Shown here one piece after another: positions 1-64,000 of a DNA stretch of 64,000 nucleotides; the first letter of the stretch is position 1; each line of letters opens with the position of its first letter. Position numbers and translations under genes: made by a program. Under the pieces are notes generated by a model. That model was given only the letters and a program-made list of their open reading frames with translations, searched no databases and was not told where the DNA came from. Source of the stretch: Candidatus Obscuribacterales bacterium (GTDB lineage: Bacteria > Cyanobacteriota > Vampirovibrionia > Obscuribacterales > Obscuribacteraceae); NCBI GenBank assembly GCA_019744775.1, contig JAIETZ010000001.1, positions 558,001-622,000 of the forward strand, read 5' to 3'.

Positions 1-1
1 A

Positions 2-205
2 CAAATCCATTGGCTTCGCCAACTCTTTTCTCATTTAAATACATCCTTTGATGCTCCTACAGCGATACATCAAAGAGAAGTTATTCAGAAACTGTTGAAC
101 CTGCTTCCGGAATCAGCGCAAAAGGAAAGAAGAAGGCTAAAGGATCAGGACAAAGTATTAGACATAATGTTCGAAGCAATGGGAATCAGCAATGCGCGAG
201 GCTGA
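2..205 (+). CDS. C-terminal fragment of an unrecognised protein, cut by window edge
   Basis: An open frame runs from the first complete codon at base 2 to a TGA at 203-205, giving 67 residues with a charged, helical composition (for example LLPESAQKERRRLKDQDK). It overlaps the start of the following flavoprotein gene by 14 bases, which is typical of an upstream gene in the same operon. The start lies outside the window. I do not recognise the family. A 67-codon frame could be chance, so confidence is moderate. Confidence 0.5.
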   Translation, partial: QIHWLRQLFSHLNTSFDAPTAIHQREVIQKLLNLLPESAQKERRRLKDQDKVLDIMFEAMGISNARG

Positions 206-1367
206 TGTCTTGATCATTGGTGCAGGCGCTGCCGGCATGATGTGCGCCATCCAGGCTGGTCAGCGTGGACGAAATGTTGTCCTGCTTGATCACGCATCTA
301 AGATTGGCAAGAAGATCTTCATTTCGGGCGGCGGACGCTGCAATTTTACAAACGTAAACACTAAGCCTGAATCTTTTGTGTCTCAAAATCCACACTTCTG
401 CAAATCTGCCCTCTCACGCTTTACTCCCAGTGACTTCATCGCAATGGTAAAGAAGCATCGCATTGCCTTTCACGAGAAAAAGCTCGGACAGCTCTTTTGC
501 GACGGCTCTGCACAGAACATAATTGACATGCTGGTAAGCGAATGTGAAGATGCCGGATGTCATTTTCAATTGGACTGCCGAGTCGAAAGCGTAAAGAAAG
601 AAGACTCTTTTGTAATAACAACAAATAAAGGGACATTCACATCCGAATCCTTAGTCATTGCCACAGGCGGACTCTCCATCCCACAAATTGGCGCAACCGG
701 ATTTGGATACGATGTAGCCCGCCAATTTGGTTTGAAAATTGTCGAAACAAGACCTGCGCTCGACGGTTTCAATTTTGCTGACGAAGACATACGCGAAATG
801 ACCGAATTGACCGGTCTATCAATTGATACCGTCGTATCAGCAAACGGCGCTTCTTTCCGCGAAAACATCTTATTTACGCACACTGGTCTATCCGGGCCAG
901 CCAGCTTGCAAGCATCGCTCTATTGGAACCCCGGCAAATTCCTCAGTATAAATCTATTACCGGGAATGGACGCCGAAGAATGGCTTTTAGAAACACGTCG
1001 CAGTGGTTCAAAAGTAGAACTAAAAAACATTCTGGCTGAACATCTACCCAAAAGATTTGCTGAAAAGTTCTGCAAACTCTATCAACCATCGGTACCAATA
1101 TCTCAATTGTCCGATCAGAAGTTAACCGAACTGGCACAACTCTTACACGACTGGAAAGTAAAACCCGCACGCACCGTCGGCTACAAGAAAGCTGAAGTCA
1201 CTCGGGGCGGAGTCGACACAAATGAATTATCATCAAAAACAATGGAAGCAAAGAAAATGCCCGGACTCTACTTTGTCGGCGAAGTCGTCGACGTCACCGG
1301 ACAATTAGGCGGCTACAACTTCCAATGGGCATGGGCATCCGGCTACGCTGCCGGACAATACGTATAG
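192..1367 (+). CDS. NAD(P)/FAD-dependent oxidoreductase, HI0933/BaiN-like flavoprotein
   Basis: Predicted cytosolic flavoprotein of 391 residues. The N-terminus has the FAD-binding Rossmann motif GAGAAG (about residues 10-15), followed by the family signature SGGGRCNFTN near residue 45 and ATGGLSIPQIGATGFGY near 155-170. The C-terminus carries the second FAD contact region (VTGQLGGYNFQWAWASG). Length matches the HI0933/YhiN family (about 400 residues). Most family members have unknown substrates; BaiN acts on bile-acid intermediates, but nothing here indicates that substrate. The ATG at 192 overlaps the preceding open frame. A REP-like hairpin follows the stop and may terminate transcription. 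Confidence 0.88.
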   Translation: MREADVLIIGAGAAGMMCAIQAGQRGRNVVLLDHASKIGKKIFISGGGRCNFTNVNTKPESFVSQNPHFCKSALSRFTPSDFIAMVKKHRIAFHEKKLGQLFCDGSAQNIIDMLVSECEDAGCHFQLDCRVESVKKEDSFVITTNKGTFTSESLVIATGGLSIPQIGATGFGYDVARQFGLKIVETRPALDGFNFADEDIREMTELTGLSIDTVVSANGASFRENILFTHTGLSGPASLQASLYWNPGKFLSINLLPGMDAEEWLLETRRSGSKVELKNILAEHLPKRFAEKFCKLYQPSVPISQLSDQKLTELAQLLHDWKVKPARTVGYKKAEVTRGGVDTNELSSKTMEAKKMPGLYFVGEVVDVTGQLGGYNFQWAWASGYAAGQYV

Positions 1368-1383
1368 ATCGTCATTCTGTTTT

Positions 1384-1406
1384 GTAGGGGCGCTTTGCAT
1401 GCGCCC
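1384..1406. repeat. REP-like 23-bp hairpin, copy 1
   Basis: The unit begins GTAGGGGCGC and ends GCATGCGCCC. GGGCGC (1388-1393) pairs with GCGCCC (1401-1406) around a 7-base loop and is followed by TTTC, so it may act as a terminator for the flavoprotein gene. The reverse complement occurs at 41812-41834 with one mismatch in 23 bases, in a similar intergenic setting. Such short palindromic units are commonly dispersed in bacterial genomes. Confidence 0.6.
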
Positions 1407-1415
1407 TTTCTGATA

Positions 1416-1868
1416 TTAATAGCCCATACTGGAAGCAGCACCAATACCGTCTTCCAGCAAGCCTTTTAAAAAACCAAACTTCGATTGCGGTTGCTGCAAT
1501 TGCTGACTTGGTTGTATAGCACCACCGGCGTTTTGCTGCGCCTCTGCCAAATCAGATGGCGCCGGTCCACCTGCATACATCTGTCCTTGTGGCGTTATCG
1601 TTACATAAATTGCCTGACCAGTGCTCAAGTTAGTCAAGGTATACTGACCTGGTGGCATCGACGACATTCCCGGTTGTGACGGGTCAACAGGCCGCTGATT
1701 GGGAAAGTAAGGCGAGTATTGTTGATATTGCTGCGACGGAGCAACAGGAACAAACTGTGGTCTTCCATTCTGATACCCCTGGTAAGGCAAACTCGCTTGA
1801 TACGGGTACTGTGCAATCGCCGGCGCGCAGACTATCAGCGACAGCAAAGTCAAAAGAACAAATTTCAT
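1416..1868 (-). CDS. Exported Pro/Gln/Tyr-rich hypothetical protein
   Basis: Small protein (150 residues) with a clear signal peptide (MKFVLLTLLSLIVCAPAIAQ, cleavage likely after AIA). The mature part is of low complexity, rich in Q, P, Y and G (QYQQYSPYFPNQ, QLQQPQ), and probably disordered. A short more regular stretch near residues 80-100 (YTLTNLSTGQAIYVTITPQGQMY) looks like a beta-hairpin. It lies 15 bases downstream of another minus-strand hypothetical gene and may share its transcript. I do not recognise a family; an envelope or surface role is inferred only from export and composition. Confidence 0.7.
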   Translation of the reverse strand: MKFVLLTLLSLIVCAPAIAQYPYQASLPYQGYQNGRPQFVPVAPSQQYQQYSPYFPNQRPVDPSQPGMSSMPPGQYTLTNLSTGQAIYVTITPQGQMYAGGPAPSDLAEAQQNAGGAIQPSQQLQQPQSKFGFLKGLLEDGIGAASSMGY

Positions 1869-1883
1869 TCGGCTTTCCTTTCC

Positions 1884-2654
1884 TTAGAATTCCAGCTTCC
1901 TTTCTTGTGCACCACCGTGCTCACCAACGTATGTATTCAATACAGTCATATTGGTGTTCACGCCGATCTTCTTGAGTTCAGCCATAGTTCTCGTGGCCAT
2001 GTCTACTATTTGTTTCTCGCTAAGTCCGAGCTCTTTGGCGATCTTTTCAATTTTCTTCAATCCGTCTGCAGTTCCAAGAACAGCTTCGGTCATCATCGCC
2101 TTCATAAGATCATTGCTAAATGGATCTTTGATCCCAGATTCAAAACCATTGACCTTGTCCATTAACTGAGCCGAATCACCCTGATAAATTGTCGGACTAA
2201 TTTCTGAAGCACCTTTACCCCAGCGCAATTGTTCTTCCATATTCAAAGACTGCAATGCATCCACTCTCAAAGCATCACGCTGATTCTCAACACGCAGCCT
2301 TTGATTCATTTCTGCTTCTTCCGAGGGTGAAATAAAACCCATACCATGTTTGGGTTCACTTCCTTCATACTCGTCACGCATTCTTTGTGTCATGTCAGCA
2401 TAGTCTGAGGGTGAAATGAATCCCATACCATGTTTGGGTTCATCTCCATGCTTGTCATATTTGACTGGCTCTACAGTAAGTTGGTCGTCTTGAACATGTG
2501 GTTTTGAATGAGAATCCTTAGCGGCCGATTCTTTCAGCATGTTTTGAAAATCTTTGTACAACTCATCGGCGCTCGGTTGCTTAGTATGTTCAGCCTTGTC
2601 GATTGGCTTTGGACCCTCAACCTTATCCGACTTGCTGTGTTTATCCCCAACCAT
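1884..2654 (-). CDS. Hydrophilic hypothetical protein with two 28-residue repeats
   Basis: Soluble, Lys/Asp/Glu-rich protein of 256 residues with no signal peptide or membrane segment. Residues about 71-98 and 99-126 are a tandem duplication sharing the core EPKHGMGFISPS followed by a helix rich in M, R and E. The duplication is also visible in the DNA as two near-identical stretches around 2318-2360 and 2401-2442. The C-terminal half (residues 150-256) is predicted helical (ADGLKKIEKIAKELGLSEKQ). No known family recognised. The gene sits directly upstream of the exported Pro/Gln-rich gene on the same strand. Confidence 0.7.
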   Translation of the reverse strand: MVGDKHSKSDKVEGPKPIDKAEHTKQPSADELYKDFQNMLKESAAKDSHSKPHVQDDQLTVEPVKYDKHGDEPKHGMGFISPSDYADMTQRMRDEYEGSEPKHGMGFISPSEEAEMNQRLRVENQRDALRVDALQSLNMEEQLRWGKGASEISPTIYQGDSAQLMDKVNGFESGIKDPFSNDLMKAMMTEAVLGTADGLKKIEKIAKELGLSEKQIVDMATRTMAELKKIGVNTNMTVLNTYVGEHGGAQERKLEF

Positions 2655-2722
2655 TATGAAAAGCCCCCGTGCTTGCCACTCATACTGGAATATACCCAGG
2701 TTGGCGCCCGATTGGACAGCGT

Positions 2723-3745
2723 TTAATGTTTCTCGAAAGCCGCTTTATCTTCCAGCGAAAGCATGCGCAGTGCGGGATCCGAGAGGAATCGTACAGGCAT
2801 AATCGGGTCGAAAATAGTCGAGCCCAATCCAAGCAACCCTGTGCCATACTGATTGGTTTTAATGCCCAGTCTCCGATAAAGCTCTAAGCAAGCTCCAATA
2901 CAGGTCCAGTGCTCTTTTGCTAGGCGACCAAAAAACAAGCCGAGCCAGTCGTAACCACTGGCTTTTGTTTTGGCCAATAGCCAATCTTTGGTGGATTGAG
3001 GTAACGGCAGATTAGTAATGAACTTAGTACGTTTTGCATTTCTTGCATCCCGCCAATGAGCATTTTCCAATAGCATCTCGTGAGCAATTGCAGCAGCTTG
3101 GTCCTTTTGTTCTTTCGTCCAGGCAGTGTTCAGTCGCAAGATAATGTAATAACCGGATTCTGCCGATGCACACGCAATTTCATTCAGAGGATTGAGCACA
3201 AGCCCGTCTTTCATGTACGAGCTAAAAGACTTCATGTCACCATTGGGTTCCTCAATAACCATTTCGCCGTGTCCTACACTTTCATGTAAGTTGGCGGCTA
3301 CTCGTCCGCTAGTCAACATGAGATCACCAGCAACAAGTGCTTCAGCAGGTGGACTCAACCAGCAACCTAGGGGCAGAGGACCATGCCCTTGTTTTTCGTA
3401 TTTAGCTCTATTGCGCCGATACTGAATAGCTACAACAGTCCAAGCGACAAATTCCAGTGCAGCAATTACCTTTACTTGTTCGTACATAGCTGCAAATACG
3501 GCAGCACCGGCAAGAAACATCCCCATGACCAGTGGAATTTCAACTTCTAGTCTGGACAAAATATCGTAATAAGTTTCAAGCAAATGCCCGATTTGCATTC
3601 TTGTCACGACAAGCCATGCGCCACTGACAATCACCGCGCCCAAACCAAAGCGCACATCCAAGCCGCCATCAAAAAATAGCCAAGTCAGGACAAGCAAACT
3701 CAGATAAATTACTGTTGTGGCAGATTTAACCAGCCGGTAACGCAT
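2723..3745 (-). CDS. Membrane-anchored protein with permuted papain-like (YiiX/C92-type) domain
   Basis: 340 residues. The N-terminus has about four hydrophobic segments (residues 10-25, 33-49, 70-88, 92-108). The C-terminal soluble part resembles circularly permuted papain-like NlpC/P60 enzymes. It has a GDLML start (140-144), SVGHGEMVIE with candidate catalytic His159, then YDWLGLFF and WTCIGACLELYRRLG with candidate catalytic Cys282 (or Cys286). In that superfamily the His precedes the Cys and substrates are peptides, amides or acyl groups. The assignment is motif-based inference, and catalysis and substrate are unknown. It is divergently transcribed from the selenoprotein gene, 67 bases apart. 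Confidence 0.6.
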   Translation of the reverse strand: MRYRLVKSATTVIYLSLLVLTWLFFDGGLDVRFGLGAVIVSGAWLVVTRMQIGHLLETYYDILSRLEVEIPLVMGMFLAGAAVFAAMYEQVKVIAALEFVAWTVVAIQYRRNRAKYEKQGHGPLPLGCWLSPPAEALVAGDLMLTSGRVAANLHESVGHGEMVIEEPNGDMKSFSSYMKDGLVLNPLNEIACASAESGYYIILRLNTAWTKEQKDQAAAIAHEMLLENAHWRDARNAKRTKFITNLPLPQSTKDWLLAKTKASGYDWLGLFFGRLAKEHWTCIGACLELYRRLGIKTNQYGTGLLGLGSTIFDPIMPVRFLSDPALRMLSLEDKAAFEKH

Positions 3746-3812
3746 TCTCAGACTCTAATTGGGATCCATGCAAAATGATATCCTGTAAGAGAGCATTTTG
3801 AGGAGTCTAAAT

Positions 3813-4157
3813 ATGCCAAGTTTAGATTGGATGTACCACCGCCGTGGTTGAATGACCTGCACGCGGGCGCAAGAGTTTCTTGCGCGAAACAAGGTGGAAG
3901 CAAAAGAGATAGTGGATGCCGGCAAGAAACTGGGCGAGCAAGAAGCCCTGAAGCTGGCCAAACAAGCAGATCATATATACGCTTCAAAAGGGACAAAAAC
4001 CGTTCATTTTGATATGAAAGCTGACAAGCCAAGCAACGCTGACCTTCTGGCAGTAATGCTTGGACCGACAGGCAACTTGCGCGCGCCAACAATTCGCAAA
4101 GGTCGCACCCTCTTGATAGGCTTCAACCAGGACAACTACAAGAAGGTTCTTACATAG
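3813..4157 (+). CDS. Probable selenoprotein, ArsC/Spx-family thioredoxin-fold protein (UGA at 3849-3851 read as Sec)
   Basis: Reading from ATG 3813 through one in-frame TGA gives 114 residues beginning MPSLDWMYHRRG-U-MTCTRAQEFL. The N-terminal strand, the U13-x-x-C16 redox motif and the TRAQEFL helix match the ArsC/Spx fold, where this site is normally CxxC. A strong Shine-Dalgarno (GAGGAG, 3800-3805) lies 7 bases before ATG 3813, whereas the ATG just after the TGA (3852) has none. A hairpin fitting the bacterial SECIS consensus follows the TGA. The stop is TAG, and other genes here end in TGA, so UGA is not generally reassigned. The likely role is thiol/selenol redox chemistry; the substrate is unknown. 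As I recall, databases hold a family called ArsC family (seleno)protein. The alternative is a 101-residue protein from 3852 that lacks the redox residue and first strand, which would be hard to explain. Confidence 0.8.
3867..3885 (+). promoter_or_regulatory. Candidate bacterial SECIS hairpin
   Basis: GCGCAAG (3867-3873) and CTTGCGC (3879-3885) form a perfect 7-bp stem closing a 5-base loop, AGUUU. A G is the second loop base, and the loop starts 22 bases after the TGA. The bacterial SECIS consensus as I recall it asks for a short apical loop with G in its first two positions, about 16-37 bases from the UGA. All are met. It lies inside the coding frame, as bacterial elements do. Confidence 0.72.
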
Positions 4158-4181
4158 CTTTCAGATACGTTTACATGTCTT

Positions 4182-4206
4182 GTGTGCCGTTGTCCATGCG
4201 GCATAC
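4182..4206 (+). other. Small stem-loop in xpt leader
   Basis: GTGTGCCG (4182-4189) pairs with CGGCATAC (4199-4206), eight pairs including one G-U, around a 9-base loop. There is no U-run after it, so it is not a standard terminator. It does not resemble the purine riboswitch core. Confidence 0.3.
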
Positions 4207-4250
4207 AATATTGGCGTGCATCGTCGGCGCTTACAGCAAAGGATAAGACC

Positions 4251-4832
4251 ATGGAAGCTTTACGTTCCAGGATCCAAAGAGATGGCAAGCATTTAGGCAA
4301 CGGCATTTTAAAAGTCGACTCGTTTATGAATCACCAAATTGACCCTATTCTCATGCGCGAGATAGGACAAGAATTCGCCAAACGATTTAAGCACTTAAAG
4401 CCAACAAGAATTTTGACTGCCGAAACAAGTGGTATCGCGCCAGCACTGTCAGCAGCGATGTCGCTGGAAATTCCTGTCGTATTTGCGCGCAAGCACAAGC
4501 CGGTAACAATGGGAGCACATCCATTTCGTCAATCGGCCGAATCACACACTCACGGTCGTCGTGTTGAATTACTTGTCTCACCTGAATACCTGACGCCTGA
4601 TGATCGTATTTTGCTTCTAGATGACTTCCTCGCCACCGCCAGAACAATCAAGGCTCTCGTCAGACTAATCCAAGAAAGCGGTGCAACACTTGTAGGAATA
4701 GGCGCTGTAATAGAAAAATCATTTGAAGGTGGCCGTGCCGAACTGGCTGACCTCAACATTCCTGTTGAATCACTTGCTGTAATCGAAAAATTCGATGGCG
4801 ATCAAATCATTCTGTCTAACTTGAGGAATTAA
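4251..4832 (+). CDS. xpt: Xanthine phosphoribosyltransferase
   Basis: Type I phosphoribosyltransferase that converts xanthine and PRPP to XMP for purine salvage. It follows Bacillus subtilis Xpt closely: MEALRSRIQRDG at the start, KVDSFMNHQIDP, TAETSGIAPA, VVFARKHKP, the PRPP loop ILLLDDFLATA, and IGAVIEKSFEGGR. I start it at 4251 because the family begins MEAL and AAGG lies 8 bases upstream; an in-frame ATG at 4182 would add 23 unrelated residues. 193 residues matches the family. It follows the selenoprotein gene by 93 bases and precedes an exported hydrolase by 3 bases. Confidence 0.92.
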   Translation: MEALRSRIQRDGKHLGNGILKVDSFMNHQIDPILMREIGQEFAKRFKHLKPTRILTAETSGIAPALSAAMSLEIPVVFARKHKPVTMGAHPFRQSAESHTHGRRVELLVSPEYLTPDDRILLLDDFLATARTIKALVRLIQESGATLVGIGAVIEKSFEGGRAELADLNIPVESLAVIEKFDGDQIILSNLRN

Positions 4833-4835
4833 ATC

Positions 4836-5810
4836 ATGCAGTCACTTAAGCTAAAAACAGTAATTATTTCCGGACTGCTTGTAATTTTTCAACTAGCTCT
4901 GCCAATGATACCTGCCTCTTATGGCAAGAAGGTGACAGCTCATACAAAGCACAAAATCATAGAAGCAAATGATCGGCTGGGGCGAATACCGGCAGAAACC
5001 TGGAGAGATTCCGCAGTTCCACAACGAGCAATTCTATTGTGCATTCACGGTATGGGTCTTAACAGTCTAAGTTACGAAGCTTTTGCCCGCGAAATTGCTC
5101 AATACGGTATTGCCACTTATGCAATAGATGTTAGAGGCTTTGGCAAATATCTTGATCCCAAAGGTATGGGGCAAGTAGATTTTCAACAAAGTCTATTGGA
5201 CATTCAAGAAGCGCTCAAAGATATCAATAATGATGAGCCGAACATGCCAATTATTATTCTTGGTGAATCCATGGGCGGCGCTATGGCGTTACAAGCAGCA
5301 GCCATTTATCCAGCGTTAGTGGATGGGCTAATCACATCCGTACCAAGCCACAAACGTTACAAAGAAAAACGCACAGCGGCAAAAGTTGTTGCCGGTGCTT
5401 TGCGCGGACCAAATAAAGCGATAGACATAGGCAAGACTATGGTCAAACAAGCAACTCAGGACGAAGATCTGCAAGTCGCTTGGACTGAGGACAGCACAAA
5501 AAGAACTCTTTTGACGCCAAAAGAACTTTTGTCGTTTCAGAAATTCATGAGCCAAAATCCAACAATGGCAAAAAGAATTACAACGACACCAGTGCTTATG
5601 CTTGTCGGCGTTCAAGATCAATTAGTCAAACAAGGTGGCAACGTAGACTTGTTCAACGCGATTGGCAGCAAAGACAAAAATCTCCTGATGATTGGCAACT
5701 CCGAACATTTGATGTTCGAGGAAGGCCAATTCAACGACGATGTGGTTGATTCGGTTGTTAACTGGATAAAAAAACATTGTCCGCAGCGCAGTAAAGCACT
5801 TGATTCTTAA
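4836..5810 (+). CDS. Exported alpha/beta hydrolase (monoacylglycerol lipase / S33-like)
   Basis: 324 residues with an N-terminal signal or membrane segment (about residues 8-28, ending PASYGKK). The alpha/beta hydrolase core shows the oxyanion region CIHGMGLNS, the nucleophile elbow GESMGG (Ser145), an acid in GVQDQLV (Asp261) and a His in NSEHLMF (His291), so the triad is complete. It resembles lysophospholipase/monoacylglycerol lipase-type proteins; the substrate cannot be read from sequence. It starts 3 bases after xpt and is followed 31 bases later by an S9 peptidase, suggesting one transcript. Confidence 0.82.
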   Translation: MQSLKLKTVIISGLLVIFQLALPMIPASYGKKVTAHTKHKIIEANDRLGRIPAETWRDSAVPQRAILLCIHGMGLNSLSYEAFAREIAQYGIATYAIDVRGFGKYLDPKGMGQVDFQQSLLDIQEALKDINNDEPNMPIIILGESMGGAMALQAAAIYPALVDGLITSVPSHKRYKEKRTAAKVVAGALRGPNKAIDIGKTMVKQATQDEDLQVAWTEDSTKRTLLTPKELLSFQKFMSQNPTMAKRITTTPVLMLVGVQDQLVKQGGNVDLFNAIGSKDKNLLMIGNSEHLMFEEGQFNDDVVDSVVNWIKKHCPQRSKALDS

Positions 5811-5841
5811 AAGCAATCCTAATTAACGCAAGGAAATCACA

Positions 5842-7770
5842 ATGAAACATTTGATATTCTCCGCTTTAGTAGCCCTCGGTGCGTTAAGCGGTCAGGCTAT
5901 TATTCAGCCCGGAACCAATCTAGTCGGCGAAGGGATTCCACCAATAACTCAAGAATTGGCAAATTCCGTCGACAGCTACAGCCAGTTTCGCATGTCCAAT
6001 TTGACAAGCTGGCATCCGACAAAACGCGAGTGTTTAATGGGGACCCGCTTTGGTGATACCACGCAAGTGCATTTATTGAAAATGCCCGGCGGCGCAAGAA
6101 AGCAGTTGACATTTTTTAGAGATGCTGTAAGTGGGGGATGGTTTGAGCCTACCAAAGGCGATTTCTTTATCTATTCCAAAGACTCCGGCGGCGATGAATT
6201 CTTTCAACTCTATCGATATGATCTAAACAGCCTTGAGATCACATTGCTGACAGACGGCAAGTCTCGCAACACAGGATGTTCATGGCAAAAGTCAGGCAAA
6301 GAAATTGCCTACGGCAGCACGCGCCGTAATGGTAATGACGTAGACATTTACGTTATGGATCCACGCAATCCAAAAACCAATCATATGGTGGCACAATTGG
6401 AAGGCGGCGGCTGGAGCGCCTCAGGGTGGTCCGACGACGGTCAGAAGATCGTTCTTGATGAAACCATCTCAGTGAATGAATCATATTTGTGGTCACTTGA
6501 TCTCAAAACTGGCGAGAAAAAACTTCTCACCCCAGGAAAGAATCAAGATAAAGCTGCTTATGAAGGTGGACTGTTTAGTCTTGATGGCAAGACAATCTAT
6601 ACGGCAACTGATAGAAATTCCGAATTTGTCAGGCTAACTGCAATTGATGTTGCAACCGGCAAACACACTCCATTAACCTCCCACATAAACTGGGACGTAG
6701 ATGGTTATACATTGTCTGATGACGGCAAACACATCGCTTACACGACGAATGAAGACGGTATCAGTGCATTGCATATTTTGGAATTAGCCACAGGCACCGA
6801 CAAAAAGATCAATGAATTACCAATTGGCATGATTGGTGGTCTCGAGTGGCACCGAAACAATTACGAGCTTGGTTTTAATATCAACACGACCAAGGCGCCC
6901 ACAAATATTTATTCTCTCGATATTAATAGCGGCAAAATTGAAAAATGGACCGACAGTGAAACCGGCACCATGAAGACCTGGGACTTTGCCGAGCCGGAGC
7001 TTGTTAAATGGAAAAGCTTTGATGGCAAGACTATTTCTGGTTTTCTATACAAGCCGCCGGCCAAGTTTCAAGGCAAGCGTCCTGTCGTAGTAAACATTCA
7101 CGGTGGACCAGAGGGACAATTCCGACCATTTTTCCTTGGGCGAATCAATTACTACATCAACGAACTTGGAGTTGCCTACATATTCCCCAATATCCGCGGA
7201 TCTTCCGGTTATGGGAAATCTTTTCTCAAGTTGGACAACGGCTACTTGCGACCAAACTCCTACAAGGACATTGATGCGTTGCTTGATTGGATAGCTGCCC
7301 GTCCCGACCTCGATGCCGATAGAATCATGGTCACAGGTGGAAGTTATGGCGGTCACATGACTTTGGCAATTGCCACCTTCTACCCGGATAAGATTCGTTG
7401 CGCTGAAGATATTGTTGGCCCCTCAAATCTCGTTACTTTCTTAACGAACACACAGGGTTACAGACGAGATCTTCGTCGCGTTGAGTATGGAGATGAACGT
7501 GATCCTAAAATGCGCGCCTTCCTGGAGAAAATTGCCCCAACCAATAACATCGACAAAATAAAAAAGCCTTTGTTTGTTGTACAGGGCAAGAACGATCCAC
7601 GCGTGCCTGCCAGCGAGTCTTTACAGATGGTCTCGGCACTCAAAAAAAATGGCACTCCCATCTGGTTTCTGATGGCGGAGGACGAAGGACATGGCTTTGC
7701 CAAAAAGAACAACCAAGACTATCTCTCCTACGCAACAGCCGCCTTCATCAAGCAGTTTCTGCTCAACTAG
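5842..7770 (+). CDS. Exported S9-family peptidase (prolyl oligopeptidase / acylaminoacyl-peptidase type)
   Basis: 642 residues: signal peptide (MKHLIFSALVALGALSGQA), an N-terminal beta-propeller built from WD40-like/TolB-like repeats (SxDGxxIxYxS patterns, about residues 50-370), then the alpha/beta hydrolase catalytic domain. The triad is visible: Ser501 in GGSYGGH, Asp585 in GKNDPRVP, His617 in DEGHGF. These enzymes cleave short peptides, the propeller restricting entry. RBS AAGGAAA lies upstream of the ATG. It is one of five peptidases within 9 kb (S9, S8, S41, S8, and M16 further on). Confidence 0.9.
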   Translation: MKHLIFSALVALGALSGQAIIQPGTNLVGEGIPPITQELANSVDSYSQFRMSNLTSWHPTKRECLMGTRFGDTTQVHLLKMPGGARKQLTFFRDAVSGGWFEPTKGDFFIYSKDSGGDEFFQLYRYDLNSLEITLLTDGKSRNTGCSWQKSGKEIAYGSTRRNGNDVDIYVMDPRNPKTNHMVAQLEGGGWSASGWSDDGQKIVLDETISVNESYLWSLDLKTGEKKLLTPGKNQDKAAYEGGLFSLDGKTIYTATDRNSEFVRLTAIDVATGKHTPLTSHINWDVDGYTLSDDGKHIAYTTNEDGISALHILELATGTDKKINELPIGMIGGLEWHRNNYELGFNINTTKAPTNIYSLDINSGKIEKWTDSETGTMKTWDFAEPELVKWKSFDGKTISGFLYKPPAKFQGKRPVVVNIHGGPEGQFRPFFLGRINYYINELGVAYIFPNIRGSSGYGKSFLKLDNGYLRPNSYKDIDALLDWIAARPDLDADRIMVTGGSYGGHMTLAIATFYPDKIRCAEDIVGPSNLVTFLTNTQGYRRDLRRVEYGDERDPKMRAFLEKIAPTNNIDKIKKPLFVVQGKNDPRVPASESLQMVSALKKNGTPIWFLMAEDEGHGFAKKNNQDYLSYATAAFIKQFLLN

Positions 7771-7777
7771 CACAAAA

Positions 7778-7812
7778 CTTACAGACGAATAATTCACCCT
7801 GCAGTCTGTGAG
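7778..7812. promoter_or_regulatory. Inverted repeat before HTH pair (operator or terminator)
   Basis: CTTACAGAC (7778-7786) and GTCTGTGAG (7804-7812) pair over nine bases with one G-U, separated by 17 bases. The right arm abuts a candidate -35 element at 7815. It could be the operator of the downstream HTH regulators or the end of the peptidase transcript. Confidence 0.35.
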
Positions 7813-7814
7813 AC

Positions 7815-7842
7815 TTGCGTGTGGCGCGACTTGCGTTATGCT
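7815..7842 (+). promoter_or_regulatory. Candidate promoter of the HTH gene pair
   Basis: TTGCGT (7815-7820), a 16-base spacer and TATGCT (7837-7842). Transcription would begin about at 7849-7850, where the chosen ATG lies, implying a leaderless or nearly leaderless transcript. Confidence 0.4.
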
Positions 7843-7849
7843 TATAGCC

Positions 7850-8710
7850 ATGCAGGTTCCAGTAAAAACACCTTCAAACCTGGGGAGCTACCTGCGCCAG
7901 CTCCGCTTGGCGCGCGGTTTTGATAGCGTAAGTGACTACTTACGCCGCTATCCTATGCCCATCACGGATACCTATTACAGAGATCTTGAAAACAGACGAA
8001 AGACAGTAAGCATCGAGACTTCAGAGCAGATCTGTAGCGCTCTCGAAGCAGACATTCATTCGTTTTATTACTATTATCTAAAGGACTTTCTGCCCGAAAA
8101 CATCGTCGCTACGCTCTCGCCGCCTGCCAAAGCGCTGAGCGAACTGGCCGACACGCAGCCTGATAGTTGGTTTTATTTATATCTTCCCAACCAATTCCAT
8201 GTGCTTGATGAGCGAACTAATCAGTTTTTCTCAGAGCGTTTAGACCTGTTTTCAGCCTTGCTCTTCATAGCTTGTAACAGTCCAGCCGGTGTCACCGATA
8301 AACAGCTAGCGTATTTTTTGACTACGAGTTCTATCGAGACTCCAGTAGACGAAGTGCTCCAACTCTTCGAAGACCTCAAGCTGATATCCATTTCAAAAAC
8401 TACTCCAAGACGAATCACAAGCGCCAGAGTGCTGTTGCCCAAAGACTTGAATAAAGGACTGCGCAACAAATGGTTATTGGCGGAAACTGAGAACTCACTC
8501 AACAAATTACAAAATCCTGCGTCAAGGAAAGACGTCACTCTTCTGCGATTTGGTGTCAAGAAAATCCGCAAAGACAAATACAAAGCAGTATTATCCAGAG
8601 TTGCCGCCTTGATGAATGAAATACGTTTATCTAATTCCGGCATGAATGAAAACAGTCAGGCTTATTCATCTCAAATAGTTATCTCATCCAGAGTAGAGGC
8701 AGGCGACTAA
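7850..8710 (+). CDS. XRE-like HTH regulator, first of a tandem pair
   Basis: 286 residues from ATG 7850. An in-frame ATG at 7808 would precede the likely promoter, so 7850 is preferred. The N-terminal 75 residues form an XRE-like helix-turn-helix: LGSYLRQLRLARGF, SVSDYLRRY, ITDTYYRDLENRRKTVS, ETSEQICSALEAD. The rest is a predicted mixed alpha/beta domain I do not recognise; it includes a winged-helix-like stretch (FEDLKLISISKTTPRRI) and may sense a signal or dimerise. Its stop overlaps the start of a shorter paralogue (TAATG), so both are co-translated. The targets are unknown; the inverted repeat and promoter just upstream suggest autoregulation. Confidence 0.7.
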   Translation: MQVPVKTPSNLGSYLRQLRLARGFDSVSDYLRRYPMPITDTYYRDLENRRKTVSIETSEQICSALEADIHSFYYYYLKDFLPENIVATLSPPAKALSELADTQPDSWFYLYLPNQFHVLDERTNQFFSERLDLFSALLFIACNSPAGVTDKQLAYFLTTSSIETPVDEVLQLFEDLKLISISKTTPRRITSARVLLPKDLNKGLRNKWLLAETENSLNKLQNPASRKDVTLLRFGVKKIRKDKYKAVLSRVAALMNEIRLSNSGMNENSQAYSSQIVISSRVEAGD

Positions 8711-9288
8711 TGAAACATTCAGTTTCCTCTCACCTCGGTAAATTCTTGCTTGATCTGCGCCTTACACGTGGGCACCACAATATCAAAGCATACGTTCAAG
8801 AATACAAAGTCCCCATCAGCAGTACCTACTATCGGGATCTTGAATTAGGAAAAAAACAAGTAAGCACGGAAACTGCAAAGATTCTTTGTGACGCTCTTCA
8901 AGCTGACGAAAGTAGTTTTTACAACTCAATGCTGAAGGATATTATCCCAGCCAAAGCACTAAGCATGCTGACTGCCGCATCGATAACTGAACACGACGAG
9001 CTTGAAAAGCCTGACGTGTATGTTGAGAAGAATGTGGATAAGGCTCAGGTATTGGCCGAAGCACAAAAGTCATTTGATTTGCCGGTACACCCCGACGGGC
9101 TACACGAAGGCTGCACTCTGAGTCTCTATTCAGTTGGAGGCATCGATCGTCAAAATCTTCGATCTGTTCGCGACAGAATTACTCAACTTTGGCAAGAGCT
9201 GGAAGAATGTGATGCAGAGGAAGAAGAAGGAGATCCATTCTTCTGCATGGTTATTCTTTCAGCTAGACCTGAATACTCGCCTTCATAA
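8710..9288 (+). CDS. XRE-like HTH regulator, second of the tandem pair
   Basis: 192 residues. The N-terminal domain is a clear paralogue of the preceding protein (LGKFLLDLRLTRG, ISSTYYRDLELGKKQVS, ETAKILCDALQADESSFY, MLKDIIP). The C-terminal part is different, with an acidic stretch (EELEECDAEEEEGDPFF) and no recognised domain. The shared A of TAATG couples it to the first gene. The two may form a heterodimer or an antagonist pair; this is inference. The 3' end overlaps the convergent MOSC gene by 6 bases. Confidence 0.7.
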   Translation: MKHSVSSHLGKFLLDLRLTRGHHNIKAYVQEYKVPISSTYYRDLELGKKQVSTETAKILCDALQADESSFYNSMLKDIIPAKALSMLTAASITEHDELEKPDVYVEKNVDKAQVLAEAQKSFDLPVHPDGLHEGCTLSLYSVGGIDRQNLRSVRDRITQLWQELEECDAEEEEGDPFFCMVILSARPEYSPS

Positions 9289-10095
9289 TTTAGGTTCAAC
9301 AATTTCCACATGATCACCGATGGTAATTTTGCCTTCGCTTGCATGTGTAAGATTCTGTCCAAAGAGCACTTTGCCATCGCTGCGTCTAAAACCAGCAAGC
9401 GTTCTAAGTGGTTCTGCACCAGCTATTCCGCTGTCTTGATTTACCGTCGTAATAACGCAACGCGCGCATGGCTTAACGACATCAAACTCAATACCGTTAA
9501 TCGCGATCTTTTTCCAGGTATCTTCCGCAAAAGGCTCCGTGCCGGACAAAACAATATTGGGTCGAAAGCGATTCATCGGTAACTCTTCGCTCAAACGTTG
9601 ATTTAAGTCAGAAAGGCTCGCCTCTGTCAAAAGTAGAAATGGGAAACCGTCGGCAAAGCCCACTTGATCGTCAGCACGTTTCGCATATTTCCGGCTGACT
9701 TGCCTTGTGAATTCGGCATCGAATTTTACAAGGCGGACTTTTATATCGAGGAATTTGGAAAACCATCCAGCAGCTTCATCACCTTGATCAAGGGCGGTGC
9801 AATTATCATTCCAAACTCTAACCGGCACTCTTTGCCCACTTGCATCCAGACTCAAAGCAAATTCCATCATAGCCGGGGCATTTAATCTAATTTTCCCGGT
9901 CTGCTCATCAATGAGAGGTTTAATTAATGCCATTCTGGACAGTTCGCGTTGCGTCAAAAAATCACCGGCTTCATCAACAACCATCCATTGTCGGTCATAT
10001 TTAATCCCGCGCGGACCAATCTCAGCCACTCTCAGTGAAGTACCGGCGCAGGACTTGACCGGATAGAAATAGAGCTGAGAAACAACAATTGCCAT
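9283..10095 (-). CDS. MOSC domain protein with N-terminal MOSC beta-barrel (YcbX-like)
   Basis: 270 residues. Residues 1-110 match the MOSC N-terminal barrel (LYFYPVKSCAG, YDRQWMVVDEAGDFLTQRE). The C-terminal MOSC domain carries FRPNIVLSG and the conserved cysteine region VKPCARCVITTVNQDSG. Family members bind molybdenum cofactor or transfer sulfur; YcbX and mARC reduce N-hydroxylated compounds. No ferredoxin domain is attached here, so any electron donor is separate. It converges on the HTH pair. Confidence 0.88.
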   Translation of the reverse strand: MAIVVSQLYFYPVKSCAGTSLRVAEIGPRGIKYDRQWMVVDEAGDFLTQRELSRMALIKPLIDEQTGKIRLNAPAMMEFALSLDASGQRVPVRVWNDNCTALDQGDEAAGWFSKFLDIKVRLVKFDAEFTRQVSRKYAKRADDQVGFADGFPFLLLTEASLSDLNQRLSEELPMNRFRPNIVLSGTEPFAEDTWKKIAINGIEFDVVKPCARCVITTVNQDSGIAGAEPLRTLAGFRRSDGKVLFGQNLTHASEGKITIGDHVEIVEPKL

Positions 10096-10132
10096 TGCTC
10101 AATTGTAGCCAACCAATCAGACAACGATTAAC

Positions 10133-10161
10133 TTGACAACCATCCTTTAGATCTTTAGAGT
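10133..10161 (+). promoter_or_regulatory. Candidate sigma70-type promoter of S8 peptidase
   Basis: A perfect TTGACA (10133-10138), 17-base spacer and TAGAGT (10156-10161, four of six matches to TATAAT). It lies in the gap between the divergent MOSC gene and the S8 peptidase, 84 bases before the chosen start. Confidence 0.5.
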
Positions 10162-10245
10162 ACTCGGTCAGGGGTTTATCAATTTACACGGTCTATCAGC
10201 AATGGATTTGCTGGTCGGTCTTCTGCTATGCAACGGGAGAAAACG

Positions 10246-11526
10246 ATGATTAAGCGAGCAAGAGTCTGGTCACTGTGGTCGGTTTTAACCTTCAGCCTTA
10301 TTTCGCTGTTTACCTCACAGCCAGGATTCTGTCAGAGTTCGGAAAAGTTTGAGCTCAAGTTGCCGCAACAACTTCCAACGCAACGAGCACAGCAAACTGC
10401 CTCATACGAAGATGACTTAATCATGATCTCTCCAAATCCTGGAGCAGACAAGGATGATATTTCAGATGCTTTGAAAGAAGTGCACGGCACGATAGTCCAC
10501 ACTTTTGGCGCTGACGGACACATAGTGTATGTAGTGAAAACAGAAAAAGGCAAATTAGCCGAAACAGAAAAGACTCTAGGAAAAGACAAGAATTTTCACG
10601 GCATGCAGCGCTGCTATCGCAATGTGCTTCACGCAGTTTCAGTCCTACCGGCACCCAATGATCCTGTCTATGCTCAGGAATGGCATTTAAGGGCCATGCA
10701 AGCAATTACTGCTTGGAATATAAGCCAGGGTGCCGGACAAATCATTGGCGTTATCGACACGGGCGTCAACGCTTCAGGAAGAGATCTTTCCGGCAAAGTC
10801 TATCAGGGCTTTAACGGAATAACGTACTCAACGAATACAACGGACAATCATGGGCACGGCACTATGGTGTCAACAACCGCAGCGGCAATCACCAATAATG
10901 GTTTTGGTATTGCCTCACCTGCTTGCCGCAGTTATATTTACCCAACCTGTATTGCCATGGGCAATTACATTTCTGAAATTGCTATCGTCAATTCAATTTA
11001 CAACGCTGGTTCACGCGGAGTAAAAATACTCAATATCAGCGCCGGTCCGTCAGACGGATCGTTTGGTGACAAGTCGAAACATCCTGCCTTACATGAAGCG
11101 TTGCAATGGTTCTACAGCACCAAAGGTGGCTTGTGCTTTATTGCCTCCGGTAATTCCGGTTATGCCGATCGTTATCCAAGACAGCCTTACATGATGCTTG
11201 TTAGCGCAATAGACAGCACCGGTATGCTTTCGTCGTTTTCCAATTACGGTAATACCACTTGGTTTACCGCACCTGGACGTGACATATTCTGCATCGACAA
11301 CAAAGACAGACAAGTAGTTGTCGCCGGTACATCGTTTTCAGCACCACTTTGTGCGGCAGCGGCTGCCATGGTCTGGAGCGTCAATCCCAGGCTAAAAAAT
11401 TATGACGTGCAAAACATTCTCACCAGCACCTGCTTGAAAGCGGCAAACTCACCCTCATGGAATATTTACTATGGATTCGGACTGCCGAACATTGACGCCG
11501 CAGTTGCCAAAGCCCGTCTATATTGA
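10246..11526 (+). CDS. Exported S8 (subtilisin-like) serine peptidase 1
   Basis: 426 residues from ATG 10246, chosen because GGGAG lies 7 to 10 bases upstream; an ATG at 10228 has no such site. Signal peptide residues 1-30 (VLTFSLISLFTSQPGFCQ). A propeptide-like segment follows (about 50-130). The catalytic domain has Asp171 in GVIDTGVN, His204 in HGHGTMVS and Ser363 in GTSFSAP, so the triad is intact. It is a broad-specificity secreted protease in most relatives. The next gene, an S41 peptidase, begins 37 bases later with its own promoter. Confidence 0.9.
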   Translation: MIKRARVWSLWSVLTFSLISLFTSQPGFCQSSEKFELKLPQQLPTQRAQQTASYEDDLIMISPNPGADKDDISDALKEVHGTIVHTFGADGHIVYVVKTEKGKLAETEKTLGKDKNFHGMQRCYRNVLHAVSVLPAPNDPVYAQEWHLRAMQAITAWNISQGAGQIIGVIDTGVNASGRDLSGKVYQGFNGITYSTNTTDNHGHGTMVSTTAAAITNNGFGIASPACRSYIYPTCIAMGNYISEIAIVNSIYNAGSRGVKILNISAGPSDGSFGDKSKHPALHEALQWFYSTKGGLCFIASGNSGYADRYPRQPYMMLVSAIDSTGMLSSFSNYGNTTWFTAPGRDIFCIDNKDRQVVVAGTSFSAPLCAAAAAMVWSVNPRLKNYDVQNILTSTCLKAANSPSWNIYYGFGLPNIDAAVAKARLY

Positions 11527-11546
11527 CAAAGCCTGACCAGTAAATC

Positions 11547-11555
11547 TGTTATGAT
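11547..11555 (+). promoter_or_regulatory. Extended -10 promoter of S41 peptidase
   Basis: TGT plus TATGAT (TGn-TATnAT) ends 8 bases before the ATG at 11564. A TTGACA at 11523 is 21 bases further up, too far for a standard spacer. The transcription start would fall almost at the ATG, so the mRNA may be leaderless. Confidence 0.5.
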
Positions 11556-11563
11556 AGCCGGAT

Positions 11564-12862
11564 ATGACAATTCGGCGCTGTCTTAGTGTCTTAATTTCGT
11601 TATCAGCCTTGCTTGTGCATCCAGCTCCGGCACTAGCCACAGATGACGCGTCCAAGGAGACGCCAACTCCTACCGGTCTATACAAGCAAGCTTGGACGCT
11701 TGTCCATGACAGCTATTATGATCCAACCTACAATGGTCAAAACTGGGACAGATGGCAACATCGTTATGACGGCAAATTGAAAACGATGGAAGACTCTTAC
11801 AAGGCGACAGAAACAATGCTGTCCAGCCTTAACGATCAATACACTCGCTTTCTGCAGCCGTCCGCATTTAAAGACGAGACAAATGCTATTGCCGCCAAAA
11901 TGTACGGCATTGGATTGCAAATAGCACCGGATCAATCACAAAAGATAATCGTCGTAGCTCCCATGGAAGGAACACCGGCAGAACAAGCCGGCTTCATGCC
12001 ACTGGATGAAATTATCGAAGTTGACGGCAAACCAACAAAAGGATTGTCAGCCAATGCGGTATCGCAAATGATCCGCGGTCCAATGGATACGCAAGTGACG
12101 CTGAAGATATTACGCAACGGCAAGGACTTCAAAACAATTACGCTCACACGCGCGGAAATCCACGTCAAGTCAGTGCAAACAGCAAAAATGCTCGACAGTG
12201 AAATAGGTTATTTCCGACTAAGCACCTTCATGTCGGAAACTGCCGGACAAGAAGTACGCGACGCCATTTCAAAATTATCGCCGGCAAGAGGTATCATTTT
12301 TGATTTGCGAGGCGATCCCGGCGGACTTGTCACCAATGCTTTAGATGTCTGCAACAACTTCCTCTTTGGCGGCATCATTGTCTCTACGGTTGATCGCAAC
12401 AGCAAAATCAACTCCGCATTTTCGCAAGGTCATCCTTTTTACACCAAACCAATTATCATCTTAATAAACCATGGCTCTGCCAGCGCATCAGAAATTACAA
12501 GTGGCGCACTACGCGACAATCAACGCGCAGAACTTGTCGGCGAAACCAGCTTCGGCAAAGGACTCATGCAATCCGTTAACAAGTTGCCGGGCGGCTCAGG
12601 AATTCACATCACCATTGCTCGCTATTTGACTCCCAATGGAACAGACATAAACAAAAAGGGTATTACGCCTGATTACGAAGTAAAACTAAAACCGGATGAC
12701 TATCGCCAAGGCAAAGGTCCCTGGTGGACAGATCCGGGAGGTCCGCTTGCCAAAAGAAGCCCTGAAGATCTCAAAGATATTCAGTTGCAAAAAGCTGTTG
12801 AAGTCTTGCGTGACAAACTTGACAGCAAACCAAGTGAATTTCCCCCAGTACCTGCCTTCTAG
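11564..12862 (+). CDS. Exported S41-family C-terminal processing peptidase
   Basis: 432 residues: signal peptide (LSVLISLSALLVHPAPALA), N-terminal helical region, PDZ domain (about residues 110-200; GIGLQIAPD, GTPAEQAGFMPLDEIIEVDGKP), then the S41 catalytic domain with FDLRGDPGGL, the serine motif GSASASE and the lysine motif GETSFGKG. Ser/Lys dyad enzymes of this family (CtpA, Prc) trim C-termini of exported proteins. There is no visible Shine-Dalgarno, which fits the extended -10 promoter placed next to the ATG. Confidence 0.92.
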   Translation: MTIRRCLSVLISLSALLVHPAPALATDDASKETPTPTGLYKQAWTLVHDSYYDPTYNGQNWDRWQHRYDGKLKTMEDSYKATETMLSSLNDQYTRFLQPSAFKDETNAIAAKMYGIGLQIAPDQSQKIIVVAPMEGTPAEQAGFMPLDEIIEVDGKPTKGLSANAVSQMIRGPMDTQVTLKILRNGKDFKTITLTRAEIHVKSVQTAKMLDSEIGYFRLSTFMSETAGQEVRDAISKLSPARGIIFDLRGDPGGLVTNALDVCNNFLFGGIIVSTVDRNSKINSAFSQGHPFYTKPIIILINHGSASASEITSGALRDNQRAELVGETSFGKGLMQSVNKLPGGSGIHITIARYLTPNGTDINKKGITPDYEVKLKPDDYRQGKGPWWTDPGGPLAKRSPEDLKDIQLQKAVEVLRDKLDSKPSEFPPVPAF

Positions 12863-12872
12863 AGGAAATAAC

Positions 12873-12996
12873 ATGATTCGCAGACAATTTGGCCAATGCC
12901 GGAGCAGTCCATCTCGTATTGGATACGTCTGACATCAAATTGATAGATGCGAATTTTCCCGCACTTGATCACGACAAGCCGCCGGCTACTTTATAA
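12873..12996 (+). pseudogene. Possible frameshifted micro-gene after S41 peptidase
   Basis: An ATG at 12873 sits behind a good ribosome site (AGAGG, 12861-12865) but its frame stops after 19 codons. One base later, the +1 frame from 12877 to TAA 12994-12996 encodes a protein-like 39-residue stretch (HLVLDTSDIKLIDANFPALD). Removing one base after the ATG would give a continuous 40-residue protein. It may be a recent frameshift, a sequencing error or coincidence. I do not recognise the peptide. Confidence 0.4.
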
Positions 12997-13006
12997 ACCA
13001 CTCTAG

Positions 13007-13537
13007 CTAAAATTGCAGCCAAGTTTCGTCCCATTGAAATATCGTCTGAGGACAGCTGTCTGAATTGAAAATCTCAGATGGAAAGTTCTTTTTTGTTGGT
13101 GGCAAATCAGCCTGTGCAAAAAACTTTAACTCCAAACTTTCATCATCATTGATCTGCAAAGTGCCACCAACGATTTCACAAGTAAAGACAGCCACCATGT
13201 ATTCAACAACATCACCGCTCGGATATGTATGCCTGAAGCCATCGGCACCACCAAACAGCCCGATTAATTTCGTTGGACGAACACGCAAGCCCGTTTCTTC
13301 ATAGACCTCGCGTGCCAATGCTTGAGCCGGCTTTTCTCCAGGATCGACGCTGCCCGCAGGCAAACCCCACCAGCCGTCGTCTGCGCGACGCTGCATCAAT
13401 ATTTCACCTTTGTCATTGCGAATGACGCCGGCTACTCCCGGCATCAATAAAAGCGCATGCCCAACATGCTTCCGAACGCCCGCTAAATATTCAGATATCG
13501 GCACTGCCCGGCTCCTTCCAGGACCCAATTTCGGCAA
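13007..13537 (-). CDS. NUDIX hydrolase
   Basis: 176 residues with a complete Nudix box: GSVDPGEKPAQALAREVYEE then TGL (about residues 67-89), matching Gx5Ex7REUxEExGU. The region before it (ISEYLAGVRKHVGHALLLMPGVAGVI) is the usual N-terminus of ADP-ribose pyrophosphatase-like Nudix proteins. These hydrolyse nucleoside diphosphates linked to another group; the substrate is not predictable. It is transcribed divergently from the second S8 peptidase. Confidence 0.9.
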   Translation of the reverse strand: MPKLGPGRSRAVPISEYLAGVRKHVGHALLLMPGVAGVIRNDKGEILMQRRADDGWWGLPAGSVDPGEKPAQALAREVYEETGLRVRPTKLIGLFGGADGFRHTYPSGDVVEYMVAVFTCEIVGGTLQINDDESLELKFFAQADLPPTKKNFPSEIFNSDSCPQTIFQWDETWLQF

Positions 13538-13636
13538 TTATACAGCCTTCACATGGGGGGATTTCCCATGACGATGCCCTTTCCTAAGTATTTCTGCCAC
13601 AGACAGCGCCAAGAGCAGCTCCTAGACTAAGAAATC

Positions 13637-14959
13637 ATGTTTGAAACGCTGAACCACCTATTGCACGATCTGCTCCACATACCGGATGCACAAGAAAGTC
13701 ATCAAAAATTGCTTGATGACGCTGGGCATCGCTTGGAGAGGCGCGATCATATAATTCACTTCGGCAAGAGCGGTGACAGAATACCCGATGAATTCATTGT
13801 AGTCATCGATTCAAAATACGACCCCAGTTTAGTATTGAAAGACCTTGGTCTGGACAAATTGTCAGCCAACAGCAACCGTCATTTGAAAATTTATCGTCAT
13901 GCCTTAAATGGCTTCGCCTGCCGTCTTACAGCAGAAGAGAAGCAATTGTTGAGGCATGATCCACGCATTCGCTACATGGAAGCGAACCAAGTAATTAAGT
14001 TAAACAAGAACGAACAATCTACTTGGACGACTCAAGATGACGAACAACCGCCACAAATAATTCCTCCAGGTATTGCTCGAATCGGCAAAACATTCAGCGG
14101 TCCGCCACACGACAAAGACGTCGACATCGCCATCATCGACACCGGCATTGAAAAGAATCATCCAGACTTAAATGTTTATAGAGATGTCACATTTGTTGAA
14201 CGCACAACTAGTGGTAATGATGATCAAGGGCACGGCACTCGTTGCGCCGGAATTGCCGCAGCAAAAAATAACGAGATAGGCACAGCCGGTGTAGCCGAAG
14301 GCGCGCGATTGTGGGCAGTGAAAGTTGTCGATGCTACGGGTTCCGGAACGGTCGCCGATGTAATTTCCGGTATCGACTATGTAACCGAGCAAGTTGACGA
14401 AATTGAAGCGACAAACTTGAGTTTAGGTCTAAAGAAAGAGCACAAGGCATTTGCCGAAGCAATTAACAACTCTGTAGAAAAAGGCATGTGTTTCGGAGTT
14501 GCAGCCGGCAACAATAAGGAAGCAACCTATACCTGGACACCAGCTAATTTGCCGTCCGTATTGACGGTAACTTCCTACTGCGCCAGTGGTGAAAGACGCG
14601 GCAAAGGTCCGAAGGAAACCTGCGCGTACGATCCAACCGACACATTTGCCACAGACTTCTCTAATCACGATCCAAAAATTAAAGGCAATCCCGATATTGG
14701 TGTTGAGATAACAGCGCCAGGAAGTTGCATCTATTCAACAGAGCTCGGTCAAAGATACGGCACCGGAAGCGGCACCTCATTCTCAGCACCGGCAGCGACC
14801 GCTGCATTGGCATTAATTCGCGGCAAGCATCCTGATTGGAAACCCAGAGAGATCTATGCCGAAATCATACGAACAGGAAAGCCTCAAGATGACCCCGAAT
14901 GGGGCATTACAGGTGATCCTGACGACATGCGCGAAAAATTATTGCATGTAGACGAATAA
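13637..14959 (+). CDS. S8 (subtilisin-like) serine peptidase 2 with I9 propeptide, no signal peptide
   Basis: 440 residues. Residues about 50-115 form an inhibitor I9 propeptide (DEFIVVIDSKYD, LNGFACRLTAEE, RIRYMEANQVIKL). The catalytic domain has Asp in IAIIDTGIEKNHPD, His in GHGTRCAGI and Ser in GTSFSAPAATAAL. The extreme N-terminus (MFETLNHLLHDLLHIPD) is amphipathic and does not look like a signal peptide, so the enzyme may be cytosolic or exported by another route. No Shine-Dalgarno precedes the ATG. A paralogue lies 2.1 kb upstream; their domain order differs, so this is not a simple recent duplication. Confidence 0.88.
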   Translation: MFETLNHLLHDLLHIPDAQESHQKLLDDAGHRLERRDHIIHFGKSGDRIPDEFIVVIDSKYDPSLVLKDLGLDKLSANSNRHLKIYRHALNGFACRLTAEEKQLLRHDPRIRYMEANQVIKLNKNEQSTWTTQDDEQPPQIIPPGIARIGKTFSGPPHDKDVDIAIIDTGIEKNHPDLNVYRDVTFVERTTSGNDDQGHGTRCAGIAAAKNNEIGTAGVAEGARLWAVKVVDATGSGTVADVISGIDYVTEQVDEIEATNLSLGLKKEHKAFAEAINNSVEKGMCFGVAAGNNKEATYTWTPANLPSVLTVTSYCASGERRGKGPKETCAYDPTDTFATDFSNHDPKIKGNPDIGVEITAPGSCIYSTELGQRYGTGSGTSFSAPAATAALALIRGKHPDWKPREIYAEIIRTGKPQDDPEWGITGDPDDMREKLLHVDE

Positions 14960-15033
14960 CTTGATTAGCGAAAAGTAACTGGAGCCTATAGAGCTTTTCA
15001 GTCAAGCTTTTTACGTCGATTCAGGTAGAAACC

Positions 15034-16887
15034 ATGACCGCACCGCCGACAACAGAGCTGCGCGATGCAATTGCCCATCACTGGGGAATTCATGAATTAC
15101 GCCCCCTTCAGGAGCCGGCAATGCAGGCTGTCTTGGCAGGCAGGGACTCACTTGTCGTGATGCCAACAGGTGGCGGCAAGTCACTCTGCTATCAGGCGCC
15201 GGCAATCTTGCGCGAAGGACTTACCGTAGTTGTTTCACCACTTATAGCCCTCATGAAAGACCAGGTAGACGGTCTTATTTCATGCGGCATCAATGCCGTG
15301 CAATATGACAGCTCAAAGTCATTACAAGATCGCCTTGCACACGAGCAAGAAATTCGCCAGGGAAAAGTGCGCCTGCTTTTCGTATCACCGGAGCGGCTCG
15401 CGCAACCAGGATTTATAAGCTTGCTTGAATCCGTGACAGTAAATGCATTTGCAATCGATGAAGCGCACTGCGTAAGTCACTGGGGTCACGACTTTCGTCC
15501 GGAATACCGACAGCTAAAGGGACTGCAATACCATTTCCCTAACGCATCCTTCCATGCTTACACGGCAACTGCAACCGAGCAAGTGCGCCAAGATATTATC
15601 GAGCAGTTAGGCTTGCGCAACCCGGCAATTCTCATTGGTGATTTCGACAGACCAAATCTTACCTACAGAGTATTACCAAGATTTGGTTCTGTAACAGAAC
15701 AGGCTTTGTCAGTCATCAATCGCCATCAAGAAGAAGGCGGCATTATTTACTGCCTAAGACGAGCGGACGTTGACAGTTTGTGCCAATCACTGAAAGAGGA
15801 AGGCGTAAAAGCTCTACCCTATCACGCCGGCATGGACGGGACTGATAGAGCCAAAACGCAAGAAGCTTTTATTGAGGAACGTTGCGACGTCGTTGTGGCA
15901 ACGGTTGCCTTTGGCATGGGAATTGATCGCTCCAATGTGCGATATGTACTTCACACAGCCATGCCCAAATCTCTGGAACATTACCAACAGGAAGCAGGAC
16001 GCGCCGGACGTGACGGCTTACCGGCTGAATGTGTTCTTCTCCATTCAGGAAGTGATTTCTTCTCCTGGAAATCCATGATTGAAAAATCCGCCTCTGAATC
16101 CGGCATGGACTCAATCTACTTGCAGAATGCAATTAAGCATCTAAACTCGATGGACAATTACTGCCGAATTGCCAATTGCCGTCACGGAATGCTCGTTAAG
16201 TATTTTGGACAAGATTTCGAAAAGAAGAATTGTAATTCTTGCGACATCTGCCTTGGTGAAACAGTTGCCGTAGAGAACGCGACCGAAGTAGCACAAAAGA
16301 TCCTTTCGTGCGTTGCCAGGCTTAATGAGCGCTTCGGCGTAGGCTATGTAATTTCGATTCTGCGTGGCGAGAATTTGAAATCAATTCGCGAGAAAGGTCA
16401 CGAAACACTCAGTACTTATGGTCTTCTAAAAGGTCACAGCCCGGATGAACTGCGTGACTGGATCTATCAACTTATCTTTCAAGATGCTCTTGCTCAAGAA
16501 GAAAAAGCAAACCTTGAAGGACGTACATTCAGTATTCTGCGCTTAACAAGAACTTCCTGGGAAGTTATGCGCGGCAATACGTCCGTCAACTTATCCAAAT
16601 CAACAGTCGAGCGCAAATCGTCTGCAAAACAGAAGAAGGAAAAAGGCAGTCTTTCTTCAAGCGGACCAGATCAACAACTTTTCGAAGTATTACGCCAACT
16701 TCGTCGTCAGTTAGCAGACGAGCGCAATGTTCCTCCATATATCGTATTCAGCGATGCTACACTGCATGAGCTTGTGCGCATAAAGCCGAAGACCCTTTCG
16801 CAGATGCGCAGCATCTACGGTATAGGCGACAACAAACTTCAGCAATACGGCCGACAATTCATGGATGCAATCACAAATAATGGCTAG
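15034..16887 (+). CDS. recQ: ATP-dependent DNA helicase RecQ
   Basis: 617 residues, 3'-5' DNA helicase of recombination and replication-fork repair. Walker A TGGGKS (45-50), DEAH box (142-145), aromatic-rich loop DEAHCVSHWGHDFRPEY, motif VI HQ-like stretch YQQEAGRAGRDG, RecQ-Ct zinc cysteines in YCRIANCRHGMLVKYF and CNSCDIC, a winged-helix region, and an HRDC domain at the C-terminus (QLADERNVPPYIVFSDATL). Length matches typical bacterial RecQ. It stands alone between a peptidase and the inorganic-carbon island. Confidence 0.95.
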   Translation: MTAPPTTELRDAIAHHWGIHELRPLQEPAMQAVLAGRDSLVVMPTGGGKSLCYQAPAILREGLTVVVSPLIALMKDQVDGLISCGINAVQYDSSKSLQDRLAHEQEIRQGKVRLLFVSPERLAQPGFISLLESVTVNAFAIDEAHCVSHWGHDFRPEYRQLKGLQYHFPNASFHAYTATATEQVRQDIIEQLGLRNPAILIGDFDRPNLTYRVLPRFGSVTEQALSVINRHQEEGGIIYCLRRADVDSLCQSLKEEGVKALPYHAGMDGTDRAKTQEAFIEERCDVVVATVAFGMGIDRSNVRYVLHTAMPKSLEHYQQEAGRAGRDGLPAECVLLHSGSDFFSWKSMIEKSASESGMDSIYLQNAIKHLNSMDNYCRIANCRHGMLVKYFGQDFEKKNCNSCDICLGETVAVENATEVAQKILSCVARLNERFGVGYVISILRGENLKSIREKGHETLSTYGLLKGHSPDELRDWIYQLIFQDALAQEEKANLEGRTFSILRLTRTSWEVMRGNTSVNLSKSTVERKSSAKQKKEKGSLSSSGPDQQLFEVLRQLRRQLADERNVPPYIVFSDATLHELVRIKPKTLSQMRSIYGIGDNKLQQYGRQFMDAITNNG

Positions 16888-16893
16888 ATGCAT

Positions 16894-17433
16894 TTACCGG
16901 CAGACTAATTTTGTGCAAGCATTTAGCGGCACAAATATGTCGGTTTCGTGATCCATAGCTGAAATCCATTCAACTTCCGGCTCATAAATCCAGGCATGAA
17001 TCTCCAGGTCTGCTCTATCTAAATTCTCTGCCCAGATTTTCAACCGTCTGACCATTTTGCTCAGCCAGTTCTGTTGTAAAAGACCTAATTTATATTTTGG
17101 TTTCCAATCGCTTTCATCTTCCTCATATTCACCGGCATCATCACCACCTTGGCTAGGTGAAGAACAGCCAAAATGCTCACAAAGACTATGTGCGCAGATA
17201 ACCAGATGTTTGATGTTCCGGTTGTCTTGCAGCAGTCGGGCAAGAATCTGCCCATCGCTGGAGTTAGAGATGTCCGGGATTGCTCCCGGTGATCGCATTG
17301 CCACAAAGGGTCCCAGAAAATAATTGACTGTCTTAGTCGGCAATTCATCTAGTTGTGTACAAGTAACTATCAGTGTATTCACGGGGCTGCCTGAATATCC
17401 AGGAAGCTCCACATGCCCGCAGCATTTTCTCAT
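16894..17433 (-). CDS. Degenerate beta-carbonic anhydrase-like protein
   Basis: 179 residues aligned by eye to the intact beta-carbonic anhydrase at 21109. The zinc ligands are kept: Cys25 (LIVTCTQLD), His82 and Cys85 (VICAHSLC). The catalytic Asp/Arg dyad is lost, since the CSDSR motif reads CTQLD. The later motif (EIHAWIYEPEVEWI) matches IHAWTYKFQTGEV of the intact enzyme. An acidic insert (GGDDAGEYEEDESD) sits after the second zinc motif. Loss of the dyad predicts little or no CO2 hydration, pointing to a zinc-binding regulator or a different lyase. It lies in an island with SulP, bestrophin and an intact enzyme. Confidence 0.75.
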   Translation of the reverse strand: MRKCCGHVELPGYSGSPVNTLIVTCTQLDELPTKTVNYFLGPFVAMRSPGAIPDISNSSDGQILARLLQDNRNIKHLVICAHSLCEHFGCSSPSQGGDDAGEYEEDESDWKPKYKLGLLQQNWLSKMVRRLKIWAENLDRADLEIHAWIYEPEVEWISAMDHETDIFVPLNACTKLVCR

Positions 17434-17443
17434 TGGTAGAACC

Positions 17444-17548
17444 TCTACTTATTTGAACCATTCCTACAGGACCCGTCTGCACTAGTCCAGTGGGACTAGA
17501 AACGAATCCACGGCACCATTAGAGATTTGAATGGATCAAATAAGTAGA
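17444..17548. repeat. 105-bp element with 20-bp terminal inverted repeats
   Basis: The left arm (17444-17463, TCTACTTATTTGAACCATTC) and the right arm (17529-17548) are reverse complements with one mismatch in 20. Between them is a second hairpin: CTAGTCC (17482-17488) with GGACTAG (17493-17499). The right arm also contains ATTTGA-N5-TCAAAT (17525-17541), a small operator-like palindrome, and overlaps the stop codon of the 17536-17970 gene. It could be an RNA stem-loop, a miniature element or a regulator site. Confidence 0.55.
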
Positions 17549-17970
17549 CTGCAGTACAAAAAACAGAGCGGTAAATTGTAATAAGACTCATTGGCGCCGA
17601 CAAGGTTATCGGGCAACTGAATTAGCTTAACCAGCGGCACAATCCATTGTTTGGCAATAGTTGCCGATACAGCAGGACGTGGGCTTAACTGGTTTTTGTT
17701 ATGCGAGGTGTGCGGTAAAGCTTGTTCTAAGTCTTCTCGATCGCTTCTCTCCTGCTTATCAAGCGACTCGTTCTCTTGAATTACGGCAGTGAGCTCCAAC
17801 TGCTCGATTGGCTCAGATAGTAATGCAGCAACAAGCTGGGCATTGCTGGACTCTATTTCAAGCGAGGTAAAAATGCACAAAAATGCTGATACAGCGACAA
17901 GGACAAGCGTCCAGTATCCACTAACAGTCCTTTTGGATAGATTTCTTGAGGGGATACGCATTTCCAACAC
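17536..17970 (-). CDS. Small single-pass membrane hypothetical protein
   Basis: 144 residues with one N-terminal hydrophobic segment (YWTLVLVAVSAFLCIFTSLEI, about residues 19-39), then a Glu/Gln-rich soluble region (LELTAVIQENESLDKQERSD) and a hydrophobic C-terminus (YYNLPLCFLYCSLLI). I do not recognise it. It sits on the same strand between the ArsR-type regulator and the degenerate carbonic anhydrase and may be co-transcribed with them. The stop codon is inside an inverted repeat. Confidence 0.55.
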   Translation of the reverse strand: MLEMRIPSRNLSKRTVSGYWTLVLVAVSAFLCIFTSLEIESSNAQLVAALLSEPIEQLELTAVIQENESLDKQERSDREDLEQALPHTSHNKNQLSPRPAVSATIAKQWIVPLVKLIQLPDNLVGANESYYNLPLCFLYCSLLI

Positions 17971-18053
17971 TCTGAGGACTAACTAATGTCATGCTAACAC
18001 ATCAGGATATCGCAATATGTTAATAACTACTAGTTGTGAGCCCGATTATAATG

Positions 18054-18464
18054 TCAAGCCTGTCTATCCTTACGGCTTCTTGTGCCTTTGGGTGGGCTCT
18101 TTTGAATGGCATCCTGGCTCCACAGGTTGGCTGCTAATTCAATGGCATCAAGCATTCTGGCAGATTCAACTTTATCCGGACTTACAAAAGTCAGGCACTG
18201 TTTAATAATGTCGGCCAGCTGGCTGTGGCGTAAGTGATAGTGAACATGTTTGCCTTGGCGCCGCTCAATAACCATACGATTGGCGCGCAAAACACCCAAA
18301 TGCTGTGAGACCAGGGCGTGAGGAACTCCAAGAGCCGCTTGCAATTCATTAACCGTCAATTCGCGGTCACGCAACTCTTCTACAATCTGTACACGAAGCG
18401 GGTTTGAAAGCGCTCCAAAAAATTTCGCTAGTTCAGTGGCTACCAGCCGTCTTTCAGTCATCAC
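18054..18464 (-). CDS. ArsR-family transcriptional regulator 1
   Basis: 136 residues. Winged helix-turn-helix of the ArsR type: VATELAKFFGALSNPLRVQI, LTVNELQAALGVPHALVSQHL (recognition helix) and VIERRQGKHVHYHLRHSQ (wing). No CxC metal site of the classic ArsR/SmtB kind is visible, so the signal is probably not a metal bound there. A paralogue lies at 20734 with the same architecture and a similar C-terminal tail (NLWSQ against SIWSQ). It is divergently transcribed from the Usp-like/SulP genes, which it may control. Confidence 0.85.
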   Translation of the reverse strand: MMTERRLVATELAKFFGALSNPLRVQIVEELRDRELTVNELQAALGVPHALVSQHLGVLRANRMVIERRQGKHVHYHLRHSQLADIIKQCLTFVSPDKVESARMLDAIELAANLWSQDAIQKSPPKGTRSRKDRQA

Positions 18465-18664
18465 ATTAAATTAATTAGTCTTCGACGTCATTGTATCAGG
18501 TCATTCTTTTTAGGTAACAGGGCAAAAGCGCCAGAAACCCAGCCCGGAGAGCCATTGAGCACTATTGATGCATCTTGATGCAAAACACCGACTGTGGTAT
18601 ATATCGTCATATGGCAATCTTGCAATATTTTGATTATTGAATCCACTGCTCGGAGGTAATAGCC

Positions 18665-19135
18665 ATGATTGGTGTGCACATTGATGATAGATCGATCAAA
18701 GACCCTCTGACTAAAACCGGCAAAAATGTTTGCGCAATTATCTTAAGCGAAGCGCAGGATGGGGGCGCCCGGCTAGCCAACTGGCTTACCAATCAAGATA
18801 ATTCCAAGATCGACAGACTAATTTTAGCTTCCGCTGTCAACGAGCCATGGCATTCATCTATCCCTCAGTCAACGCTAAAAGCACAGAAACAAGTCTACGA
18901 ACACCATATTGCCTTCGGCAAAAAGCACATAGAACTTGAGAAGCTGAAAGCCGAACTCACGTGCCGGTTTCCTGAAATACCAATTGAAGTTTTCTTGCAA
19001 TCAGGAAGTATCCAAAATCTAGCATCGGAGATTGGCAAAAAATATAAATCCCTGCAAATTCTAGTCGACAGCGATACATCTCTTTTAGCCACCATTGCAA
19101 ACAAAACAAAGGCAACCAGTGTGGTGCTTTTGTAG
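18665..19135 (+). CDS. Usp-like (UspA fold) hypothetical protein
   Basis: 156 residues with alternating strands and helices (VCAIILSEAQDGGARLANWL, IDRLILASAVNEPWH, SLQILVDSDTSLLATIANKT, TSVVLL at the C-terminus), which resembles a universal stress protein fold. The usual ATP-binding G-2x-G-9x-G(S/T) is not obvious. It has an excellent ribosome site, GGAGG, 8 bases upstream of the ATG. It precedes the SulP transporter by 34 bases and probably shares its transcript. Assignment is tentative; a regulatory partner of the transporter is inference from position only. Confidence 0.5.
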   Translation: MIGVHIDDRSIKDPLTKTGKNVCAIILSEAQDGGARLANWLTNQDNSKIDRLILASAVNEPWHSSIPQSTLKAQKQVYEHHIAFGKKHIELEKLKAELTCRFPEIPIEVFLQSGSIQNLASEIGKKYKSLQILVDSDTSLLATIANKTKATSVVLL

Positions 19136-19169
19136 ACCAAAATTAGTTAAGTCAAAGTCTGGAAATATC

Positions 19170-20633
19170 GTGAATAGCCAAATAAATACAACAAAAAACA
19201 ACCTCATGGAAAAGAAAAACAGCAACGTATTTCAAGACGCTGCTGCGAGGTTTATTCAATTCAACAAAGTTTTCGATAGTCGATTTGAGGACTTTAGTGG
19301 TGCAAACAAATGGAGCATTCTCTATCGGGACATGAGCGCCGGGCTGGTTGTGGCGCTTACAGCGATTCCGTTGGCGATGGGTTTTGCCATGGCTATGGGA
19401 CTGAGACCGGAGCAAGGAATTATTGCCGGAGCTTTGGCTTGCCTTGTCGGAAGAACCTGGGGCGGCTCTAAGTATCAAGTCTATGGACCAACCGCCGCAT
19501 TTATTCCAGTAATTGCCGGGCTGATGAGCAAGTACGGGCATCCGGCAAATGGCGGCAGTTTCAATGAAGCCCATGGAATGCTGATCTTCTGCAGCATGAT
19601 AGCCGGTGTTCTGCTTCTTGCAATGGGTTTGACCGGAATGGGCAAGTATGTCAAAGCCATCCCAAATTCTATTGTAGTCGGGTTTACCGTGGGTATCGCC
19701 ATAGTAATTGGTCTCTCAAATTTTGGCGAAGTACTCGGATTGCAAACGGCAATTCGGGGAGATTCTTTTGAAAAGGCCAAATTGATTGCTACCCATATCG
19801 GCCAATTTAATGGCTATGCGTTTTTCTTGGCAATGCTAACCTTTCTCATCACCCGTGTATTACTTAAAATATCCGTATTTATTCCTGCTCCTCTAATTGC
19901 CTTGGTGGTGTGTACAATTCTTGCAGAAACTGTATTTAGTACTTACGGAATAGCAACGATTGGTGAAAAGTTCGGCAGCATTCCTTCAAACTTCTTTTTC
20001 TTCACACCGCCAACATTGCCACCATTGACCAATCAAGTTTTATGGGACTGTACTTATTTCGTTGTGGCAATATTGTTCGTATCAGCAATTGAAAGCCTTC
20101 TCTGCTCATCTATGGCTGATCGTTTATCCAACAACAAGAAAACACCATTTAATCCCGACAAAGAACTCTGGGGGCAAGGCTTGGTACAGATCTTTGTACC
20201 GATTTTCAATGGTTTTCCCTGTACGGGAGCTTTGGCAAGAACAGCAACAAGCATCAAAGCCGGTGCTGTTACTCCTTTTGCCGGATACTTCAAGGGAATA
20301 TTCAAAATCACCTTAGCACTGTTTCTGGCTCCCTGGCTGGAAATGGTACCAATGGCATGCATTGGTGGAATTTTGATTTGGGTAGCCACCAACATGGTTA
20401 AACCGGCAGAAATTAAGGAGGTGCGCGCAACCGGATTACTAAATACCTTTTTGATGATTTATACCGCAGCAATGGTACCTTTGACCGACTTCCTCACCGG
20501 GGTATTGTCGGCCATGGCTATTTATGGTGTCACCAGATTGGTCATGAATACACAAGCCAGCAAAGCAATGTATACCAAGCTTAGAACCTCTAATAGTCCC
20601 GAAGCGATAGTCGAAGTGATCACAAACCAATAA
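19170..20633 (+). CDS. SulP-family inorganic anion transporter without STAS domain
   Basis: 487 residues from GTG 19170, which has GGA 7 bases upstream; ATG 19206 is an alternative, and ATG 19095 would overlap the preceding gene. About 10-12 membrane segments. The SulP N-terminal signature is clear (SAGLVVALTAIPLAMGFAMAMGLRPEQGIIAGALA, in part) with YQVYGPTAAFIPVI. The protein ends about 30 residues after the last membrane segment, so the cytoplasmic STAS regulatory domain is absent. SulP proteins move sulfate, bicarbonate (BicA) or other anions. Carbonic anhydrases and a bestrophin next door favour bicarbonate. Confidence 0.85.
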   Translation: MNSQINTTKNNLMEKKNSNVFQDAAARFIQFNKVFDSRFEDFSGANKWSILYRDMSAGLVVALTAIPLAMGFAMAMGLRPEQGIIAGALACLVGRTWGGSKYQVYGPTAAFIPVIAGLMSKYGHPANGGSFNEAHGMLIFCSMIAGVLLLAMGLTGMGKYVKAIPNSIVVGFTVGIAIVIGLSNFGEVLGLQTAIRGDSFEKAKLIATHIGQFNGYAFFLAMLTFLITRVLLKISVFIPAPLIALVVCTILAETVFSTYGIATIGEKFGSIPSNFFFFTPPTLPPLTNQVLWDCTYFVVAILFVSAIESLLCSSMADRLSNNKKTPFNPDKELWGQGLVQIFVPIFNGFPCTGALARTATSIKAGAVTPFAGYFKGIFKITLALFLAPWLEMVPMACIGGILIWVATNMVKPAEIKEVRATGLLNTFLMIYTAAMVPLTDFLTGVLSAMAIYGVTRLVMNTQASKAMYTKLRTSNSPEAIVEVITNQ

Positions 20634-20676
20634 TTATAATCAACAGAAATTCTCGTTATCGGGTGCCTTGTATGCT

Positions 20677-20718
20677 AAACTATCAATATATTCATCTATT
20701 TGAATATATTGATAGTTT
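20677..20718. promoter_or_regulatory. 18-bp perfect palindrome upstream of ArsR-type regulator 2
   Basis: AAACTATCAATATATTCA (20677-20694) and its exact reverse complement (20701-20718) flank a 6-base spacer. It ends 16 bases before the ArsR-type ATG. AT-rich palindromes with TTGAAT/ATTCAA cores are typical operators of ArsR/SmtB regulators, so autoregulation is likely. It could also end the SulP transcript, but no U-run follows. Confidence 0.65.
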
Positions 20719-20733
20719 CAATGAGTGGTCACA

Positions 20734-21087
20734 ATGCCTTACAGGATACTAGTTGCTAAAGAACTAAGCGAGCTATTCGGCGTGCTGTCCCATCCAATTC
20801 GAATTCGCATAGTCGAGGAGTTAGGGGACGGAGAAATGGATGTTAAAACGCTTGTCGACATTGTCAACACAAGTCAGTCGGGCGTCTCTCAACATCTTGC
20901 ACTCTTGCGCACACACCGGGTAGTACTGGAAAGACGGGAAGGACGAAATGTCTATTACCGTTTGCGGGATGAATCCTTAGCCAACTGGGTTTTGGACGGA
21001 CTGCAATTTATTGAACCCGACAAACAGGAGACCAGGGAATTTCACTCAGCCATTAAAAAGGCCAAAAGCATCTGGTCACAACAGTAG
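20734..21087 (+). CDS. ArsR-family transcriptional regulator 2
   Basis: 117 residues from ATG 20734 (a GTG at 20725 is an alternative). ArsR-type winged helix: LVAKELSELFGVLSHPIRIRI, VNTSQSGVSQHLALL (recognition helix), VVLERREGRNVYYRLRDES (wing). There is no CVC metal-binding motif. It is paralogous to the regulator at 18054-18464. The downstream carbonic anhydrase follows after 21 bases, so regulator, enzyme and bestrophin channel form one operon behind the 18-bp palindrome. Confidence 0.87.
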   Translation: MPYRILVAKELSELFGVLSHPIRIRIVEELGDGEMDVKTLVDIVNTSQSGVSQHLALLRTHRVVLERREGRNVYYRLRDESLANWVLDGLQFIEPDKQETREFHSAIKKAKSIWSQQ

Positions 21088-21108
21088 GGCGTTAGCGAGG
21101 AAGGACAC

Positions 21109-21774
21109 ATGCATAAGCTTATTCAGGGACTGCATCACTTTCAATCTTATGTTTTCGAATCACGAAAATCCTTATTTGAACGACTAGACAAAGGGCAACA
21201 TCCGGAAGTCCTCTTTATCACTTGCTCCGACTCAAGGATTGATCCCAACTTAATCACCAACACCGACCCCGGTGACTTATTTGTCCTACGCAATGCCGGC
21301 AACATCATTCCACCATACGGTGCAATCAACAGCGGTGAAGCTGCCACTATTGAATTCGCCGTATCCGCACTTAAGGTAAAAGACATTATTGTTTGCGGAC
21401 ATTCATCATGCGGTGCTATTAAAGGACTTCTTGAGCCACAGCTACTGGAGGACCTGCCTACGGTCAAATCGTGGCTTTCGCACGCGGAGGCAACCAGACG
21501 TATCATAAAAGAGAATTATGGCGACTTGGATGAAGATAAAAAATTGAACGTTGCCATTCAAGAAAATGTGCTTGTTCAAATTGAAAATTTACGCACACAC
21601 CCATCAGTAGCTTCGCGTTTATCAGGTGGACACTTACGCATCCACGCATGGACATACAAATTTCAAACTGGAGAAGTTTTCAGCTACAGCGAAAATGGAC
21701 AGTTCTTGCCGGCAACGGAGGTTGTAAATGAAATCGACAAATCAAGACCAAGGCTTACTAGCGCAAGTGCTTGA
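21109..21774 (+). CDS. Beta-class carbonic anhydrase
   Basis: 221 residues; hydrates CO2 to bicarbonate with a zinc ion. All active-site motifs are present: CSDSR (Cys39, Asp41, Arg43), GDLFVLRNAGN, and GHSSCGA (His98, Cys101). Length and motif spacing are those of the plant/cyanobacterial beta class. No signal peptide, so cytosolic. RBS GAGGAAGG precedes the ATG. Its last 47 bases overlap the bestrophin gene, indicating tight coupling. The degenerate paralogue is at 16894-17433. Confidence 0.95.
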   Translation: MHKLIQGLHHFQSYVFESRKSLFERLDKGQHPEVLFITCSDSRIDPNLITNTDPGDLFVLRNAGNIIPPYGAINSGEAATIEFAVSALKVKDIIVCGHSSCGAIKGLLEPQLLEDLPTVKSWLSHAEATRRIIKENYGDLDEDKKLNVAIQENVLVQIENLRTHPSVASRLSGGHLRIHAWTYKFQTGEVFSYSENGQFLPATEVVNEIDKSRPRLTSASA

Positions 21775-22720
21775 TAGCCGTACTTCAACATACTGGCAGC
21801 ACGCCTTTGCCCTTGATGGCTCCATAACCCCTCACGTGATTCCAAACGTGTGTATTATGGGGCTAGTAGCATTGGCTATTTGTTCCCTATCAGGGCTTCT
21901 GGCAAAATCAACGGGAATAGATCTTGGTTTACCGGTAGCACCTTATGAATTCATTGGTGCAGCCTTGGGTTTACTACTCGTATTGCGAACAAACTCCGGA
22001 TATGAACGCTGGTGGGAAGCACGCAAACTCTGGGGTGGAATCGTCAACCAAGCACGAAACATCGCCATCAGCGGACTTACATACGGTCCAAGAGACCCTG
22101 TCTGGCAGAATGAATTCATCGCCTGGGTGGCAGCCTTTCCTTTTGCTTGTTGCGCGTCATTACGAAATTCAGACTACATGTCAAAATTCGAGCAACTACT
22201 TGGACGGAAATCTTCAACTGAATTACACAATGCTGAACATATGCCTACCTGTGTAGCGCAAAATCTAGCATCACTATTAAGACAAGCCTATGAACGTGGA
22301 GACATGGATAGATTTGCATTTATGCAAATTGATCGTGAACGTGCGCTGCTGATTGATCACATAGGCGCATGCGAGCGCATTATGAATACTCCGCTTGCAC
22401 TTGCATATTCAATTAAAATTCGTAGATTCATCATAATTTTCTTGCTCACGCTTCCCTTTGCCTTAATTCACATCGTTGGGCACAATTGGTTGGTCCCTGC
22501 ACTCACAATGCTGGTTGCTTATCCACTATTTTCACTTGACCAACTTGGCTGCGAGTTGCAGAACCCATTTTCAGTAGACAACTTAAGCCACCTTCCGCTC
22601 GATGAAATTTCCGCTGCAATAGAACGGAATGTGCTGGCGCTTCAGAAACCTAGCACAAAATCGATGCATAGCGAACTCAAGTGCAGCCCAGAGGCAATCT
22701 CAAGCAGCCTTAGTCGCTAA
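21728..22720 (+). CDS. Bestrophin-family anion channel
   Basis: 330 residues, four predicted membrane segments (about 35-60, 65-85, 235-255, 258-275). It carries the bestrophin/UPF0187 signature RTNSGYERWWEARKLWGGIV and the second conserved region LDQLGCELQNPFS near residue 270. Bacterial bestrophins are pentameric channels, and algal relatives are implicated in bicarbonate flux to carbonic anhydrase. The gene starts inside the carbonic anhydrase frame, 47 bases before its stop, in the same operon. Bicarbonate or chloride conduction is inferred from family and context. Confidence 0.9.
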   Translation: MKSTNQDQGLLAQVLDSRTSTYWQHAFALDGSITPHVIPNVCIMGLVALAICSLSGLLAKSTGIDLGLPVAPYEFIGAALGLLLVLRTNSGYERWWEARKLWGGIVNQARNIAISGLTYGPRDPVWQNEFIAWVAAFPFACCASLRNSDYMSKFEQLLGRKSSTELHNAEHMPTCVAQNLASLLRQAYERGDMDRFAFMQIDRERALLIDHIGACERIMNTPLALAYSIKIRRFIIIFLLTLPFALIHIVGHNWLVPALTMLVAYPLFSLDQLGCELQNPFSVDNLSHLPLDEISAAIERNVLALQKPSTKSMHSELKCSPEAISSSLSR

Positions 22721-22880
22721 GTACCACTTTCGGCAACTTCAGTCCTTTATCCATACACCCAACGCCGAAGGCAAAATCTCGTCAGTTGGTTTTGGGCAGG
22801 TACTATGGTGTCCAAAACACCCAAAATTAACATCACCATCGTTTTGCACTTCAACAATGCCTTACTAGAATATTCAACAA

Positions 22881-23174
22881 TTATCTGTCTAACTCAACAA
22901 TTGCTGAGCTTACTTTTCGTAAGTGGTCGTCAATTTGAGTTAAGCCATTTTCAAGTTCGGCAGCGCGCATTTTCATCTTGTTAATGCGCTCATAAGTCCT
23001 ATTGAGTTTCAGTTGAATTTGAGACTTCGCTTCGCGCAAGTAAGTCTCGCGCTTAAGCAATTCATCACGCTGGCAGGACGACGAAGTATCGCCTTGCCCG
23101 AAGCAAGCAATTCCTATCATTGCTTGTAATACAAGAACAGTCCCCATTATTCGGTAGAACATTTCCCGTCTCAT
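22881..23174 (-). CDS. Exported coiled-coil hypothetical protein
   Basis: 97 residues from ATG 23174, which has GAGGAAGG about 9 bases upstream. Signal peptide about residues 1-26 (IMGTVLVLQAMIGIACFG), possibly a lipoprotein since a Cys follows. The remainder is a charged helix with heptad-like spacing (LLKRETYLREAKSQIQLKL), likely coiled coil. No family recognised. The 160 bases between bestrophin and this gene hold only a small 5-bp hairpin near 22809 and nothing else I can assign. Confidence 0.55.
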   Translation of the reverse strand: MRREMFYRIMGTVLVLQAMIGIACFGQGDTSSSCQRDELLKRETYLREAKSQIQLKLNRTYERINKMKMRAAELENGLTQIDDHLRKVSSAIVELDR

Positions 23175-23287
23175 ATGAAGCAACCTTCCTCACAAACTTG
23201 ACCCGAGTATACCTGCCGAGATCAAAAATGCAAGGATTTATAGCAAGCCAGATTGACTTACGCTTTCATGCTTTAAAAACTAAAAAA

Positions 23288-23364
23288 TGGGGCAAGCGAG
23301 GGGACTTGAACCCCCGAATACCGGAACCACAATCCGGGGCCTTAACCACTTGGCGACGCCTGCC
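23288..23364 (-). tRNA. tRNA-His (GTG)
   Basis: Cloverleaf on the minus strand with anticodon GTG in the loop TTGTGGT, T-loop TTCAAGT, and a 7-bp acceptor (GCAGGCG with CGCTTGC, one G-T). An additional 5' G pairs with C73, the hallmark of tRNA-His. The CCA end is encoded (23288-23290). A T-rich tract follows and may terminate it. It lies 54 bases after feoB on the same strand. Confidence 0.95.
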
Positions 23365-23418
23365 ACAAGTAGCGGTAATTATATCATGCAGCCAGAGGTG
23401 AGGCTTTCGGGGCTTTTT

Positions 23419-25470
23419 CTACGCGTGAAAATACGCAAAGATGGTCGGCAAAACTTCCGCCAAAAGTCCGCCTATGGCAAAGGCACATAACCAGGAGCCT
23501 ACCCAAATAGTCAGGGCTACCTTCGGCCCTCTTTCCTTAATCATGACGCCGACTGTGGCAATACATGGCACGAATAACGTAATAACGATCATGGCGACTA
23601 CTGCTTGCACTGCTGTTAACGAGACGTCAGTTAAGCCAAAGGCAGCGAAGTCGCGGCGCACGATTCCTAATATGAACGTCGTAGCAATACGCGGGTCATT
23701 GGGTAGTTTCAACCAATTGACGACAATCGGCTGCAAGAGATTGATAAACCAATCCAATAATCCGGCGACTTGCGCAAACGTAACAACCAGTCCTGCTAAA
23801 GCAAACATCGGCACGGACTCACGGAAGAAATTCCACGACTTCTTCCATGTCTTTTTCAATACGTTGCTCATACGAGGCAGACGCATTGGTGGCAAGTCAA
23901 TTACTAGTGCACCGGATTGACCAGGCATCACCATATTCAGCAAAAGACCAGTCAAAGCTAAAATGCCGAAGACGACTGTTCCATAGACTGACCAGGCGAT
24001 AGGTCCTCCTGATTTGGCTAGTGTGCCGGAGACAACACCAAGTTGCGCTGAACAGGGAATTGCCACACCAAGAAGTGCAGTTGCAATTATTTTTTCTCTG
24101 CGCGTAGTTAAAAGTCTTGTCGTGATTGTTGCCATTGTCACGCAACCCAAACCAAGAATAAGGGGAATAATAGCGCGACCATTTAGCCCGATCTTTGTCA
24201 TCAGACGATCAACAATTACTGCTAGCCTAGGCAGATAACCAGAGTCTTCTAAGAGAGAGAGTCCCAAGTAAAAGCCCAGGACAAGCGGCATCAACAAACC
24301 AATTAGATAAGTCACTGTAAGAGTCAAAACACCATAGTCACCAACTAAAGCATTGCCGAGAAATTCTAGAATTCCAGCTTTTGGCCAGAAATTCCATTTC
24401 ACATCATCAGCAGGCGTGCTTGTCATTTCCGCATCCATTAGACCAGCTTGATCCGGCACAGAAAAAGTCCCATTGGGATAAGCATAAGTTGTGTTTCCCA
24501 CAGTTATGACTGACGGAAATACATTTGCACAAATACGGCGTACTGCAGGTTCATAAAAAACGCGCATGCCTTTCTTCTCGGTGATATCCACTATATTGCC
24601 GGCGATAAAAACACCAAGGAATTGGTAGAAAATGAAATAGCAAACAAGTATTGCAACAACATTGCCGTAAATTGGATGCAATAAAAGGCGACCAAGCTTT
24701 ATTAACAATGACTCTCGGCTTTTTGCAACTGATACCACTTGCGCAACAATGTCGTTAACGCGCTTGCGGCGTTCTTTATAAATTTCTGATCGCCACTTGC
24801 CGGCTGTTAGGTTGTGCATCGATGCGGTTGGTTCATCACCTTCAATTACTAAAAGTGCTTCTGAAGGTGAAAGGCCATGCGCAAGTAGTGGTTTGACGAG
24901 ATCCGTAATCAAGGCGCTTACATTTCCCACGCATGCATTTTTGATGTTGGATTTGATTTCTTCAATTCCCTGACCTTTCACGGCAACGCAGGTTAACACC
25001 GGTATGCCCAGCAATTGCACCAGTTTGTCTATATCGATAGTGACACCACGCGCAATTGCTTCGTCAAATTGATTGAGCACGAGAAGCATAGGCTTTTGCA
25101 TATCAATCAATTGCTGTGTCAAAAAGAGATCACGATCAAGACTCAAGGCGGAGGCTACATTTACAACGAGATCTGCCTCTAAGATCATGCGTCTTGCCGC
25201 GCGTTCTTCATCGTTGAAGCTGGAGACACCATAAACGCCCGGCGTATCTGCCAGATGATAGTCGCCCATTTTTCCAGAGGCGATGTCAATAGTTGTGCCT
25301 GGGTAGTTGGAAACATCAGCTTGGGCGCCTGTCAAAGCATTAAAAATTACAGATTTTCCAACGTTGGGGTTGCCGGCAAGAACAATCGTATCCAATTGCA
25401 AAGTAGTGCTTTTACCTGCATCGACTCCAATGCTGGCGGTCTTTTCAGGATAAACAACTACCGGCGTCAA
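23419..25470 (-). CDS. feoB: Ferrous iron transporter FeoB
   Basis: 683 residues. N-terminal G domain with GNPNVGKS (G1), NYPGTTID (G2), DTPG (G3), NQFD (G4, usually NMxD) and a helical GDI-like spacer. Then about eight to ten membrane segments, including two Gate motifs (GFYLGLSLLEDSGYLPR; LGCVTMATITTR region). It imports Fe2+ into the cytosol. No FeoA or FeoC gene is adjacent on either side, unlike the usual operon. Its stop is close to tRNA-His. Confidence 0.95.
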   Translation of the reverse strand: MTPVVVYPEKTASIGVDAGKSTTLQLDTIVLAGNPNVGKSVIFNALTGAQADVSNYPGTTIDIASGKMGDYHLADTPGVYGVSSFNDEERAARRMILEADLVVNVASALSLDRDLFLTQQLIDMQKPMLLVLNQFDEAIARGVTIDIDKLVQLLGIPVLTCVAVKGQGIEEIKSNIKNACVGNVSALITDLVKPLLAHGLSPSEALLVIEGDEPTASMHNLTAGKWRSEIYKERRKRVNDIVAQVVSVAKSRESLLIKLGRLLLHPIYGNVVAILVCYFIFYQFLGVFIAGNIVDITEKKGMRVFYEPAVRRICANVFPSVITVGNTTYAYPNGTFSVPDQAGLMDAEMTSTPADDVKWNFWPKAGILEFLGNALVGDYGVLTLTVTYLIGLLMPLVLGFYLGLSLLEDSGYLPRLAVIVDRLMTKIGLNGRAIIPLILGLGCVTMATITTRLLTTRREKIIATALLGVAIPCSAQLGVVSGTLAKSGGPIAWSVYGTVVFGILALTGLLLNMVMPGQSGALVIDLPPMRLPRMSNVLKKTWKKSWNFFRESVPMFALAGLVVTFAQVAGLLDWFINLLQPIVVNWLKLPNDPRIATTFILGIVRRDFAAFGLTDVSLTAVQAVVAMIVITLFVPCIATVGVMIKERGPKVALTIWVGSWLCAFAIGGLLAEVLPTIFAYFHA

Positions 25471-25584
25471 CTGCCAATTTCCTCGGAAAATGCCCTAGTT
25501 GAGAAATATTATCAATTAGAAAGTTTCCGTTCAATGGCTATGCACTAAACCTATACAATGAAGTTTTTAATAAGGCGACACCAA

Positions 25585-28500
25585 ATGCTCACTTTGAACA
25601 TCGGCATTCAAAAAGCGCTCGCAGTACTGTGCGTTTTGTGTTTGGCATTCATTCAGACAACATCTGTTGCACTGGCTGAGACTTCTGAAGACAACAAAAC
25701 AACCGCACCGGCATATTTAGAATTACCAAACGGACTCAAAGTCATTTTGATTGAGACACCGGCGTTTCCGGTTGTTTCATGCTTGATGTGGTATCACACA
25801 GCAGCAAGCAACGATCCATTAGGCAAAACAGGGACCGCCCACGTTTTAGAACACCTACTATTCGGCAATATCGGTAGTTTCAAGAAAGACGACCTAGCTT
25901 CAGCAATTGTGCGCAATGGTGGGCAATTCAACGGCTACACATCAGACGACTTCATTACCTTTTTCGAGACTCTGCCATCCAACAAATTAGAGTTGGCGCT
26001 GAAGATTGAGTCAGAGCGCATGCGCAACGCTAATTTCACCGAAGACGACCTACGCAATGCCATTGAAGAAGTCAACGATGAGCTTGACGACAAAACCAAA
26101 GACCCCCTAGATATTCTCTCAAGAGAAGTGCGGTCACTGGCTTTCGTGAGGCACCCATATCGCAATCCTTCGATTGGCTGGAAGTCTGACCTGGATAATT
26201 TGAAAGTTGCCGACGTAAAAGAATTCTATGACCACTATTTCTGGCCCAATAATGCCACTCTGGTAATTGCCGGTGATATTCAGAAAGAAGCAGCCCAGGG
26301 GATGGTCAAAAAGTATTTTGGCAGCATACCGATTTCAGCAAGCCCGATCCCAACAGTCTCCATTGTAGAGCCGGCTCAACGCGGCGAGCGCCAAGTAACG
26401 ATGGTGCACGCAACAAAGCAAGACGCTATTCAGATTGCTTATCACTGCCCAGGTGTTGATGAAGAAGACGCTCCGGCTTTCGTCGTACTTGAGCAATTGC
26501 TCAACGCGACCTATTCCGGACGCCTAAAGTTAAAAATCAATCCGACAACCAAGCTATTCACATCTGCAGCTTCTTACTACGAAGCTCACAAAGATCCCAG
26601 CTTGTTTACATTGACTTGCCAGGCAAATCCCGGCAGCAATTTGAAGAAACTGCTTGAAGGCTTAGATCTGATAATCAATCAGCTGAAGACACAACTTGTG
26701 TCGGAGAGCGATTTGAAGCGCGCGCGACTATTGGCAGAATTTGCATTTCATAATGAATGTGACAGCCCTTACGAGCTAGGTTTTCACACTGGCTTCTTTG
26801 ATGTTATTTCCAACAAGCGCACAGCAAAAGACTGGGCTATTCGCTTGCATTCAGTTTCATCAGGAGACCTGCAACGCGTTGCTCGTCTATATTTGGTTCC
26901 AGAAAATCGTGTAATTGGTTATTTGGAGTCGCCGGTAGCTCCGAAATCTGTGCCGAATAAAGCTGTTCAAGAAAGTCCCAAGCCAGCTACAAAGTCAGAG
27001 CCGAGAATACCCAACTCCAAGCCTCTCGATCATGTCCCGCTTATGGGCTTCAAGATTAACGATATGGCGCTGCATCCCATCAAAAGGTTGAGAGCAGCCA
27101 CATCAGACAAACCAGCGGCAGAGCAAGAGCCGGATACATCTGAAGTCAAGTCTTCGGTCGAAAAAACCGAACCGCGTAAGCCGCGCATCTACGAACGCAT
27201 TACTCCAAGAAGAACATATCTAAGACCCAAATCAGCTCCGGTAAAAGCGACAACGCCTCCACCAACAGAAAAGGCACCAGCGATGTCGACACCGGCACCA
27301 ATTACGACCGACGTATCGCCGGATGCAATACCTGTGCCACCTGCTGAACCGGCAAAACCAAAGATGCCGGCGGTTACAGAAAACTGGCTCAACCGTCTGA
27401 AGTACAAGACTTTGTCCAACGGATTGCGAATTGCAGTTTTGGAAAGTCATATCAGCCCGATTGTACAAATCCGTGGCGCCGTTCGCGCAGGCGAAATTTA
27501 TGATCCGAACAACAAAAAAGGTCTGGCCGAAGTTGTAGCTGAATCACTCAACTATGGCAGCACAAAACACAACCAACAACAGTTGAGAATTGCTCAAGAA
27601 GATCTTGGACTACAACCAAATTCAATGCTGCGCTTTGACTGCCAGACAGAAACAATCGAGTTTGAAACAGCTTGCTTGTCCAACAATTTGTCATCACAAC
27701 TGGCAATTGTTGCTGAATCCCTCATTACGCCGTCTTTCCTTGAATTGGATGTAGAGAAAGCAAAGCAAGACGTAATTAGCTTGGTTCGCCAAAATGAAGG
27801 TTCTCTGCCGTCAAGAATTGAACGCACGGCAATGCGCAATTTGATAGCCGCAAATACGGCCTATTACCCGGAAGATCCCCTGTCTCTCGTGCGCACGATA
27901 CCGACATATAGATCCGCCGATGTTAAAGCGTTCCACAAAGAGCACATAACACCTAATCAAACTGTCATTGTTTTTGCCGGTGATACCACTCTGGATGAAG
28001 CAAGTACGTTGGTTGAGCGCATGTTCCAACCATGGTCATCGGTGAAGTCCGCAGCCAAGCCTCTGGTCAAACCGGCAAGTCGTCGCGTTCTGAGGACGAC
28101 AATACCGACGACTGAAAAAGATGATGCTCGGATTTGTTTGGCAAAATTGCTGGAGTTTTCCGAGGGAAATAGTGATTATCCATATTTGCTTTTAGCCGAT
28201 TGCGCGCTCGCTAGCCATCCACTGATATCACGTTTGGTTTTGGCGTTGAGCAAAGACACGAAGTTGGGACAAATCGTCAATTCCGGAACTCTGGAATCCA
28301 AACTTGATCCGTTGTCGGATGCCACTGCCTGGTCGCTATCAGTTTCGGTACCAGCGCAAGCCGCAGCTCAGCTGGTAACGACAGTAAGAAGTGAGATAGA
28401 TACTTTCTCCAAAGGTCCATTAGGTCCAATGGAATTAAGCGAGTGCAAGCGCTATTTGTTGGGCTCTATACCGGTGCGCTCGATGAGCAGCATGTCCACA

Positions 28501-28710
28501 ATGGCTTCCACTATTTGCGAGAGCCTAATTCAAGACTGCGAACCGAACTACGTCAGTCAATTACTTGCCACCATTCGCTCGGCAAATGTAGATACAGTCG
28601 GCAAATTCATTCGCACTAACTTCAAACCAAATCAAGCGACATTGATAATGACAGGCAATAGTGACGCTATCAAAGCGGTAAGCGCAGCCACAAAAGTTGT
28701 CAATAATTAA
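25585..28710 (+). CDS. Fused M16-family metallopeptidase, two-unit, second unit degenerate
   Basis: 1041 residues from ATG 25585 (AAGG about 10 bases upstream; ATG 25558 is an alternative lacking a site). Signal peptide ALAVLCVLCLAFIQTTSVALA. First M16 unit has the inverted zinc motif HVLEH and downstream glutamates (NAIEEVNDELD). A Pro/Lys/Thr-rich linker of about 150 residues follows (roughly 450-600). A second M16 unit begins YKTLSNGLRIAVLES but has GLAEVVAESL where HxxEH should be, so only the first unit is catalytic. Such proteins usually process peptides in the periplasm as a clam-shell. It is unusually long for a linked pair because of the linker. Confidence 0.88.
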   Translation: MLTLNIGIQKALAVLCVLCLAFIQTTSVALAETSEDNKTTAPAYLELPNGLKVILIETPAFPVVSCLMWYHTAASNDPLGKTGTAHVLEHLLFGNIGSFKKDDLASAIVRNGGQFNGYTSDDFITFFETLPSNKLELALKIESERMRNANFTEDDLRNAIEEVNDELDDKTKDPLDILSREVRSLAFVRHPYRNPSIGWKSDLDNLKVADVKEFYDHYFWPNNATLVIAGDIQKEAAQGMVKKYFGSIPISASPIPTVSIVEPAQRGERQVTMVHATKQDAIQIAYHCPGVDEEDAPAFVVLEQLLNATYSGRLKLKINPTTKLFTSAASYYEAHKDPSLFTLTCQANPGSNLKKLLEGLDLIINQLKTQLVSESDLKRARLLAEFAFHNECDSPYELGFHTGFFDVISNKRTAKDWAIRLHSVSSGDLQRVARLYLVPENRVIGYLESPVAPKSVPNKAVQESPKPATKSEPRIPNSKPLDHVPLMGFKINDMALHPIKRLRAATSDKPAAEQEPDTSEVKSSVEKTEPRKPRIYERITPRRTYLRPKSAPVKATTPPPTEKAPAMSTPAPITTDVSPDAIPVPPAEPAKPKMPAVTENWLNRLKYKTLSNGLRIAVLESHISPIVQIRGAVRAGEIYDPNNKKGLAEVVAESLNYGSTKHNQQQLRIAQEDLGLQPNSMLRFDCQTETIEFETACLSNNLSSQLAIVAESLITPSFLELDVEKAKQDVISLVRQNEGSLPSRIERTAMRNLIAANTAYYPEDPLSLVRTIPTYRSADVKAFHKEHITPNQTVIVFAGDTTLDEASTLVERMFQPWSSVKSAAKPLVKPASRRVLRTTIPTTEKDDARICLAKLLEFSEGNSDYPYLLLADCALASHPLISRLVLALSKDTKLGQIVNSGTLESKLDPLSDATAWSLSVSVPAQAAAQLVTTVRSEIDTFSKGPLGPMELSECKRYLLGSIPVRSMSSMSTMASTICESLIQDCEPNYVSQLLATIRSANVDTVGKFIRTNFKPNQATLIMTGNSDAIKAVSAATKVVNN

Positions 28711-28819
28711 TCTCGTGACGATCACGCTTAATCTAGCCAATTATTCGATATGCCGCCAATGGTAATACCAATGAGGCTATACACGATATACGCTTGATCC
28801 TAAACCGCAGTTAATGAAT

Positions 28820-28848
28820 TTGACTTTGGAGTGACAATTCCTAATAAT
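28820..28848 (+). promoter_or_regulatory. Sigma70-type promoter of LysM/DinG operon
   Basis: TTGACT (28820-28825), 17-base spacer, AATAAT (28843-28848): five of six matches in each box and ideal spacing. It lies 65 bases upstream of the LysM start. Small hairpins (GGCAC-N5-GTGCC, 28878-28892) occur in the leader. Confidence 0.6.
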
Positions 28849-28913
28849 ATGTCAGGCGGGTTAGAAGCCCATTTATCGGCACTAGCTGTGCCTTTCGTAT
28901 GTCGGGAGACTTA

Positions 28914-29744
28914 ATGGTGATTAACTGCGATACAGAAAAAACAGAGCGCGAAAAACTAGATTTCGATTCTCTGCCGGAATTCATACGCGAGCCATACACC
29001 TCGGTGAAAAACTCTTACACGACTGCTCCTGCTCGTTCAGAGCGTTTCTACGAGCGCTATCGTGAAGATGATTCGCAACTGGTCAAACCAAACGAATACG
29101 CAGCCAGCTATCCACCTACATACGGTGAATCTTCTTTAGGCACCAAGTCGGCCGAATTAGAAACTCTCTGGCCTGGTCATCACCAAAATGACATGCACCA
29201 CAACGAATTTCTGCCACCGGCTAAGCGCTCCGCCAGCATGTACCTCACTGTTGGTTTCATGGCAGGTGCTGTTGTTTCGTTGATTGTTGTTTGGGCAATT
29301 TCGCTCTTCAATCATGCAGAAGCGCCAACCGTTGCACAATCAACACCATCAACTCCTGCAAGCAAAAAAATTGTTGTTGCTACAACTACCAATAGAGCAG
29401 CTACACCAGCTCCCGCTGTAGCTCCCAAGCTGCCGACTATTGCGCTTCCAACAATTTCAGTCAGCAAGCCAACCACTCCGGCTGTTGCACAAAAGCCGGC
29501 AGAAGATGTAATTCCTGAACTCATTATTCCGACACAAGCAACTTACACCGTACAAAACGGCGATACGCTTGCAGGTATTGTCTACAAAACATACAAGCGC
29601 GTCAGCCCACGTTTGCTTGACACCATTTGCAAGCACAATGGCATGCGCAGCGCCGATGTTCTGGAATTAGGTCAGACACTTAAGCTTCCGCACTATCGTC
29701 CAATTCGCATTCAAGTTGCTACCCGCGCCAACAGTAACATGTAG
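28914..29744 (+). CDS. Single-pass membrane protein with C-terminal LysM domain
   Basis: 276 residues from ATG 28914, chosen because GGGAG lies 6-10 bases upstream. A hydrophilic N-terminus of about 105 residues is followed by one membrane segment (VGFMAGAVVSLIVVWAISLF, about 112-131), a Thr/Ala/Pro-rich linker, then LysM (YTVQNGDTLAGIVYKTYKR ... LGQTLKLP). The topology suggests a cytoplasmic N-terminus and a LysM domain binding peptidoglycan in the periplasm. It is directly followed, without a gap, by a helicase gene starting at GTG. Confidence 0.82.
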   Translation: MVINCDTEKTEREKLDFDSLPEFIREPYTSVKNSYTTAPARSERFYERYREDDSQLVKPNEYAASYPPTYGESSLGTKSAELETLWPGHHQNDMHHNEFLPPAKRSASMYLTVGFMAGAVVSLIVVWAISLFNHAEAPTVAQSTPSTPASKKIVVATTTNRAATPAPAVAPKLPTIALPTISVSKPTTPAVAQKPAEDVIPELIIPTQATYTVQNGDTLAGIVYKTYKRVSPRLLDTICKHNGMRSADVLELGQTLKLPHYRPIRIQVATRANSNM

Positions 29745-31679
29745 GTGTTGGTCGATTCGGACAGGACCAGCAACGGCAGTCATCTAAGCGTAGAAGATGT
29801 CTTCTCGCTTCTAGGTGAACATTTGCCCGGTTATGAATATCGCTCCGAACAATTGAAGCTGGCACATCTTATTGACCGTGGCTTTGTCACGGGTCAAGTA
29901 GGATTGTTTGAAGCTGGAACGGGTACAGGTAAAAGTTTGGCTGCTCTTATACCAGCAGCACTTTCCGGCAAGCGTGTGGTCATATCGACAGCCACAATTG
30001 CTCTGCAAGAACAATACATCAACAAAGACATTCCGACGCTACAGGACATTTTGCCATTTCCTTTAAGAGCCGCACTAGTAAAAGGTCGCGGCAATTATTT
30101 GGGTATGCGCCGCTTTGAAGATCACTTAAAAGAAGCTGCCGTAGATGAGCGCCTAGAAGATTGGGCTAATGACACCACCACAGGCGACTTTTCAGAACTT
30201 GATTTTGTGCCGGCGAAAGACACCTGGATGGAAATCAATTCCGATTCGGATGATTGCTTGCGCAACAAGTGTCCAAAGTTCAACGATTGCTACTACTTCA
30301 GAGCAAGAGAATTTGCCGAAGATGCGCATTTGCTGGTCGTCAACCACGCACTACTATTAGCAGATGCAGCTTCCGACGGCAGTATTTTGCCCACTTATGA
30401 TTACTTGATTGTTGACGAGGCTCAACATCTACCTTCAATTGCAACGGATGCTTTTTCTTCCACGATAAGCAACCGCGGCATAAAAGTCCTCTGCAGTAAA
30501 TCCGTCAACAAGCTGCAAGCGCCCGTTCAAATAGTCAAAGACTTGGAAGTTGAGGCAGAAGGCTTCTTTATCAACCTCGAACAAATGTGCACCGGCGCCA
30601 AAACTCGTTTCCGTCAAAGCGTAGATGGCTCACAATATTTGCACCAGGCACTAACAGCTCTCAAAACCTGGCTTGAAGAAGCAACCTTTGAAAATATTCT
30701 CGATGTAGAAATGGCACGTGAAAAAGCCAAACTCAAAGCACGGGGATTAATCGCAACCATAAATGGTTATTTGCACTGCCTAGATCTACTAATCGAGCCG
30801 GATGCTGCTTATGTTGTCTGGGCGGAGCGTGATTTCAAAAAGCAAAAGCTGGAAGTCATTGCCGCACCACTAGATGTTTCAGAGATGCTCAATCAAAAGA
30901 TCTTTAAAAAATCCGGGCTGGTTTCTTCGGTATGGATGTCGGCCACACTAGCAACAGGTGGTGCTAATCCTTTTGGATTTTTTAAACGGCAAGTGGGCGC
31001 TCCATCAGAAGTAGTGGAAGCAAAAGTTTCGAGCCCATTTGACTACAAGCGTCAGTCTGTTTTGTATTTGCCAGGCAAGTTACCTGAGCCAAATCATCCT
31101 GAGTTCTTTTTGAAAGCATCCGACGAAATTGAGAAAATCTTGCACCTAAGCGATGGTCGGGCCTTTGTGTTGTTCACTAGTTATTCAGGCATGAATAATG
31201 CGTTCAGTATACTCAATGACCGTTTGCCATTTCCTTGTAAGCGACAAGGTGAAGTGCCACGAAAGAAATTGCTGGATTGGTTCCGCGAGACACCACAGGC
31301 TGTCTTATTCGGTACTGCTAGTTTTTGGGAAGGAGTTTCGATTGACGGTAACCAATTGAGTTGCGTCATTATCGATCGCATTCCCTTCCAGGCACCCGAT
31401 GATCCTGTATATGAAGCGCGCTGTGAGGCATTGCAGAAAGACGGACAAAACAGCTGGTTCGGAGACCTGGCGTTGCCTCACGCCACCATGCGCCTCAAAC
31501 AAGGTGTCGGTCGCCTTATCCGCACGGCTACAGACACAGGCATCGTGGCAATTCTGGATCCACGACTCACAACAAAGCACTACGGTCGCTCTATCTTGCA
31601 AGCGCTGCCACCAATGAGCATAGTAAAGAGCCTTAACGGCTACAACACCCTGGACGACGTGCTCGAATCTATAAATTAA
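29745..31679 (+). CDS. DinG/XPD-like ATP-dependent DNA helicase
   Basis: 644 residues starting at GTG immediately after the TAG of the LysM gene. Superfamily 2 XPD-type helicase: Walker A AGTGTGKS (57-64), four-cysteine iron-sulfur region (CLRNKC, CPKFNDCYYF, about residues 166-182), DEAQHL box, and C-terminal motifs (SMSATL-like WMSATLATGG, SFWEGVSIDG, QGVGRLIR). DinG unwinds 5'-3' and removes D-loops and R-loops. The Fe-S cluster is redox sensitive in relatives. No exonuclease domain is fused at the N-terminus. Confidence 0.88.
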   Translation: MLVDSDRTSNGSHLSVEDVFSLLGEHLPGYEYRSEQLKLAHLIDRGFVTGQVGLFEAGTGTGKSLAALIPAALSGKRVVISTATIALQEQYINKDIPTLQDILPFPLRAALVKGRGNYLGMRRFEDHLKEAAVDERLEDWANDTTTGDFSELDFVPAKDTWMEINSDSDDCLRNKCPKFNDCYYFRAREFAEDAHLLVVNHALLLADAASDGSILPTYDYLIVDEAQHLPSIATDAFSSTISNRGIKVLCSKSVNKLQAPVQIVKDLEVEAEGFFINLEQMCTGAKTRFRQSVDGSQYLHQALTALKTWLEEATFENILDVEMAREKAKLKARGLIATINGYLHCLDLLIEPDAAYVVWAERDFKKQKLEVIAAPLDVSEMLNQKIFKKSGLVSSVWMSATLATGGANPFGFFKRQVGAPSEVVEAKVSSPFDYKRQSVLYLPGKLPEPNHPEFFLKASDEIEKILHLSDGRAFVLFTSYSGMNNAFSILNDRLPFPCKRQGEVPRKKLLDWFRETPQAVLFGTASFWEGVSIDGNQLSCVIIDRIPFQAPDDPVYEARCEALQKDGQNSWFGDLALPHATMRLKQGVGRLIRTATDTGIVAILDPRLTTKHYGRSILQALPPMSIVKSLNGYNTLDDVLESIN

Positions 31680-31981
31680 GCTTGACGCGCTTCTACTGGT
31701 TCCAGGTAGTCGGGTTCTGTGTAGACCCAGAGATCGCCTGGTCTCCATGGCAATGGATGCCTGAGCAGGTACTTGTAAACCAAAAGATTGCGAATGATTC
31801 GTCTGGCAGCCGGGTTATCTTCGCCGCGCCTGTCGTTGGCCAGCTTGGTTCTAAGCTGTATGGCTTCGCGCTTAGACCAGCAGTATGCCGGTCCCGGGCT
31901 GGTTCCACGCGATCGACAAAGGATTGCCACCTTACCCGTTGGCTGAGGCCAACCCAATACGTAATAGATCTCTTCAGTCAT
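31676..31981 (-). CDS. Small hypothetical protein
   Basis: 101 residues, basic and tryptophan/tyrosine-rich (YYVLGWPQPTG, CRSRGTSPGPAYCWSKREA, LLRHPLPWRPGDLWVY). It overlaps the helicase stop codon tail-to-tail by 4 bases. No signal peptide or recognised domain. The composition and clean frame suggest a real gene, but I cannot name a family. Confidence 0.5.
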   Translation of the reverse strand: MTEEIYYVLGWPQPTGKVAILCRSRGTSPGPAYCWSKREAIQLRTKLANDRRGEDNPAARRIIRNLLVYKYLLRHPLPWRPGDLWVYTEPDYLEPVEARQA

Positions 31982-32176
31982 ATACGGTGGGTGCCTTCCT
32001 GTCTCTCTTTTGCCAATGTTTCAGTCAATTAATTCAAGCGTACCATTGACTGGTATCAATAACATTTAACCATGATAAGTCAAAAACAAGCTAAATAACT
32101 TACCGGTTAAACTAATAGCTCACCTGCAGTCATGCATGAAGCCCTAGGTATGGGCGACAACCGAGGCAAACCGGCT

Positions 32177-33166
32177 ATGGGACAGGGATTTAAGAATATA
32201 GCGATTATACATCCAGCCGCTATCGGCGATGTCATGTTCGGAACGCCTGTGGCTGGCGCGCTCAAAGAAAACTTTCCCGATGCTCGCTTGACATACTGGA
32301 CTCACGAGAGCCTGTTTAGCCTGCTTGAACTATGCCCGTCAATTGATGCGATGACACCATTCAATCGCAAGGCCGGAATATTTGCGCAGCGCGGTCAGTT
32401 GGCTCAATTCAACGCCGACTTAATTGTGGACTTAGTCGGTTCGACTCGCACAAAGTTGATAACGTTATTCAACAAAGCAACTGTCCTTACTCACAACAAG
32501 CGTCAATTCAAACAACGTACAAACTTACACATCGTTGATAGTTTGTTTTCAACACTCGCTCCATTAAAATTGAACGCTCGCAAAAATAAATATCCAACCC
32601 TTAAAACGGACAAGCTTTCCTTGCAAGCAATTTCAGAACCACTCTATTCAACCATGGCAGCAGGCAAACAGCTTGTTGCCTTGGTGCCGTCTGTAGGTAC
32701 ACTTCGTCCACATAGAGCGTGGCCCGTTGAAAATTGGATTGCATTAGTCGAGAAATTGAAAACGAAACCCAACGTCTATCCACTTTTAGTCGGCGGCAAG
32801 GAGGACATGGAAATCTGTCAAAAAATTTCTACCGCCTTCGATGGGCAAGTAATTTCATTAGCAGGAAATTTATCCCTTCCCCAAACTGCTACTGTTTTAG
32901 CTTCATGCAGTCTTGTTGTATCAGCCGACACAGGCCCTGCGCATTTAGCAGTTGCTGTCGGCACTCCTGTTATTGGAATATATGGACCCACCCTGCCTGC
33001 TCGCAATGGACCATATACAAATATCGGCCAAGCAATTGATAATTGCTCTAAATGCAAATGCCGGAATTCAAAGTTTTGCTTGCTGACTCCGGAGCCGGGA
33101 CCAGGTGCCTGCATGCAAGAAATACAATGCGATACAGTGTGGGCAAGAGTTACGGAGACTCTTTAG
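32177..33166 (+). CDS. Family 9 glycosyltransferase (heptosyltransferase-like)
   Basis: 329 residues from ATG 32177, the start that puts the GT9 N-terminus (NIAIIHPAAIGDVMFGTP) near residue 6; ATG 32132 adds 15 residues. GT9 motifs are present: VPSVGTLRPHRAWPVENW, then the nucleotide-sugar site SADTGPAHLAVAVGTPVIGIYGPT. A Cys-rich C-terminal loop (NCSKCKCRNSKFC) is less usual. Family enzymes add heptose to lipopolysaccharide core, so an outer membrane is implied. The 150 bases upstream hold no other gene. Confidence 0.9.
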   Translation: MGQGFKNIAIIHPAAIGDVMFGTPVAGALKENFPDARLTYWTHESLFSLLELCPSIDAMTPFNRKAGIFAQRGQLAQFNADLIVDLVGSTRTKLITLFNKATVLTHNKRQFKQRTNLHIVDSLFSTLAPLKLNARKNKYPTLKTDKLSLQAISEPLYSTMAAGKQLVALVPSVGTLRPHRAWPVENWIALVEKLKTKPNVYPLLVGGKEDMEICQKISTAFDGQVISLAGNLSLPQTATVLASCSLVVSADTGPAHLAVAVGTPVIGIYGPTLPARNGPYTNIGQAIDNCSKCKCRNSKFCLLTPEPGPGACMQEIQCDTVWARVTETL

Positions 33167-33887
33167 CCTCATCGTTGGACTGTATCTTGTATTCCTTGTC
33201 TCTATCAAGTACTGATTTCACACGGTGTTTATCAAATTCCACAACCAACCTATTAGTTAGGCGCTCATAGTCGTATTCAGGGGTGCCTTGTTTGCTTTTG
33301 TAGTCATGATCATTTTGACGTACTAGGATCATATCCCCACTCGGTTTGAGAAACACGTGTACATCATTGGAAAAAATCCTTTCTCTAAGCATCGTCTTCT
33401 GTTCCGGATGTTTCGGATCAAGTGATTGAGGAGTTTCCTTTGAATAGGACCCTCCCTTCCATCGGATGGCCTCCACCTGACCGCCATTCTCATCCTTCAT
33501 AGTCCATTCGCCCTTATCATTCATAATGAGTTTGTCTTGGATAAGAGTCTCTGCGCCTCTTTCCTGGACAATTTCCAACTGGTGCTTTTCGTTAACCCTA
33601 ACACCGGACATAGTCACTGGTTTGGTTATCCTGGGCATCGTCAATTCCCAGTGATGCTCATAAATATCCAATGAGCAGCGATCATTAATAGGCAGATGCT
33701 GCACAAGCGCGTCGACTGGTTTACCGGACTTTTGCTCTTTTGCGTCTTTGGTCGTGTCTTTAGCAGTTGAATTGTCGGCAGCTTTACCGTCAGCTATAGC
33801 AGGTGCTCCCCAAGCTTGCTGGCTCAATTTATTTCCGTCGGTCGAATTCTCGCGACCGTCTTTCTTTGCTGCCAAATCTTCCAACAT
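33150..33887 (-). CDS. Hypothetical soluble protein
   Basis: 245 residues. N-terminal 70 residues are disordered and Lys/Asp/Ala-rich (ADNSTAKDTTKDAKEQKS). The rest looks like a beta-rich domain with alternating strands (LDIYEHHWELTMPRITKPV, VHVFLKPSGDMILVRQNDHD, YERLTNRLVVEFDKH). No known domain recognised. It lies just after the large LysM protein on the same strand (61 bases) and its 3' end overlaps the glycosyltransferase by 17 bases. Confidence 0.6.
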   Translation of the reverse strand: MLEDLAAKKDGRENSTDGNKLSQQAWGAPAIADGKAADNSTAKDTTKDAKEQKSGKPVDALVQHLPINDRCSLDIYEHHWELTMPRITKPVTMSGVRVNEKHQLEIVQERGAETLIQDKLIMNDKGEWTMKDENGGQVEAIRWKGGSYSKETPQSLDPKHPEQKTMLRERIFSNDVHVFLKPSGDMILVRQNDHDYKSKQGTPEYDYERLTNRLVVEFDKHRVKSVLDRDKEYKIQSNDEAKESP

Positions 33888-33948
33888 ATTCCAGTGACCT
33901 CACCAAATAGGAGCTTAAGCCAACTTTAATGTCAAAGCTCTAAGTCTC

Positions 33949-36654
33949 CTAGACGGAAAACCCCACTGTCAGCGCATGCTGCCCATCACCTTTAATGTCA
34001 CAGACTTTCTTAAAACGCTCAGCTTCAATTGGGCTCGGCAGCCAAATAACGTCGCCTGCAGCGAGTCTCAAGACTGCTTGTCCGCCCTCTTTGGCGACAT
34101 TTAGGCGGTGAAGGTTAATCGTGCGGATGAGTTCTGCTAAGCGCTCATCCCCCCAACGCTTCCGGGCGATTGATTCAAGCGAATCGCCTTGCTTGATGGT
34201 ATAGGCGCTGCGACGTGGAGTATAGCCAAAGCCGAGGTCTTTTTGGGTTGCGGCTTCAGGCTGGCTTTGCGCAATTTGTTCGACTTTGTCCGAAGCTGTT
34301 TTAGTGTCTTTGATAGGAGGCGTTGCTCCACCGAAATTTCCACCTGGTCCAACGGGCAAAATCGCGTTATCGCGAATAGCGCCACCGGCAGTACTTGTCG
34401 TAGCATCTGCAGACTTAACCGCCTGAACTCCCTGGATTCTTTTGCCATCATCTACAACATCGTTGCCTGATTTAACTCCCTGGTTGTTTTTGGTGGGCTC
34501 AATCTTCTTACCGCCATCAACAGGATTGCCTTCAATTTTCTTGCCACCATTTAGTCTTGATCCTTCAACGGATTTGACTCCCTGCACACCTTTGCCGCCG
34601 TCCGCCATGTTGCTGCCGCCTCCATCTTGCTTGGTGCCCAACCTGGAACCTTCTGCGCGAGCGCCAGTTGAAGCTCCAGCTCCGCCAACTCTACCTGAAA
34701 TTGGAATAAACGGTCCGGCATCACCACCAGCAGCATGTCCACCGCCACCAGCAATTGCCTTAACAGGCGTCCACTTGTCCGTCACTCTTGTATGAGTAGC
34801 GGGTGCATTGTCAGAGATTAGATTCGGACGACTATGACCACCCAAAATGTTTTTACCCGTTGCTTTGGTAGTGTCTTGCATTTCAGTTAGACTCTTACCA
34901 AAACTATTGAGTGCACCATTGGCAGTCTTATTCAATTGGTTAAAGGATCCTGGATTTGTATAACGCAAAGCCTGGTATGGAGCAGCTAGATTTGGCTTGG
35001 CGAGCGGATCTGCGCTTGTAATACTCTGTTTTGCAAAGGAGTTATATGGTTGTGGCTGTTGTTGATTCGGCAAAGCAATTTGCTTGAGCAAAGGACTTGC
35101 TGGATTATTCATAATCGAATTTTTCAGAATGCTATTGAGTCCTGGTTGAGACATCAATGGTTGTTGTTGTGAAAGCGGTAGTTGCAGCTTGGCTGCATCT
35201 GCCAGATGTGTTGCAGATATTGGCGTCAACTTCTGGACAGCCTGCTCACGCCCCGCGTTAGCTTGCATCATCTTATAGTAGTTTTGAGCAGTATTAACTG
35301 CTGAGATTGATTCAGCTGCAGCTTGCCTTGCCGATATTGGCATATCAGCCGATCTAACCAAGGGTGAAAGATTTGAAGAACTTATTTGCTGAACGGCAGG
35401 TTGAATCACTCTTTCCGTTATTTGTTGCTGCGCCGGCAGCCCTGTTTGCGAAATACTTTGCTCGGCAGCTCTTGCAACTGCGGTATTGGAACGATTATCT
35501 TCCCAACGCGCAAGAGCAGAAACATCACCACGCGTCACTGCTGCTCCGCCGCTTCTTTCAGCAACCTGGCTTGTCGAACCACTTGCTTGTTCTCTACCGG
35601 AACCGTAAGTAGAACCCGAACCACGTGGAATACTTCCACCCCAGTTATCTCCACGTGAACTAACGGGCCTTGGTTGATCACCTGGATTTCCTTTTCCATC
35701 ACCGCCGCCACAGTGACCCGATCCCGGCAATCCAGCCTCACTGGTCTTCCGCTGCAACTCTGCCATCGACTTTACATTTTCGGCATATCGGTTCATAGCC
35801 TTTTGATCGCCGGCTCCATCAAATGATACTGCAGCCCCATGACTTTCTATAGACGCATCCAGAGTTTTCCCACATCCACCGCCTAGTTGAATAATAGGAT
35901 TTTTCGAATCCGTGCATGGCTCATTAGGATCGACCTTTTGTAGTGCTCCGTCTTTAAACACATATGACTCACGGGTTGCCGCACTACCGATTACCCTATC
36001 AACTTTGTCGCGCGTTTCAACTAATTGCCCGTCTTTCACGCTGTAGCTGACCTTGCCTTCAGGAGTTTTGAAAGTCAATTTATTACTGCTGCTTTTAACA
36101 TCAAAGTTGCCGTTTGCAGTTTCAAATTTCAAGCGAGCGGAGTTTGTCGACAAGTCAATCTTGCCGCACTCAATCCCTTTTTTAATATCGGCAGTCGCTG
36201 CAACTGTCCTTGCGTCAATAGTTTTACCCAATGCGTCCATTCTTGAAGACATGTCCTTAAGAACTTTCTCGGTCAGCCTAGCCATTTCCCTTTTCTCTTC
36301 AGCCGATTTTGCCTCATCCATGCGCGCATGCAAACACTTAAGCATTTTTGATTGAGTCAGTACTAAGCGCCGCAAATCCTCAGACGAACCTTTCTCGAGC
36401 AATTCGCGAAACTTTTCTTCAGACATCTGAGAACGGGTATCTTTTGCTGTATCTTTTCTCGGTTCTTTGCAGTCGCTCTTTGCCGGCGAGTAGCATTCTT
36501 GAACGAAACCGGTTACACCACTTTGTTGTGGTGTAACCGGCTCCTTTATCGCCTCTTGCGGCATATACAAGTCGTATGAGACTGAAGCTGACAGCACTAT
36601 GGGCTTGGCTTCGACTTCTTGTTTTTTAGTCTCAACTGGAATATCACCAGACAC
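33949..36654 (-). CDS. Large low-complexity protein with C-terminal LysM domain
   Basis: 901 residues starting at GTG with AAGGAAG 7 bases upstream. A charged helical N-terminal third (residues 70-150), then long Gln/Asn/Ser/Gly-rich disordered stretches (GSTYGSGREQASGSTSQ), degenerate repeats of the form GGKKIEGNPVDGGKKIEP near 700-750, and a LysM domain at about 825-885 (YTIKQGDSLESIARKRWGD ... DVIWLP). There is no signal peptide, so it may be cytoplasmic or exported without one. A perfect 13-bp inverted repeat lies in its 5' coding region (36509-36540). Confidence 0.75.
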   Translation of the reverse strand: MSGDIPVETKKQEVEAKPIVLSASVSYDLYMPQEAIKEPVTPQQSGVTGFVQECYSPAKSDCKEPRKDTAKDTRSQMSEEKFRELLEKGSSEDLRRLVLTQSKMLKCLHARMDEAKSAEEKREMARLTEKVLKDMSSRMDALGKTIDARTVAATADIKKGIECGKIDLSTNSARLKFETANGNFDVKSSSNKLTFKTPEGKVSYSVKDGQLVETRDKVDRVIGSAATRESYVFKDGALQKVDPNEPCTDSKNPIIQLGGGCGKTLDASIESHGAAVSFDGAGDQKAMNRYAENVKSMAELQRKTSEAGLPGSGHCGGGDGKGNPGDQPRPVSSRGDNWGGSIPRGSGSTYGSGREQASGSTSQVAERSGGAAVTRGDVSALARWEDNRSNTAVARAAEQSISQTGLPAQQQITERVIQPAVQQISSSNLSPLVRSADMPISARQAAAESISAVNTAQNYYKMMQANAGREQAVQKLTPISATHLADAAKLQLPLSQQQPLMSQPGLNSILKNSIMNNPASPLLKQIALPNQQQPQPYNSFAKQSITSADPLAKPNLAAPYQALRYTNPGSFNQLNKTANGALNSFGKSLTEMQDTTKATGKNILGGHSRPNLISDNAPATHTRVTDKWTPVKAIAGGGGHAAGGDAGPFIPISGRVGGAGASTGARAEGSRLGTKQDGGGSNMADGGKGVQGVKSVEGSRLNGGKKIEGNPVDGGKKIEPTKNNQGVKSGNDVVDDGKRIQGVQAVKSADATTSTAGGAIRDNAILPVGPGGNFGGATPPIKDTKTASDKVEQIAQSQPEAATQKDLGFGYTPRRSAYTIKQGDSLESIARKRWGDERLAELIRTINLHRLNVAKEGGQAVLRLAAGDVIWLPSPIEAERFKKVCDIKGDGQHALTVGFSV
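36509..36540. repeat. Perfect 13-bp inverted repeat inside LysM gene
   Basis: CCGGTTACACCAC (36509-36521), 6-base loop, GTGGTGTAACCGG (36528-36540). It encodes the residues VTP-QQ-SGVTG near residue 40 of the LysM protein. The mRNA would form a very stable hairpin about 115-145 bases after the start codon. Confidence 0.7.
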
Positions 36655-36678
36655 AGACAGCTTCCTTTCCTAGTAAGA

Positions 36679-36722
36679 GTGGTTGGGGTCTCTCCGCTTC
36701 CGCTTCCACGACCGTCAACCAC
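36679..36722. other. Intergenic inverted repeat between TPR and LysM genes
   Basis: GTGGTTG (36679-36685) and CAACCAC (36716-36722) are perfect reverse complements 30 bases apart, upstream of the LysM gene. The function is unknown; it may be an attenuator or a chance match. Confidence 0.3.
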
Positions 36723-36798
36723 AGGGTTCAAATAGATCTATCCGTGCACCTTTCAGATTGGACAAAAGGCGCAAGGAAAATTTGTTTTGTAGATTAAA

Positions 36799-38919
36799 TT
36801 AGGGCTTAGCCGGCGGCAGGTCAGCCTTTGCAAAAGCGTCTTTATCTAGCTCTTCAGCGGCCTTTTTATGAAATTCAGCCTGCGCACCCTCACCCAACTG
36901 CTTTTCCGCAAACGAAAGCAGGGCGAGGATTTCCGGGTTTTTCTCATCTTTCTTGAGGGATTCTTTTAACAAGGTCTCTGCCTTATCGTATTGACCAGCC
37001 CAAATGAGCACCCTGGGCACCGCTGTTTTTGCTCTGGGAGACTTATCAATTTTTTCGGCCATCAGTGCCGCTCTATAAGCTTCATCGCCAGAGCCCATCG
37101 CAATCGCTGCCCGAGACAAAGGCTCCCATGCTTCGGCAAGTGCGGGATTTAATTTAACGGCATTCTGCAACTCAAAATATGCCAGATGAAACTGCCTGGC
37201 TTGCAACATACAGTTGCCGACGATGTAATGCACTCTTGGATTATTCGGATCAGTTTCTTCTGCTAGTTGTGCGTAAGACATGGCATTTTGTCCCTTGCCC
37301 AAGCGCATCAATGATTCAGCTGCACCTGATGCCGCAGTACCTACTATTTCCGGAGATAGCTTTTGCTTTTGCGCCAACTCAACGGCATGCGCAAATTGTT
37401 CGCTGGCACCCTGATAGTCCTTGCTATTAAGCAAAGTAGCCGCAACAGCAAGCGTTGCCGGAACAGTACCCGGACTTAATTGCAGAGCTTGCTTTGATTC
37501 CATAACTGCCTTTTCAGTCTTGCCATTTTGAATTAGAGACAGGGCATACATAGCATGCGCTCTACCGCTATTTGCGTTGGCCGCGATTGCCGATTGCCAC
37601 AAAGCTTCGTTAGATGACCAACTGTAATTGCGCCACATCGTCAATCCAATTAAAACAAGCAATGCAGATGCAGTGACAATAAGTGTCTTTTGCCAGTTTG
37701 TCATTGCTAGTTTCGCCAATGCCCAACCAGCAAGTATCGACAGTCCAGCCAGCGATAGATAAATCCGTCTATCAGCTACGTACTCAGGTTGAAGTAATGC
37801 GATACTGGGGACAAGCCCGGCAATAAATAAGTAGAAACCAAAAGAGATCATTGGGCGGCTTCTGAAAAACCAAATACAGAAAATTGCACCCAATAAAACA
37901 ACACCGCCAAGTATGGCTAAAGGATCAGCAAAATCGTTAGCCAAAACACAAGGTGGATCCACAGTCAATCCAATTGGAATTAAGAACCCACGCAAATAGT
38001 AAGTAACAACAGCCTTTAGTTGAGTGGCGTAGTAGGAAACTGCCGGCAAAAGTTGCAATCCATTACCGTTACCAGATGGCACGCTGACACCCAACAATGC
38101 TAGATACGGAAGAGTTCCTGCCAACACAATAAGAGTACAAAGCACCCATACTTTGCGAGTTGCCCACTCTGTCCATTTGATGCCAGGTTGTTTTATTATC
38201 AATGCAATCATGATCATAGTCAGCGGCAATAACAGAGCTTCGTTGCTAACCAGTATTGCATTTACAACAAAGATAGCTGAAAAAATATAACCCCAAATTC
38301 TAAGTGCTCTGGACTTTGCCAATTGCGAAAGCAAAAAGCAATTAAGCGCTAAGAAATAGTTGGCAGCCATAAGTGGTGCCACGCGTCCGGAAATGTATCC
38401 AACTGCTTCTGATGTAAATGGATGGCAGGCAAAAATAGCGGCAGAGGCAAAAGCAAGCATGTAAGGATCTACATCCAATCTTCCTTGGTGTTTCAAGCGC
38501 CACGACATGGTAAACACGAGAATGAACAAATAACCGCTTGCCACCAAATGCAAACCAAGATTGACAATATGGTGCCAGACAACGCTAAATCCTGCTGCCT
38601 CGTAATCCCAAGCATAAGTTGCCTTCAAATATTGTTGAGTCAGGGGGGTCTTAAAAGCTTGTGTCCACAACCCTGACCAAAATGTATGGCTGTCCTGCAC
38701 AGTAGATAAAAACTTGAGGGTCTCAAGGTCGTTAAAAACAAGGCCACCCCAAAGACCACTTAAGTGGGCGGCAAACACAATGACAACAATCGAGGACAAG
38801 AGCATGTAGAAGAACTTCCAATTGATCTTGTCCTGATGGGATTCTGCTTCTGTTTTGTGAACAGGAATTCCCTTCTTGTGCGACTTACTCTTGTCTACTG
38901 AACCTTTTTGCTTTGCCAT
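36799..38919 (-). CDS. TMTC-like membrane protein with TPR repeats
   Basis: 706 residues from ATG 38919 (an alternative start at 38943 adds 8). About ten membrane segments in residues 35-430 with the TMTC-like motif CHPFTSEAVGYISGRVAPL after the first lumenal loop (GGLVFNDLETLKFLSTVQD). The C-terminal 260 residues are TPR repeats (SGRAHAMYALSLIQNGKTEK, NPRVHYIVGNCMLQARQFH, NPEILALLSFAEKQLGEG). Relatives resemble O-mannosyl-type transferases or their regulators; bacterial members are mostly uncharacterised. Glycan or lipid-linked sugar work is inference. Confidence 0.75.
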   Translation of the reverse strand: MAKQKGSVDKSKSHKKGIPVHKTEAESHQDKINWKFFYMLLSSIVVIVFAAHLSGLWGGLVFNDLETLKFLSTVQDSHTFWSGLWTQAFKTPLTQQYLKATYAWDYEAAGFSVVWHHIVNLGLHLVASGYLFILVFTMSWRLKHQGRLDVDPYMLAFASAAIFACHPFTSEAVGYISGRVAPLMAANYFLALNCFLLSQLAKSRALRIWGYIFSAIFVVNAILVSNEALLLPLTMIMIALIIKQPGIKWTEWATRKVWVLCTLIVLAGTLPYLALLGVSVPSGNGNGLQLLPAVSYYATQLKAVVTYYLRGFLIPIGLTVDPPCVLANDFADPLAILGGVVLLGAIFCIWFFRSRPMISFGFYLFIAGLVPSIALLQPEYVADRRIYLSLAGLSILAGWALAKLAMTNWQKTLIVTASALLVLIGLTMWRNYSWSSNEALWQSAIAANANSGRAHAMYALSLIQNGKTEKAVMESKQALQLSPGTVPATLAVAATLLNSKDYQGASEQFAHAVELAQKQKLSPEIVGTAASGAAESLMRLGKGQNAMSYAQLAEETDPNNPRVHYIVGNCMLQARQFHLAYFELQNAVKLNPALAEAWEPLSRAAIAMGSGDEAYRAALMAEKIDKSPRAKTAVPRVLIWAGQYDKAETLLKESLKKDEKNPEILALLSFAEKQLGEGAQAEFHKKAAEELDKDAFAKADLPPAKP

Positions 38920-38970
38920 ATGCCATTTTCCGCCGACAACCAATCATCCTAGATTGTACTAATCTTTTGG

Positions 38971-40281
38971 CTAAGAAAGGTTTCTTTCCATGCGAGCTAA
39001 TAGTCGGCTGAAAATGCGCGGTGAAGCAAAACCTTGATCGTACATCAACGCCATTTGCCCACTCGATTGACTGACCGACACCATTTGTTTGTCCAAAAGC
39101 AAAACAGACTCATAGAGATCAGCTATACCAATTTCATGCTCTCCCTTTTGCATAGCACGAGCTTTGCCGTAGATAAGGCTCACGAGCGCCGTTGCCACTA
39201 AGTGATTAAACCCAGCGACGACAGAAAGACCGCCCATAGCCGAACCAAAGTAAGTCTTACCAAAGAGTTTCAAGTATAAATATTGGCGCATAAAATGATC
39301 TATTTCCGGACTTAATGCATCAAATTTCTCGGCAAATGATTTTTCTATGCTTACCAATCCGCAATTCGGAAACTCCATTTTCTTGGTTATTAAAACTCCT
39401 ACGACATAACGCAAAATATCCAGTCGCGATGCAGGTTTTAGATTACTTTGAATACGACGTCTTTTGATCAATGGCCAGGTCAGTCCGCGAAAGCAGAGTA
39501 GTGTAAACATGAGATTTTCAAACGATGTTGGGACTCTGTCCTGCCAAATACTCAAATTTGGTTTAAATTGGCTAATAAGACTGATGTCTTGCTCAGTTGA
39601 TTTAAGCCGAATTGCCTCAGCAAGAATTTCACCGGCAGATAGCCACATCTGGCAAGTATCTCCAAACGGTTCTTGCCTGGTAAGGTTCAGCATCCTTTCT
39701 TCTATCAGGAAATATTCATCCCAAGAAATAGGTATACCAGGCGCCAGATTCAACGACGACATAGAAACATTGTCGTCTGTTTTACCGGCTTCTTTTTTCA
39801 ATTGGGCTTGCAGTTGTTTGTTTAACTCAAGCATTCCTTCAAGCATTTCACGCTGTTCTACAAGTGGTCTGCCCAAATTTCTCACGGAAGCCATACTGCT
39901 ATGGGACACACCGGCAAAGACTCCTTTTGGGGTACCTACAAATGTGTAAGGAAACATTTGGCAAATAGTTGGTTTTTCACTTTCACCCAACGTGCCGTGA
40001 ATGAAGCAAAGGTTATCGACTAGAAATGGACAAGCACCATCTGCGTGAGCCTTGGTATAGATAGGAAAAGGAGATAGTCCTTCGGAAAATTCCTTTTCCC
40101 TATGGGCGAATAATTCGATTCCAGCCAACTGCGGATGCATTGAAGCCCAATCGACATCTTTGACTTTGTCGTAATCCTTCAATGTCAGTCCAACTGCAAA
40201 TCCGGAACAACAACGACCACATCCCTGGCAGTTGTAGGAGATGCCTTCTGGAATTTGTAATGGCTTTTTTTCTTCAGTCAT
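38971..40281 (-). CDS. YkgJ-type cysteine-cluster protein
   Basis: 436 residues. N-terminal metal-binding cluster CQGCGRCCSGF (about 18-28) and CPFLVDNLCFIHG with later CQMFPY form the YkgJ/CxxCxxCC zinc or iron-sulfur binding domain. The remaining 300 residues are helical with no family I recognise. Usual YkgJ proteins are 100-250 residues, so this one has a long C-terminal extension. Function unknown. It lies 51 bases upstream of the TMTC-like gene on the same strand. Confidence 0.72.
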   Translation of the reverse strand: MTEEKKPLQIPEGISYNCQGCGRCCSGFAVGLTLKDYDKVKDVDWASMHPQLAGIELFAHREKEFSEGLSPFPIYTKAHADGACPFLVDNLCFIHGTLGESEKPTICQMFPYTFVGTPKGVFAGVSHSSMASVRNLGRPLVEQREMLEGMLELNKQLQAQLKKEAGKTDDNVSMSSLNLAPGIPISWDEYFLIEERMLNLTRQEPFGDTCQMWLSAGEILAEAIRLKSTEQDISLISQFKPNLSIWQDRVPTSFENLMFTLLCFRGLTWPLIKRRRIQSNLKPASRLDILRYVVGVLITKKMEFPNCGLVSIEKSFAEKFDALSPEIDHFMRQYLYLKLFGKTYFGSAMGGLSVVAGFNHLVATALVSLIYGKARAMQKGEHEIGIADLYESVLLLDKQMVSVSQSSGQMALMYDQGFASPRIFSRLLARMERNLS

Positions 40282-40309
40282 AAATGCGCTCTTATATCAA
40301 GGCTAGCAT

Positions 40310-41671
40310 TTAAAACTCCGGCTTGCCTCTGCCCAACCACTCGGTGTATGTCGGCGGTTCGCTGCTCTCATCACCGAAGCTGCCGTTACCTGCTCGCGAG
40401 AAGTAATCAGCTAAAAGGCGATTGTAGCGAGTTAAGTCTGTTCCATTGCCCTTACTTGTAACTACATGACTTGGCTTTACAGCAGCCCTTGCAGCCGGCG
40501 CTGCTTTAATAGCGGTAGAAGATGCTTGCCAAACTGTTCTTGCTCTTGCATTACTTGCGTCGCTTGTGGATTTCGGCAGCACGGATTCCGGTGCAATTGC
40601 CGGTTTAGCAGGAACAGCTTTTGCAACCGGCTTCGCCTGGACTTTCGCCGGAGCTAAAGAGGAAACTGGTTTAGTTGGTTTTGCAACAGGCACAGTCGGA
40701 TGCACCGAAACTGATTTCACTGGAACAATTGTCTTAGCCGGCGCCGGTGTAGTTACCGCTGTTGGTTCAGGCAACTTCGTCTCAGCAACAGGCTCAATGA
40801 CTGGTGTCTCCACCGCTTTTGATTCTTGAGGTGCAGTAGGTGCAGCAGGAGCAACGATAGTCTGCTTCGCAGCAGTTGTCTCCGGTTTGAGAATCGTCAT
40901 TTTGACAATATCAAACAAACAATAAATAAGTATGCCTGCTAAGAAGCAAACACACAGCCAAAGAATGTTCGTGATTTTGATCTTGTGAACAACTTCTTCC
41001 GGCGACTTTCTATTTTGAACATCATCACTTACTCGCGGTCTCAATAGTGGAGACTCAAGAGCAGTCCATCTGGCCTTGAGAATTGAGTCATCAACATCTT
41101 CTTCTATCTTCTCGAAATCGACTACTTTTGGAATCGCTTTAATTTCAACCAATTTGCTTTCAGTAGGTTCTTTTACTTCCGGCTTCGTGACGACCGGCTC
41201 AATTTTCTTGGGCTCGGGTGGTGCAACAGGTTTAACTGGTGGCACAATTGGTGGTGACACCGCTTCTGGTGGCACAGGTGGTGGCGGCAGTTTTACCTCT
41301 ACTGGTTTTTCAACTTTCAGTTCCGGTTTTGGTTCCACCTTCGGCGCTTCTGGTGTCACAGGCGTCGTATTAATTGGCACTGCAGGTTGCACCGGCAGAG
41401 ACTGCGAAGATATCGACTGCTCGGATGCAGACTGCACAAAAGATCTAATTGGAGTTTCAACCGGTTTTGCCCAATTCGACTCAGGCTTTTTCCAGGATGG
41501 CGCGATCGGCTCGCGATCTTCTCGACTCCACGATGGTCCGCTTGGGGCTTTCCGCCATTGCGTATCACGCTGAGACAACATCGATGTGCGCACACCGCAC
41601 TCTTGACAATAATTGTCGTCGTGCCAAATCTCAGACCTGCACTCAGTGCAATTAGCCGATTCAAGAACCAT
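40310..41671 (-). CDS. Zinc-ribbon membrane protein with Pro/Val/Lys-rich linkers
   Basis: 453 residues from ATG 41671 (GAGG 7 bases upstream; a start at 41731 adds 20 residues). N-terminal zinc ribbon NCTECRSEIWHDDNYCQECG, then long low-complexity Pro/Val/Lys/Glu linkers, one membrane segment (ILWLCVCFLAGILIYCLFDIV, near residue 240), and a second Pro/Ala-rich linker to a short C-terminal block (YNRLLADYFSRAGNGSF). The zinc ribbon is expected in the cytoplasm and the tail outside. Function unknown. Its stop is 28 bases before the YkgJ gene. Confidence 0.7.
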   Translation of the reverse strand: MVLESANCTECRSEIWHDDNYCQECGVRTSMLSQRDTQWRKAPSGPSWSREDREPIAPSWKKPESNWAKPVETPIRSFVQSASEQSISSQSLPVQPAVPINTTPVTPEAPKVEPKPELKVEKPVEVKLPPPPVPPEAVSPPIVPPVKPVAPPEPKKIEPVVTKPEVKEPTESKLVEIKAIPKVVDFEKIEEDVDDSILKARWTALESPLLRPRVSDDVQNRKSPEEVVHKIKITNILWLCVCFLAGILIYCLFDIVKMTILKPETTAAKQTIVAPAAPTAPQESKAVETPVIEPVAETKLPEPTAVTTPAPAKTIVPVKSVSVHPTVPVAKPTKPVSSLAPAKVQAKPVAKAVPAKPAIAPESVLPKSTSDASNARARTVWQASSTAIKAAPAARAAVKPSHVVTSKGNGTDLTRYNRLLADYFSRAGNGSFGDESSEPPTYTEWLGRGKPEF

Positions 41672-41811
41672 GAATTTTCCTCGTCCACCTTTGTTCTCTT
41701 GCAAACCCATAAACCTAATATAAGTAAGCAAGGTCTAAATAAGGATAGCTTCAAAAAGCTTAATTGCAATTAAATTTTCTCGGGATGGTAACATTGTTGA
41801 GTCAGATAAAC

Positions 41812-41834
41812 GGGCGCATGCAATGCGCCCCTAC
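41812..41834. repeat. REP-like 23-bp hairpin, copy 2
   Basis: Reverse complement of the unit at 1384-1406 with a single mismatch. GGGCGC (41812-41817) pairs with GCGCCC (41825-41830) and the unit ends CTAC. It lies 18 bases before a small membrane-protein gene. Confidence 0.6.
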
Positions 41835-41851
41835 AGAGGTCCTTTGAAACC

Positions 41852-42112
41852 ATGAACGAAGTTGATAGAGCTGAGCTCATTCAATCGGTAAAAGCTTTTG
41901 CCATCCCCGCCTCACTATTTTTGTCGTGCGTCATTCTTGCCGGCGGCGTTTTCCTTATTTACAACGGCTACGCACTCGGTTGGGCATTTGCCGCCACGTC
42001 AGCCATCATTCAAATAACCGCTTTTACAGCCTTTATACGCTTCCAGAACAAGCTCAGAGTGGCAGGACGTATTCCTGAAGAAAAGCCACGCGCAGAAGCT
42101 CAAAGCAATTAA
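41852..42112 (+). CDS. Small two-pass membrane protein
   Basis: 86 residues with two hydrophobic segments (ASLFLSCVILAGGVFLIY, 20-37; ALGWAFAATSAIIQITAFTA, 41-60) and a basic, charged tail. RBS AGAGG lies 10 bases upstream of the ATG. It is followed 11 bases later by an NAD-dependent epimerase gene, so probably the same transcript. No family recognised. Confidence 0.65.
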   Translation: MNEVDRAELIQSVKAFAIPASLFLSCVILAGGVFLIYNGYALGWAFAATSAIIQITAFTAFIRFQNKLRVAGRIPEEKPRAEAQSN

Positions 42113-42123
42113 ACAGGTAACCC

Positions 42124-42975
42124 ATGCGAGTTCTATTAACAGGTGGCTCAGGCGACCTTGGACAGGTATTGGCGAAACAGCTGATTGAGAAGGGGCATAC
42201 GCCCGCAGCTTTAGATATTCAGCCGGCTAAAACACTTCATGGCGAATTTATCCAGGGATCCATTCTCGACAGAGACAAATTGCCGGGTATCTTTTCTGGA
42301 TGCGATTGCATTGTGCACATTGCGGACTGGCATGGCATTCACGAATTCCAGCAGAATAAAGATGCCTACGACTTTTTCGATCTCAATGTGAAAGGAACAT
42401 TTGAGGTATTCCAGGCTGCAGTCGCAGCACGCGTGAAAAATGTCGTCTTCATTTCCACGACTAGCGTGGATGAACCGGATAGCTATTATGGAATGAGCAA
42501 AATTCTGGCTGAACAAATAGCTGATTTCTATTTCCGCAAACACAATTTGAACGTCGTGACTCTTCGCCCACGTGCCTTTATTCCGCACTGGAATCGCGCC
42601 GTGTACAAATCATACGTTGAATGGGCCAAATGGTTCTGGGGCGGTGCTGTGCACATTGATGATGTAGCTCAAGCCGTCCTCAAGTCAATTGACTTTGTCA
42701 GTTCAAATAGTGAACTCAAAGAACACCTTATCCTTCCCATTGACGGAGCCTATGAATACACCGACAGCGAACTCGCTAATTGGGATAAGGAAGGACCAGG
42801 TTCAACCTTTAGGAATCACTACGAGAAATACCTCGAGCTGGTCCAATCAAAAGGTCTTGATCCCGCTCTCAAACCGCGCAAGTTAGATATCTCGCAAACG
42901 AATAAGCACTTAGGCTACGAGCCCACATATAGCCTCGGCAGCCTCTTGCGAGAACTCTCCGAACAAAATGACTAA
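42124..42975 (+). CDS. NAD-dependent epimerase/dehydratase (extended SDR)
   Basis: 283 residues. Rossmann motif TGGSGDLG (6-13), the catalytic YxxxK as YYGMSK (about 122-127) with upstream Ser/Thr (STTSVD), and substrate region RPRAFIPHWNRA. These enzymes modify nucleotide sugars or similar carbonyl substrates; specificity is not readable. It is the last plus-strand gene before the ribosomal cluster and ends at a strong shared terminator. Confidence 0.88.
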   Translation: MRVLLTGGSGDLGQVLAKQLIEKGHTPAALDIQPAKTLHGEFIQGSILDRDKLPGIFSGCDCIVHIADWHGIHEFQQNKDAYDFFDLNVKGTFEVFQAAVAARVKNVVFISTTSVDEPDSYYGMSKILAEQIADFYFRKHNLNVVTLRPRAFIPHWNRAVYKSYVEWAKWFWGGAVHIDDVAQAVLKSIDFVSSNSELKEHLILPIDGAYEYTDSELANWDKEGPGSTFRNHYEKYLELVQSKGLDPALKPRKLDISQTNKHLGYEPTYSLGSLLRELSEQND

Positions 42976-42978
42976 ATA

Positions 42979-43007
42979 AAAAGGGCAGGTGTAGCACCTG
43001 CCCTTTT
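42979..43007. terminator. Bidirectional intrinsic terminator
   Basis: AAAAGGGCAGGTG (42979-42991) and CACCTGCCCTTTT (42995-43007) form a 13-bp stem with a 3-base loop, giving U-runs on both strands. It separates the plus-strand epimerase from the minus-strand rpsI and ends the whole ribosomal cluster. Confidence 0.9.
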
Positions 43008-43021
43008 CGTATTGCTTTTCT

Positions 43022-43420
43022 TTAGCGCTTGGAGAACTGGAAGCGCTTACGGGCTTTCTTGCGTCCGTACTTTTTACGTTCTTTGACGCGTGAATCACGA
43101 GTCAATAAGCCTTGTGTGCGCAGAATTGGACGGTTCTGCGGAGCAGCTTCGCCGAGGGCTCTTGAGATACCGTGGCAAATAGCACCTGCTTGGCTAACGA
43201 TACCGCCACCACAGGTGGTTGCGATTACGTCAAAGCGTCCTTGTGCTTCAGCTACAGCAAAAGGGGTGTGGATTACTTTGGCAAGACCAGGACGTCCACC
43301 AACGAAGTCTTCCATTGGACGACCGTTGATTGTCACTACTCCGGTTCCTGGTACCAGGCGTACACGTGCGGTGGCAGTCTTACGACGACCTGTTCCGTTG
43401 TACTGAATCACGCTTGTCAT
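43022..43420 (-). CDS. rpsI: Ribosomal protein uS9
   Basis: 132 residues, full length. N-terminal YNGTGRRKTATARVRL and the conserved C-terminal tail KARKRFQFSKR, whose last Lys-Arg reaches the ribosomal P site. It follows rplM by 35 bases, the universal L13-S9 pair, here appended to the alpha operon, and is the last gene before the terminator. Confidence 0.97.
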   Translation of the reverse strand: MTSVIQYNGTGRRKTATARVRLVPGTGVVTINGRPMEDFVGGRPGLAKVIHTPFAVAEAQGRFDVIATTCGGGIVSQAGAICHGISRALGEAAPQNRPILRTQGLLTRDSRVKERKKYGRKKARKRFQFSKR

Positions 43421-43455
43421 TTAAATCTCGTCCTCTGTTTCTTTGAATGAATTAC

Positions 43456-43902
43456 TTACGCGCCGACTCTGGCTTTTAGATCCAATGCTGTCGGATTCTG
43501 AGCAGCATGCGGATGCTCGCTGCCTTCGTAAACCTTCAGCTTGGTGTACTGGTGATCACCGAGTCTGGTGTGCGGCAACATGCCACGAACAGCCTTCTCA
43601 ATGATTGCCACTGGGCGTCTTGCACGAAGAGATTTCAATGTCTCTTCCTTGAAGCCGCCTGGAAAACCACTGTGGTGGCGATAAACTTTTTGGGTTTCTT
43701 TTCTGCCGGTGACATTGATCTTCTCGGCATTGATCACAATGACGAAATCGCCACAATCAGCATGTGGAGTAAATGTTGGCTTGGTCTTACCACGCAGTAA
43801 GTCAGCAACTTTAGTCGCCAGACGGCCGAGTGTTTGACCTTCAGCGTCAACTACGTACCACTGACCTTGAAGATCTCCAGCCTTGGGAAAATAACTGTTC
43901 AC
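43456..43902 (-). CDS. rplM: Ribosomal protein uL13
   Basis: 148 residues, full length. [21 protein letters not shown] and [16 protein letters not shown] are the family signatures; [20 protein letters not shown] near the C-terminus. Usual partner of rpsI. A repeat unit (copy A) fills the gap to truA. Confidence 0.97.
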
Positions 43903-43920
43903 GTCTCTATCTCCATTTAA

Positions 43921-44016
43921 CGCTCCGGCTTCGTTTCACTCTGCCTTCGCTAGCCTTCCGGCTACATTTGTTCGCTCGTCGGCGACCGCTTCCTCAGCGC
44001 TCTTGCCTCGCTTCTC
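43921..44016 (-). repeat. GCGAAG-rich dispersed repeat, copy A (rplM-truA junction)
   Basis: About 96 bases rich in GCGAAG/CTTCGC, sharing with copies B-E a start CGCTCCGG and a core CTTCGCTAGCCTTCCGGCT (plus strand). It supplies the last roughly 25 codons of truA (EKRGKSAEEAVADERTNVAG) and the truA stop. Confidence 0.75.
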
Positions 44017-44949
44017 TTTCAACGAAAAGAGGGTAAAGGCTTCTGGGTAGGTGACCGTTTTCAGACACAATCCCCAAGGGGGTGCTGTCGGTCCAGCGAG
44101 GCTGCGATCTTTGCCCTTTAGAGCAATTTCGAGGCTCTCCGGCGACTTCTTCCCGAAACCAATCTCTATGAGGGTCCCGACAATGATTCGCACCATATTG
44201 TACACGAAGTGGTTGGCTTCTATCCAGAATTCAAGCTGTCCTTCACCTAAATTCAACAATTCTGCAAAGTGCACCTGGCACTGGCTTGTAACCGTGTCGG
44301 CATTAGTCGATTTGAAAGCAGCGAAGTCATGATCGCCAATAAGGGCGGGAATCGCCTGCATCATTTTTTCAACATTGAGCGGGTGCGAGAGCCAATAGTG
44401 AGTATCTCTTAAACTAGCAGAGCGCTGAGGTCGGTTTAAAACCCTATAAACATAGCGCCTGGCAGTGGCACTGAAGCGAGCGTGAAAATTCGGATCGACA
44501 AATTGAGCCGAAACTACAGCCATGTCCTTCGGCAAAATGCCATTTAGTCCCCAAGCTAATTCCCAGAGGTTAGGCTCTCCCTTGGGATCTTCTTTCGGAA
44601 TGTCGAAGTGAACTACTTGCCCATCGGCATGTACACCGGCGTCTGTACGCCCAGCAAAAACGACTCCTATTTGGCGTCTCAGATACGTTGAGAGCGCCGA
44701 TTCGAGTTCGCCTTGTACCGTACGCACCCCAACCTGATATTGCGAACCGGAAAACTTGCCACCACAATACTCGACAAGCAACGCGATCCTTTTATGTAAC
44801 GCTCCGCCCGACGACACATTTAGTGTCGTCTCCTTGCCTTCGGCTACACCTTCGCTAGCTTCGCTTTTCCGACGCTCCGCTGCGACCGGCTCCTCGCCGC
44901 TCTTGCTGCGCTGTTGTTCGTTACTGAAGTCACTAAATTGAAAGGACAA
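43936..44949 (-). CDS. truA: tRNA pseudouridine synthase TruA with repeat-derived tails
   Basis: Makes pseudouridine 38-40 in tRNA anticodon arms. The core is canonical: KRIALLVEYCGGKFSGSQ, catalytic Asp103 in AGRTDAGVHADGQ, and GLCLKTVTYPEA at the usual end. The open frame adds about 52 residues in front and 28 behind, encoded by repeats B and A; the two tails resemble each other (RSKSGEEPVAAERRKSEA and RGKSAEEAVADER). The frame starts at TTG 44949, one base after rplQ, with no Shine-Dalgarno. A better start may be TTG 44781, which has AAAAGGA 5 bases upstream and begins at the core (MLVEYCGG). The true start is therefore unsettled. Confidence 0.88.
   Translation of the reverse strand: MSFQFSDFSNEQQRSKSGEEPVAAERRKSEASEGVAEGKETTLNVSSGGALHKRIALLVEYCGGKFSGSQYQVGVRTVQGELESALSTYLRRQIGVVFAGRTDAGVHADGQVVHFDIPKEDPKGEPNLWELAWGLNGILPKDMAVVSAQFVDPNFHARFSATARRYVYRVLNRPQRSASLRDTHYWLSHPLNVEKMMQAIPALIGDHDFAAFKSTNADTVTSQCQVHFAELLNLGEGQLEFWIEANHFVYNMVRIIVGTLIEIGFGKKSPESLEIALKGKDRSLAGPTAPPWGLCLKTVTYPEAFTLFSLKEKRGKSAEEAVADERTNVAGRLAKAE
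44800..44920 (-). repeat. GCGAAG-rich dispersed repeat, copy B (truA 5' end)
   Basis: Same family as copy A, with an additional hairpin inserted: ACGACAC (44811-44817) and GTGTCGT (44823-44829) around a 5-base loop. The core GGCTACACCTTCGCTAGCTT is shared with copy C. It lies in the open frame at the 5' end of truA. Confidence 0.7.
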
Positions 44950-44950
44950 T

Positions 44951-45376
44951 CTAAACTAACTGAATTATGGCCATTGGGGCGTTGTCGCCGCGACGGTAGC
45001 CGTCTTTGATAATACGTGTGTAGCCACCCTTGCGATCTTTGTAGCGAGGAGCCGTCTCTTCAAATACTTTCTTCACGACAGCTTTGTCCAAAAGAACAGA
45101 AGCTACCTGACGACGGATATGGAGAGCTGAAGCAACTGTCTTTGCTGCTTCTTTATCGCGCTCACGAGCCTTCTTCACGACAGACGGATAGTCAGCGACT
45201 TGTCCGCGCTTAGCCAAGGTGATCATGCGCTCGGCTTCGCCGCGTACGGCTTTAGCTTTGGACAATGTCGTCTTGATCTCATCATGACGGAGAAGCTCGG
45301 TGGCCAATGTGCGCAAAAGAGCTTTGCGTTGATCGGCTGGGCGGCTTAGGCGATTACCTGGTTTTGCGTGACGCAT
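44951..45376 (-). CDS. rplQ: Ribosomal protein bL17
   Basis: 141 residues. MRHAKPGNRLSRPADQRKALLR is the family N-terminus; C-terminal GGYTRIIKDGYRRGDNAPMAI is also diagnostic. It follows rpoA by 27 bases, as in most bacteria. Confidence 0.97.
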   Translation of the reverse strand: MRHAKPGNRLSRPADQRKALLRTLATELLRHDEIKTTLSKAKAVRGEAERMITLAKRGQVADYPSVVKKARERDKEAAKTVASALHIRRQVASVLLDKAVVKKVFEETAPRYKDRKGGYTRIIKDGYRRGDNAPMAIIQLV

Positions 45377-45403
45377 GATTCTAGGTCCTTTAGTTCAACT
45401 CAG

Positions 45404-46354
45404 TTACTTTAGTTCTTTTGGTGTATCAGCAAGGGTCAAGCCAAATGAGCGAAGACGTTCGATGACTTCGTCGGCTGACTTCTTACCGAAGTTTTTGATG
45501 TTCATCAAATCATCATAGGAAAGCTTCAAGAGCTCGCCCAAGGAGTTGATGTTGGCACGCTTCAAGCAGTTGTAGGCTCTTACGGACAATTCGAGCTCTT
45601 CAATGGAGATTGAAGAATGCTTACTGTCTGTTGGAGCTGGAGCTTGAGCAACCGGCACAACTGGCTTGCCGGAAAGTTCGGCGATTGGCACCAGGTGTTC
45701 GATTACTTGGCGGGCAGCTTGAGAAATAGCTTCTGTGGCATCCAATGAACCATTGGTCCAGATGTCCATTGTCAGCTTATCGAAATCTGTTGATTCACCA
45801 ACGCGTGTACCTTCAACGTTGTAGCTTACGCGACGGACAGGCATGAATACGCCGTCGATCGGCAGCACATCAATTGCTTGCTTGAAGTGGCTGTGCGAGT
45901 CAGCGGCAACATAGCCACGACCGCGCTCAACGGTAATTTCAGCACGCACTCTACCTTCTTCAGACAATGTGCAGAGCTGCCAATCCGGATTGATGATAGC
46001 TACATCCGGTGGGCATACGATGTCGTGACCGGTAATTGGGCCCGGACGGCTAACATCAATGCGCAGATACTGTGGTTCGTTGCTGAAAGACTTAACGACA
46101 AGACCCTTCAGGTTGAGCATCACATCAACTACGTCTTCAACAACACCCGGGATGGTGGTGAATTCGTGAGTGACACCTTCAACGCGTACTGCTGTGACAG
46201 CAGCGCCATCGAGAGAGGAGAGAAGCACGCGACGCAGACTGTTACCGAGAGTGGTACCATAACCACGCTCTAGAGGCTCTATTACGAACTTGCCGTAGAT
46301 AGAACCATCGGCACCGGTCTTATTTTCCAAGCACTTGATCTTCAGAGGTTCCAT
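45404..46354 (-). CDS. rpoA: RNA polymerase alpha subunit
   Basis: 316 residues from ATG 46354, chosen because GGAG lies 6 bases upstream and the product begins MEPLKIKCLE; an in-frame start at 46414 adds 20 unlikely residues. The N-terminal dimerisation domain has FVIEPLERGYGTTLGNSLRR; the C-terminal domain has ELSVRAYNCLKRANINSLGEL and contacts DNA UP elements and activators. Confidence 0.97.
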   Translation of the reverse strand: MEPLKIKCLENKTGADGSIYGKFVIEPLERGYGTTLGNSLRRVLLSSLDGAAVTAVRVEGVTHEFTTIPGVVEDVVDVMLNLKGLVVKSFSNEPQYLRIDVSRPGPITGHDIVCPPDVAIINPDWQLCTLSEEGRVRAEITVERGRGYVAADSHSHFKQAIDVLPIDGVFMPVRRVSYNVEGTRVGESTDFDKLTMDIWTNGSLDATEAISQAARQVIEHLVPIAELSGKPVVPVAQAPAPTDSKHSSISIEELELSVRAYNCLKRANINSLGELLKLSYDDLMNIKNFGKKSADEVIERLRSFGLTLADTPKELK

Positions 46355-46465
46355 AGTTGCTCCGTCGTAAGCATTTGAGGTTGGTGGGATATGTCTGCCA
46401 ATCATTTGATTCATTGTTTTATGCCATTCTGTTGATGGGATTACCAGTAGTGACTATCAGGTCGA

Positions 46466-47089
46466 TTATCTCGAGTAGTGTTCTACGATTAGAGCTTCTT
46501 TGATAGTCGGATCAAGATCTTCTCTTGCCGGAAGGTTAGCTAGTGATGCGGTAAGACCTTCCTTGTCTACGTTCATCCAACCTGGATGTGTAGCAACGGG
46601 GCTAGCTTCCTGCAGTCCTTTAATGAGCTTCTTGCTGTCTTCAGCAACTGATACCACTTGTCCTGGCTTCAATTGATACGAAGGAATAGCAACTTTCTTG
46701 CCGTCAACCAAGAAGTGTCCGTGAAGGATAAGCTGTCTTGCTTGTGCCCTTGAAGGAACCATTCCGGAGCGGTGCACGAGGTTATCGAGACGCGACTCAA
46801 GGATTTGCAGAAGTTTGAGACCTGTTGGAACTTTCTTCTGACGGTTAGCTGTATCGAAGTAGCCGGCGAATTGCTTCTCAGCAACTGTGTAGAAGCGACG
46901 TACTTTTTGTTTTTCGCGCAACTGAATGGCGAATTCCGACTGCTTCTTGCGCTCTTGACCGTGTTGTCCTGATGGATAACGACGTCTTTCGATGGCGCAT
47001 TTGGTTGTGTAGCAGCGTGTACCCTTCAAAAAGAGCTTGACGCCTTCATTACGGCAAAGTTTGCAAACTGAATCTGTATATCTGGACAA
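46466..47089 (-). CDS. rpsD: Ribosomal protein uS4, zinc-binding form
   Basis: 207 residues. Four cysteines (C9, C12, C26, C31) form the N-terminal zinc site as in Thermus S4, then RRYPSGQHGQ and the S4 RNA-binding domain (SRLDNLVHRSGMVPSRAQAR). Primary 16S binder and often the autoregulator of its operon. Confidence 0.97.
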   Translation of the reverse strand: MSRYTDSVCKLCRNEGVKLFLKGTRCYTTKCAIERRRYPSGQHGQERKKQSEFAIQLREKQKVRRFYTVAEKQFAGYFDTANRQKKVPTGLKLLQILESRLDNLVHRSGMVPSRAQARQLILHGHFLVDGKKVAIPSYQLKPGQVVSVAEDSKKLIKGLQEASPVATHPGWMNVDKEGLTASLANLPAREDLDPTIKEALIVEHYSR

Positions 47090-47103
47090 GGAAGTATCTC
47101 CTA

Positions 47104-47496
47104 TTACACGCGACGACGCTTAGGTGGGCGACATCCGTTATGTGGGATTGGGGTAACATCTTTGATGAGGGTTATATCCAAGCCAGCAGCCTGCAATGCA
47201 CGGATAGCGGTTTCACGACCAGCACCTGGTCCTTTTACGTACACTTCGACTTGGCGCATGCCCTGGTCCATCGAGCGACGAGCAACTGCTTCAGCAGCTT
47301 GCTGGGCAGCAAATGGCGTGCCCTTCTTAGCGCCCTTGAAACCAACTGTACCGGCAGACGACCAAGCAATAACTTGACCTTGTGGATCGGTTGAGGAAAC
47401 GATCGTGTTGTTGAAAGTCGATTGAATATGCACTACGCCTTGCAATACGTAGCGACGTTCCTTTTTTTTGCCTCGGGATTTAGCTGTCTTAGCCAT
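47104..47496 (-). CDS. rpsK: Ribosomal protein uS11
   Basis: 130 residues. [40 protein letters not shown] and the terminal [12 protein letters not shown] are diagnostic. It lies 11 bases after rpsM. Confidence 0.97.
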
Positions 47497-47507
47497 GACT
47501 TATTTCC

Positions 47508-47894
47508 TTAACCTTTAGATGGTGCTGCTTTCTTGCCGGCTACGGTGCCGCGCTTGCGACCACGACGTGTTCTGGCATTTGTCTTTGTACGCTGACCGCG
47601 CGTCGGCAAACCTCTGCGATGACGTTGACCGCGATAGCAATTGATTTCAATCAAACGCTTCACATTCAAACCTTCAACACGACGCAGGTCGCCTTCGACT
47701 TGATAGTTTTTGTCCAGCTCTTCGCGGATGCGGTTGACTTCATCTTCAGTCAAGTCCTGCACACGTCTGGTGTCTGGGATTGATAGTTTTTCGCAAATCG
47801 CCACTGCAGCTGTTTTGCCTATTCCATAAAGGTAGGTCAAAGCAATTACCGTTCTTTTGTTACGTGGCAGATCAACGCCCGCAATTCGAGCCAT
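47508..47894 (-). CDS. rpsM: Ribosomal protein uS13
   Basis: 128 residues. [20 protein letters not shown], the H2TH region, and [20 protein letters not shown], contacting the subunit interface. It follows rpmJ by 12 bases. Confidence 0.97.
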
Positions 47895-47906
47895 TCTGAG
47901 ATTCTC

Positions 47907-48020
47907 CTAACCTTGTCTTTGCTTATGCTTGGGATTTTCGCAAATAATAGCTACACGTCCCTTGCGGCGTATAACCTTGCACTTTTCACAAATTTTCTTA
48001 ACTGATGCTCTAACTTTCAT
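47907..48020 (-). CDS. rpmJ: Ribosomal protein bL36, zinc-binding form
   Basis: 37 residues, beginning [20 protein letters not shown] and ending PKHKQRQG. Cys11, Cys14, Cys27 and His32 are the zinc ligands. It occupies its usual place between infA and rpsM. Confidence 0.95.
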
Positions 48021-48079
48021 TGTTCGCGCTCTTTGTTTCTTCTGTTCAGTTTCTGTTGGGCGCCCCGAAAGGCACTTAG

Positions 48080-48101
48080 ACAGGTGGGTTTACTCACCTG
48101 T
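48080..48101. other. Hairpin in the infA-rpmJ gap
   Basis: ACAGGTG and CACCTGT form a 7-bp stem around an 8-base loop within the 147-base gap between infA and rpmJ. There is no U-run after it on the minus strand. It may be a leader structure for the alpha operon; no function can be assigned. Confidence 0.35.
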
Positions 48102-48167
48102 GTCACTGACTGCTTAAAGACATTTCGTATATCTAATAGCAGTACCGGACGAATAGCGAATTATACA

Positions 48168-48389
48168 CTATTCTTTGACTCTATAGGTGATTCGTCCACG
48201 CGTTAAATCATACGGGGTGAGCTCTACACGCACTCTATCCCCTGGAAGAATCTTAATGAAATTTTTGCGAATCTTGCCGGAAATGTGGGCCAAGACCTTA
48301 TGTCCATTGTCTAGTTCTACTCTAAACATGGCATTGGGTAAGGATTCTTTTATAATCCCTTCAAATTCGATGACACCCTGCTTAGTCAT
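48168..48389 (-). CDS. infA: Translation initiation factor IF-1
   Basis: 73 residues, an S1-like OB fold: [59 protein letters not shown]. Its start overlaps the stop of map by 4 bases (ATGA). Confidence 0.97.
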
Positions 48390-49171
48390 TCAATTACCTC
48401 TGACGGTCTCTTGGTCAGGACTTCCGGAGCCCCTTCGGTTATAAGAAGTGAATGTTCAAAATGTGCCGAAGGTTTGTAATCCTTGGTTACAACTGTCCAT
48501 CCATCTTGCTTCAGGCGCACATGATCGCCGCCTTGATTAAACATTGGTTCAATCGCTATTACCATACCAGGTTTCAGCTTGAAGCGGTTGCCTGAGCGAT
48601 AGTTGAGGATAAATGGGTCTTCATGGTAGTTAAAACCTATCCCATGTCCACCATATTCCCTCACAATTCCATATCCGTTAGCTTTGGCCACATCTTCAAT
48701 GGCTCCGCCAACCTCATCAAGGGTGGCTCCGGCAATAGCCTTTGCCATTCCCCTATATAAAGAATCACGGGTATCATCGAGTAGCTTCTTGACCCTTGGG
48801 CTAACCTCGCCGACGGCAACGGTTAGCGCAGTATCCCCAATGAAGTCCTGATTCTTGCCATTAACGACTCGGCGAATGGTGGCTCCAAGATCCAAAGAAA
48901 TAACGTCGCCATCCTTCAAGATCTTCTGCTTGTTGGGAATTCCATGAACCACTTCCTCATTAATGGAAGCACAAACCGTGTTCGGAAAGCCTCTATAACC
49001 CTTGAATGTGGGCAGTGCTCCGTGCTCTCTGACCATCGCTTCGGCAAACTCGTCCAATTCCCAGGTGCTCACACCCGGCACTGCCTTTTTAGCAGTGGCT
49101 TCCAATACAAGACCGGCTATTTTGCCTGCCTTGCGGATAAGTTCCAAATCTTCAGCGTCTTTGAGAATCAT
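48386..49171 (-). CDS. map: Methionine aminopeptidase, type I
   Basis: 261 residues. Removes N-terminal methionine. Metal-binding residues lie in [19 protein letters not shown] region, [14 protein letters not shown] and IEPMF, matching the usual D, D, H, E, E set. Here the second Asp region reads [13 protein letters not shown], slightly divergent from the common DGYHGD. It overlaps adk and infA by 4 bases each. Confidence 0.93.
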
Positions 49172-49827
49172 GCCAAAACCTTGATTGTCTTCAAAATGTC
49201 AGCGAAAATCTCTTCTACTTCACCATCTCCATCGATAGTGCGCAGAGAGAGATTCTTATCGTAATAGTTGATCAATGGTGCTGTTTGCTTTTCATAGACG
49301 GAAAGTCTTTGGGCAACAACATCTTCTTTGTCATCCGATCGCTGAATCAACTCTGATGAGCACAGGTCACAGACGTTTTCTTTTTTCGGCGGCACAAACT
49401 TCACGTGATAAGTCGCACCACACTCCTTGTTGGAACAAGTGCGACGTCCAGTGATGCGCTCAAGAAGCAAGTTCGGATTTACTTGAACATTCACAACAAC
49501 AGTCAAATTCTTATTAAGTTCTTCCAGCAACTTATCCAGTGCTTCTGCCTGGACAACAGTACGCGGGAACCCATCAAGAATAAATCCACGATCGCATTCC
49601 TGCTGAGTTAGCTTGTCACGGAACATAGCGATAAGAACTTCATCTGGCACCAGCTGTCCTTTGTCCATATAAGACTTAGCAGCTAATCCAGTTGGGGTGC
49701 CGGCTTTTACAGCTTGTCTCAAAAGATCGCCTGAGGACAGGTGAATGAGATTGAGATGTTTAGCCAGACGAGCACACTGTGTACCTTTACCGGCGCCAGG
49801 GGCTCCAAGAAACAAAATTTGCATCAT
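49168..49827 (-). CDS. adk: Adenylate kinase, zinc-LID form
   Basis: 219 residues; ATP + AMP to 2 ADP. P-loop GAPGAGKGT (8-16), LSSGDLLR, DGFPRT, and a LID with zinc cysteines (CSNKEC ... CDLC). The ATG at 49827 shares a base with the secY stop (TGATG). Starts at 49824 and 49830 are possible. Confidence 0.97.
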   Translation of the reverse strand: MMQILFLGAPGAGKGTQCARLAKHLNLIHLSSGDLLRQAVKAGTPTGLAAKSYMDKGQLVPDEVLIAMFRDKLTQQECDRGFILDGFPRTVVQAEALDKLLEELNKNLTVVVNVQVNPNLLLERITGRRTCSNKECGATYHVKFVPPKKENVCDLCSSELIQRSDDKEDVVAQRLSVYEKQTAPLINYYDKNLSLRTIDGDGEVEEIFADILKTIKVLA

Positions 49828-51287
49828 CAAATTTCCTTCTTATCTGTTGGGTTACGGAATAGTCCGCGCGCTTGATAGCGAGCCGACAGTGCATGGGTCA
49901 AGATTTGTCTTTGCGTATCAATTGCCACACCGACCAAGATGATGAGCGATGTCGAGCCCAAGCCCTGCAGAGTCTGTACATACGTAACTTGCTCTACGTG
50001 AATCGGTACAATGGCAATAATGGCAATAGCTGAAGCACCGATAAAAATGAGTCGGTTCAACAGCTTCTCCAAAAACTCCGCTGTCGGTCTTCCTGGACGA
50101 ATACCCTGAATTGCTCGTCCTGAACGTCTCAAGTTTTCAGCCATGTCACGCACAGGCAAGACAATTGAGGCGTAGAAGAAAGCAAAGAAAAGGATGAGCA
50201 AGAAGTAGATAAGCGAGTGTTCCCAGTGGGCGTACGAGAACATGAATGTTGTCTCTTGCCCGATAAACTCCCAAACATTTAGTGCGATGGGATGTTTGGA
50301 AAGCGTATCGAAGTAGGTTCCCACAAAGGGTGCCGACTTCAACATATCAACAATTGCCTGTCCAGGATTGGCATTTCTTTGACCAAAGAAAGACATGACT
50401 GTTGTAGGGAACATCAAAAGCGACGAAGCGAAAATGATTGCCATAACGCCTGATGGGTTAACAGGCAAATACAAGTAATCGTCAGGAGCAGCAAATACTT
50501 GCCGTCCCACGTTTCGCCTCGCCCCTAAAACCATTATTTTCCTAACGCCTTGTTGCAGACATACGATGAGTGCAATTAAGAGCAAGAAAGTCAAAACAAG
50601 AATTACCACACCCCAAACCGGCGATTGTCCTGTCTGCACAGCTTCATAAGTATTTTTGATCATCACGGGTAATCGCGAAGCAATACCCAAGAAGATAAGC
50701 ATGGATGCACCATTGCCAACGCCGCGTTCCGTGATTAGTTCACCCAACCACATAATGAATACAGCAGATGCTGTAAGAATTACTGTTGTATTGATCAAGA
50801 AACCAATACCCGGAGTGATAACGACACTTGGGTTGTGAATATTAGTCAACAACTTTGCCAGCATGAATGACTGAAAGCCGGCAAGAATAACCGTTGCATA
50901 GCGAGTAAATTGCTGTAGTTGTTTTCTGCCCTGCTCACCGGAATGCTTCTGCATCTCTTCAAGCTTTGGGATTACTACAGACATCAACTGCATAATAATT
51001 GAAGCAGTAATGTAAGGTCCAATACCCATGGAGAATATGGACAACTTATTCAAAGCGCCGCCTGTGAAAAGATCAATCATGCCGAGCAAACTTTGGGCAA
51101 GCTCCGGGTGGCGCATGAATGCTGAAGGATCAACACCTGGAATTGGAATATGTACGCCTATGCGATAGAGCGCAATGATTCCGAGAGTAAAGAAGATTCT
51201 CTCTTTCAGTCCGGCTGCCGAAAGCATCTTCATCATGTCTTCCGGAGATCCGATTTTTCCACCGCGACGAGCAACGCCTTGTGACAT
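49827..51287 (-). CDS. secY: Preprotein translocase subunit SecY
   Basis: 486 residues with ten membrane segments, the channel of the Sec translocon. GVHIPIPGVDP, the plug region FTGGALNKLSIFSMGIGPYI, and RSGRAIQGIRPGRPTAEFLE in the cytoplasmic loop are diagnostic. Length is above the typical 430-440 because of a larger loop between segments 7 and 8 (around residues 300-350). Confidence 0.97.
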   Translation of the reverse strand: MSQGVARRGGKIGSPEDMMKMLSAAGLKERIFFTLGIIALYRIGVHIPIPGVDPSAFMRHPELAQSLLGMIDLFTGGALNKLSIFSMGIGPYITASIIMQLMSVVIPKLEEMQKHSGEQGRKQLQQFTRYATVILAGFQSFMLAKLLTNIHNPSVVITPGIGFLINTTVILTASAVFIMWLGELITERGVGNGASMLIFLGIASRLPVMIKNTYEAVQTGQSPVWGVVILVLTFLLLIALIVCLQQGVRKIMVLGARRNVGRQVFAAPDDYLYLPVNPSGVMAIIFASSLLMFPTTVMSFFGQRNANPGQAIVDMLKSAPFVGTYFDTLSKHPIALNVWEFIGQETTFMFSYAHWEHSLIYFLLILFFAFFYASIVLPVRDMAENLRRSGRAIQGIRPGRPTAEFLEKLLNRLIFIGASAIAIIAIVPIHVEQVTYVQTLQGLGSTSLIILVGVAIDTQRQILTHALSARYQARGLFRNPTDKKEI

Positions 51288-51304
51288 ATTTGCCTCTTAA
51301 AAAG

Positions 51305-51346
51305 TGAACCCCGTACCACTTCCGAAAACGAAATGGGTGGGGTTCA
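51305..51346. other. Hairpin between rplO and secY
   Basis: TGAACCCC (51305-51312) pairs with GGGGTTCA (51339-51346), with partial pairing continuing inside. It lies in the 81-base gap before secY in transcription direction. It may reduce read-through or control secY translation. Confidence 0.4.
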
Positions 51347-51368
51347 GTGTAGTTCCTATAATCACCGA

Positions 51369-51836
51369 TTAGCTCTTTCTGGAAGGCATGGGTCCGATGA
51401 TTTCAACCGAGCCGCCGGCTGCTTCAATTTTTGCTTTGGCTCCGGCTGAGATGTGGTGAGCCTTAACAACAAGCTTTACCTTCAATTCGCCGTTGCCGAG
51501 AATGCGCAGGCTGTCGGTTGGCTTTCTGAGCAGACCTTTGTCGAACAAGCTATCAGGAGTAACTTCAAAGTTGCCGTTCAAGACATTCAATGCGCCGACA
51601 TTTACTTCTACCCAGTCACGACCAGGAATCTGATCAAAGTTGTGGATTTTCGGCAGTCTACGGAACATTGGTGTTTGACCACCTTCAAATCCGAAGCGCT
51701 TACCTTCACCGGATCTTTGACCTTGTCCGTTATGTCCGCGGGTGGATGTCTTACCGTGACCGGAAGAACGACCACGACCTACACGCTTGGTCTTGCGACG
51801 AGCACCTTCGTTTGGTCTGATATCTGTAAGTTGCAT
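51369..51836 (-). CDS. rplO: Ribosomal protein uL15
   Basis: 155 residues. RVGRGRSSGHGKTSTRGHNG and FEGGQTPMFRRLPK are diagnostic. AAAGGAGAT lies upstream of the ATG. A 6-bp hairpin (GCGGTT/AACCGC, 51866-51882) sits 30 bases before the start. Confidence 0.97.
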   Translation of the reverse strand: MQLTDIRPNEGARRKTKRVGRGRSSGHGKTSTRGHNGQGQRSGEGKRFGFEGGQTPMFRRLPKIHNFDQIPGRDWVEVNVGALNVLNGNFEVTPDSLFDKGLLRKPTDSLRILGNGELKVKLVVKAHHISAGAKAKIEAAGGSVEIIGPMPSRKS

Positions 51837-51906
51837 GTTTATCTATCTCCTTTGCCTTGCGCCATGCGGTTCAATAAACCGCCTAACTCGGCAGATTCTA
51901 GTTTTA

Positions 51907-51996
51907 TGCTCCGGTTTCGCTTCGCTACACCTTCGCTAGCTTCGCCGCTCCACGCATCGCTGCGGATTGCTCTGTCGCAATCCTTTGCTCTGCTGA
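51907..51996 (-). repeat. GCGAAG-rich dispersed repeat, copy C (rpmD-rplO junction)
   Basis: Begins TGCTCCGGTTTCGCTTCGCT on the plus strand and contains GCTACACCTTCGCTAGCTTC. It fills the gap between the rpmD stop region and rplO and is a little shorter at its far end than copies D and E. Confidence 0.75.
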
Positions 51997-52002
51997 AGCA
52001 AG

Positions 52003-52233
52003 CTACTTCCTTGGCTGAGATTCCTTTTTAGGAGGCTTAGCCTTGGTTTCTTTTTTAGCATCAGCCGCTTCAACTTTTAAAAGATGGCTGATTTTGTTCA
52101 CCATGCCACGGATGGTTGGTGAATCGTGATGAACGACCGACGAGCCGAATTTACCCAAGCCCAGAGCCGTTACTACACGACGCTGCTCTTTGGTTTTACC
52201 AACTAGTCCTTTGTTCAATGTGATCTTCAACAT
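52003..52233 (-). CDS. rpmD: Ribosomal protein uL30
   Basis: 76 residues. KITLNKGLVGKTKEQRRVV, TALGLGKFGSSVVHHDSPTI and GMVNKISHLLKVE are the L30 core (about 58 residues). The remaining Lys/Pro-rich tail (KAKPPKKESQPRK) is an extension next to repeat copy C. Confidence 0.95.
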   Translation of the reverse strand: MLKITLNKGLVGKTKEQRRVVTALGLGKFGSSVVHHDSPTIRGMVNKISHLLKVEAADAKKETKAKPPKKESQPRK

Positions 52234-52248
52234 GGAATTTCAAAGCTC

Positions 52249-52860
52249 CTAAGCTGTAGCTTGTTTGCCGGCAAGCATTTGACGCAAGCTGATGCCGCGC
52301 AATCTTGCTACTTCTTCAAATGTACGCAGTTGCGACAAACCATTGATGGTGGCACGAGCCACGTTCAATGGAGCGCGCGAACCCAAGGACTTGGCCAATA
52401 CGTCGCCAACGCCGGCCAGTTCCAATATTGAACGAGCTGCACCGCCGGCGATGATACCAGTACCTTGGGAGGCCGGCTTCATCAGAATACGGCTGGCACC
52501 TTGCTGTCCGGTGATTGGGTGAGGAATTGTTGCTCCAACCATACGAACGCTGACGAGGCTCTTTTTAGCATCGACAACACCCTTTTGTATGGCACCTACA
52601 ACTTCAGCAGCCTTGCCGACGCCAACGCCGACTTGACCCTTCTTATTGCCGACTGCAACGACAGCGCGGAAAGAGAGCTTTTTGCCACCCTTAACCACTT
52701 TGGTTACGCGGCGCACTTGGAGGATTTTCTCTTCCCATTCGGATTGTTCGCGTGTGCGCTCTTCACCACGACGACTATCACGACCGCCACGACGCTTGCG
52801 TTGACCGCCTTCGCCTTGTCCGCCTTCTTCGGGAGTTTGTAATCTATCTTCCTTTGCCAT
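52249..52860 (-). CDS. rpsE: Ribosomal protein uS5
   Basis: 203 residues from ATG 52860 ([12 protein letters not shown]). A start at 52932 would add 24 residues encoded by repeat copy D ([12 protein letters not shown]) and is rejected. The S5 core begins [20 protein letters not shown], with [16 protein letters not shown] and [13 protein letters not shown]. The N-terminal 40 residues are Arg/Glu/Gly-rich and non-conserved. Confidence 0.96.
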
Positions 52861-52883
52861 TATCGACAATTTCCTTTTTTGTA

Positions 52884-52977
52884 TGCTCCGGTTTCGCTTT
52901 GCTACACCTTCGCTTGCCTTCCGGCTTACCATTTTCGCTTCGCGGCGACCTGCTCATCGCAGCTCTTGCTCAGCTAC
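52884..52977 (-). repeat. GCGAAG-rich dispersed repeat, copy D (rpsE-rplR junction)
   Basis: Contains CACCTTCGCTTGCCTTCCGG, shared exactly with copy E. It occupies nearly all of the gap between rplR and rpsE. Confidence 0.78.
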
Positions 52978-52985
52978 CCGTCTTT

Positions 52986-53354
52986 TTAGAAGTTGAGTCC
53001 TGCTTTGCGCGCAGCTTCGGCTACTGCCGCTACACGTCCGTGGAAGATATATCCGCCACGATCAAAAACTACTGTGTCAACACCTTTGCCTTTGGCTCTG
53101 GCTGCAACCAGTTCGCCAACTGCTGAAGCGCCATCTTTGTCCCAGCTCTTCTTCACTTTGCCCTTGAGTTCAGGATCAAGTGTCGATGCACAAGCGATGG
53201 TTACCTTTTGGGCATCATCGATGATTTGAGCATAGATATGCTTGTTGGAACGATATACACAAAGGCGCGGACGCTCAGTGGTGCCCTCTAATCCTCTGCG
53301 AATTCTCATGTGCCTTTTGTGGCGCGTTTCTTTTCTATTCTTCTTGGTTATCAT
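52986..53354 (-). CDS. rplR: Ribosomal protein uL18
   Basis: 122 residues. [40 protein letters not shown] and the terminal [20 protein letters not shown] are diagnostic. Binds 5S rRNA. Confidence 0.97.
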
Positions 53355-53368
53355 TTAACGCGAGCCCC

Positions 53369-53914
53369 CTACTTCTTCTTAGCAGCGGCTTTACCAGCCT
53401 TGCGACGGATTACTTCGCCTTCGTAGCGAATGCCTTTACCTTTATATACTTCCGGTAAACGCCAGGCACGGATAAACGAAGCGAGATCACCAACAGCTTG
53501 CTTATCGGCACCTTTTACAGCCAACTTGGTGTTGGCTGTAACGGTTATCTCCAGACCGGCCGGTGGATCAACTTCCACGGGGTGAGAATAGCCAAGCTGC
53601 ATAACCAGCTTTTTGCCTTCCATAGCGGCACGATAACCTACACCGATAATTTCCAGGCGCTGCTCGAAGCCTTCCGTCACTCCCTTCACCATGTTGGCGA
53701 TAAGAGTTCTGGATAGACCGTGGAGAGCACGTGATGATCTGTCATCAGCTTTCCTGGCGACGACTACACTGCCGTCTTCTTGCTTGATGGCAATTTCCGG
53801 GCGGATTGTCCTGCTCAAATTTCCTTTCGGACCTTTGACCGCGACATCCTGACCGTTAATGGTGATAGTGACACCATTAGGGACTGGAATTGCTAATTTG
53901 CCAATACGGGACAT
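53369..53914 (-). CDS. rplF: Ribosomal protein uL6
   Basis: 181 residues. [20 protein letters not shown] at the N-terminus, [20 protein letters not shown] in the middle, and [20 protein letters not shown] at the end, followed by a lysine tail. Confidence 0.97.
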
Positions 53915-53946
53915 GGCTTTTTCCTCTTCGTTATCTGGTTGCTTTG

Positions 53947-54348
53947 TTACCAGACGTAAGCTACAACTTCACCACCGGTGTTGTTAGTACGAGCTTGGCG
54001 ATCTGTCATCAGACCACGGCTTGTGCTAACGATAGCCATTCCCAGGCCACCATAGACACGCGGTACTTTCTTAGAAGCACGGTACACCTTCAAGCCTGGA
54101 CGGCTGATGCGCTTTATCCCTTGGATGACCTTTTCACCCTTAGGACCGTACTTAAGTACGATTCGCATTTTTTGAGCTGGCGTTCCCAATGCCTTGGTTT
54201 CAAAGGACGAGATGAAGCCTTCATTGCGCAGAAGTTCGGCAATTGCCAATTTCTGCTTGGAAGCAGGCATCTCTACTGTCGGCGCGGCAACGCGCACGGC
54301 ATTCCTTATGCAGGTCAACATATCTGAAATAGGATCTGTAACTGGCAT
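53947..54348 (-). CDS. rpsH: Ribosomal protein uS8
   Basis: 133 residues. [40 protein letters not shown] and [20 protein letters not shown] are diagnostic. S8 often autoregulates the spc operon. Confidence 0.97.
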
Positions 54349-54364
54349 GTACTTATATCCCCTC

Positions 54365-54571
54365 CTACCAGCTTGATTTGGTGAGACCAGGAATCAAGCC
54401 GTCATGAGCCATCTTACGAAGGCACAAACGGCAGAGCCCGAAGTCACGATAATAACCACGTGGGCGACCGCAAATTCGGCAGCGGTTATGCAACCGAACA
54501 GCTGGGTACTTGCCTTTGGCAGCTAATACCCTGCGCTTCATTTCTTTATCGACTAACGATGTCTTGGCCAC
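54365..54571 (-). CDS. rpsN: Ribosomal protein uS14, zinc-binding short form
   Basis: 68 residues, short (type Z) form with zinc ligands C31, C34, C47 and C50 ([20 protein letters not shown]). It ends [11 protein letters not shown] as usual. Confidence 0.97.
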
Positions 54572-54617
54572 TTTTTGAGTTCCTCTTTCTCACCACTTGT
54601 AGTGCGCGTGTATAAAC

Positions 54618-55166
54618 CTATTGCTGTCCTTGCTTACGGAACGGCATTCCCAGAGCGGCAAGCAAAGCTTGTCCTTCCTGGTCCGTCTTAGCCGTGGTGA
54701 CGATGGCTATATCCATGCCACGCACTTGGTCAACATTTTCGTAGTTGATTTCCGGAAAAATCAATTGCTCTTTGACGCCTAATGAATAATTGCCGCGTCC
54801 ATCAAATGCCTTACCGGATACGCCACGGAAGTCGCGAATACGGGGAAGAGCAATGTTGATGAGCTTCGACAAGAAGTCATACATGCGAGCACCACGCAGG
54901 GTTACCGAAATACCAACCGGCATGCCCTGGCGAACTTTGAAAGTCGCGATGGACTTACGAGCACGGTTAACAACCGGTTTTTGACCGACAATGGCAGTCA
55001 AATCTTTGATGCCGGCATCAATAGCTTTTTGGGTGCCGGTGGCTTCACCAATACCCATGTTGATGACGACTTTTTCAAGTCTCGGCACTTGAAGATCGTT
55101 CTTGTAATTGAACTGCTTCTTCAGATGCGCAACTACTTCTTTGTTATAGCGTTCTTGGAGTTTCAT
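54618..55166 (-). CDS. rplE: Ribosomal protein uL5
   Basis: 182 residues. [36 protein letters not shown], and [20 protein letters not shown] are diagnostic; binds 5S rRNA. The start overlaps the rplX stop by 4 bases. Confidence 0.97.
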
Positions 55167-55618
55167 GCGTCGAAAGCCTCGCTGCAGTGCTTACAGATGC
55201 GGGTCTTTTTGCCGTTATCTGCAACCTTGTGCTTGATACGTGTTGGCTTTTTGCAGGCTGTGCAATAAAGCATCACGCGACTGGCAAAAATTGGAGCTTC
55301 TTTTTTGATAAGTCCACTTTGACCAGTAACACTCTTTTGTCTGGTGGCGCGGGTAACCACATTTATACCTTCAACAATGATTTTGCCTGTTTTCGGGAAT
55401 ACGTTGGCTACTTTGCCGGTCTTGCCGCGGCCGATCTTTTCAGAACCGGTCATCAGCATGACCATGTCGCCTTTTTTGACATGTACTTTTGGAGTTAGAT
55501 TCGTAGCGCCTTGCTTAACAAGAGCGTTGGATACAACGGTCTTGCCGCCGAATTTCACTTGCTTGGAAATTGGAGCATTGGCGTAACGAACATTTTTTCT
55601 ATGTTTGGTGGGTTGCAT
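55163..55618 (-). CDS. rplX: Ribosomal protein uL24, zinc form, with N-terminal extension
   Basis: 151 residues, while L24 is usually about 105. The KOW core starts near residue 46 ([14 protein letters not shown]). In front are about 45 basic residues ([18 protein letters not shown]) with no L24 counterpart that I know. The C-terminus has C119, C122, C142 and C145, a zinc ribbon as in Thermus L24. The ATG follows the rplN stop by two bases, and no better internal start was evident, so the extension is probably real. Confidence 0.92.
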
Positions 55619-55620
55619 GA

Positions 55621-55989
55621 TTACATGACCTCCGGAGCCAATGAAAGAATCTTGGTGAAGTTCTTGTCGCGCAACTCACGAGCGATTGGTCCAAAAACAC
55701 GGGTACCTTTCGGGTTGTTGTCTTTTTGGATAATCACCGCAGCATTGTCATCGAAGCGGATGGTTGTGCCATCAGCGCGTCTTACGTGATTGCGCACGCG
55801 GACAACAACGCAACGAACTACTTCAGATTTTTTGACCGGCATGTTTGGCAGGGCATCTTTAACGACGCCAATGATTACATCGCCAACAGTGGCATAACGC
55901 TTGTTGGAGCCACCCATGACACGAATGCACATGAGCTCACGTGCGCCCGTGTTATCGGCGCAGGTCAAACGTGTTTGGGCTTGGATCAT
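55621..55989 (-). CDS. rplN: Ribosomal protein uL14
   Basis: 122 residues. [40 protein letters not shown] and [20 protein letters not shown] are diagnostic. Confidence 0.97.
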
Positions 55990-56255
55990 TTCTCCTCCTG
56001 CTCGACGGCCGATTCAGCATGACCGACGGTATCAATCACCAGCCAACGCTTGGTCTTGGACAAAGGTCTGCACTCACGGATGCGAACGACATCGCCAATC
56101 TGGCAAGAGTTGTTCTCATCATGCGCTTTGAACTTGTTTGTCTGTGCGATGACTTTCTCGTATTTTGGGTGAGAAGTATGGTTCTGCACAGCGACTGTGA
56201 CTGTGCGGTCCATCTTGTTGGATATAACTTCTCCGACCAATTCTTTACGTGGCAT
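55986..56255 (-). CDS. rpsQ: Ribosomal protein uS17
   Basis: 89 residues. [40 protein letters not shown] and [18 protein letters not shown] are diagnostic. It overlaps rplN by 4 bases. Confidence 0.97.
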
Positions 56256-56265
56256 TTTTATATCC

Positions 56266-56469
56266 TCACTTTGCCTTGGCTGCCAGTTGCTTTTCGTGGC
56301 CGATGGTTATCAGCCTGGCCAAGCGCTTACGGACTTGCGAAATCTTGGCTGTGTTTTCCAGCTTGCGCAGAGCGTGCTGGAAGCGCAATTCAACTATTTC
56401 CTTGCGGGCTTCGTCGATGCGGGCAGATACTTCATCTGCGCTTAGTTCTCTAATTTCACGTACTCTCAT
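56266..56469 (-). CDS. rpmC: Ribosomal protein uL29
   Basis: 67 residues, two helices: [20 protein letters not shown] and [20 protein letters not shown]. It overlaps the rplP stop by 4 bases. Confidence 0.96.
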
Positions 56470-56882
56470 CGAGCGCCTCCTGCATGTCTGTCAACAATGC
56501 GACACTTAACGGGCAATTTTTGAGCTGCCAAACGCAAAGCTTCATGAGCTGTTTTGGCGTCAATACCTGCCATTTCAAACATGACACGACCTGGCTTTAC
56601 CACAGCAACCCAGAATTCAGGGTTGCCTTTGCCGGATCCCATACGGGTTTCTGCCGGCTTCTTGGTGCAAGGCTTGTCTGGGAAAACACGAATCCAGAGC
56701 TGACCGCCACGGCGTACCGAACGAGTCATGGCTTTTCTTGCTGCTTCAATTTGGCGGGAGTTGATCCAACATGGCTCAAGAGCCTGCAGACCATATTCAC
56801 CAAACTGCACTTCAACACCACGTGTTTCGCAGCCGGTCATACGACCACGCATTTGTTTGCGATATTTTGTTCTCTTCGGCAT
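56466..56882 (-). CDS. rplP: Ribosomal protein uL16
   Basis: 138 residues from ATG 56882 ([17 protein letters not shown]); a start at 56888 adds two. Q-rich signature region [20 protein letters not shown] and [20 protein letters not shown] are diagnostic. Confidence 0.97.
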
Positions 56883-56919
56883 CAGCATGTGTCTGTACCC
56901 GTTTTATCCTTTTACGTAA

Positions 56920-57741
56920 TTACTGTTGTTCTTCAGTGGGGAGAGCTGTGGTGGTTGTAGGACCGGATCTCTTGCCTCTACGTCCGCCTTTGCCTCTGTC
57001 GCCGCGCTCGCCGCGTTCACGATCAGAACGATTTTGTGCATCTTGCGGTCTTTCGGTTTGAGCCTTGATGTTTGGCGGTGACATTTGACCTCTGTCTAAT
57101 TCACCTCTGAATACCCAAACCTTGCAGCCTATCTTGCCCATCGTTGTATTGGCTTCAGCAAAGCCGTAGTCGATATCAGCTCTTAATGTCTGCAATGGAA
57201 TACGTCCATCCTTGGACCATTCGGTACGAGCAATTTCAGCTCCGCCCAAGCGACCGGCAACCATGACTTTGACGCCATGTGCACCAGCACGCATACAACG
57301 TTGCATTGCTTGCTTCATTGCGCGTCTGAAAGCAACACGCTTTTCCAACTGCTGGGCAATTGATTCAGCAACAAGTTGTGATTCCAAATCAACGCGGTTA
57401 ACTTCAAGGACGTTGATCTTCACATCGAGTCCGGTGCGCTGCAGCATACCCTTAATCTTCTGACTCAAGGTATCGAGGCCCTGTCCACCTTTACCAACTA
57501 CGACGCCCGGGCGTGCAGTGTAGATGTCCAGTTGAATGTGATCTGCCTTGCGGCTTATCTCAACTCTGGAAACACCGGCGTTGGACAACTCTTTCTTGAC
57601 AAATGTTCGGATGCGGAAATCTTCTTCCACCAATTGGCCCGGCAAACCTTTGGCCATCTCTTTAGTAGAGAACAACCAGTTGGACTGCCATCCTTTGTGG
57701 ACGCCAAGCCGAAAACCATTCGGATTTACTTTCTGACCCAC
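56920..57741 (-). CDS. rpsC: Ribosomal protein uS3
   Basis: 273 residues, about 40 more than common. N-terminal [22 protein letters not shown] domain with [12 protein letters not shown], and the S3 C-terminal domain ([20 protein letters not shown]). The extra tail is Arg/Gly/Lys-rich and probably disordered ([18 protein letters not shown]). Confidence 0.97.
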
Positions 57742-57752
57742 GAAATGCTCCT

Positions 57753-58100
57753 TTATACGTCAGACAGAGTGACGGTGATGTGACTTGTACGCTTCATAAT
57801 GGGGAATGCTCTTCCTCTAGCGTGCGGTTGGCTGCGCTTAAGGGTTGGTCCCCCATCAGCATGTGCTTCGACAACCTTCATATCCATTACTTCAGCTTCG
57901 GACACGGGACGCTTTGGCGAATTGATAAGGTTGAACATTGCGGAACGCAATACCTTATGCACTTCACGAGCAGCCGTGTACGGCATAAATCTCAAAATGG
58001 TGTCAGCTTCACCAACAGATTTGCCGCGGATCTCATTGACCACACGACGCACCTTTCTCGGTGACATTCTCACCCACTTAGCTTGTGCTCTACTCAACAT
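57753..58100 (-). CDS. rplV: Ribosomal protein uL22
   Basis: 115 residues. [20 protein letters not shown] and the loop [18 protein letters not shown] that lines the exit tunnel. It lies 2 bases after rpsS. Confidence 0.97.
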
Positions 58101-58102
58101 GA

Positions 58103-58390
58103 TTAGCCAGCCCTCTTTACTGTTTTGTCGGCTGCACCCGAGTGTCCTTTGAATTGACGTGTCGGGGCAAACTCTCCAAGTCTATGTCCAATCATTTGCT
58201 CGGTTACGTAAACCGGCACATGCTTCTTACCGTTATAAACAGCAATGGTGTGACCGATCATCTCAGGAATAATCATCGATGCGCGTGCCCACACTTTGAC
58301 GACTTTTTTCTCGCCTTTGCGGTTCATTTCTTCGATTTTCTTTTGCAGTGAAGGGTGTACATATGGTCCCTTCTTAAGCGAACGTGCCAT
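58103..58390 (-). CDS. rpsS: Ribosomal protein uS19
   Basis: 95 residues. [40 protein letters not shown] and [18 protein letters not shown] are diagnostic. Confidence 0.97.
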
Positions 58391-58402
58391 TATGCAACTC
58401 CT

Positions 58403-59233
58403 TTATTTCTTACGACGCTGGACGATGTACTTGCTAGATGTCTTGTGCTTACCGCGACGGGTCTTGTAACCCATAGCTGGTTTGCCCCAAGGTGTTTGTG
58501 GCTTACCGCCGATTGGCGATTTACCTTCACCACCACCGTGTGGGTGATCAACTGCGTTCATCACGACACCGCGGTTAGCTGGCTTAATACCCATCCAACG
58601 CTTACGGCCGGCTTTACCAATGCGGATGTTTTTAGCATCCGTATTGCCCAACTGACCGATTGTAGCCATACAGTCAACATGAACCATGCGCATTTCACCT
58701 GACGGTAAACGCAACGTAGCCATCTTGCCTTCTTTGGCCAATACTTGTATTTGAGCTCCGGCGGATCTGCCCATTTGTCCGCCCTTGCCTTTGGTCATTT
58801 CCACGTTGTGAACCATGGTACCCAAAGGTATCAAGCGCAAAGGAAGAGCATTGCCATCTCGTACTTCAGCAGCCGGACCGCTCATCAATTTATCGCCAAC
58901 CTTGACGCCAATTGGAGCCAGGATGTAGCGCTTTTCACCATCTTTGTAGAACAACAAACAAATACGGCAATTGCGGTTTGGATCGTATTCGATTGTTTTT
59001 ACTGTCGCTTCGATGTGCTCTTTGTCACGCTTGAAGTCGATAATACGGTAATTCTGTTTGTGACCGCCGCCTTTGTGGCGAACTGTCAATCGTCCTTGGT
59101 TGTTGTGACCGGAGTGCTTTTTCAAAGGCACGATCAACGATTTTTCCGGACGTGAAGTCGTCAGATCGGAGAAGTCATTTAATGACATATTCCGTCTGCC
59201 GGCTGATGTTGGATTTACTTTACGAGGAGGCAT
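58403..59233 (-). CDS. rplB: Ribosomal protein uL2
   Basis: 276 residues. [20 protein letters not shown] and [19 protein letters not shown], the latter holding the conserved histidine near the peptidyl transferase centre, are diagnostic. Confidence 0.98.
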
Positions 59234-59295
59234 TTTCTAATTTCCTTTTCCGCTTTTGCGATAACTGGAAGTACTTTATGTACTCTTGCTGGCGC

Positions 59296-59601
59296 TTATG
59301 CGCTGAACAGCTCGAGTGCATCTCCCTCGATGGTGACAATTGCCTTTTTGCCATCACGTGGAGTTGGGGTTGTGCGACGCGAACGACGCAATCTGTCACG
59401 AATAGGAGCGGTGTTGACCGATACTACCGTTGACTTGTTTTTCGGGTAAAGCTCTTTGATGAGCTCTTCAACTGCACGAGCAATTTCTATCTTGTTAGCA
59501 TCTTTCGATACTTCAAAAACGTATTTGTTCATGCCGGAAAGCATGGTTGTTTTTTCGTTGATAATTGGGCGCTTAATTATCTGCGCTGCACGTCTTTCCA
59601 T
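59296..59601 (-). CDS. rplW: Ribosomal protein uL23
   Basis: 101 residues. IIKRPIINEKTTMLSGMNKY, VFEVSKDANKIEIARAVEEL and VVSVNTAPIRDRLRR match L23 at the tunnel exit. It follows rplD by 6 bases. Confidence 0.97.
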   Translation of the reverse strand: MERRAAQIIKRPIINEKTTMLSGMNKYVFEVSKDANKIEIARAVEELIKELYPKNKSTVVSVNTAPIRDRLRRSRRTTPTPRDGKKAIVTIEGDALELFSA

Positions 59602-59607
59602 TATTGT

Positions 59608-60300
59608 TTAACCCTCTTTTTTAGCTTTCTTGGCTTTGGTCGCGCCTTTGCCTTCAGCTTCTACGGAATTGCTCTTCAGACGCTCGCCAATTGCTTTGAC
59701 GGTACGCTCTGTTGTAACAATCTTGCCGGCTTCAATGATGTCCTTGACGGAAAGATTGTCGGAAGAGACAACCTTGACGCCTTTGATATTGCTGGCGGCG
59801 CGCTTGATCGTTACGCAACCATCGCATGCAAAATCGAGAACAATCAAAATCTTTTGTCCGGAAATCTTCAAATCATCAAAGATAGCTGCGACTTCTTTAG
59901 TCTTCGGCTCTTTGATGGAGAAGTCCTTTAGAACAACCATATCTTCGCGCTTGGCGGACAAGGCTGAACGAACAGCCAAGGCGCGCATCTTCTTAGGCAA
60001 AGACATGCTGTAATCGCGTGGCTTTGGTCCGAAGGTGACACCGCCACCTGCCCACAATGGCGAACGGATAGAACCGGCGCGAGCGCGACCAGTTCCCTTT
60101 TGACGCCATGGCTTACGTCCACCACCGGACACTTCGCTGCGTGTCTTGGTGTTGGCTGAGCCCGAGCGAGCGTTAGCCAATTGGCGGTTCAAGGCTGTGT
60201 GCATCAAATCAACGTTTGGCTCAACACCAAATACAGTTGCTTCGAGGCTAACCTCGCCAACTTGCTTACCTTTTGTATCTAATAGAACTGCAGATGTCAT
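59608..60300 (-). CDS. rplD: Ribosomal protein uL4
   Basis: 230 residues. SGGGRKPWRQKGTGRARAGS, SPLWAGGGVTFGPKPRDYS and LNVSVKD-like VSSDNLSVKDIIEAGKIV are diagnostic. L4 regulates the S10 operon in some bacteria. The C-terminal Lys/Ala tail is an extension. Confidence 0.97.
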   Translation of the reverse strand: MTSAVLLDTKGKQVGEVSLEATVFGVEPNVDLMHTALNRQLANARSGSANTKTRSEVSGGGRKPWRQKGTGRARAGSIRSPLWAGGGVTFGPKPRDYSMSLPKKMRALAVRSALSAKREDMVVLKDFSIKEPKTKEVAAIFDDLKISGQKILIVLDFACDGCVTIKRAASNIKGVKVVSSDNLSVKDIIEAGKIVTTERTVKAIGERLKSNSVEAEGKGATKAKKAKKEG

Positions 60301-60313
60301 ATTTTTACCTTTT

Positions 60314-60411
60314 CCGCTCCGGTTCCGCTTCGCTTCACCTTCGCTTGCCTTCCGGCTTATCCGTCTTCGCTTCGCTGCGCATTGCTCATCGCAACGCTTG
60401 CTTCGCTTCTC
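60314..60411 (-). repeat. GCGAAG-rich dispersed repeat, copy E (rplD-rplC junction)
   Basis: Same family as copies A-D; it shares CACCTTCGCTTGCCTTCCGG exactly with copy D and also the segment CTTCGCTTCGCTGCGC. It fills almost the whole 119-base gap between rplC and rplD. Confidence 0.78.
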
Positions 60412-60419
60412 CTTCTGCC

Positions 60420-61094
60420 CTACTTCTTAGCCGGTGTGCTAGTTGCATTCCAAGTTGTTTTGGAAGGCGAAATAACAACTAAGCCACCTTCGGAGCCAGG
60501 GATACCACCCCGAACCAAAAGCAGCTTTTTCTCGGCATCGACACGTACAACTGTCAGCTTACGTGCGCATACATTTTCATTGCCCATGTCCCCAGGCATG
60601 TGAACGCCTTTATAGACACGTCCCGGTGTTGTACCGGCGCCAATGGAACCCATCGAGCGGTGGAACTTGGAACCGTGAGCCATTGGTCCACGACCATGGT
60701 TATAACGCTTAATGGTGCCCTGGAAGCCCTTACCGATGGAGCGTCCGCGCACATCGATGAGCATTCCTTCTTTGAGGATTTCTTCCGGCTTCAAAGCTTC
60801 GCCGACATTGTAGGCGGATGTATCATCCAGGCGGAATTCCTTTAATGGCTTCAAGGCTTGGATTTGCTTTTTAGCAAACATGCCTTTGACTGGCTTAGTG
60901 ACGTGCTTGTCCTTTACAGGGAAGCCGCCAACTTGCACAGCAGTGTAGCCATGGGTTTCCTTCGTCATCTTTTCAGTAACGATGTTTTCGCCAAGGGCAA
61001 TAGCAGTTACCGGAATTACCAGTCCTTCTTGATCGAAGATCTGGGTCATACCGATTTTCTTGCCTAAAAGGCCGATTATATTTTTAGCCGACAT
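60420..61094 (-). CDS. rplC: Ribosomal protein uL3
   Basis: 224 residues. GLLGKKIGMTQIFDQEGLVI, RSIGKGFQGTIKRYNHGRGP and GSIGAGTTPGRVYKGVHMPG are diagnostic. Confidence 0.97.
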   Translation of the reverse strand: MSAKNIIGLLGKKIGMTQIFDQEGLVIPVTAIALGENIVTEKMTKETHGYTAVQVGGFPVKDKHVTKPVKGMFAKKQIQALKPLKEFRLDDTSAYNVGEALKPEEILKEGMLIDVRGRSIGKGFQGTIKRYNHGRGPMAHGSKFHRSMGSIGAGTTPGRVYKGVHMPGDMGNENVCARKLTVVRVDAEKKLLLVRGGIPGSEGGLVVISPSKTTWNATSTPAKK

Positions 61095-61118
61095 TTCTAA
61101 TTAGTTCCTTGAGGAGTC

Positions 61119-61472
61119 TTAGAGCTTCACTTCGATGTCTACACCGGCCGGCAGATCGAGACGCATGAGGGCGTCAGCTGTCGTTGGTGTCGGATCGTTG
61201 ATATCGATCAAACGCTTGTGGATACGTGTCTCAAAATGCTCTCTTGATTTTTTGTCCACGTGTGGTGAACGCAATACACAGTACACACGCTTGCGGGTTG
61301 GGAGCGGTACCGGGCCAGTTACGCTGGCGCCTGTACGGCGTGCACAATCCACAATTTGCTCGGCGGACTTATCTAGTAGTTTATGGTCGTATGACCGAAG
61401 ACGTATGCGGATTCTCGGCCCACGAGCATGTGAGGCACCGGCATCTGTTTTCTGTGTTTTGGCTTTCGCCAT
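61119..61472 (-). CDS. rpsJ: Ribosomal protein uS10
   Basis: 117 residues. [40 protein letters not shown] and [20 protein letters not shown]. It carries a 15-residue N-terminal extension with Lys/Thr/Gly. First gene of the S10 block. Confidence 0.97.
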
Positions 61473-61747
61473 TTACTTTCTCTCCGTAAAAAAGAGTACT
61501 CACAAAAGAGTCATCGCATTGCTGTCTAGTGCAACCACATTAACCGGCTCTTATAAATGAATCGGTCACGCAGTCATAGACACAGGACATGCGAACCAAA
61601 TATTCTAGCGCTATATATATGGAATAGTTGTAGAAATTTATTTCAGCATAAGAATTGAGGCGAATTTCCGCGAATCCTTGTTGCAATCGTTCACATACGC
61701 CAATTTGTGATCGGGGGCTCATCTGATTTTGATCAATATATTCAAAG
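61473..61747. other. Gap between tuf and rpsJ: presumed S10 leader
   Basis: Together with the tuf terminator this is the longest stretch without a gene (about 327 bases, 61473-61799). It is AT-rich in its centre (CTATATATATGG near 61610) and must hold the start of the S10 transcript if tuf terminates before it, but I could not settle on a promoter. A 60-codon open frame at 61540-61722 has no ribosome site and is not counted as a gene. Confidence 0.4.
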
Positions 61748-61777
61748 AAAAGCGGGTGACCGAAGCCACCCGCTTTT
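61748..61777 (-). terminator. Intrinsic terminator after tuf
   Basis: AAAAGCGGGTG (61748-61758) and CACCCGCTTTT (61767-61777) form an 11-bp stem with an 8-base loop. On the minus strand the stem ends in CTTTTCTTT. It lies 22 bases after the tuf stop. Confidence 0.85.
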
Positions 61778-61799
61778 CGTTACTTGTTCAGTCGTTGGA

Positions 61800-62984
61800 C
61801 TAGGCGATGATGCTAGCAACAACACCTGAGCCGACGGTACGACCACCCTCACGGATAGCGAAGCGCATTTGCTCTTCAACAGCTACCGGTTGGATGAGTT
61901 CAACTTCCATGTCGACGTTGTCGCCTGGCATAACCATCTCAACGCCTTCCGGCAATTTGATGGAACCAGTTACGTCTGTCGTACGGATGTAGAACTGTGG
62001 TCTGTAACCTGGGAAGAATGGGGTGTGACGTCCACCTTCTTCTTTGCTCAATACGTACACGCGAGCTTTGAACTTGGTGTGCGGCTTGATGGAACCAGGC
62101 TTGGCGATAACTTGACCGCGCATGATCTGGCTCTTGTCGATACCACGAACCAAGATACCGACGTTGTCACCGGCAATACCGGAATCCAAAGTCTTCTGAT
62201 ACATTTCAACGCCTGTGACTGTCGTCTTCAATGTGTCAGCCAAACCGATGATTTCAACTTCGTCGCCGACTTTGATTTGACCACGCTCGATTCTGCCTGT
62301 AGCAACGGTGCCACGACCGGTGATGGAGAACACGTCTTCAACAGCGAGCAAGAACGGTTTGTCGATTTCACGCTCTGGAGTTGGGATGTATTCATCAACA
62401 GCCTTCATCAACTCAGTGATTTTGGCTTCCATAGCTGCATCGCCTTCGAGAGCTTTCAAGGCTGAACCACGGATGAATGGAATTGTGTCGCCTGGGAATT
62501 CGTACTTACTGAGCAATTCACGAGCTTCCATTTCAACGAGGTCGAGCAATTCCGGATCGTCAACCATGTCGCACTTGTTGAGGAACACAACGATGTAAGG
62601 AACACCTACCTGGCGAGCGAGCAGGATGTGCTCACGGGTCTGAGGCATTGGACCATCGGAAGCTGAGATAACGAGGATTGCTCCGTCCATCTGAGCAGCA
62701 CCGGTGATCATGTTTTTGATGTAGTCGGCGTGTCCAGGGCAGTCAACGTGACTGTAGTGACGAGCTTCTGTTTCGTACTCAACGTGAGCTGTGTTAATCG
62801 TGATACCACGAGCCTTCTCTTCTGGAGCGGCATCGATTTCGTCGTACTTTTTGAACTTAGCTTTACCCTGCTTTGACAAAACTAAGGTAATGGCGGCGGT
62901 CAAACTTGTCTTACCGTGGTCAACGTGACCAATAGTTCCAACGTTTACGTTGGGCTTGTTTCTTTCGTACTTCTGGCGGGCCAT
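61800..62984 (-). CDS. tuf: Translation elongation factor EF-Tu
   Basis: 394 residues. GTP-binding motifs GHVDHGKT (19-26), DCPGH, NKCD and SALKALEGD region; C-terminal domains 2 and 3 complete ([40 protein letters not shown]). RBS AAGGAGAA lies upstream. It follows three tRNAs, as in the E. coli thrU-tyrU-glyT-thrT-tufB locus. Confidence 0.98.
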
Positions 62985-63100
62985 CGAATTAGTTCTCCTT
63001 AGTCATATGTTTTTTGAAACACGTAATTGAATAGGTTACTACCTTGATATATATGTAGGCTCTATTTGAACCTGAAATATTAACAATGAGACAAGAAATA

Positions 63101-63175
63101 TGGAGCCCAAGACGAGAATTGAACTCGTGACCTCCCCCTTACCAAGGGGGTGCACTACCTCTGTGCTACTTGGGC
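63101..63175 (-). tRNA. tRNA-Thr (GGT)
   Basis: Minus-strand cloverleaf, 75 bases with encoded CCA (63101-63103). Acceptor GCCCAAG/CTTGGGC, anticodon GGT in loop TTGGTAA, T-loop TTCAATT. It lies 116 bases before tuf. A hairpin (GGTTGC/GCAACC, 63179-63194) sits just upstream of it in transcription direction and may be a processing signal. Confidence 0.95.
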
Positions 63176-63269
63176 AGGGGTTGCGGGAGCAACCTTGCTA
63201 AGCATTGTCTTTCAACTTTGCCTCGCGCCTTGTCTCAATTGTATCCACCACTACCACAGAAAAAAAATT

Positions 63270-63352
63270 TGGGCGGCGCTGGGTTCGAACCAGCGTAGGC
63301 TTACGCCAACGAGTTTACAGCCCGTCTCCTTTAGCCACTCGGACAGCCGCCC
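63270..63352 (-). tRNA. tRNA-Tyr (GTA)
   Basis: Minus strand, 83 bases, class II with a long variable arm. Acceptor GGGCGGC/GCCGCCC, anticodon GTA in loop CTGTAAA, T-loop TTCGAAC. CCA is not encoded. Confidence 0.95.
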
Positions 63353-63355
63353 ATA

Positions 63356-63427
63356 AGCCGGTGATGGGAATCGAACCCGCAACCTACGGTTTACAAAACC
63401 GTTGCTCTGCCATTGAGCTACACCGGC
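63356..63427 (-). tRNA. tRNA-Thr (TGT)
   Basis: Minus strand, 72 bases. Acceptor GCCGGTG/CACCGGC, anticodon TGT in loop TTTGTAA, T-loop TTCGATT. CCA is not encoded. Three bases separate it from tRNA-Tyr. Confidence 0.95.
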
Positions 63428-63471
63428 GCATTTTGGCGAACGTGAATTTTACGGCAACAAGAAACCTAGTG

Positions 63472-64000
63472 TCAAATTTGCGGCTTCTTGAAACGTTTAC
63501 CGGAAACACCACTTGGCATGTTTTGCCGGACGACTTCATAGAAAAGTATGCCCGCTGCAACGGACGCATTCAAAGATTCGACCTTGCCAAGCATTGGTAA
63601 TCTTACCAAAAAGTCACAATGCTCCTTCATCAAACGTGACATTCCCTGTCCTTCCGATCCAATGACTACCGCCAAAGGACGTTTTAAATCCGATTCGCAA
63701 TACATCTCTTCGGCATAAACATCCAAGCCGACAACCCAGAAACCGAACTTCTTCAAAGTCTCCATGGCGAAAACTAAATTCGAGACTCGGACGACAGGCA
63801 ATGAGGCAATAGCTCCCGCACTTATTTTGGCCACAGTAGAAGTCAATCCGGTAGCGCGTCTCTGGGGAACCAGAAGTGCTTTCACTCCGGCAGCTTCTGC
63901 TGTACGAATAATTGCGCCCAAGTTATGTGGGTCTTCGATGCCATCTGCGACGGCAACCATGTAACCATCAAGATTCTTGCCGGCGAGTTCTGCCTCTTGC
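63472..64000 (-). CDS. TrmH/SpoU-family 2'-O-ribose methyltransferase, 5' end cut by window
   Basis: The frame stays open to the window edge, so the ATG at 63960 is internal; the residues before it (AGKNLDGYMVAVADGIEDPH) continue the domain. SPOUT motifs are present: DPHNLGAIIRTAEAAG, VIGSEGQGMSR and LPMLGKVESLNASVAAGI, which bind S-adenosylmethionine in a trefoil knot. It most resembles RlmB, which methylates 23S rRNA G2251, but the N-terminal RNA-binding domain lies outside the window, so I leave the symbol blank. It is upstream of the tRNA array in the same direction. Confidence 0.9.
   Translation of the reverse strand, partial: QEAELAGKNLDGYMVAVADGIEDPHNLGAIIRTAEAAGVKALLVPQRRATGLTSTVAKISAGAIASLPVVRVSNLVFAMETLKKFGFWVVGLDVYAEEMYCESDLKRPLAVVIGSEGQGMSRLMKEHCDFLVRLPMLGKVESLNASVAAGILFYEVVRQNMPSGVSGKRFKKPQI

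Follow-up and report, generated by a model that had tools for sequence, protein, structure and literature searches.

A UGA-interrupted gene of the ArsC/Spx-like family in Obscuribacterales, predicted to encode a selenoprotein with a covarying SECIS-like hairpin

The locus and its reading frame

The window, i.e. the whole stretch of 64,000 nucleotides that was analysed from a Candidatus Obscuribacterales genome, contains a short forward-strand gene in which an in-frame TGA is preceded by one ATG and directly followed by another. Its neighbours code for an HI0933-like flavoprotein, a phosphoribosyltransferase, an alpha/beta hydrolase and an S9 peptidase. As most of them lack conservation outside the genus, the gene context gives no functional clue. 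The features of the locus are:

3800..3805, + strand: ribosome-binding site GAGGAG, 7 bases 5′ of ATG 3813 (direct reading)
3813..4157, + strand: predicted selenoprotein gene, 114 residues, MPSLDWMYHRRG-U-MTCTRAQEF...VLT (sequence reading, NF041106 and PF03960 matches)
3849..3851, + strand: UGA codon, predicted Sec13; the relatives examined have TGA or Cys at this column (alignment)
3858..3860, + strand: Cys16, second residue of the UxxC motif, invariant (alignment)
3867..3885, + strand: SECIS-like hairpin, 8-bp stem GCGCAAGA/UCUUGCGC, apical loop GUU at 3875-3877 (fold, covariation)
4155-4157, + strand: stop codon TAG of the same gene

The initial annotation had described an ATG-TGA-ATG frame reading MPSLDWMYHRRG-UGA-MTC, and direct reading of positions 3813-4157 (+) bears this out. 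The full frame starts at ATG 3813, the TGA at 3849-3851 lies in the same frame, and the read-through protein carries the redox motif U13-M-T-C16 (UxxC). The GAGGAG site at 3800-3805 indeed belongs to the ATG 5′ of the TGA, at the proposed distance of 7 bases. The warning that ordinary gene calling would truncate the protein was also justified: the conventional ORF list gives only a 101-residue form from ATG 3852, and under such gene calling the redox centre of the protein would be lost. This standard listing, in which the short form is the sole one, is what speaks for a 101-residue protein without redox centre, preceded by the upstream ATG-TGA as an untranslated leader. We consider such a leader extremely improbable, as the ribosome-binding site belongs to ATG 3813, the codons before the TGA show conservation at the protein level in TGA and Cys forms alike, and the Cys homologues read straight through. 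Moreover, Met14 is not conserved, relatives showing U-T-S-C, U-V-S-C or U-Q-T-C, and a start at this position would cost the fold its first strand in the AlphaFold2 model.

We compared relatives from MAGs of Candidatus Obscuribacterales and other Cyanobacteria, from one Chloroflexi-labelled MAG and from Planctomycetota. All of them have Cys or TGA at the column in question, and none starts at the position of ATG 3852. The 12 codons 5′ of the TGA are conserved, the TGA itself is kept in independent assemblies (L053, L054, L055 and others), and the Cys homologues read on through the column, which argues that the arrangement of frame and TGA is not due to chance. Since the TGA is one base away from the Cys codons of 18 relatives, a sequencing error, a point nonsense mutation of TGC/TGT or the mark of a pseudogene might be considered. 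However, 25 distinct sequences share this TGA, among them members of several genera as well as Planctomycetota, and in every case the frame is otherwise open. The TGA also correlates with the selenocysteine machinery and with the covarying hairpin described below. Conservation across independent assemblies refutes an erroneous or decayed codon, to which we assign practically no probability. The gene of the Chloroflexi-labelled MAG (L054, SBAT01000359.1) is 89% identical and evidently from the same lineage as the host; its label is probably wrong, as neighbouring genes match the window at 87-91%, too. A second contig of the Phycisphaerae MAG.52 (L065, JAKLKO010000014.1) carries the C-terminal half of the gene alone, a partial duplicate.

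Family, fold and probable function

The predicted 114-residue selenoprotein belongs to the ArsC/Spx-like branch of the thioredoxin superfamily. It matches the NCBIfam model NF041106, "ArsC family (seleno)protein", over the entire profile (1-107 of 107) with 140.6 bits against a cut-off of 85, and Pfam ArsC (PF03960) with 25.2 bits, just over the cut-off of 24. The Spx models NF002459 (24.5 versus 123 bits) and TIGR01617 (33.6 versus 75 bits) stayed below their cut-offs, the scores of the Spx/MgsR, Spx and glutaredoxin models being far under them. TIGR00014, the arsenate reductase model, was not among the matches when the read-through protein was searched against the NCBIfam models at E values up to 10. 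The selenoprotein family as such is already catalogued: NF041106 is the "Arsenate reductase 2" (cd03032, UxxC) published in 2008, where Zhang & Gladyshev tabulated it with its UxxC in the Global Ocean Sampling paper (PMC2398784). A 2026 review table lists NF041106 with the UxxC motif, traces it to the 2008 paper and names the family "Arsenate reductase-like protein" (PMC13188914). The common UxxC motif, the mixed Sec/Cys composition and the full-length match link our protein to this family, and we found no difference in kind. In the selenoproteome papers that were searched, we did not come across the host lineage (Obscuribacterales, Cyanobacteriota).

The UxxC had been placed at the site where ArsC/Spx-fold proteins have CxxC. 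This is correct for Spx, but not for the classical arsenate reductase selenoprotein family, which carries UxxS (PMC13188914). Classical glutaredoxin-linked ArsC (TIGR00014) shares the Pfam family PF03960 and the thioredoxin-like fold with our protein and differs in this motif. Among solved structures, Spx (PDB 3l78, 3gfk, 1z3e) is the best match both by sequence profile (E 7e-10) and by fold, although the TM score of these top fold matches is modest (about 0.5). The CxxC of Spx lies at the same place, and L-R-A-P in our protein matches L-R-R-P in Spx. On the other hand, our protein is shorter than Spx, Sec replaces the first Cys, and Gly60 is found about where the ISTR stretch of Spx has Arg. 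The AlphaFold2 model (pLDDT 91, pTM 0.83) has the thioredoxin-like order of elements, with U13 after the first strand and directly before helix 14-25. The invariant residues include Y8, R10, U/C13, C16, G84-P85, G87-N-L-R-A-P92 and G103-F104.

The conserved UxxC/CxxC supports a role as a redox protein. The product is most likely a selenol/thiol oxidoreductase with a thioredoxin fold rather than an arsenate reductase of the classical type or a true Spx regulator, and we hold an oxidoreductase to be clearly more probable than a regulator. In the UxxC selenenylsulfide centre at the start of helix 1, Sec13 should be the nucleophile and Cys16 the resolving residue, and the enzyme would be recycled by glutathione or thioredoxin.

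Selenocysteine machinery and the SECIS-like hairpin

The search for sel genes suggested by the initial annotation was successful, with tRNA-Sec, selA, selB and selD all found in the host genome and the proteins scoring over curated cut-offs. The single tRNA-Sec gene (72 bits) is called tRNA-SeC with anticodon tca by ARAGORN. SelA (502 versus a cut-off of 268 bits) is encoded on the same contig, about 67 kb from the selenoprotein gene, and SelB reached 368.5 (cut-off 242) and SelD 360 bits (cut-off 125). The SelD of the host is a Cys form, and none of the formate dehydrogenase-like genes of this genome is interrupted by an in-frame stop.

According to a published criterion, a bacterial SECIS is a hairpin just 3′ of the UGA with a small apical loop containing G (PMC1088965). 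The hairpin at 3867-3885 begins 15 nt 3′ of the UGA and has a GUU loop, in agreement with this description. Folding of the single sequence was not significant by itself (z −1.1), and covariation was decisive. In 24 distinct Sec genes, a set that excludes three near-identical Planctomycetota genes counted as one sequence (L061, L062, L064), 90.6% of cells are paired, compared to 25-56% when the stem partner was slid. The 21 double-sided changes exceed the 6.8 found in shuffles, none of 500 shuffles being as high, and the third stem pair alone varies between G-C, C-G, U-A, A-U, U-G and G-U. RNAalifold predicted six of the eight stem pairs from these 24 genes. In 17 Cys genes, pairing was 50.0% and thus equal to shuffles. 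The hairpin covaries in Sec forms and is absent from Cys genes.

The loop opens with G in 23 of these 24 Sec genes, a base that no Cys gene out of 18 has there. As this first loop base also fills the third position of a codon, Sec forms mostly read QEF and Cys forms mostly QDF at the loop. The loop G of the RNA seems to dictate the amino acid, Glu versus Asp (3867-3885; aligned sequences L023, L053-L104). An improbable alternative to an enzyme is a redox sensor or switch that resembles Spx but is based on Sec, in a lineage in which the SECIS hairpin would also constrain the protein, with QEF in Sec forms because the loop needs G, and mostly QDF in Cys forms, which are free of the hairpin. As a point against the selenoprotein reading, one Sec gene (L100, from genome G403) lacks the conserved hairpin; it has a shifted one, CUUUC/GAAAG with the loop UAGGUA, just after the TGA, which may replace the conserved SECIS. 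The three Planctomycetota genes also lack the conserved hairpin and may use different ones. An Rfam scan of the locus gave chance matches only. A covariance model of the hairpin matched the host genome clearly at the selenoprotein gene alone (64.8 bits, next match 18.8); the weaker matches were rejected as further selenoproteins because they had no convincing read-through frame.

Apart from the in-frame UGA itself, we found nothing in favour of another amino acid such as Trp at this position, be it by global reassignment or by leaky read-through. The homologues show Cys and never Trp at the column, a tRNA-Sec with UCA anticodon is present in the genome, and a conserved hairpin follows the UGA, so that the chance of another residue being inserted appears minute. 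We rather propose, with a probability of about 0.97, that the gene encodes a selenoprotein whose internal UGA is read as selenocysteine at the redox centre. The sel genes, the Cys/TGA homologues, the covarying hairpin and the NCBIfam (seleno)protein family all support the initial annotation, which had called it probably a selenoprotein. SelB and Sec-tRNA(UCA), brought by the hairpin at 3867-3885, would decode UGA 3849 as Sec instead of terminating, as judged from the conserved sequence and the machinery.

Exchange of Sec and Cys in the order and phylum

The gene is present in 40 of 53 Obscuribacterales genomes. Its decisive column holds TGA in 22 and Cys in 18 of them, with no other residue seen (L080, HRNSCSTC, being counted as Cys), and a Cys follows three residues later in all 40. 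Among the genomes with a completeness of 90% or more, each of the 12 with a TGA form also has tRNA-Sec and SelA (G000, G389, G401, G402, G403, G406, G407, G409, G410, G414, G425 and G432), and all four genomes with the gene that lack both tRNA-Sec and SelA have the Cys form (G399, G405, G412 and G417). The three TGA forms without detected tRNA-Sec are from genomes 65-88% complete (G424, G426 and G436). Fourteen genomes with the Cys form retain tRNA-Sec and SelA, suggesting that other selenoproteins probably exist in Obscuribacterales. One genome of the order, G406, contains a second, more divergent tRNA-Sec (C17:124713-124808, 54.9 bits) beside one of 70.2 bits.

The protein tree requires five or more Sec/Cys changes (bootstrap 4-5). 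As its starred branches alone force no more than one and many of its forks are poorly fixed, number and direction of the changes are provisional. The tree suggests that the gene may have switched between Sec and Cys repeatedly.

Across the phylum, tRNA-Sec was found in 8 of 386 genomes sampled. None of these eight matched the photosynthetic reaction-centre family PF00124, for which a Synechococcus control was positive. Seven tRNA-Sec genomes without PF00124 genes lie outside the host class (G001, G007, G016, G026, G029, G044 and G053). A 2022 review stated that Cyanobacteria lack Sec use (PMC9312934), and a proteome survey of the same year recorded a single Sec protein from a genome of Candidatus Melainabacteria (PMC9529120). 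The blanket statement of PMC9312934 is to be corrected, as the machinery is present in members of the phylum that do not photosynthesize.

In summary, the gene presented here is a well-supported selenoprotein case from a non-photosynthetic relative of cyanobacteria. The taxonomic addition is that Sec decoding is common in Obscuribacterales, the evolutionary one an apparently repeated Sec/Cys exchange. Within the order, this exchange has natural replicates in one small protein and among close relatives, with no such hairpin in the Cys genes, which makes Obscuribacterales a good place to study gain and loss of selenoproteins.
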